The position numbers were made by a program, and so were the translations under genes. From a virus: 23,224 nucleotides of DNA. The DNA is taken from the IMG/VR virus record IMGVR_UViG_3300047548_000629, positions 1 through 23,224 of that record. One strand, written 5' to 3'. Positions 1 through 23,224 of this stretch are shown here, piece by piece. The notes below the pieces were generated by a model, which saw only the letters and a program-made list of their open reading frames with translations, searched no databases and was not told the origin of the DNA. Positions within the stretch are counted from its first letter, which is position 1. Every line of letters begins with the position of its first letter.

Positions 1-451
1 GTATAACATCCAGTATAACTAAAGTCTCCAAGGAGACTGCTTTTTGTAAATATTTCTTAAGTAAATCTGGATGCTGTCCATTTTTGCAATCAAACAAAGA
101 TTCAAAATTGTCCTTTCTTATAAAAACTTCTGATTCAGTTTTAAACAAATAAGATAAACTTTGAATCTTTTTTAACCAATCTGTGTATACAGACTCCCCA
201 CCTCTAATAATTTCACCAATCCATAGATTTTGAGAATCACTACACTCTACAAAATTAGCAACAAAGTATGCTTTTATTTCATCATCTGTTTTTTGTCTGG
301 ACATTCTTTCAAAGAAATATCTATCTTTCCTCTTATGAAAAGAGTCCAGAGATGCTCTGGACTTTCCACAATATTTAAAATAATCATAACTATCTTTTGT
401 AAAATGATTTTTCAACGCAAGATAGGTTTTATATACTTCAAAAGGTGTCAC
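1..451 (-). CDS. 59: gp59-like loader of gp41 helicase (partial, C-terminus beyond window)
   Basis: The reading frame starts at a GTG (449-451), two bases after the gp33 stop, and runs open for 150 codons to the window edge, so the C-terminus is missing. It matches the recalled layout of T4 gp59: a basic aromatic KRKDRYFF block at residues 40-47, LWIGEI at 77-82 (T4 has WIGDI) and LETLVILD at 141-148 (T4 has FETFILLD). gp59 loads the replicative helicase gp41 onto gp32-coated single-stranded DNA at forks and recombination intermediates. In T4, genes 59 and 33 are also adjacent, which supports the call. No good Shine-Dalgarno precedes the GTG, so translation may be coupled to gp33. Confidence 0.85.
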   Translation of the reverse strand, partial: MTPFEVYKTYLALKNHFTKDSYDYFKYCGKSRASLDSFHKRKDRYFFERMSRQKTDDEIKAYFVANFVECSDSQNLWIGEIIRGGESVYTDWLKKIQSLSYLFKTESEVFIRKDNFESLFDCKNGQHPDLLKKYLQKAVSLETLVILDVI

Positions 452-453
452 AA

Positions 454-780
454 TCAAATGTTAAGAGTAGCACGACTTGTTTTCTTCAAGAAATTTAATT
501 TTGTTGCATCATATTTCAATTTCTCTTTTAATGGTTTAGAAATTAATTTGGATACAGTTTCAATCTCAATACTATGTTCTTCACAATAAGTTACTATTGC
601 ATCAATATAATTGATTTTAGAAACTTTAACTATCTGTTCAATGTCCTGAGAAAATTTTTGAGGGCACAAAAACTTCTCTTTGATTTTTTCCCTTAAATTA
701 TCTTCCATAGGAATTGGTTCTATCTTCAACAAACTTTCTAATATATTTTGTGAGTAGTTTAATGTATTTTGATTTGTCAT
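454..780 (-). CDS. 33: gp33-like late-transcription co-activator
   Basis: This 108-aa protein resembles T4 gp33, the co-activator that bridges host RNA polymerase (beta flap) to the sliding clamp for late transcription. The central stretch at residues 46-80 (IEQIVKVSKINYIDAIVTYC) parallels the recalled T4 stretch IEKMVEEFGMSYLEATTAFL, followed by an EEHSIE segment (T4 EENSIP). I chose the ATG at 778-780 (MTNQ). A GTG at 811-813 would add 11 residues and an ATG at 787-789 three. Either way it overlaps the 3' end of the exonuclease gene by 80-115 bases. Its final residues (RATLNI) do not show the hydrophobic clamp-binding tail (LDFLL) that ends T4 gp33. Gene order 33-59 is as in T4. Confidence 0.82.
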   Translation of the reverse strand: MTNQNTLNYSQNILESLLKIEPIPMEDNLREKIKEKFLCPQKFSQDIEQIVKVSKINYIDAIVTYCEEHSIEIETVSKLISKPLKEKLKYDATKLNFLKKTSRATLNI

Positions 781-1387
781 ATTCTTCATAAACAACGCAT
801 TCTCCGTTTTCACAAGCCATTAAAATGACCAATTTTTTAGTTACTATACCAGTCATTTCGTACAACATACAAGCATAAGCAACAGCTTGTACGAAATAAT
901 GTTCAATCCATTCTTTTGGTTTTGGCTTTTTAGATGTTTTAAAGTCTATAATTGCTAATTCACCGTCGTATTCTGCAATACAATCAACGGTTCCAGCAAT
1001 ACCCAACACTTTACTATAAAGAGAACTTTCAAGTGCGTGAATATTATTTATCTTACTTAATTCTGGTTTAGCAATTTTAAATAAGATTTCCGAAAGGGGT
1101 TGAACTTTTGGGAGAGATTCATTTTTTAAGTGATGCTCAACCAGACTATGCATATCTGTTCCACGACTAGTTGCCTGTCGTGTGATTTTATCTGCCTCTT
1201 CTGCCCCTACTTTTTTTCTCCAGTCCTCAAAAATTTTCTTATTAAAATGACTGGTTACAGAAGTAATAGAAACTAATCGATGAAGATTGTCTTCTCCAGG
1301 GACTTTGTAGTATCTAACTCCATCAATTGTTTCTCTTTCCAGAGTAGGTAAATTTAATTCAATATGAGTAAAAGCATTATCAGACAT
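698..1387 (-). CDS. PD-(D/E)XK exonuclease, MGME1/RecB-like
   Basis: A 229-aa protein with a RecB/Cas4-type nuclease core. The sequence GTVDCIAEYDGELAIIDFKT near residues 132-151 gives the metal-binding Asp of VDC and the catalytic D-x-K of IDFKTS. An upstream helix carries SRGTDMHSLVEHH (about residues 74-86), whose His fits the usual RecB-family N-terminal His. A downstream YFVQAVAYACMLYE helix supplies the conserved Q and Y. VDC(I/V)A followed by IDFKTSKKPK is close to the mitochondrial exonuclease MGME1, so a single-strand DNA exonuclease in replication or recombination is likely. The start overlaps the phoH stop by 8 bases, and the 3' end overlaps gene 33. Confidence 0.83.
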   Translation of the reverse strand: MSDNAFTHIELNLPTLERETIDGVRYYKVPGEDNLHRLVSITSVTSHFNKKIFEDWRKKVGAEEADKITRQATSRGTDMHSLVEHHLKNESLPKVQPLSEILFKIAKPELSKINNIHALESSLYSKVLGIAGTVDCIAEYDGELAIIDFKTSKKPKPKEWIEHYFVQAVAYACMLYEMTGIVTKKLVILMACENGECVVYEEYDKSKYIKLLTKYIRKFVEDRTNSYGR

Positions 1388-2144
1388 TTAATCCAGATTC
1401 AATTTTTGCAATTAGATATTCTTTAACAAGTCCAGAACGAACAATGTCTTCAATACCAAATTCAATTATATCAAAGGATGGCATTTTTCTCAAGATTGTC
1501 ATGAAATCACTGATTCCATTTCTTTCATTAGTCTTTGTTAAATCACTTTGTGTGGCATCTCCACAAAAAATAATCTTTGAATTTTCACCTACACGAGTAA
1601 TAATAGAATCTAGTTCATGAAAATTCATATTTTGAAACTCATCAACAATAATAATTGAATTGTCTAGAGTAGTTCCACGAACAAAAGATGTGCTCCAAAA
1701 TTTTATTGTTTCTTGTTGCTTCAAACTTCCATAAAGCATTTCAAAATCAGTTTCGGAAGGAAGTTGGAACATATACTTTACCATATTCTTATATGGAATT
1801 TGATAAAGTGACGACTTATCTTCGTGGTCTCCTGGAAGAAATCCAATTTCACGAGTTGCTACAAGTGAACGAACAACATAAATTTGTTCATATGGAGTAA
1901 CTTCACTAAGAACTTCTTTTAGCGCATTATAGAGACTAATAAAAGTTTTTCCTGTACCTGCAGCACCATATGCTACTAGGTGCTTTCCGTCAGAGTATGA
2001 CTGAAATAACTTTTTTTGGTTTTCTGTTAGAGGTTCAATATCTATGAGGAGTTCTGCACTAATTGGCTTTCTTCTCTTCATTTGCCTAGCAGTCATCCCA
2101 ACACCAATTGGGTGATTATCATTACTTCTCTTTTTTCTTGCCAT
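1380..2144 (-). CDS. phoH: PhoH-like P-loop ATPase
   Basis: 254 aa with a PhoH-type ATPase domain: Walker A GAAGTGKT at residues 60-67, Walker B IIIVDEFQ at 164-171, and the sensor-like GDATQSD at 195-201. PhoH genes are very common in marine phages. In E. coli phoH belongs to the phosphate-starvation regulon, but the phage role is not settled; a nucleic-acid or nucleotide-related ATPase is the usual view. The basic N-terminus (MARKKRSN...KRRK) could bind nucleic acid. A GAGG Shine-Dalgarno precedes the ATG, which overlaps the stop of the upstream 82-aa gene (TAATG), so the two are probably translated together. No pho-box-like sequence was recognised. Confidence 0.93.
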   Translation of the reverse strand: MARKKRSNDNHPIGVGMTARQMKRRKPISAELLIDIEPLTENQKKLFQSYSDGKHLVAYGAAGTGKTFISLYNALKEVLSEVTPYEQIYVVRSLVATREIGFLPGDHEDKSSLYQIPYKNMVKYMFQLPSETDFEMLYGSLKQQETIKFWSTSFVRGTTLDNSIIIVDEFQNMNFHELDSIITRVGENSKIIFCGDATQSDLTKTNERNGISDFMTILRKMPSFDIIEFGIEDIVRSGLVKEYLIAKIESGLNV

Positions 2145-2392
2145 TAATTTTTCCTCACAGTAGCACCGGGCATCTTAGATGCTCTAGTTAGAACTTCGTT
2201 CCATCCTGGTTTTGATTTTGAAAGTTTGTCTTTCCATTCACCAACTTCACCACTTCCTGGACAAGTTGCTGGGTCGGACCAATCTCTATCCCAATCTGGA
2301 TTTTCTTTTTTCCACTGGTCCCATTCGTGAACACTCATCGTCACTTCTTTTTGTTCACCAGTTTCTTTATGAATAACGGGGTATGTTGCCAT
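2144..2392 (-). CDS. Conserved cyanophage hypothetical protein, 82 aa
   Basis: A small soluble protein rich in Trp and charged residues (EWDQWKKENPDWDRDW near residues 23-38) with one Cys (CPGSGE). The composition and the TAATG overlap with phoH make it a real gene. I recall similar proteins in other cyanomyoviruses but know no function. No Shine-Dalgarno is obvious, but a late-type box (CATAAATA on the minus strand, 2416-2423) lies 24 bases upstream of the ATG, so it and phoH may be transcribed late. Confidence 0.75.
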   Translation of the reverse strand: MATYPVIHKETGEQKEVTMSVHEWDQWKKENPDWDRDWSDPATCPGSGEVGEWKDKLSKSKPGWNEVLTRASKMPGATVRKN

Positions 2393-2415
2393 ATGTTATG
2401 AAATAACGATAAAAA

Positions 2416-2423
2416 TATTTATG
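2416..2423 (-). promoter_or_regulatory. Late-type promoter box CATAAATA
   Basis: The minus strand reads CATAAATA, fitting the cyanophage late consensus NATAAATA. It overlaps the thyX stop and lies 24 bases upstream of the 82-aa gene. No -35 box of the host type is visible. Confidence 0.5.
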
Positions 2424-3147
2424 GGATAATTACTGAAGGTGCATCAGAACATTCTGGGCAATTCTGAGGTTCCCAACCAAGTGCTTTAGCAATATCAGGG
2501 AACTGGCAAATAAATACGCAACGTGCTGCTTCTGCAATGTCCATATGCTCCTTTTGTGTTCCGTGAGCAGATCGTAGATCAATATAATGGATCCATGACC
2601 TTACAGAGCCCTTCATATAAATCCTGGTGGGGGTTGCGAGTGGAAGCACAAACCTTGCACATTCCTTTGCAACTCCATGATCAAGCATCTTATCATAGAG
2701 ACGTTGTGCTTCTTCAAAGTGCTGCTCAATCATTCCTTCAAACTTTTCTCGGATATGCTCATCTAAATCATTAGTTGAATTCTGACGATTCTTCTCATCC
2801 TGCCTGCGAAGTTCGGGAACTTCGGGAAGATCAGTCAGGAGTTTTGTATCTGCATATCTTTGCGAAAATTCTTGATATGTAAAGCTCCTATGACGAAGCA
2901 CTTGAGCTGCGATACCACGAGTAGTATTGATTTCAAGGGTCATATCTGCCTGCTCAAAGATAGACCAATGATTTTGCTTAATACAATACCGAAGAAGTCC
3001 AGCAGCAGTATCAAATTTAAGTTGATTACCTGGATTACTTACACGAGCAGTATAAGTAATCACTTCTTGTGCAGATTTTCCTGCGAGTTCTCCTGCACCT
3101 TGGGTAACAGAAATCAATTTAACAATTTGTTTAGTCTGGGTATCCAT
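2419..3147 (-). CDS. thyX: Flavin-dependent thymidylate synthase ThyX
   Basis: 242 aa with the ThyX signature RHR-x7-S at residues 85-95 (RHRSFTYQEFS), which binds dUMP and FAD. Other family features are HWSIFEQADMTLEI (60-72) and the C-terminal RSWIHYIDLRSAHGTQKEH segment. The enzyme makes dTMP from dUMP using methylene-tetrahydrofolate, FAD and NADPH, supplying thymidine for phage DNA. Three ATGs lie in tandem (3145-3153). The last is chosen because GGAG (3154-3157) is then 6 bases away. Longer starts as far as 3174 are less likely. The first bases overlap the 3' end of the 58-aa gene in another frame, so coupling is probable. Confidence 0.94.
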   Translation of the reverse strand: MDTQTKQIVKLISVTQGAGELAGKSAQEVITYTARVSNPGNQLKFDTAAGLLRYCIKQNHWSIFEQADMTLEINTTRGIAAQVLRHRSFTYQEFSQRYADTKLLTDLPEVPELRRQDEKNRQNSTNDLDEHIREKFEGMIEQHFEEAQRLYDKMLDHGVAKECARFVLPLATPTRIYMKGSVRSWIHYIDLRSAHGTQKEHMDIAEAARCVFICQFPDIAKALGWEPQNCPECSDAPSVIIP

Positions 3148-3307
3148 CATCATCTCCGTCATAAAAAACTTCATCGTAATCCATTATTGTTGGTTTTTCC
3201 AAAATTGGATTCTTATAAGAATCTACATCAGAATAAATTTCCGATTTTAAAGAATCAACCAAAAGTTCTAGATTACGGACAATTAATTTGAGTTTGTCTT
3301 TGTCCAT
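3131..3307 (-). CDS. Small conserved cyanophage protein, 58 aa
   Basis: The frame MDKDKLKLIV... encodes an N-terminal amphipathic helix (LKLIVRNLELLVDSLKSEIY) and a strongly acidic tail (DYDEVFYDGDDDGYPD). It overlaps the thyX start by 17 bases, and its tail codons contain the thyX Shine-Dalgarno and start. No known domain is recognised. It is the first gene after a terminator/promoter element (3330-3366), so it probably leads a short thyX transcript. Confidence 0.65.
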   Translation of the reverse strand: MDKDKLKLIVRNLELLVDSLKSEIYSDVDSYKNPILEKPTIMDYDEVFYDGDDDGYPD

Positions 3308-3329
3308 AAGAAAAGTACTTTCTCAAATC

Positions 3330-3358
3330 ATTTTACACAAAAAAAGAGGAGTAGTCAA
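3330..3358 (-). promoter_or_regulatory. Host-type promoter overlapping a terminator, driving the 58-aa gene and thyX
   Basis: On the minus strand TTGACT (3353-3358) is followed by exactly 17 bases and then TAAAAT (3330-3335), close to the sigma70 consensus. The -35 box includes the whole hairpin loop of the terminator at 3339-3366, and the U-run lies in the spacer. The transcript would start about 20 bases upstream of the 58-aa gene. See the matching case at 15659-15687. Confidence 0.6.
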
Positions 3359-3366
3359 CTCCTCTT
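3339..3366 (-). terminator. Rho-independent terminator of the micro-ORF operon
   Basis: A perfect 9-bp stem (AAGAGGAGT at 3344-3352 with ACTCCTCTT at 3358-3366) closes a 5-base loop and is followed on the minus strand by seven Ts (3339-3345). The stop codon of the 55-aa gene (3355-3357) lies in the loop. Confidence 0.9.
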
Positions 3367-3522
3367 ATTGAATATTGGTTCTATACTTAGAACTTTTTCA
3401 AACCACTCTCTTAAATGTACCCGATAACAAGACCAATATTTGCATCCTCTATAAGTTAGTTGATAACAAGCAGGTGGTCTGTTATCTTTATCCATATCAT
3501 CCGAGTGATAGTGATAGTTCAT
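3355..3522 (-). CDS. Small YRG-motif protein, 55 aa
   Basis: The frame begins MNYHYHSDDMDK and includes QLTYRGCKYWSCYRVHLREW. The LTYRGxxY motif is typical of the small cyanobacterial/cyanophage DUF4278-type proteins, whose function is unknown. The start overlaps the previous stop by one base (TGATG) and the stop is in the loop of the operon terminator, so it is the last gene of the string. It contains three Cys, which could bind a metal, but no zinc pattern is clear. Confidence 0.6.
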   Translation of the reverse strand: MNYHYHSDDMDKDNRPPACYQLTYRGCKYWSCYRVHLREWFEKVLSIEPIFNKRS

Positions 3523-3608
3523 CACTTATACAACCATTGAATATACACTGAAAATAAAATTGTTATTAGTGCAATAGAAGCAGTTGATGAAACTAAAAAT
3601 TGAAGCAT
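3522..3608 (-). CDS. 28-aa single-membrane-span peptide
   Basis: MLQFLVSSTASIALITILFS followed by VYIQWLYK: about 22 hydrophobic residues and a short basic end, so a single transmembrane helix. It is coupled on both sides by one-base stop/start overlaps (TAATG upstream, TGATG downstream), which is the main support for its being real. Function unknown. Confidence 0.55.
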   Translation of the reverse strand: MLQFLVSSTASIALITILFSVYIQWLYK

Positions 3609-3703
3609 TATTTTGCTCCTGCGTTTACAAGAAGAGCTTGATAACGACGTTGTTCTTTTTGCTTCTGCTCTTTAATAAGTTGAAGTACATTAAGTTTCTT
3701 CAT
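3608..3703 (-). CDS. 31-aa basic helical peptide
   Basis: MKKLNVLQLIKEQKQKEQRR is followed by YQALLVNAGAK. It is a highly charged, probably all-helical peptide. TGATG joins it to the 45-aa gene upstream and TAATG to the 28-aa gene downstream. The upstream gene's last codons supply AAGGAGGGTC as a strong Shine-Dalgarno 7 bases before its ATG. No function is recognised. Confidence 0.6.
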   Translation of the reverse strand: MKKLNVLQLIKEQKQKEQRRYQALLVNAGAK

Positions 3704-3840
3704 CACTTATGACCCTCCTTAGTAAACTTAACACCACGATAGGTTTCGTTGTACTGTTGGGGTTGTTGCATCATTTGTTGTTGATACTCCAGACGCTTCT
3801 GGGTATCATACTCGATGCCACGATATACTACTTTAGCCAT
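3703..3840 (-). CDS. DUF4278-like small protein, 45 aa
   Basis: The protein carries the YRG motif twice: VVYRGIEYDTQ at residues 4-14 and TYRGVKFTKEG at 33-43, separated by a Gln/Met-rich linker. Paired YRGxxY motifs are typical of the cyanobacterial DUF4278 family, also seen in cyanophages; function unknown. A GGAG Shine-Dalgarno lies 8 bases upstream. It is the first gene of a four-gene string (3355-3840) and follows an unusual GC-rich leader. Confidence 0.7.
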   Translation of the reverse strand: MAKVVYRGIEYDTQKRLEYQQQMMQQPQQYNETYRGVKFTKEGHK

Positions 3841-3960
3841 GAGGATTTCTCCAAAGAAATGAGATTTTTAGGTCCCGTTCCTTCGGGCGGTTTGCGTCCC
3901 ATTGGGATGAACGTTCCGTTCCGCCGTCCTACTTGCGTCAGAGTTTTCTCTGATGAACGT
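3841..3960 (-). other. GC-rich structured leader (candidate regulatory RNA) before the micro-ORF operon
   Basis: This stretch is far richer in G and C than its AT-rich surroundings. On the minus strand it shows a perfect hairpin TCAGAG-AAAA-CTCTGA (3937-3952), a direct repeat ACGTTCATC, the palindrome CCCAATGGG, a possible long-range GGCGG/CCGCC stem and CCCG/CGGG pairing. It lies between a host-type promoter (3967-3995) and the DUF4278-like gene. An alternative is a 46-codon ORF from an ATG at 3966-3968 to a stop at 3828-3830 (start MTLRSSEKTL, basic), but the promoter's -10 box overlaps that ATG. Either an RNA leader or a small gene is possible. Confidence 0.45.
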
Positions 3961-3966
3961 AAGGTC

Positions 3967-3995
3967 ATACTAGACCCGTTGCAGTATATAGTCAA
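3967..3995 (-). promoter_or_regulatory. Host-type promoter of the micro-ORF operon
   Basis: The minus strand has TTGACT (3990-3995), a 17-base spacer and TAGTAT (3967-3972, four of six consensus bases). The -35 box begins immediately after a 13-bp hairpin. Predicted start is near 3960, giving a leader of about 120 bases. Confidence 0.45.
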
Positions 3996-4025
3996 ATAAA
4001 ATTGTAACTCTTGTTACAATTTTAT
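3996..4025 (-). terminator. AT-rich 13-bp hairpin, probable intergenic terminator or operator
   Basis: A perfect 13-bp inverted repeat (3996-4008 with 4013-4025) has the 4-base loop TCTT and ends in A/T-only arms. It sits 8 bases after the 59-aa gene and directly before a promoter. The arms end in AAAATT/AATTTT, so it could end transcription on either strand, though a separate long U-run is missing. Confidence 0.5.
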
Positions 4026-4033
4026 GAATTTAC

Positions 4034-4213
4034 TTATTTTTTCTTTTTATCCATTTGCATTACTTGATACAAAGGAGTCTTTTGAAACTTTTTAATTTTC
4101 TTATATTCCTTTATAACTTTTTTGAGTTCGGTTTGATTTACCGTTACTCCCATCTGCTCTTCAAATTCCTTTCTTAGTTCTTCTCTAAGAATACTTTCAA
4201 AGTCTTCATTCAT
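4034..4213 (-). CDS. Small charged helical protein, 59 aa
   Basis: MNEDFESILREELRKEFEEQ is followed by a middle ending in VIKEYKKIKKFQKTP and a KKKK tail. It is acidic at the N-terminus and very basic at the C-terminus, and mostly helical. Its ATG overlaps the upstream stop as ATGA, which supports expression. No family is recognised. Confidence 0.6.
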   Translation of the reverse strand: MNEDFESILREELRKEFEEQMGVTVNQTELKKVIKEYKKIKKFQKTPLYQVMQMDKKKK

Positions 4214-4476
4214 TTTTTCTTTTTAATATCTTTTGGTACATTTCCCCACAATTTGGGGTTGATTCTACCTTCGGATTGTTTCCAGGGTGGTTTAAAATCT
4301 TCTCTATACTTATCCCAATAATAGTCAAATATTTCTATTTGTTTTCTTGGTTGGACAATATCATAACAAATTTTACCTTCCTCCATGTAAGTTACTACGT
4401 AAGTATCATATGGAAGTTCTCTATTATTGGCAATAGACAAATCACAATCTTTGTGTAGTATTTTAACTGGACTCAT
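4210..4476 (-). CDS. Conserved cyanophage hypothetical protein, 88 aa
   Basis: The chosen start (MSPVKIL) overlaps the upstream stop as ATGA at 4473-4476. An ATG five codons earlier (4491) is possible but less well placed. The protein is soluble, with YDTYVVTYMEEGKICYDIVQ suggesting beta strands and a Lys-rich end (DIKKKK). It is probably a small alpha/beta protein. I know no function. It lies in a run of four coupled genes (4034-5238). Confidence 0.7.
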   Translation of the reverse strand: MSPVKILHKDCDLSIANNRELPYDTYVVTYMEEGKICYDIVQPRKQIEIFDYYWDKYREDFKPPWKQSEGRINPKLWGNVPKDIKKKK

Positions 4477-5042
4477 GAACGTCCACCCCAAGTAATATCG
4501 GGATATGCTTCAGATACTATTTCTTTTGTAATTTTATACTTTTCTTGGAGTCTTTTGTCTTTACATAAACAAATAATTTCTGCTTCCAATGGATGCATAC
4601 CTTCAAGAAGATTAATAAAAATATTTTCTCTTCGTAGAGAACTTAAAGAATCATTGCCACCTTTGATGAAATTATAAAACTTTGTATATTCTGTTCTAAT
4701 TGCTGTATGTTTTTGGTCAGATGCTCCAATAGAATTGGAACTCAAATCACCCATGGTATCAACTGCCTGCTGAATCCTTTCAGTCATAGTTGATGTCTTA
4801 AAATCATTATCACCAAAATAAGGAACTTCCCCAGGAGGGAGCATTGAAATCACACTTTCATCAAAGTTCCAAATAAAAATTGCCTTCAAAGAATCATGCT
4901 CATATTCCTTAAGTAGTTCCACTTTTTTTACATTGCTTCTTTGCTTAGAAACAAGCTGAAGGACTTCAAAGGCAAATGGTTTTGGTGGTAATTTAACTGT
5001 TTTTGGTTCAGTCTTCGTCTTCGTCTTCGTCGTAGTCGTCAT
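4473..5042 (-). CDS. Conserved T4-like phage protein (possible DUF6433 family), 189 aa
   Basis: Segments such as FAFEVLQLVSKQRSNVKKVE, LKAIFIWNFDESVISMLPPG and EVPYF resemble a family of T4-like cyanophage proteins that I believe is listed as DUF6433. The later LRRENIFINLLEGMHPLEAE followed by IICLCKDK is a helical module. Function unknown; an early/middle DNA-transaction role is only a guess. The N-terminus is an odd low-complexity leader (TTTTKTKTKTEPKT) read from a GACGAA repeat that encodes the acidic tail of the upstream gene in another frame. The start is the ATG at 5040-5042; an ATG four codons earlier (5054) is possible. Confidence 0.72.
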   Translation of the reverse strand: MTTTTKTKTKTEPKTVKLPPKPFAFEVLQLVSKQRSNVKKVELLKEYEHDSLKAIFIWNFDESVISMLPPGEVPYFGDNDFKTSTMTERIQQAVDTMGDLSSNSIGASDQKHTAIRTEYTKFYNFIKGGNDSLSSLRRENIFINLLEGMHPLEAEIICLCKDKRLQEKYKITKEIVSEAYPDITWGGRS

Positions 5043-5238
5043 AGCTATTTTCAAATCGTACTGCTATTATTTCGTCTGGAATTACATTTCCATTATTATC
5101 GAACATTTCTGGATGTGTATATACTTGCAGCTGCTGAGTACTATATACATGTTGTTTTGTTAGCCAACCAATCACTCCACCAACCAATAAAAATAAAAAT
5201 GAAACCAGAGAGAAAATTGTGAGTTCTGCTGCTAACAT
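5008..5238 (-). CDS. Single-span membrane protein with acidic tail, 76 aa
   Basis: MLAAELTIFSLVSFLFLLVG followed by GVIGWLTKQ forms one transmembrane helix. A short soluble part follows, ending in YDDYDEDEDED. I chose the ATG 12 bases after a strong GGAGG (5247-5251). An ATG at 5271 would place that site inside the coding region. The acidic tail overlaps the 5' end of the next gene by 35 bases in another frame. It is the first gene after the late promoter at 5429-5436 and has a leader of roughly 180 bases. Function unknown. Confidence 0.7.
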   Translation of the reverse strand: MLAAELTIFSLVSFLFLLVGGVIGWLTKQHVYSTQQLQVYTHPEMFDNNGNVIPDEIIAVRFENSYDDYDEDEDED

Positions 5239-5298
5239 TGCTGTTCCTCCGAGAGAGTTATCTTTTTTCAACTAAAGAAAATAAAAAAATTTATTTCG

Positions 5299-5327
5299 AT
5301 TTCTCTCGAGAAGAGAGAAATTTTTTT
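5299..5327 (+). terminator. Strong hairpin with U-run on the plus strand, in a long leader
   Basis: A perfect 9-bp stem (5299-5307 with 5313-5321), a 5-base loop and seven Ts on the plus strand (5321-5327). All nearby genes are on the minus strand, so it would block antisense transcription. In the minus direction the hairpin is in the leader of the 76-aa gene and could act on RNA stability or attenuation. Confidence 0.55.
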
Positions 5328-5428
5328 CGAAAACCCAAACTTTTTTTGTTCGGTTTCTAAAAATTTTTTCTCCCTCCTTTTTCTGAGTAGTAATTCGACA
5401 CCCTTGTTTATCTCTAGTGTGTCTGATT

Positions 5429-5436
5429 TATTTATA
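5429..5436 (-). promoter_or_regulatory. T4-type late promoter TATAAATA
   Basis: A perfect late box on the minus strand. The predicted start is near 5418, about 180 bases before the 76-aa gene at 5238. The leader between (5239-5418) has no ATG-started gene but includes an AAGGAGGGAG tract (5370-5379) and the hairpin at 5299-5321. Confidence 0.72.
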
Positions 5437-5444
5437 GGACCCAT

Positions 5445-5681
5445 TCAAATGATGTTATTTTCAATGAAATAATTAACTGCATCTGAACAACCACCCAGTT
5501 TTTGTTCATTATAAATTACCTGTGGGAATGTAGTTCCTACTCCAAACTCTTCATAAAATTCATCCCTGGTAAAATCCTCATCCAATTCATAAGCAGTATA
5601 TTCAAGTTCCTTTTGATTCAAAACTGTCTTAATTTTATCGCAATAAGGACAACCAGATCTACTATAAATTTTAATACTCAT
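5445..5681 (-). CDS. grx: Glutaredoxin
   Basis: 78 aa, the usual glutaredoxin length. It carries the dithiol active site CPYC (residues 11-14), TTFPQV with the cis-Pro, and GGCSD, which binds glutathione. It would reduce disulfides with glutathione; in T4-like phages a glutaredoxin or thioredoxin often feeds ribonucleotide reductase. Its start overlaps the HNH gene stop by ATGA. The stop is only about 8 bases from the late box at 5429-5436, which serves the next genes. Confidence 0.92.
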   Translation of the reverse strand: MSIKIYSRSGCPYCDKIKTVLNQKELEYTAYELDEDFTRDEFYEEFGVGTTFPQVIYNEQKLGGCSDAVNYFIENNII

Positions 5682-6058
5682 AATACGTTATTTCTCCTTG
5701 GTTTATACTTGTAGAGAGTTAGGTCTTTCTCTAGCATTTGTCTTTGCCAACGTACTATAGCATCATATCTTTCTCTTGTAAAGAACTTTTGGTTATAGAA
5801 CCAATTTTCCCAATGCTCATGTCCTTTTGAGTGATTACATTTTGAACAACAACAAACTACATTTGTTATATGGTCATTTCCACCTTTCATTTGTGGAATT
5901 ATATGGTCTATTGTTAATTCTCCTTCTTTATTTCCACAATAAGCACATGAATTATTCCACTTTTCCTTTATTGATTGTTTCCATAATCGTTTTGCTTCAG
6001 ATGAGGTAGAAGCTTTTAAATTATACAAAAAGTCTTGAGGGGAATTTAACACATCCAT
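5678..6058 (-). CDS. HNH endonuclease
   Basis: 126 aa. It has CAYC at residues 38-41, TIDHIIPQMKGG with the catalytic His at 52, and C-S-K-C followed by NHSKG (71-79), giving the two zinc-binding Cys pairs and the HNH metal site. These are typically free-standing homing endonucleases in T4-like phages. The start at 6058 is chosen because AAGGA is 3 bases upstream. An ATG at 6106 would put 16 codons inside the terminator at 6086-6125. It is coupled to the glutaredoxin gene by ATGA, an unusual arrangement for a mobile gene. Confidence 0.88.
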   Translation of the reverse strand: MDVLNSPQDFLYNLKASTSSEAKRLWKQSIKEKWNNSCAYCGNKEGELTIDHIIPQMKGGNDHITNVVCCCSKCNHSKGHEHWENWFYNQKFFTRERYDAIVRWQRQMLEKDLTLYKYKPRRNNVL

Positions 6059-6085
6059 AAGTCCTTTATTTTTGGTAGTAACCCT

Positions 6086-6125
6086 ACAAAAACACCCCCC
6101 TGCCACACAAAATGTGGAGGAGGGT
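6086..6125 (-). terminator. Rho-independent terminator after the 63-aa gene
   Basis: A 13-bp GC-rich stem (6094-6101 and 6103-6107 with 6113-6125, one bulged base, one G-T pair) is followed on the minus strand by GTTTTTG. It ends the 6183-8368 gene run. Confidence 0.82.
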
Positions 6126-6182
6126 ATTAAAATAAGATTGTTTGTGTATTAGGCATAAAAATGTCTAACTTATATTATATAT

Positions 6183-6374
6183 TCATTTACCACACTTCTT
6201 TTTACATGCCTGTCTAGCCCAAGCACGACTTAAACTGTTTATATGAGAACAAGGTTTTTTTATTTTACCACAATAAGGGCATTTGGCATCTGGTGGATCA
6301 TTAATATATCCTTCAGGTGTATACATCCTTTTCTTTTTTAAATTATTTGATTGTTTTCTTTTACGATGATTCAT
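6183..6374 (-). CDS. Small basic Cys-rich protein, 63 aa
   Basis: A very basic N-terminus (MNHRKRKQSNNLKKKR) is followed by AKCPYCGKIKKPCSHINSL and a KKKCGK end. CPYC plus later Cys/His could bind a zinc ion, so nucleic-acid binding is plausible but unproven. Its ATG overlaps the upstream stop by ATGA (6371-6374). Last gene before the terminator. Confidence 0.62.
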   Translation of the reverse strand: MNHRKRKQSNNLKKKRMYTPEGYINDPPDAKCPYCGKIKKPCSHINSLSRAWARQACKKKCGK

Positions 6375-6646
6375 ACAATCACTGGATGTCCGTCACCTTC
6401 TTCAAGTTCATAAATTTTATGATCTTCAATTTTATATTTTCCTGGCGGTAATCCAATCTGCCCTGGAAGTTGTTTATCTACAGTAGAGGTTATATCAATA
6501 ATTTGATCAATAATAAATCGTTGACGATTATATGCACGATTATCCGGATCAAATGAAGTCATCATAATAGCATCATTAATATCACCACAGTGTGCTATGA
6601 TTTTTCCGTTTTTAGTGTTTCTTACTACCCAATATTCATTCATCAT
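6371..6646 (-). CDS. Conserved hypothetical protein, 91 aa
   Basis: MNEYWVVRNTKNGKIIAHCG begins a small alpha/beta-looking protein. It has LPGQIGLPPGKYKIEDHKIY near the end. No family is recognised. It begins directly after the stop of the 6647 gene (TAAATGATG), with AAAGGG as a Shine-Dalgarno. Two ATGs lie in tandem, so the second (6643) could be the true start. Confidence 0.65.
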   Translation of the reverse strand: MMNEYWVVRNTKNGKIIAHCGDINDAIMMTSFDPDNRAYNRQRFIIDQIIDITSTVDKQLPGQIGLPPGKYKIEDHKIYELEEGDGHPVIV

Positions 6647-6859
6647 TTAAAACCCTTTCTTTTTTTCATTTTTATTTAAAGTTTCTTTATCTAAAACTTC
6701 AAAGTAATTTAAATTGCCAAAAGATACATTTTGAAACCAGTATGCTTTTGCATCTTCCCAATTATCAAAAATAATAGTTTTCCCATTATTTTTAACTAAT
6801 TTGTAGTTATGTCTATCATATAGCAAATCAGAAGTATTTGCAAAAATTGTAAGATTCAT
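6647..6859 (-). CDS. Small hypothetical protein, 70 aa
   Basis: The sequence begins MNLTIFANTSDLLYDRHNYK and includes FDNWEDAKAYWFQNVSFGN; it ends in NEKKKGF. I used the ATG at 6857-6859, just after the LOG stop. A TTG at 6869-6871 with AAGGA four bases upstream would add four residues. No function is recognised, although the NWEDAKAYW segment suggests a small alpha/beta fold. Confidence 0.62.
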   Translation of the reverse strand: MNLTIFANTSDLLYDRHNYKLVKNNGKTIIFDNWEDAKAYWFQNVSFGNLNYFEVLDKETLNKNEKKKGF

Positions 6860-6863
6860 AAAA

Positions 6864-7412
6864 TTAAGCAAGAAGTCCTTTAAGTAAATGAGTTGCCTCT
6901 GAGAATCTATCCACGTAATGAATTAGTTTCATTTCTTCATTACTTAGAAATCCATTATCAAGCATTTCGTCTTCAATCCAATTTTTTAATGTTCTCCACA
7001 TTCTGCCAACACAAATGATTGGCTTCTTGTCAATATGATTAACTTGAACCAACTGATAAATCATAGCCATCTCAAGCACTGTTCCAATACCACCAGGAGT
7101 CACAATAAAAGCATCACATTCTGAAAACGTATGCAGTCTTGAATAAAATGTTTGGTGTTTTTCATATTCTTGTACATAAGGATTCACTCCATCTTCAAAG
7201 GGAAGATAGATTGCCTCAGCAACGGAGCACAAAGAGTTTCCCATACATGCACTCATTGCTCCCTTGTTTGCCGCTTCCATAGTTCCTGGACCACCACCAG
7301 TAACTACAATCCAACCTTGTTCTGCAATATTTTTTCCTAGTTTTTCGACTGCTTGATATAGTCCAGAATCAGGACTCGTTCTTGCGGATCCGAATACTGC
7401 TACCTTTTTCAT
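6864..7412 (-). CDS. LOG-family nucleoside 5'-monophosphate phosphoribohydrolase-like protein
   Basis: 182 aa with both LOG signatures: GGGPGTMEAANKGA at residues 39-52 and PGGIGTVLE at 106-114, containing the catalytic Glu. The N-terminal VAVFGSAR is the Rossmann strand. Relatives (once called lysine decarboxylase-like) split a nucleoside monophosphate into base and ribose 5-phosphate. In plants this releases cytokinins; in bacteria and phages the substrate is often unknown. In a phage, a nucleotide-salvage role is likely. It begins within the 43-codon ORF at 7369-7500. Confidence 0.88.
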   Translation of the reverse strand: MKKVAVFGSARTSPDSGLYQAVEKLGKNIAEQGWIVVTGGGPGTMEAANKGAMSACMGNSLCSVAEAIYLPFEDGVNPYVQEYEKHQTFYSRLHTFSECDAFIVTPGGIGTVLEMAMIYQLVQVNHIDKKPIICVGRMWRTLKNWIEDEMLDNGFLSNEEMKLIHYVDRFSEATHLLKGLLA

Positions 7413-7500
7413 CTTCTTTATTCGATGGCACTCTATATATCTGAGGCCAAGTATCTCTGATGATTTCTGCCAATTTATAAGATGTTTCAGAATTAATCAT
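7369..7500 (-). CDS. Possible 43-aa protein overlapping the LOG gene
   Basis: The frame MINSETSYKLAEIIRDTWPQ continues with a basic end (SSIRIRKNES). Its ATG overlaps the metallophosphatase stop as ATGA, and its last 44 bases overlap the LOG start in another frame. Without it there would be an 84-base gap in an otherwise tightly coupled operon, which supports it. No homologue is known to me. Confidence 0.45.
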   Translation of the reverse strand: MINSETSYKLAEIIRDTWPQIYRVPSNKEDEKGSSIRIRKNES

Positions 7501-8204
7501 TTATATTTTTCAAGTGAGTAAATTCCATTTTTTTCCACAATCGCAGAGCAAGTATCCACAAAATCTCCACAACACATATAAGTGATTTTACCAAAGTTGC
7601 GAATATTTGCCGAATGTATGTGCCCACAAATAATACCAGAATACCTTTTGTCTCTTTGAGCACAATAGGAAGCAATATCAGTCTCATATTGATTGATATA
7701 ATTTTTTCCTCTTGCACTATTTTTTAAAACATAAATTAAAGAAAATCGGAAAAACCTTTCTAACCACAAACTTAATGGAGTGATTATTTCATACCCTTTG
7801 TTAAATACTAATTGTTTCCAAGACCCAGAGGAAAACTCAGAATATTTATCCCCGTGAACACAAAGAAACTTGTTACCATTTGAATCTTCGTGAATATACT
7901 CATCAACCATCCGAAAGTTTTTATGTTTAAAATCACAATACCGACGAATTTGCCCTTCGTGATTCCCAAGAATATAAACAACTTCAGTGCCTTTTTTAAC
8001 AAGATTTAGAAGTTGATGAATACACTTAGTATGGTCTTTTGTCCAACGAGTATTATATTTCTCCATGCAGTAGATGTCAATAATGTCACCTACCATTACT
8101 AACTTTTTAGTTTTTATATTTTTGATAAAGTTATAAAATCTTTCCGTATCACATCTAGGAGTCCCCAAATGAACATCAGAAATAAAAACTGTATCGTAAG
8201 TCAT
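7497..8204 (-). CDS. LpxH-like metallophosphatase
   Basis: 235 aa with the full calcineurin-type metal site: D-x-H at residues 10-12 (SDVHLG), GD at 39-40, GNHE at 80-83, HGD at 117-119 and GHIHSA at 194-199. The arrangement fits the UDP-2,3-diacylglucosamine hydrolase (LpxH) branch, which acts in lipid A synthesis, but the phage substrate is unknown. A role in surface or nucleotide metabolism is possible. The ATG at 8202-8204 follows the 53-aa gene stop by two bases; a TTG at 8210 is less likely. Confidence 0.85.
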   Translation of the reverse strand: MTYDTVFISDVHLGTPRCDTERFYNFIKNIKTKKLVMVGDIIDIYCMEKYNTRWTKDHTKCIHQLLNLVKKGTEVVYILGNHEGQIRRYCDFKHKNFRMVDEYIHEDSNGNKFLCVHGDKYSEFSSGSWKQLVFNKGYEIITPLSLWLERFFRFSLIYVLKNSARGKNYINQYETDIASYCAQRDKRYSGIICGHIHSANIRNFGKITYMCCGDFVDTCSAIVEKNGIYSLEKYK

Positions 8205-8206
8205 AA

Positions 8207-8368
8207 TCAATATCTTGATGGTGTATATTCAAGGTCTCCAAGAATATCTTCCAACATTATACCATACTCTTTAAATCTTTTGTCACCAGCAATAAAACAT
8301 CTTTGACGCATCCATACCGCATCAGCAAGAAGTTTAATCTGGTCTTCCGTAAGTGTTAAGGTTTTCAT
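8207..8368 (-). CDS. Small conserved helical protein, 53 aa
   Basis: MKTLTLTEDQIKLLADAVWM is followed by RQRCFIAGDKRFKEYG and EDILGDLEY. It looks like a short three-helix protein. An AGAGG Shine-Dalgarno lies upstream. It is the first gene after the psbD terminator and is followed two bases later by the metallophosphatase. A TTGACT sequence at 8410-8415 upstream could be a -35 box, but no convincing -10 goes with it. Confidence 0.65.
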   Translation of the reverse strand: MKTLTLTEDQIKLLADAVWMRQRCFIAGDKRFKEYGIMLEDILGDLEYTPSRY

Positions 8369-8416
8369 TTATAAAAAGCAACCTCTTTATGTATTAGAGT
8401 AGGGTTATAAGTCAAT

Positions 8417-8439
8417 AAAAAAGACCCCCGAAGGGTCTT
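8417..8439 (-). terminator. psbD terminator
   Basis: A 7-bp stem AAGACCC (8421-8427) with GGGTCTT (8433-8439) is followed on the minus strand by a six-base T run. It ends 27 bases after the psbD stop. Confidence 0.9.
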
Positions 8440-8466
8440 ACATTTCCTCAGAATATTATATTTTTA

Positions 8467-9528
8467 TCATAATGCATTTCCACGAGGTAAAACTTCCTCT
8501 GGGAACACAAAGTTCTCGTGAGGTTGATCAACTGGTGCCATCCAAGCACGAAGACCTTCATTTAGAAGAATATTCTTCGTATAGAAAGTTTCAAACTCTG
8601 GGTCTTCCGCTGCACGAATCTCTTGAGATACAAAGTCATAAGCTCGAAGATTAAGGGCAAGACCAATAATCCCAATAGAACTAGTCCAGAGACCCATGAC
8701 AGGGACGAAAAGCATAAAGAAATGCAACCAACGCTTATTAGAAAAAGCAATACCAAAGATTTGAGACCAGTAGCGGTTTGCAGTAACCATCGAATAAGTC
8801 TCTTCCTCTTGTGTAGGTTCAAATGCTTTGAAAGTATTTGATTGATCTCCATCTTCATAAAGAGTATTTTCTACAGTAGCACCATGGATCGCACAGAGCA
8901 GTGCTCCACCTAGGATACCAGCAACTCCCATCATATGGAAGGGGTTGAGGGTCCAGTTGTGGAAACCCTGAAGGAACAGAAGGAACCTGAAGATTGCTGC
9001 GACACCAAAGGATGGAGCGAAGAACCAACTGGATTGACCCAGTGGATACATCAGGAATACTGAAACAAATACTGCGATAGGACCAGAGAATGCGATTGCG
9101 TTATAAGGACGGATTCCGACCAATCTAGCAATCTCAAACTGACGAAGCATGAACCCGATTAGAGCGAAAGATCCGTGGAGAGCCACAAAAGGCCAGAGTC
9201 CCCCAAGTTGGCACCACCTGACGAAATCCCCTTGAGACTCAGGACCCCAAAGTAAAAGAAGAGAATGACCCATAGAATCTGCAGGCGTTGACACAGCTGC
9301 CGTAAGGAAATTAGCGCCCTCAAGATAACTAGACGCCAACCCATGGGTGTACCAGCTTGTAACAAACGTTGTGCCAGTAAGCCAGCCACCAAGGGCAAGA
9401 TAAGCAGTGGGAAAAAGAAGGAGTCCAGACCAACCCACAAATACAAAGCGATCTCGTTTAAGCCAGTCATCCAGGACATCGAACCATCCTCGTTGTGAAA
9501 TAGGTTGTGAAAGTGTTGAAGAAGTCAT
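8467..9528 (-). CDS. psbD: Photosystem II D2 protein
   Basis: 353 aa, full length for D2. Tyr161 (YD, Tyr160 in usual numbering), the chlorophyll ligand His198 in NPFHMMG, and His215 and His269 as iron and quinone-site ligands are all present. Five transmembrane helices are expected in the thylakoid membrane. D2 pairs with D1 to form the PSII reaction centre; phage copies replace turned-over protein during infection. GGGAGG lies 4 bases before the ATG. The gene has its own composite host/late promoter (9550-9583) and terminator. There is no intron or frameshift. Confidence 0.98.
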
Positions 9529-9549
9529 AACCTCCCTAGTGATTTCTCA

Positions 9550-9583
9550 TATTTATGTTAACATCTCTTAACAAAGAGGTCAA
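9550..9583 (-). promoter_or_regulatory. Composite host-type/late promoter of psbD
   Basis: The minus strand has TTGACC (9578-9583), 17 bases, then TAACAT (9555-9560), which runs directly into a late box CATAAATA (9550-9557). Only about 21 bases separate the late box from the ATG. The spacer includes the inverted repeat GTTAA-GAGATG-TTAAC. The same layout appears before psbA and the porin gene. Confidence 0.6.
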
Positions 9584-9596
9584 TGAGAATTTATGC

Positions 9597-9719
9597 TTAC
9601 CCCCAATAAATCTGACCAAGAGTGAATAAAACAAATATAAGAACTGTGAATATCATAAGTCCTACACCTGCCCAGATTACCCAGGTAGGCATAGGTTCGT
9701 TTTGAGTATTATGAGACAT
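9597..9719 (-). CDS. 40-aa membrane peptide between psbA and psbD
   Basis: MSHNTQNEPMPTWVIWAGVG then a hydrophobic run ending LFTLGQIYWG: a short polar N-terminus and one transmembrane helix. The size and Trp-Gly end recall small photosystem or cytochrome b6f subunits, but I cannot match it to a named one. It overlaps the 3' end of the endonuclease gene by 11 bases and precedes psbD. The real start could be the internal ATG (MPTWVIW). Confidence 0.65.
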   Translation of the reverse strand: MSHNTQNEPMPTWVIWAGVGLMIFTVLIFVLFTLGQIYWG

Positions 9720-10074
9720 TGAGATATTGAATCATTTTTTGTAAAGTATCTATATTATCTCCTACAAGACCTAATGCGGTGTTGCAGTTATTGCACAAAA
9801 CTCCACGAACTTTATTTGTAGAGTGGCAATGGTCAATACATTTCTTGGTTAGTTTTGTATCACATATTTGGCAGTTCTCATTTTTCATTAATTCTTCATA
9901 AAGGTCATCAGATATTTTTAATTTCCTTCTAATATCATGGTGAGGTTTATAATATTTTATTCTGACTTGCCTCTCACAATCCTTACATTTTGATTGGACT
10001 CCAGATGGTCTATCACTTCTTTTAGAGAAAAAATCAAGTTCTTTTGTTAGTCCACATCTGCTACAAGTTTTCAT
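9709..10074 (-). CDS. Endonuclease VII-type (HNH/beta-beta-alpha metal) nuclease, probable homing endonuclease
   Basis: 121 aa. The N-terminal half has two Cys pairs (C4/C7 and C30/C33), probably a zinc-ribbon DNA-binding part. The C-terminal half has C68/C71, the catalytic DHCH (81-84), and VLCNNCNTALG with C94/C97, matching recombination endonuclease VII (T4 gp49-like). T4 gp49 resolves Holliday junctions, but short phage copies are often homing enzymes. Its place just after psbA recalls the free-standing psbA-targeting endonuclease F-CphI of phage S-PM2; whether it belongs to the same family I cannot say. It has its own late promoter. Confidence 0.88.
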   Translation of the reverse strand: MKTCSRCGLTKELDFFSKRSDRPSGVQSKCKDCERQVRIKYYKPHHDIRRKLKISDDLYEELMKNENCQICDTKLTKKCIDHCHSTNKVRGVLCNNCNTALGLVGDNIDTLQKMIQYLNVS

Positions 10075-10100
10075 ATTGGTATGGAAGTATGGTATGGAAA

Positions 10101-10115
10101 TATTTATACATTATA
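10101..10115 (-). promoter_or_regulatory. Extended -10 and late promoter of the endonuclease gene
   Basis: The minus strand has TGTTATAAT, an extended -10 motif (TATAAT at 10110-10115), followed two bases later by a perfect late box TATAAATA (10101-10108). It lies immediately after the psbA terminator and 27 bases before the ATG. No clear -35 box is present. Confidence 0.65.
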
Positions 10116-10117
10116 AC

Positions 10118-10145
10118 ATAAAAAAAGAGACCCGAAGGTCTCTTT
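10118..10145 (-). terminator. psbA terminator
   Basis: A 9-bp stem AAAGAGACC with GGTCTCTTT, a UUCG tetraloop and seven Ts on the minus strand. It is a very strong intrinsic terminator 26 bases after the psbA stop. Confidence 0.93.
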
Positions 10146-10170
10146 GGTGAAGTATTCTGTTTTAAGAAAC

Positions 10171-11250
10171 TCAACCGATTGCAGGTGCAGTCAAAGCAAC
10201 AGGAGTGTTGGTTGCAGCAGCAAGGTCAAGTGGGAAATTATGAGCATTTCGTTCGTGCATTACCTCCATGCCCAGACCAGCACGGTTCAGAACATCAGCC
10301 CAAGTGTTGAGCACACGACCCTGAGAGTCAATGATGGACTGGTTGAAGTTGAAACCGTTGAGGTTGAATGCCATGGTGCTAACACCAAGAGCAGTAAACC
10401 AGATGCCAACTACAGGCCAAGCAGCAAGGAAGAAGTGCAGTGAACGTGAGTTATTGAACGATGCGTATTGGAAAATAAGACGACCGAAATAACCGTGTGC
10501 AGCTACGATGTTGTATGTTTCTTCTTCTTGTCCGAACTTGTAACCATAGTTTTGGGACTCATTTTCTGTCGTCTCACGTACAAGACTAGAGGTGACGAGA
10601 GATCCGTGCATAGCAGAGAAAAGAGAACCACCGAAGACACCAGCAACTCCCAACATGTGGAAAGGATGCATAAGAATGTTGTGTTCTGCCTGGAAAACAA
10701 GCATGTAGTTGAAAGTTCCCGAAATCCCCAGAGGCATCGCATCAGAGAAGGATCCTTGACCGAAGGGATAGACCAGGAACACTGCGCTAGCAGCAGCAAC
10801 GGGTGCGCTGTAAGCAACACAAATCCAAGGACGCATACCAAGTCGGTAAGAAAGTTCCCATTCACGACCCATGTAGGCATAGATACCAATCAGAAAGTGG
10901 AAGACGACCAGTTGGAAAGGTCCACCATTATATAGCCACTCATCTAGGGAAGCAGCTTCCCAAATGGGGTAAAAGTGCAGTCCAATTGCGTTGGACGAAG
11001 GAATAACAGCACCTGAGATGATGTTGTTTCCGTACATGAGTGAACCAGCAACGGGTTCACGGATACCATCAATGTCTACAGGAGGTGCAGCAACGAAGGC
11101 AACAATAAAACAGATAGTCGCAGCAAGTAAGCAAGGAATCATCAAGACTCCGAACCAACCAACATAAAGACGATTATCAGTTGAAGTAACCCAATTGCAG
11201 AACTGTTCCCAAGTATTTGATTGTCGTTGTTGTGAAATTGTAGCAGTCAT
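10171..11250 (-). CDS. psbA: Photosystem II D1 protein (E130, high-light form)
   Basis: 359 aa, full-length D1. It has Tyr161 (YZ), the water-oxidising cluster ligands Asp170, Glu189, His332, Glu333, His337 and Asp342, chlorophyll ligand His198, iron ligands His215 and His272, and Ser264 at the QB site. A C-terminal extension follows Ala344, so CtpA processing is expected. Residue 130 is Glu, as in high-light D1 isoforms. The gene has no intron, although some cyanophage psbA genes do. It has its own terminator, a leader of about 160 bases with a hairpin, and a near-consensus promoter at 11413-11446. There is no clear Shine-Dalgarno. Confidence 0.98.
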
Positions 11251-11301
11251 TTTTCTTAAAAGAGTAGTAAGACCATCAGGGAAATGGTGGAGTTACTATT
11301 T

Positions 11302-11322
11302 CCCAGTCACCCTCAGACTGGG
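11302..11322 (-). other. Hairpin in the psbA leader
   Basis: A perfect 7-bp GC-rich stem (CCCAGTC with GACTGGG) and a 7-base loop lie 52 bases upstream of the psbA ATG. No U-run follows, so it is more likely an RNA-stability or translation element than a terminator. A near-late box (TATAAATT, about 11335-11342) lies just upstream. Confidence 0.45.
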
Positions 11323-11412
11323 TATGAGAGACGTAATTTATACACCCCATAGGTCTCGGTTAGTGGGTGTTACAAAGATTAAAGAACTGTTACATTCCTT
11401 AACCTGTTGATG

Positions 11413-11446
11413 TATTTATCATACCATTGTTTGGAAACCCTGTCAA
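11413..11446 (-). promoter_or_regulatory. Composite host-type/late promoter of psbA
   Basis: On the minus strand TTGACA (11441-11446) is followed by exactly 17 bases and TATGAT (11418-11423), five of six bases of the -10 consensus. The last bases of the -10 run into a late-type box GATAAATA (11413-11420). Predicted leader about 160 bases. psbA could therefore be read early by host RNA polymerase and late by the gp55/gp33 form. Confidence 0.72.
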
Positions 11447-11471
11447 TTGGTTCAATCCTAAAACCGTCCAC

Positions 11472-11479
11472 CATAAATA
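11472..11479 (+). promoter_or_regulatory. Possible late-type box for the plus-strand genes
   Basis: CATAAATA on the plus strand, 40 bases before the ATG at 11520. It faces away from the psbA promoter, making this a divergent control region. The 269 bases between 11251 and 11519 hold only the psbA leader and these promoters. Confidence 0.45.
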
Positions 11480-11519
11480 AGACCTTAAAAACTAAATAGT
11501 TAAAACTGCTTTCCCTCAT

Positions 11520-11711
11520 ATGCCTCGGGAATGGAACACCCCTATTAGGGAACCTTGGAACGCACCAATACATAATACTCTAAAAGCAATAGACAATCAC
11601 ACTCAAGAATACTTCAAGAGTGGTGATAAATGGCATTTGGAAAAAGCAGAAATGCTTAGAGTATATCTAACAGATCTTAAAACTTGGATTCATAAACAAG
11701 AAGGAAGATGA
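11520..11711 (+). CDS. Small conserved cyanophage protein, 63 aa
   Basis: First of the only plus-strand genes in the window. The protein begins MPREWNTPIREPWNAPIHNT and then forms a probable helical hairpin (DNHTQEYFKSGDKWHLEKAE followed by MLRVYLTDLKTWIHKQ). I recall similar small cyanophage proteins, of unknown function. No Shine-Dalgarno is visible. The stop overlaps the next possible ATG as ATGA. Confidence 0.7.
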   Translation: MPREWNTPIREPWNAPIHNTLKAIDNHTQEYFKSGDKWHLEKAEMLRVYLTDLKTWIHKQEGR

Positions 11712-11878
11712 AATCAATACTTCTCCTTGGAATATTAATTATGAGATTGATAACTAACGAGGGAATATTCAATGAAGGACGAAGACCACAACCAAAAAGA
11801 CAACCAACAGAAGTCATTAGGTTTATCAGAAGACCTGCTAAAAGAGGTAGGAAAAAAGCACGGTTCATTATTGAATAA
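11708..11878 (+). CDS. Possible 56-aa protein nested with the next gene
   Basis: The ATG overlaps the previous stop by ATGA, with GGAAG close upstream. The protein begins with a hydrophobic stretch (MKSILLLGILIMRLI), then a very basic tail rich in Arg, Lys and Pro. It overlaps the 110-aa frame at 11772 for 107 bases in another frame. It could be a small secreted or membrane-anchored protein, or a chance frame. Confidence 0.38.
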   Translation: MKSILLLGILIMRLITNEGIFNEGRRPQPKRQPTEVIRFIRRPAKRGRKKARFIIE

Positions 11879-12104
11879 ACTAATCTTTATTATCTGCTGT
11901 GCGGTAATTGGGTTTGTTGGTATTAACTTTGTTGCATGTAACTTTATGATTCCAGGAACCATTAATAAAGCAAATGTAAAGGGAGAACTAAAAAATCCCC
12001 CTCCTTTAGATTGCAAAGAATCTGAAAGAAGGGGGTATGAAACTTTATTGACTATTCTTACTACAGTAATCGCACTAAGAACAAGAGTAGAAGATAGTGA
12101 TTAA
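11772..12104 (+). CDS. Single-span membrane protein, 110 aa, next to lysozyme
   Basis: A charged cytoplasmic-type N-terminus (MKDEDHNQKDNQQKS) is followed by one transmembrane helix (about residues 36-60, NKLIFIICCAVIGFVGINFV and on). A Pro-rich linker (ELKNPPPLDCKESE) and the helix GYETLLTILTTVIALRTR follow. GAGG lies 9 bases before the ATG. Its stop overlaps that of the convergent lysozyme gene by four bases. A holin- or spanin-like role could be imagined from the neighbour, but nothing in the sequence proves it. Confidence 0.65.
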   Translation: MKDEDHNQKDNQQKSLGLSEDLLKEVGKKHGSLLNKLIFIICCAVIGFVGINFVACNFMIPGTINKANVKGELKNPPPLDCKESERRGYETLLTILTTVIALRTRVEDSD

Positions 12105-12715
12105 GAAACCCAAAGTTTACCCTCTGCTTTTCTTCTTCTCAGTAATCCTGCTTCCACTTTAGTACCAGGATTACGATAAAGTTCCAATGCTGCTGGAACT
12201 TCATTCCATTTCTTTTCTCTTAGGACTCTAGTTATGGCATTAAAATTAGTACTACCATAAAAACCAGCACCTAAATTATAAGCAAAAGATAGAAGTGCTC
12301 CTTGTTGGTTTTCGTTCATTTCATCCCAATAAGGAATCTTTTGTAGTGATGGAAGAAACTCACGACGAAGTTGAAAGTATAAAAGATCATCTGCTTCTTC
12401 TTGAGTGATCTTATTCCCAATCAAGAAACGAGTTCCATCTTTTCTACGAGTGCTTCCCCATCCGATTGTGATTGGAAGTCCACCAGTCAAGGGATCATAA
12501 TATGCCTTCAAGTGGCATCCTTCAAACTCCTTGATTAAATCCACTCCTGGAAGTGGGAGACCATCAAGAGTTGGTTCTGCTTTTTGATTACGATACCTTC
12601 TAGCAAACTCATCAAGAATTTCTTTGTGGACTGCTGCCTGAAGAAAATTCCAGGCATCATTTTGGTGTGGAAGATCTTGATGATATTTTACTGCATCAAT
12701 AAATTTAATACTCAT
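12101..12715 (-). CDS. T4-type lysozyme (GH24 endolysin-like)
   Basis: 204 aa. The core begins GVDLIKEFEGCHLKAYYDPL followed by TGGLPITIGWGST, the GH24 pattern: catalytic Glu in FEG, an Asp nine residues on and the ITIGWG turn. The later NENQQGALLSFAYNLGAGFY and the LLRRRKAEGKLW end also fit GH24 lysozymes. It cleaves the MurNAc-GlcNAc bond of peptidoglycan. The N-terminal 60 residues precede the lysozyme domain and have no recognised fold. There is no signal peptide, so a holin or another route is needed, or it may be a virion enzyme. Start: ATG with GGAGGG 7 bases upstream, overlapping the C39-like gene stop (ATGA). Confidence 0.9.
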   Translation of the reverse strand: MSIKFIDAVKYHQDLPHQNDAWNFLQAAVHKEILDEFARRYRNQKAEPTLDGLPLPGVDLIKEFEGCHLKAYYDPLTGGLPITIGWGSTRRKDGTRFLIGNKITQEEADDLLYFQLRREFLPSLQKIPYWDEMNENQQGALLSFAYNLGAGFYGSTNFNAITRVLREKKWNEVPAALELYRNPGTKVEAGLLRRRKAEGKLWVS

Positions 12716-13401
12716 TTGAAAACCCTCCCCCAACCAGATTTAGGACCATCTGGAGTCCATCTACGGGCAAGTTCACTTCTCTTGTAAACTGCACCCTTTC
12801 CATTATACACGGAACCAGTATATCCGTCATTCAAAGAACCATAAGGATCGTTGACAACGTAATCTTCTCCTTTTTTACCAATCACAACAAGCATGTGCCC
12901 ACCTACGGGATTAGATAAAGACCCCCTATGAAGAATACCAATGATAACAGGTCTGCCGTTGGCAAGTTCACGATCAAGATCAGCAAAAGAAAGGTTATAA
13001 CTAAAGGTTGATTTGACACCATAAGATTCCAGAACTTTTGTCTGGACTGCATGATCGGTAGTATCACCGATAGAAAAAACTTTTCTAACATAGGCATCGT
13101 CGCCTTTGGGTCCTACTAGTGTGCCAGGTTTAAAATATTCTAAGCACATAGCACAAGCAGATGAATTACAGGTTCTTTGAGCATCTCTGTAATTATCTGT
13201 TTGTGGAAAATATGGAACATTAAGAACTCCAGGAACTGTTTGTTCTGCTTTTGTTCTATAGATTCTCACCCAATTTGCAGAGTCATCCATCAACTCTGGG
13301 AATTTACCCAATAAGTCAACCTCAAGTTGCTCTACAGCAGCAACGTGCTTTGGATTTTTTTCATCATAATGTTTGAAAAAGTTATGAAGATCTATTCTCA
13401 T
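12712..13401 (-). CDS. C39-like papain-fold peptidase
   Basis: 229 aa with a C39-type cysteine peptidase pattern: LNVPYFPQTDN (oxyanion Gln67), then RTCNSSACAM with Cys78 as nucleophile, GGHMLVVIG with His169, and VVNDPYG with Asp185. Peptidase C39_2 domains cut Gly-type leader or peptidoglycan peptides. With a lysozyme directly downstream (ATGA overlap), a cell-wall peptide hydrolase is the best guess. The end of the protein (GPKSGWGRVFK) is common in these families. No signal peptide. Confidence 0.82.
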   Translation of the reverse strand: MRIDLHNFFKHYDEKNPKHVAAVEQLEVDLLGKFPELMDDSANWVRIYRTKAEQTVPGVLNVPYFPQTDNYRDAQRTCNSSACAMCLEYFKPGTLVGPKGDDAYVRKVFSIGDTTDHAVQTKVLESYGVKSTFSYNLSFADLDRELANGRPVIIGILHRGSLSNPVGGHMLVVIGKKGEDYVVNDPYGSLNDGYTGSVYNGKGAVYKRSELARRWTPDGPKSGWGRVFK

Positions 13402-13420
13402 TATTCTTTTGCAAATTTAC

Positions 13421-13582
13421 TTATCTATAATACTCTTCAATTTTATCTAATACTTTATTCAGATATCTGTGAGCAACTTCTTTAGGATTGCCACCCCAAC
13501 TAAATTCATCTCTGTCCAATTGATTTTTTATCTTGAGAACTTCCGTTCTCATAATATCTTTAGTAAGTTGTCCTCTTGGCAT
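13421..13582 (-). CDS. Small conserved cyanophage protein, 53 aa
   Basis: MPRGQLTKDIMRTEVLKIKN, then a DEFSWGGNPKEVAHRYL core and a helical end (NKVLDKIEEYYR). I recall similar small proteins in other cyanomyoviruses; function unknown. It begins just after the terminator at 13587-13619 and stops 19 bases before the C39-like gene, so it probably leads that transcript. Confidence 0.68.
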   Translation of the reverse strand: MPRGQLTKDIMRTEVLKIKNQLDRDEFSWGGNPKEVAHRYLNKVLDKIEEYYR

Positions 13583-13586
13583 AATG

Positions 13587-13619
13587 AAAAAACTCTGCTG
13601 TCTATTTAGCAGCAGAGTT
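13587..13619 (-). terminator. Terminator between the redox cluster and the lysis genes
   Basis: A perfect 10-bp stem (13591-13600 with 13610-13619), a 9-base loop, and six Ts on the minus strand. It is only 5 bases before the 53-aa ATG, so transcripts into the lysis genes may come from read-through or an upstream promoter not seen here. Confidence 0.9.
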
Positions 13620-13626
13620 TAGAATC

Positions 13627-13716
13627 TCACAAGTCTTCTGTTGTTTTATTAATTGCGTAGGAAATAAGAACTAAGGAACCAATCCCAGTAAGAGTAAAAA
13701 GTATTTCGTGGAACAT
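13627..13716 (-). CDS. Possible 29-aa membrane peptide
   Basis: MFHEILFTLTGIGSLVLISY followed by AINKTTEDL: one transmembrane helix with a short polar tail. It fills the gap between the peroxiredoxin gene and the terminator. No good Shine-Dalgarno is seen. Its size is like other tiny membrane ORFs in this cluster. Confidence 0.45.
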   Translation of the reverse strand: MFHEILFTLTGIGSLVLISYAINKTTEDL

Positions 13717-13743
13717 TGTTCTATAAAAAAACTACATTAATAG

Positions 13744-14271
13744 TTATGCAGGAACTGCTTCACGAACTGTAGATTTAACATACTCAAGAAGATTTTCTGG
13801 GGTGCTCTTCTCGTATGGATCAGTATCTGCATTATCACGCATACCATCTTCAACGAATAGTTTTTCAATAACTCCGTTATCAATAACAGCAGCATAACGC
13901 CAAGAACGTTGACCGAAACCAAGATTTGATTTCAACACAAGATATCCCATAGAACGAGTGAAATATGCATTACCATCAGGGATGAGTTTTACATTCTTGA
14001 TATTCTGGTCCTGTGCCCAAGCATTCATTACAAACCCATCATTAACAGAGAAGCAGTAAATGTCGTCAATGCCGAGACCAATAAAGTCGTCGTATTTTTC
14101 TTCGAATCCAGGTAACTGATAGGCACTGCAAGTAGGAGTGAAAGCACCAGGCAAGCTAAAAATGACAACACGCTTCCCATCGAAAAGTTCTGAAGATGTA
14201 CGATTTACAAATTCTCCGTTCTCACGAAATACAAATTCTACTTGAGGGATAATATATTTTTCTTTACGCAT
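13744..14271 (-). CDS. Peroxiredoxin, Prx5/type II-like
   Basis: 175 aa with the peroxidatic motif PGAFTPTCS at residues 41-49 (Cys48, with Thr45) and the GQRSWRYAAVIDNG stretch typical of Prx5/type II peroxiredoxins. It would reduce H2O2 and lipid peroxides, using glutaredoxin, thioredoxin or glutathione; the phage glutaredoxin at 5445 is a possible partner. The start at 14271 is chosen because GGGAGG lies 5 bases upstream. An ATG at 14316 would put that site within the coding sequence. The 12 bases ACTAGGGAGGTT also precede psbD. Confidence 0.92.
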   Translation of the reverse strand: MRKEKYIIPQVEFVFRENGEFVNRTSSELFDGKRVVIFSLPGAFTPTCSAYQLPGFEEKYDDFIGLGIDDIYCFSVNDGFVMNAWAQDQNIKNVKLIPDGNAYFTRSMGYLVLKSNLGFGQRSWRYAAVIDNGVIEKLFVEDGMRDNADTDPYEKSTPENLLEYVKSTVREAVPA

Positions 14272-14321
14272 AGGAACCTCCCTAGTCGTTTTTTCTTTCT
14301 TAAAAAAATTAAACATAATTA

Positions 14322-14465
14322 TTAATCAAAAACAGCGGTAACTCCAACAACTTTTGCATTTGGATTTCGTGCAAGTGCAGTTTCTCTTGCATCTTGATAA
14401 TCTCTTGCCTCTACAATTTCGTTGAAGACCTTGCCTGCCACATACAACTGCACTTTACACTTCAT
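14322..14465 (-). CDS. Small conserved cyanophage protein, 47 aa
   Basis: MKCKVQLYVAGKVFNEIVEA then RDYQDARETALARNPNAKVV and GVTAVFD. The pattern of strand, helix and strand suggests a compact fold like a small ferredoxin-like or KTSC-type domain, but no function is known to me. It starts one base after the hli stop (TGAGATG). An upstream ATG at 14531 in the same frame lies inside hli. Confidence 0.75.
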   Translation of the reverse strand: MKCKVQLYVAGKVFNEIVEARDYQDARETALARNPNAKVVGVTAVFD

Positions 14466-14466
14466 C

Positions 14467-14574
14467 TCACCAAATGCCAGGAATGATTTGCCCAGTAAGG
14501 GCATAAGAACCCATTGCGGCAACAATACCAATCATTGCTGCCCAACCATTAATACGTTCTGCTCTTTCGTTCAT
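14467..14574 (-). CDS. hli: High-light-inducible protein, 35 aa
   Basis: MNERAERINGWAAMIGIVAA followed by MGSYALTGQIIPGIW is a single-helix Hli/CAB-like protein. The chlorophyll-binding motif ExxNGxxAMIG is present at residues 6-16, but the usual Arg after NG is Trp. The TGQIIPG end is typical of cyanophage Hli proteins. These bind chlorophyll and protect PSII from excess light. AAGGAG lies 8 bases upstream. Too short to appear in most gene lists. Confidence 0.9.
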   Translation of the reverse strand: MNERAERINGWAAMIGIVAAMGSYALTGQIIPGIW

Positions 14575-14589
14575 TGTTTTTCTCCTTAA

Positions 14590-14775
14590 TTACTTTACTT
14601 TAGAATAGATAGATGTTTCACCATAATCTCGGTGAATTTTATAACCAACAACTGCACCCTTAGTATTCATCAATGCAGGCATAAAAACGATAGTAAAGAA
14701 TACAGCAGGTGCTCCAATAATCAATGCTGCAACAATCACATAATATGTGAGAAGTTCAATTAGAGAGTGTTCCAT
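14590..14775 (-). CDS. Small membrane protein, 61 aa
   Basis: An N-terminal transmembrane helix (LLTYYVIVAALIIGAPAVFF then TIVFMPAL) is followed by a 30-residue basic soluble tail (HRDYGETSIYSKVK). It overlaps the 93-aa gene stop by 20 bases and precedes hli. Placement among hli and ferredoxin genes suggests a thylakoid or membrane role, but I do not recognise it. Confidence 0.7.
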   Translation of the reverse strand: MEHSLIELLTYYVIVAALIIGAPAVFFTIVFMPALMNTKGAVVGYKIHRDYGETSIYSKVK

Positions 14776-15037
14776 TATAAGGGTGTTTTTGTTTAAGTTT
14801 AAGATTTGATTGTGAAGGAACTACAGGGTTCCTTGATTTATTTTTGATAATAATGAAAGCATCATTCTGATATGTCACAGTTCCAAATGGTTTTGCCCAT
14901 TTTGGGTTTGCATTCGGACTGGTAGCAGTCCCTGTAACTGCAACTCCACCAATTTCTACTGAGATATTATCATTAGCATCCCATCCAAGAGTTTCAAGAG
15001 CAATAGCAAATTGCCCCAACATACCACCAGTACTCAC
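14756..15037 (-). CDS. Conserved hypothetical protein, 93 aa
   Basis: The chosen start is GTG at 15035-15037, which overlaps the ferredoxin stop (GTGA) and has GAGGAG 5 bases upstream. An ATG five codons further in is the alternative. The sequence [20 protein letters not shown] continues with [20 protein letters not shown] and [18 protein letters not shown]; it looks like a small beta-rich protein. No family is recognised. Confidence 0.7.
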
Positions 15038-15327
15038 AGGTTCTCCTCTTGTTCGGTAAGAATCACACAATCACTTGTGGGATATGCTACACAAGTTAGT
15101 ACCCAACCTTCCGCAACCTGATCATCATCGAGGAACGATTGCTCCTCATTATCTACGGTGCCAGAGATGAGTTTCCCCGCACAAGCAGAACAAGCTCCTG
15201 CTTTGCACGATGAAGGAAGATCAACACCTGCTTCCTCTGCTGCTTCCAGAATGTATTGGTCGTCAGGGCATTGGATTGTGGTCTCGGTTCCATCGGGAGA
15301 TTGAAGAGTGATATTAAAAACGGTCAT
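15034..15327 (-). CDS. petF: Plant-type [2Fe-2S] ferredoxin
   Basis: 97 aa, normal for PetF. The four cluster ligands are C41, C46 and C49 in [12 protein letters not shown] and C79 in LTCVAYP. It accepts electrons from photosystem I and passes them to FNR or to bilin reductases, nitrite reductase and ribonucleotide reductase-linked thioredoxins. Phage ferredoxin could redirect photosynthetic electrons. The ATG overlaps the stop of a 28-aa peptide by one base (TGATG), and its stop overlaps the next start, so all are coupled. Confidence 0.95.
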
Positions 15328-15413
15328 CAGTAAGTCTCACAAATTTTTTCTACAGATGCTGCCAATAAAACGAAGAAGGCAACGGATGTGATTGTAAACA
15401 AAAGTGAAGTCAT
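15327..15413 (-). CDS. 28-aa single-span membrane peptide
   Basis: [20 protein letters not shown] then VEKICETY. One transmembrane helix. It is placed between hli and ferredoxin and joined to the latter by TGATG. The size is like that of small PSII subunits (PsbT, PsbI, PsbM), but no clear match is seen. Confidence 0.6.
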
Positions 15414-15422
15414 AGTCAAGTA

Positions 15423-15632
15423 TCAGACAATACCAAAGAACAGATTACCAGTCAGTGCATACGAAATAGCACCTGCGACAATACCAATCATTGCCCAACG
15501 ACCATTCATTTTTTCCGCCTTCTCAGCATAGGGTTCGATGCCGTAACGATCAAGGTCTTCCTTGGTCATATACATCGAAGGTTCTTTGGCAAACATATTC
15601 ATTTGCCCGAACTCATTTTTTGTTACAGTCAT
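15423..15632 (-). CDS. hli: High-light-inducible protein, 69 aa
   Basis: The C-terminal half has the full chlorophyll-binding motif EKMNGRWAMIG at residues 40-50, followed by the helix IVAGAISYALTGNLFFGIV. The N-terminal 35 residues (MTVTKNEFGQMNMFAKEPSM and on) are a cyanophage-type extension. It is the first gene after the terminator/promoter element at 15659-15693 and so leads a light-stress and redox operon that continues through ferredoxin, the second hli and peroxiredoxin. Confidence 0.95.
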   Translation of the reverse strand: MTVTKNEFGQMNMFAKEPSMYMTKEDLDRYGIEPYAEKAEKMNGRWAMIGIVAGAISYALTGNLFFGIV

Positions 15633-15658
15633 TATCTTTTGTAAAGATTTACAACAAC

Positions 15659-15687
15659 ACTATATAGCAAAAAAAGAGGGGTGTCAA
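15659..15687 (-). promoter_or_regulatory. Host-type promoter overlapping a terminator, driving hli-petF-hli-prx
   Basis: The minus strand has a perfect TTGACA (15682-15687), a 17-base spacer and TATAGT (15659-15664, five of six consensus bases). The -35 box covers the terminator loop and the spacer holds its U-run. The start would be about 20 bases before hli. Confidence 0.7.
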
Positions 15688-15693
15688 CCCCTC
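15669..15693 (-). terminator. Porin gene terminator
   Basis: A 7-bp stem GAGGGGT (15676-15682) with ACCCCTC (15687-15693), loop GTCA (TGAC on the minus strand), followed by seven Ts on the minus strand. It is 31 bases after the porin stop. Confidence 0.92.
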
Positions 15694-15723
15694 CTTAAGA
15701 TTTTGTTTAGATTTGCTAACTTA

Positions 15724-17193
15724 TCAGAACTTGAATGTCGTTTGAATCACACCACCCCAGTTAGAGGAGTTACCAGCAAGACGCTGGTTGTCGCTACCAT
15801 AGATGATAGCAGGAGTGATGCTGATGTTATCAGATACTTGATACTTGTAGAAGATTTCAAGAAGAGTGGACTTCTCAAGATTTTCTCCAGTAGGTGCTTG
15901 ACCGATAGCAACACCAGCGGAGTTGCCATCAACAAACACATCATCCCAAGTGAGACCAGCAAACCAGGACTGACTGTTGGTAGCATCACTTTGAGTGCCG
16001 CTTACAGTGTTCCAACCATAACCTGCTGAGATAGAAGGTGCCCAACCAGATTGGGTGGGTTCCCAGTATGCGTTGATAGCATAACCGTTAGAGGTTTGAC
16101 CAGGAACCAGAGTACCTGATGCACCATTCAGACCATTGTAGGTGCGAACACGGGTGCCTTCAGTACCATAACGATAACCGAAAGCAGCACCCCAGTTTTG
16201 ACCACGATAACCGATTTGTGCCAGAGTGTTGAGAGCACCAGAACGGTCAAACTCACCAGTCGAACTATCGTTGCCATTTTGTGCAACATAGTTTACACCA
16301 GCAACAAGACCAGTCTTCTTACCATATTGGATACCGAAACCAGAACCAACTGCCTTATTATAGACACCAGGAGCACCTGCTACTTGGAAGAAGTCAAGAA
16401 TCTTAGATTCATATGCTGAAGGAACCCAAGCAATCTCAGTGTTACGAACCAGAGCACCAGCAGTAATAGTGGTAGTGTTATTGAACGCAGGGAATGAATA
16501 ATACAGACGGTCGATAACTACATTGTTACCAACTTCACTGGAAGTGTTGTCTGCTTTATCCAGTTTGAAAATTGAAGAACTGGAACCGAAAGGATTGCTG
16601 CTGAAGTTAGCAGAACGCAAACGAGTGCGAAGCAGATCCTTGCCAGTGAACGAGGTATCCAGGTTCAGACGCAGATCGTAGTTGAATGCAGTGCGAGTTG
16701 AATCACCATCTTTGGTTAGATAATCATCAACACCACCGATTACGAAGTTTGCTTCACCACGTAATTTGGTGGTAGTGGAGAACTGCTGTGCTTCAAGTGT
16801 AGTAACTTGTGCTTCCAGTTTGTCTACACGACCACGAAGAACAGCGAGTTCTTGTGCGAATTCTGCTTGAAGACGCTTGAGTTCGTCGGTAACTTCAGTT
16901 ACACGATCTAGACAAGCATTGAGAAGTGCTGCTGCCTCGTAACGAGTCATAGCACGACCACCACCAAAGGTGCCGTTGGGATAACCAGCAACGCAACCAT
17001 AACGGTCTACGAGATTGGTAAGTGCTTGATATGCCCAATCAGTTGGTTGCACATCAGAAAATTGAGTGACGCTTGTAACCTGTTCAGAGGAATATTGATT
17101 GACTGCTGCCATATTGAGATCTGCGGCATTCGCAGCAACAGGAGCAACCATTCCCAGAGCAACAGGTGCAAGCATCAGTTGTTTGAGTTTCAT
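15724..17193 (-). CDS. Cyanobacterial-type SLH-domain porin
   Basis: 489 aa. An N-terminal signal peptide (MKLKQLMLAPVALGMVAPVA, cut near ANA-AD) is followed by an SLH domain (about residues 44-95: FSDVQPTDWAYQAL, YGCVAGYPNGTFGGGRAMTR). A coiled coil follows (about 98-138, heptads in LKRLQAEFAQELAVLRGRVD). The rest is a Gly/Asn/aromatic-rich beta-barrel ending in a terminal Phe (QTTFKF). This is the layout of SomA/OprB-type major porins of cyanobacteria, which span the outer membrane and bind peptidoglycan by the SLH domain. A complete copy in a phage is unusual. It has its own promoter and terminator and higher GC than the glycan genes. Confidence 0.93.
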   Translation of the reverse strand: MKLKQLMLAPVALGMVAPVAANAADLNMAAVNQYSSEQVTSVTQFSDVQPTDWAYQALTNLVDRYGCVAGYPNGTFGGGRAMTRYEAAALLNACLDRVTEVTDELKRLQAEFAQELAVLRGRVDKLEAQVTTLEAQQFSTTTKLRGEANFVIGGVDDYLTKDGDSTRTAFNYDLRLNLDTSFTGKDLLRTRLRSANFSSNPFGSSSSIFKLDKADNTSSEVGNNVVIDRLYYSFPAFNNTTTITAGALVRNTEIAWVPSAYESKILDFFQVAGAPGVYNKAVGSGFGIQYGKKTGLVAGVNYVAQNGNDSSTGEFDRSGALNTLAQIGYRGQNWGAAFGYRYGTEGTRVRTYNGLNGASGTLVPGQTSNGYAINAYWEPTQSGWAPSISAGYGWNTVSGTQSDATNSQSWFAGLTWDDVFVDGNSAGVAIGQAPTGENLEKSTLLEIFYKYQVSDNISITPAIIYGSDNQRLAGNSSNWGGVIQTTFKF

Positions 17194-17264
17194 AAAATTT
17201 TGTTTTTAGTACTAAACGACAGTTGTGTAACTTTGCAAATAGTTGCGGCATCGTCACATCACGG

Positions 17265-17299
17265 TATTTATCTTAACAGATTCTTTGGGATCGTGTCAA
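17265..17299 (-). promoter_or_regulatory. Composite host-type/late promoter of the porin gene
   Basis: On the minus strand TTGACA (17294-17299) is followed by 18 bases and TAAGAT (17270-17275), which runs into GATAAATA (17265-17272). The layout is the same as before psbA. The leader is about 70 bases. The -35 box overlaps the stop of the GT25 gene. Confidence 0.65.
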
Positions 17300-18084
17300 G
17301 ATTTTTCTGGTGAGGTTATTCTCCCAAGATATGGATCATAATTCATCAGATCTGCAATTTTTAAATTTGAACCATTTTGCTGCCAAAACTGTAATAACCC
17401 ATCATGACTAGAACGATGGAAAATATCAATATGTTCTGGATGAATGGAAGATCCCAAAGCAATCCTATATAAGAAAATGGGAATAGAATAAGTATTTCCA
17501 GAATTATAAATTAGGTCATCAGCAACTGCTCGTGGTTTTACACCATTATCAAGTTTATACTTTTCTCCCCTAATATGATGTTTGATTAACTTTTCTGCAT
17601 GATGTCGGGAAATCATATAGCAGGCGGTGGAAAAATCATTTACAAATCTTTTATGCAATTGGACATGAAGATTTCCAGTGCAAATAATTGCCAACTGAAT
17701 CACATCCCAATCATAAGGAATCAAAGAATAAAATTGACTCCAAGTAAAATCCCAATTTTTAACTATTTGAAGATCAACATCATCTTCCATAATAATTGCA
17801 TATGGACTATCTGATGTTTCATACCAGTGTTTAATTGCTTTCAAATGAGAAGTGGTACAACCAAGTTCACCAGAAGTCATCATTTGTGGATATCTCCCAG
17901 AGATAATATCACTCAAATCATCATCTCTACCATCATATGCAGAAATACGAGTATAGTTTTCAATCTCCCATTCTTTAAATTGGTCTTCCATATATTCTTT
18001 TCTTTCTGGTTGACCATCAAGATTCAGGTAATATATTGGTCCAATATTTTTAAGTTTATAAGAAGATTTATTAATCTCAGTCAT
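17296..18084 (-). CDS. Glycosyltransferase family 25-like
   Basis: 262 aa. The motifs IYYLNLDGQPERKEYM (N-terminal strand and QPER loop), GELGCTTSHL (residues 72-81) and AIIMEDDVDL (97-106, the metal-binding acidic cluster) are those of GT25, which adds galactose or other sugars to LPS or proteins. It is a cytoplasmic or peripheral enzyme with no membrane segment. The start ATG overlaps the GT11 stop (ATGA); an ATG four codons earlier (18096) is less likely. It ends the glycan module. Confidence 0.85.
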   Translation of the reverse strand: MTEINKSSYKLKNIGPIYYLNLDGQPERKEYMEDQFKEWEIENYTRISAYDGRDDDLSDIISGRYPQMMTSGELGCTTSHLKAIKHWYETSDSPYAIIMEDDVDLQIVKNWDFTWSQFYSLIPYDWDVIQLAIICTGNLHVQLHKRFVNDFSTACYMISRHHAEKLIKHHIRGEKYKLDNGVKPRAVADDLIYNSGNTYSIPIFLYRIALGSSIHPEHIDIFHRSSHDGLLQFWQQNGSNLKIADLMNYDPYLGRITSPEKS

Positions 18085-18938
18085 AATACCATCCATTCAT
18101 CACAATACAAATCTTTAGTATCTTTGTCGGCATAATCTGGACCAAACCAGTTTTTAGGAGCAACTACAGGTCCTCTTCCATTCTGCAACCAAGCCCCCCA
18201 CCAAGAAAGAGAGCTATTAGCAATAATAGCACCAGAACAAAGAGACATTAAGCACAAATCAACATAAGGTGTATATGATCCATCTGGATATTTTTCTTCT
18301 GGTTCAGATACAAAGAACCTGTCTCCACTAAAAATTTCTTGTTCTTTTACCCATTCTGGAGAATCAGAACAAATAATAATAGGTTGATCCTCAGGAAATT
18401 TCTCTAATGCTTTTTCATAATACTCCAAAGATTGAGGAGGATGTTGAGAAGAGCATTGAGTATAAGACCATTTAAATCCTCGTGCATCTATTAGATTTGG
18501 ATCACCACGACGGACGTGAAGAAACAATGGAGCAGAGTCCAATGAGTCAATCATTTCGGAGCAAGCAGTGAAAAACTCATCATAAAAAGTAAAGTCCTCA
18601 CGAATTTCACCTTCAATATCTTTAAAATATTTTTCAGATTGAAAAAATCCGTGAATACTTACATCATTAGGACAAAGATTATGCAATTCTTCATCATAAT
18701 GAAAATACTTTTCAACTACAATTGGTGCATGACCACCATCAAGTATACCAAAATTACTACTATTAAGAGAACCTAATTTAAAACATTTATTTAAACTATA
18801 ATTATCTACCCTAGATACATTAAAAGGTGGTATACAATACTCGTAACCCATTCTTCTGGCAATGCCTTTAAGAGCAGCATATTGGAACATTTGATTACCC
18901 AATCTTCCAATATTTCCCAATTGATTAAATGCCAACAT
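18081..18938 (-). CDS. GT11 fucosyltransferase-like (copy 1)
   Basis: 285 aa with all GT11 (alpha-1,2-fucosyltransferase) motifs: GRLGNQMFQYA at residues 11-21, HVRRGD at 141-146 (GDP-fucose site) and ANSSLSWWGAWL at 240-251. It would transfer fucose or a related sugar from a GDP donor to a terminal sugar. It is closest to copy 3 (both have FFQ/YFQ-SEKYFK.IE and EIREDF). The start overlaps the GT7-like stop by 14 bases, with AGGAGG upstream. Confidence 0.9.
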   Translation of the reverse strand: MLAFNQLGNIGRLGNQMFQYAALKGIARRMGYEYCIPPFNVSRVDNYSLNKCFKLGSLNSSNFGILDGGHAPIVVEKYFHYDEELHNLCPNDVSIHGFFQSEKYFKDIEGEIREDFTFYDEFFTACSEMIDSLDSAPLFLHVRRGDPNLIDARGFKWSYTQCSSQHPPQSLEYYEKALEKFPEDQPIIICSDSPEWVKEQEIFSGDRFFVSEPEEKYPDGSYTPYVDLCLMSLCSGAIIANSSLSWWGAWLQNGRGPVVAPKNWFGPDYADKDTKDLYCDEWMVL

Positions 18939-19746
18939 TTAATTCATTCCTCCTTTGTTTAACATATTCTTGTTTTTCATAATAGTCTATTATTGTTTCC
19001 TTGTCTTGGTTTCTCATCCATTGCCACAATTTATAATTATCAGAAAATTTAGGATTATTATAATGTGAATTAAATGTTCTTCCGTGCTCAAGGTGGAATA
19101 TATCATCATTTATTCTGCCAACAGTATAACCAAGAGAACTTAAACGATAATAAAATTCACAGTCTTCTGCACCCCAGGAAATAAAATTTTCATTCCACAT
19201 ATAACTGTCAATATAAACTTTTCTTTTTATCATCTGCCCCCACCCAATAGTAGAAGACCTTCTATTTGAATGAGATTTAAGTAGATTCAAATCAAATTTA
19301 TTCAAAATAAAATTATCCATCAATTCAGAAGAATAATCAACTGCCCATTGATATACTCCACAACCAAATGGATAAACTGCATCACATTGATTATCAGATA
19401 TTGCTTGATAGGAGAACCCAATACTATCTTTTGGAACTACTATATCAACATCATAATTATAAACGACATCTGTTGTAGATAAACAAAGAAGGTCGTTTAA
19501 AATTTTAGTTTTATGAAAAAACTTTTCATCACTTTCTTCAAAATGATGAATTAATTTTGAAGTATCCGTATATTTTTTTATTTCTGGAAGTGCTCTAAAT
19601 TTAAAATGAGAATGAGAATCAACTTCTTTAACAATAACATTTGAATCAGGAAAAGTAGATAACAAATAAGTTATTGATGTAATAACATTTCTAAGTCTGT
19701 CTTCGGATTCTATCCTACAAGGTAAGAGAAACGATAAATTTTTCAT
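18925..19746 (-). CDS. GT-A glycosyltransferase, galactosyltransferase (GT7 C-terminal)-like
   Basis: 273 aa. A GT-A-type DVD metal motif (residues 99-101 in YDVDIVVP) and the segment FISWGAEDCEFYYRLSSLGY (188-207) match the Glyco_transf_7C type seen in galactosyltransferases and polypeptide GalNAc-transferases. HLEHGRT (218-224) is the usual His region. Acceptor and sugar are unknown. It is inserted between the GT11 copies. No Shine-Dalgarno is obvious. Confidence 0.8.
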   Translation of the reverse strand: MKNLSFLLPCRIESEDRLRNVITSITYLLSTFPDSNVIVKEVDSHSHFKFRALPEIKKYTDTSKLIHHFEESDEKFFHKTKILNDLLCLSTTDVVYNYDVDIVVPKDSIGFSYQAISDNQCDAVYPFGCGVYQWAVDYSSELMDNFILNKFDLNLLKSHSNRRSSTIGWGQMIKRKVYIDSYMWNENFISWGAEDCEFYYRLSSLGYTVGRINDDIFHLEHGRTFNSHYNNPKFSDNYKLWQWMRNQDKETIIDYYEKQEYVKQRRNELNVGI

Positions 19747-19768
19747 TATTTAAAATATGTAATCGTGA

Positions 19769-20626
19769 TTATACTGCAATAATATCCCTTTTAATTATAA
19801 TAGCCCCTGGAGGATAATACCCAGAAGTATCTAAATGACTTAGTTTCTCCCCAAACCAAGGATCTGGAATGCAAACTTTTTTATTAAGATCACTACCAAG
19901 ATAAGACATCCACCAAGAAAAAGTACTATTAGATATAATAAAGTCGCAACACAAAGATCCTATGCATAAGTCTAGGTGTCCTTTTTTTATTTCGTCATTT
20001 TCTTCATCACAAAAAATAAAATTATTTTGTGTAAAAACTTTTTTACACCATTCAATATCATCGGAAATAACTATATACTGCCTATCAGCACCCAATAGTT
20101 GAATACATTCAAGGTAGTATTTTTCTGTGCATGGTGGATGATGATCCTGGAATTTTATGAAATCTCCCCGTCTAATGTTTAAACAAACAGGATGATCTGT
20201 ATTATTTTTTCTATGGAAACTGGTTGCATCTTCTAAGATCTCTCCTTTGAACGTAAAATCTTTTCTTACTTCCAATTCTGCATTTTCAAAATACTTATAA
20301 CTTTCAAAATTACCAATTAAACTTGCATTATCTGGACATTCATTAAAAAGTTCTTCACAAAATTCATGCTGATGTACATCAACTTCATAACCATCAACCA
20401 AACCAAATCTACCATTTAAATGATTCAATTCAAAAAGATGCTGAAGTTGATGATAAAAAGTAGTGATATTATTATTCACATCATATCTGTGAAACCAAGG
20501 AACGTGAGAATGATCTGGAATGCAGTGTTCATATCCCATATTCTTTGATATCCCAACCAAAGAAGCATATTGGAACATTTGATTACCAAGTCTTCCTCTA
20601 GACCCCAGGCTATTCATACCAATCAT
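19769..20626 (-). CDS. GT11 fucosyltransferase-like (copy 2, divergent)
   Basis: 285 aa. The opening GRLGNQMFQYA (residues 11-21) is intact, but the GDP-fucose motif reads NIRRGD (150-155) rather than HxRRxD, and the third block is SNSTFSWWMSYLG (232-244). It is clearly more distant from copies 1 and 3 than they are from each other. It may use a different acceptor or donor. No promoter is seen in the 22 bases after it (19747-19768). Confidence 0.87.
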   Translation of the reverse strand: MIGMNSLGSRGRLGNQMFQYASLVGISKNMGYEHCIPDHSHVPWFHRYDVNNNITTFYHQLQHLFELNHLNGRFGLVDGYEVDVHQHEFCEELFNECPDNASLIGNFESYKYFENAELEVRKDFTFKGEILEDATSFHRKNNTDHPVCLNIRRGDFIKFQDHHPPCTEKYYLECIQLLGADRQYIVISDDIEWCKKVFTQNNFIFCDEENDEIKKGHLDLCIGSLCCDFIISNSTFSWWMSYLGSDLNKKVCIPDPWFGEKLSHLDTSGYYPPGAIIIKRDIIAV

Positions 20627-20638
20627 ATGAAATACTCC

Positions 20639-21508
20639 TCAACCAGCATCATCAATTTCAATCCAGTCATTTGGAATCAAATCCGACATATCATAATGAC
20701 TAAATTGATTACCAAACCATTTTTTAGGTGCAATGACTTTCTTATCTTTGTTCTTAATTAACCAAGCACCCCACCAAGAGAATGAAGAATTAGCAATAAT
20801 TGCATCAGTACAAAGACTCATTAAACACAAATCAGTCCAAGGAACTCTTTGACCATCATAAAATTCATCAGTAGTTTCAGAAAGAATAAATCTATCTGGT
20901 GCAAAAAACTCTTGCTCTTTACACCACTCAATAACATCAGAAAATACAATTACGGGAATATCATCTGGGAATTCTGCCAATGCCTTTTCATAATAATCCC
21001 AAGTCTGGAGTGGATGGGCATTTTGTAAATTTACATATGCCCAAGAAAGTTTTGGATCTCCTCTACGAATGTGAAGAAAGATCTTGCGTCCATCACCAAG
21101 AGAATCAATCATCTCTTTACAAGGTCCAAAAATTTCATCTCTAAATTTAAAATCTTCACGAATTTCATCTTCAATATTTTTGAAATATTTTTCAGACTGA
21201 AAATATCCATCAAGATTAATATTATCTGGGCAGTTATCAAACAATTCTTGATTAAAATGAAACTCCTTCCAAACTGCCCATTGATTTGTATTTTGAATTC
21301 CTTGGTGATTTTCGGTTGCGTGAACCATCTCAAAGGTATCAAACATACAATAATTATTTTCTTCACCAAAATCACCTATACCACCAGCATCAGGAGGAGG
21401 AATAACCCAGTCAAATCCACGATTAGCAGCAACTCCCCTTAGTGCTGCATATTGAAACATCTGATTACCAAGACGACCAGACTTACCAAGTTTGTTAAAA
21501 CTCAACAT
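20639..21508 (-). CDS. GT11 fucosyltransferase-like (copy 3)
   Basis: 289 aa. Motifs are GRLGNQMFQYA (residues 11-21), HIRRGD (146-151) and ANSSFSWWGAWL (239-250). FQSEKYFKNIEDEIREDFKF and the stretch around it closely match copy 1, pointing to tandem duplication. A GGAG site precedes the ATG. Confidence 0.9.
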   Translation of the reverse strand: MLSFNKLGKSGRLGNQMFQYAALRGVAANRGFDWVIPPPDAGGIGDFGEENNYCMFDTFEMVHATENHQGIQNTNQWAVWKEFHFNQELFDNCPDNINLDGYFQSEKYFKNIEDEIREDFKFRDEIFGPCKEMIDSLGDGRKIFLHIRRGDPKLSWAYVNLQNAHPLQTWDYYEKALAEFPDDIPVIVFSDVIEWCKEQEFFAPDRFILSETTDEFYDGQRVPWTDLCLMSLCTDAIIANSSFSWWGAWLIKNKDKKVIAPKKWFGNQFSHYDMSDLIPNDWIEIDDAG

Positions 21509-21528
21509 TATATTATCTCCAGATGTTT

Positions 21529-22329
21529 TTATTTAAAATAATTGGTATAGATGAAATCCTCTGCAACGGGAAGATTTAAAGAACGTTCAAAATTATCTTT
21601 AACTGCATCCATTTTAGAATAATAAAGGTCTTCTGTCAATGAGGAGATATCAAAATCATCATCTAAGAATATGATTCCATCTTCATTGAAATACTCAGTA
21701 ATTCCTTTACATCCGTAAAAAATTGGAATAGTTCCAGCAGCAAAACAATCTGTGATTTTCTCAGTGAAATAAGTATCATAGACTGCGTTTTCTACTGCAA
21801 TAGAGAACATATAATCCTTTAGTGCTTCTTCTTTACAAAAAATATCTCGGATACCTCTACCAAACAAATCAACTTGGTCCTTAAACTTATTCACAAACTC
21901 AAGTCTCTTTATGTGTCCAGGAACCATAGACTTATTTGATGACACCATAGAGACCAATTTGGTCTTCTCAAATATCTGTCTGTCTACAACCCAAGGTGCA
22001 GCATTGCTGAGTGCATAGTTAATCTTAGGATACTTCTCGCACAATTCTCTATCACAACTAAAAATACCATCAACTCTGGTAGCAGCAAACTCATAATTTT
22101 TAATAATCCAATCATAGATTGGTTTAATGATTTGCTTGGATTCCAACAACCAAATATAAGTGGGTTTGGTTTGAACAGTAGAAAATGCTTCCAGAGAACG
22201 TTGATTTACATAGAAATTAACTTCTCCAGAACCATCATAAACCCACTCAGTAAACTTAGAAGTATTGTTGTATGAAGTAGAAGGTAGAAGAGAATCGTTG
22301 CAATAAAGATTAATCTTAAATTTGCTCAT
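21529..22329 (-). CDS. GT10 (alpha-1,3-fucosyltransferase)-like
   Basis: 266 aa. The C-terminal half holds the GT10 donor-binding pattern: VSMVSSNKSMVPGHIKR (residues 126-142) and SIAVENAVYDTYFTEKITDC with FAAGTIPIFYG (176-206, including the conserved EN, TEK and IP-YG residues). GT10 enzymes use GDP-fucose to fucosylate GlcNAc or glucose. The N-terminal acceptor part is shorter than in animal enzymes. It overlaps the epimerase stop by 14 bases. Confidence 0.86.
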   Translation of the reverse strand: MSKFKINLYCNDSLLPSTSYNNTSKFTEWVYDGSGEVNFYVNQRSLEAFSTVQTKPTYIWLLESKQIIKPIYDWIIKNYEFAATRVDGIFSCDRELCEKYPKINYALSNAAPWVVDRQIFEKTKLVSMVSSNKSMVPGHIKRLEFVNKFKDQVDLFGRGIRDIFCKEEALKDYMFSIAVENAVYDTYFTEKITDCFAAGTIPIFYGCKGITEYFNEDGIIFLDDDFDISSLTEDLYYSKMDAVKDNFERSLNLPVAEDFIYTNYFK

Positions 22330-23164
22330 TCTTCATTGCCTCAAAGACTTTAGCAATTCCTTGCTCAATAGTTGTTTTTGGCATCCACCACTTAGTCAAA
22401 TATGTATCTGGAAGATTTCTTTTATCCATTTGAACAGAATCTTTTTCTTCTGATGGTTGAATCTTCACTGACTTATCAATCAAATTAAATTGACCAGAAA
22501 TAATATTTGCAATATCAAGAATCTTTGTGGAGTGGAAACTTGTGATGTGAAGATTATCTTCCGAAGTAAAGTCATTATAGTTTTCCATAATTGCCTCTAG
22601 TGCTTCGCAGCAATCTTCAGCATAAAGGAATTCACGTTCTTCTTTACCATCTGTAAGCATATCAATTACACCAGTCTCAAATCCTTTACGAATAAAGTCA
22701 GTAATAACGTGTGCTTTATCGTGGTCTTTTTCAATACCATATACATTCCAGAACTTAACAATAAGTCCATTAAGAGACTTAGTATAGAGTTCCCCAACAT
22801 TCTTCAGAACTCCATATGGAGAATAACTCATATTGCTCATCTGAGATGATGCAAAAACAAACCTCTTATTATACTTTTTAAGAAGTCCAAATGCATTTGC
22901 CATCAGACGTGCATTGTTATCAATGAACTGGAATGTGTGCTGATACTTTTTAAGGTATCTAGAACCACCCACATCAAATGCAAGGAAGAATACAAAGTCA
23001 GAATCTTTGATGTTATCTTCCAAATTCTGATTTGGGATAACTGTCATATCCTGTTCTGGTCCATTCACAACATCAAATTCATTGACGGTATGACCTTTCC
23101 CACGAAAATATTCGGTCAGGTATGCTCCAACCTGACCACTTGAACCTAATACTGAGATTTTCAT
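22316..23164 (-). CDS. SDR-family NAD(P)-dependent sugar epimerase/reductase
   Basis: 282 aa of the extended SDR type. It has an NAD(P)-binding GSSGQVG at residues 7-13, Ser106/Ser107 and Tyr117-x3-Lys121 (SPYGVLKNVGE) as the catalytic set, and NVYG (140-143) as the usual downstream element. It would convert a nucleotide sugar, perhaps to the GDP-fucose or related donor used by the GT10/GT11 enzymes; exact substrate not provable. First complete gene of the module in this window, starting at an ATGA overlap with the gene at the right edge. Confidence 0.87.
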   Translation of the reverse strand: MKISVLGSSGQVGAYLTEYFRGKGHTVNEFDVVNGPEQDMTVIPNQNLEDNIKDSDFVFFLAFDVGGSRYLKKYQHTFQFIDNNARLMANAFGLLKKYNKRFVFASSQMSNMSYSPYGVLKNVGELYTKSLNGLIVKFWNVYGIEKDHDKAHVITDFIRKGFETGVIDMLTDGKEEREFLYAEDCCEALEAIMENYNDFTSEDNLHITSFHSTKILDIANIISGQFNLIDKSVKIQPSEEKDSVQMDKRNLPDTYLTKWWMPKTTIEQGIAKVFEAMKNEQI

Positions 23165-23224
23165 TCTAAGCTATCTACTATCCAAAGAGTTTGTACGTGT
23201 GGGTAAGAATTCCCACTTTGATAT
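23161..23224 (-). CDS. 3' end of an upstream gene (partial)
   Basis: The frame YQSGNSYPHVQTLWIVDSLE ends at a TGA that overlaps the epimerase ATG (ATGA). This tight coupling, the norm in this region, is why I prefer it to the other two frames, both of which also stop in this stretch. Only 21 codons are present, so no function is given; a nucleotide-sugar enzyme or glycosyltransferase is likely from context. Confidence 0.4.
   Translation of the reverse strand, partial: YQSGNSYPHVQTLWIVDSLE

Follow-up and report, generated by a model that had tools for sequence, protein, structure and literature searches.

What does a 40-residue peptide encoded between two photosystem II (PSII) genes of a virus do, and is it a component of photosynthesis that belongs to the virus itself? 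The question is raised by a viral sequence record 23,224 bases long, analysed over its full length and termed the window here, which is a cyanomyovirus-type fragment whose closest DNA matches are cyanophages. On its minus strand the gene order is psbA, an endonuclease VII-type open reading frame (ORF), a 40-amino-acid ORF and psbD.

A small gene between psbA and psbD

The peptide ORF (positions 9597..9719, minus strand) starts with ATG, ends with TAA and translates to MSHNTQNEPMPTWVIWAGVGLMIFTVLIFVLFTLGQIYWG. Its first 11 nt are also the last 11 nt of the endonuclease ORF (9709..10074, minus strand; PF02945 Endonuclease_7, E 1e-16; PHROG 2633, E 1e-34), and a gap of 68 nt separates the end of the peptide ORF from psbD. 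A preliminary description of this DNA had placed a 40-residue membrane ORF in the psbA/psbD gap, overlapping the end of the endonuclease; both the coordinates and the overlap are confirmed. The flanking genes are psbA, encoding the D1 protein (10171..11250, minus strand; PHROG 182, E 8e-204), and psbD, encoding D2 (8467..9528, minus strand; PHROG 182, E 4e-173). The window psbD displays 87-96% identity to the best 80 cyanobacterial loci and 95-99% to the best 80 viral loci. A PhotoRC-II RNA motif is found upstream of psbA (11288..11382, minus strand; Rfam RF01717, 85.4 bits).

The peptide is a member of PHROG 7358 (profile match E 5.3e-22, positions 2-40 of 40), an entry that carries no function. 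A tblastn search of 50,697 phage records at E <=10 matches 52 records, a count that includes GenBank/RefSeq duplicates of one genome. Forty-eight of these are cyanophages by name, 44 of them with E <=5e-4, and the other four are weak matches in other phages; within the phage collection searched, significant matches are confined to cyanophages. Isolates carrying the peptide include S-RSM4, S-RIM2 and S-RIM8, and the ORF has been left unannotated in S-RSM4, S-H35, S-T4 and S-SCSM2R. A relative is also encoded in 130 IMG/VR stretches, of which the best 80 (L009-L088) are used for the locus counts given below. Judged from these sequences, the peptide represents a conserved family of membrane peptides of approximately 40 residues in viruses of Synechococcus.

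The ORF is a genuine gene under purifying selection, with a pooled, uncorrected pN/pS of 0.37 over codons 5-40 of 70 distinct gene copies. There is virtually no chance that it is a spurious frame conserved merely through overlap with neighbouring genes: in many loci it does overlap petE, psbD or the endonuclease by ~1-17 nt (stops counted), but the overlap spans at most about six codons whereas selection was measured on codons 5-40, and the peptide core is unchanged behind different genes, so that selection and cross-context evidence together refute this reading.

The peptide is predicted to be a single-pass membrane protein. Peak Kyte-Doolittle hydropathy in a 19-residue window is 2.7, and AlphaFold2, run with a 25-sequence alignment, gives a single helix at residues 12-39 with a mean pLDDT of 88. 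Family members have about 37-44 residues, a polar and variable N-terminus, a P-x-W motif with which the conserved part begins, and one predicted transmembrane helix with F-T-x3-F. In a 32-row alignment (A3) the invariant positions are W13, F24, T25, F29 and Y38. The conserved residues do not define a significant helix face, as 1389 of 5000 shuffles are equally strong. Two subfamilies are linked by hhalign with a probability of 99.3%. Subfamily A, which includes the window copy and is petE- and psbA-linked, mostly displays EPMPxW[VI]xWAGxGxMxFTxxxF. Subfamily B, found in S-T4, S-TIM54, S-SCSM2R, S-SCSM1, L204, L342 and L349, reads roughly IPxWVYxxGIxLxxFTIxCFGIMLAGM, and three of its members score against PHROG 7358 with E 0.013 to 9e-05. 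Two further loci, L350 and L361, look intermediate between A and B.

The variable N-terminus is partly made from the tail of the preceding gene. In all 33 loci where the peptide overlaps petE, its first 11 nt are ATGTCTCATAA, and the TAA contained therein is the petE stop. The copies in S-T4 and S-TIM54 overlap the end of psbD, stop included, by 17 nt in a different frame. ATGTCTCATAA is kept in 28 of the 31 copies classed as psbA-linked; the petE-linked group of the selection analysis was defined by the stop at the overlap, and its 40/40 is thus partly by construction. The N-terminal MSHN of psbA-linked copies may represent a fossil of the petE overlap, which is suggestive only, because other invariant codons are equally uniform in these copies.

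Positions beside photosynthetic electron-transport genes

The genomic placement of the peptide was classified in the best 80 of the 130 loci by counting photosynthetic electron-transport (PET) genes on the strand of the peptide only. Overlap with petE forms the largest single class (33/80) and overlap with psbD is found in two loci. In 13 loci psbA lies immediately upstream, and in 17 psbD lies immediately downstream while the 110 nt in front are free of PET genes. A PET gene is found within 2.5 kb in eleven more loci. Four have a PET-free fetched piece, two of them with ~0.5 kb upstream; in L086 and L087 no PET gene occurs over at least 4.2 kb of upstream sequence. As loci frequently end at contig edges, contexts without PET genes are upper bounds. 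The PSII cluster, taken in the preliminary description as the setting of the peptide, is therefore one home of the peptide among several.

As controls, two further small genes from the window were analysed in the same way. The peptide has psbA, psbD, petE or PTOX within 110 nt in 65 of its 80 loci, whereas this applies to 5 of the 80 best loci of the gene at 8207-8368 (PHROG 2064) and to none of the 80 best loci of the gene at 13421-13582. Within 2.5 kb of PET genes the corresponding figures are 76/80, 66/80 and 32/80; such regional clustering, in what is a hot spot for gene cassettes, is non-discriminating, so direct adjacency alone is used as evidence. Lying immediately beside PET genes sets the peptide apart from both control genes. 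The peptide, petE and psbD locus sets share some contigs and ancestry, and as their counts therefore do not represent independent events, it is the variety of junction types that carries the argument. The PHROG 2064 gene itself recurs near PET genes, and in ACG-2014a is found directly after petE.

When loci are selected by the photosynthesis gene, regardless of the peptide, the 80 viral loci whose psbD is closest to that of the window include 40 with the peptide (flanks of up to 2.5 kb). Among 79 petE loci (L080 was left out of the best 80), where ORFs starting near the petE stop were tested, 14 carry the peptide immediately behind petE (13 type A copies and a single type B copy); thirteen of the 14 were tagged by script and one, L260, was added by eye. 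With petE in 401 phage records and the peptide in 48, most petE phages are without a detectable copy.

Isolate genomes display several of these arrangements. The order is petE, peptide, PTOX in S-SCSM1 and S-RSM4, and petE, ferredoxin, peptide in S-H35; in S-T4, S-TIM54 and S-SCSM2R the peptide is directly 3′ of psbD. The 11 isolate genomes checked have psbA and psbD in ten cases and petE in nine. In S-RIM50, psbA and psbD are present and petE is absent, and the peptide lies ~60 kb from psbA. In S-B68 the copy is diverged (47% identity; L005:3998-4132) and lies among small hypothetical genes, and psbA, psbD, petE, PTOX, ferredoxin and hli were not recognised in it with the queries used. Only four auxiliary metabolic genes are listed for S-B68 in a published paper (PMC7472177). 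The peptide is thus not restricted to phages with PET genes: its presence far from photosynthesis genes in a phage without recognisable psbA and psbD, which the preliminary description had named as the observation that would refute a photosystem-associated peptide, is found in this one genome.

S-B68 also supports the main alternative, whereby the peptide would be a phage membrane protein unrelated to photosynthesis (of holin/antiholin type, or active in superinfection exclusion or membrane remodelling) that rides on mobile petE/PTOX/zwf/gnd and psbAD cassettes. In one study petE, PTOX, zwf and gnd are treated as genes that may move as a single cassette together with an endonuclease (PMC3037559), a picture that agrees with the position of the peptide at petE. 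The regional clustering shared by the two control genes, an endolysin gene located ~0.85 kb past the window's psbA and a weak match of the peptide to a spanin family (E 0.47) are in keeping with such a protein. The direct adjacency, however, is not shared by the controls, and the several types of junction are all at PET genes. In addition, the petE-linked copies in S-H9-1, S-RSM4 and S-RIM2 have structural, terminase and gnd genes around them, and the annotation shows no lysis gene in the vicinity. A passenger of this kind is considered somewhat unlikely.

The endonuclease ORF of the window is not a constant part of the arrangement. An endonuclease VII-type gene separates psbA from the peptide in at least 9 of the best 80 of 130 loci, and endonuclease-free psbA-peptide-psbD relatives are found in L009, L014, L029 and L040. 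The F-CphI of S-PM2 is a free-standing homing endonuclease with this motif, located beside an intron-bearing psbA (PMC6083498). With this precedent and the endonuclease-free relatives, the window's endonuclease ORF is best interpreted as an F-CphI-type insertion. Its 11-nt overlap with the peptide is the same as the overlap between petE and the peptide.

Expression signals are less clear-cut. An intrinsic-terminator-like stem-loop with a T-run follows psbA (10124..10145, minus strand). In four endonuclease-free relatives (L009, L014, L029 and L033) the psbA stem-loop has a T-run that ends at the ATG of the peptide, so that expression there requires read-through or an unrecognised start. A promoter-like TTGACC-17-TAACAT is present between the peptide and psbD (9555..9583, minus strand; a consensus match alone), and a similar TTGACC-containing sequence is found in L012, L014 and L029; the seven promoter-like sites in the region are not above shuffled sequence (5.0 +/- 2.2). 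The overlapping stop and start codons behind petE and psbD suggest translational coupling. On the minus strand past the T-run of the psbA terminator, TATAAT (10115-10110) and TATAAATA (10108-10101) precede the endonuclease and may form a promoter; TATAAATA resembles the T4 late promoter.

Other small ORFs are present in these regions. A second small membrane peptide, PHROG 7010 (44 aa, MNHADHST...; e.g. L058:5120-5251), follows the first in 36 of the 80 loci, frequently with a stop/start overlap. Its carriers are all within L049-L088; it is absent from the window and in some loci lies directly after petE without the first peptide. In L302, L310, L315 and L353 an unrelated hydrophobic ORF of ~44 aa, with an acidic tail containing GGILQPVY, starts 3 nt before the end of psbD. 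There seem to be several such small peptides in viral PSII operons. Separately, in viral contigs L019, L026, L296 and L299, psbA is interrupted by long inserts and split into several parts, as would be expected with introns.

Comparison with photosystem subunits and host sequences

The size and single helix of the peptide had led to the proposal of a relationship with PsbI, PsbM, PsbT, PetN or PetL, to which the first four are indeed similar in these two respects. A Pfam scan of eight members detects none of these, nor PsbJ or any other photosystem family, and a 32-member profile compared with all PDB chain sequences at E <=10 matches no photosystem subunit. In hhalign comparisons with cyanobacterial alignments of PsbJ, PsbI, PsbM, PsbT, PetN, PsbF and PsbL, the best score for PsbI, PsbM, PsbT and PetN is 15.7 (PetN against A, in one direction), which is within the shuffle range. 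Membership in these four families is therefore rejected, and PsbF and PsbL are likewise at noise. For PetL the Pfam scan is the sole comparison.

The nearest photosystem family is PsbJ (PF01788). Like the peptide, PsbJ has about 40 residues, one helix and an (I/L)P-x-W that starts the helix; the FFYG-Y-G tail of the PsbJ copies compared is missing from the peptide. PsbJ ranks at the top of the seven families both with the whole set (hhalign score 16.6, probability 15%) and with B (18.7, 32%), and the score exceeds those of 30 out of 30 column-shuffled PsbJ controls. With the B profile, PsbJ (4yuu_J1) is second of five PDB matches and the sole photosynthetic chain listed, at a non-significant E of 0.3. 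The integrin, eL39 and chemotaxis chains matched in the PDB searches are attributed to chance resemblance to the P-x-W/helix pattern or to the His-rich start.

One may thus envisage a viral analogue of PsbJ, diverged or convergent, situated at the plastoquinone exit of PSII, where it would alter QB/plastoquinone exchange or PSII assembly with phage D1/D2. The rank of PsbJ and the common motif at the helix start are in its favour, but the unrelated pair PsbF-PsbM (19.35) and shuffled PetN (21.7) score as high, and PsbJ appears neither with the 32-member profile nor with single members in Pfam. PsbJ is regarded as a lead and not as a family assignment, and the analogue as quite unlikely.

An oxidase-type anchor, that is, a relative of the N-terminal helix of CcoP/FixP that steers plastocyanin electrons to an oxidase, appears most improbable. 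FixP_N (PF14715) has a PxPxW-like stretch before one helix, as in the peptide, and ranks first among the Pfam matches (E 0.0058), being hit by six of the eight members scanned; CcoP 3mk7 is matched by the 32-member profile at E 2.6. The PF14715 score of 16.7 bits, however, is below the 24.9-bit cut-off, and the family was found in none of 16 host-family genomes searched. The peptide has neither a haem motif nor the cytochrome domain, and 40 residues hold no c-type haem-binding domain.

The psbA, psbD and petE genes of cyanophages, among other photosynthesis genes, are copies of host genes. The peptide occupies the same operons and junctions as cyanophage psbA, psbD, petE, petF, PTOX and hli, but whereas those genes have host homologues (as seen here for psbD), none that is significant was detected for the peptide. 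Two peptide patterns compared with 84,980 bacterial and archaeal genomes gave 38 stretches, none of which is a relative. With the 32-member profile the best E value is 0.14 in seven cyanobacterial genomes. In 300 host-family genomes, 24 reached E 0.1, the best being 0.013 in a 190-codon frame; among the 25 host-family matches listed, none spans the 40 positions and nine are in frames of 27-68 codons. Eight weak host matches that were inspected are mostly pieces of unrelated frames. An origin as a host-derived auxiliary metabolic gene is thus rejected at the sensitivity used, although for so short a protein a remote host homology is possible. The weak match in host genome G139 (locus L194; E 0.055) is a frame of 68 codons that contains KPLPRWLIFAGGGLG; it is similar to the interface motif and possibly a remote relative or a chance match. 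A frame of equal length is matched in G120 (E 0.064). In searches of the cyanophage literature for small membrane proteins, psbA/psbD, petE, PTOX and psbJ, no description of the peptide was found; work on the psbAD region may mention it.

A possible role in infected cells

That the peptide recurs at several kinds of junction, each of them at a PET gene, speaks for selection for co-expression. We favour, with moderate confidence, a phage-specific auxiliary photosynthesis peptide that would be made with PET proteins and would act in the thylakoid on the segment from PSII through plastoquinone and b6f to plastocyanin. Of the earlier suggestion of a photosystem-associated phage peptide, the single predicted helix and the recurrent PET junctions, compared with controls, are retained; the subunit families proposed for it find no support, and S-B68 stands against it.

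Beyond the family, its linkage and the selection, which are observed, and the helix, which is predicted, a location, a partner and an effect are what we infer. The peptide would be made together with the psbA, psbD, petE or ferredoxin products that it follows, and would insert in the thylakoid membrane while phage D1, D2 and plastocyanin are produced. There it may pack onto one of the complexes of the PSII-plastoquinone-b6f-plastocyanin segment, either as a low-molecular-mass accessory subunit or as an effector. The most likely partner would be PSII, as 10 of 11 carriers have psbA/psbD, petE can be missing and there is a weak resemblance to PsbJ. By keeping or redirecting electron flow during decay of the host proteome, the peptide probably tunes host photosynthetic electron transport during infection.

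A bolder proposal, and an unlikely one, is that the peptide is a small subunit that the virus itself has added to the photosynthetic apparatus, without a host ancestor, inserted next to phage D1/D2 in the PsbJ/plastoquinone-exit position or coupling PSII output to plastocyanin and PTOX. If true, the photosystem of infected cells would have an electron exit set by the phage. The peptide is short, linked to tractable genes and present in isolates, and its effect on electron flow is open to direct testing. Travelling with psbA, psbD, petE, ferredoxin and PTOX and without a detectable host homologue, it would be a component of photosynthesis that is the virus's own.
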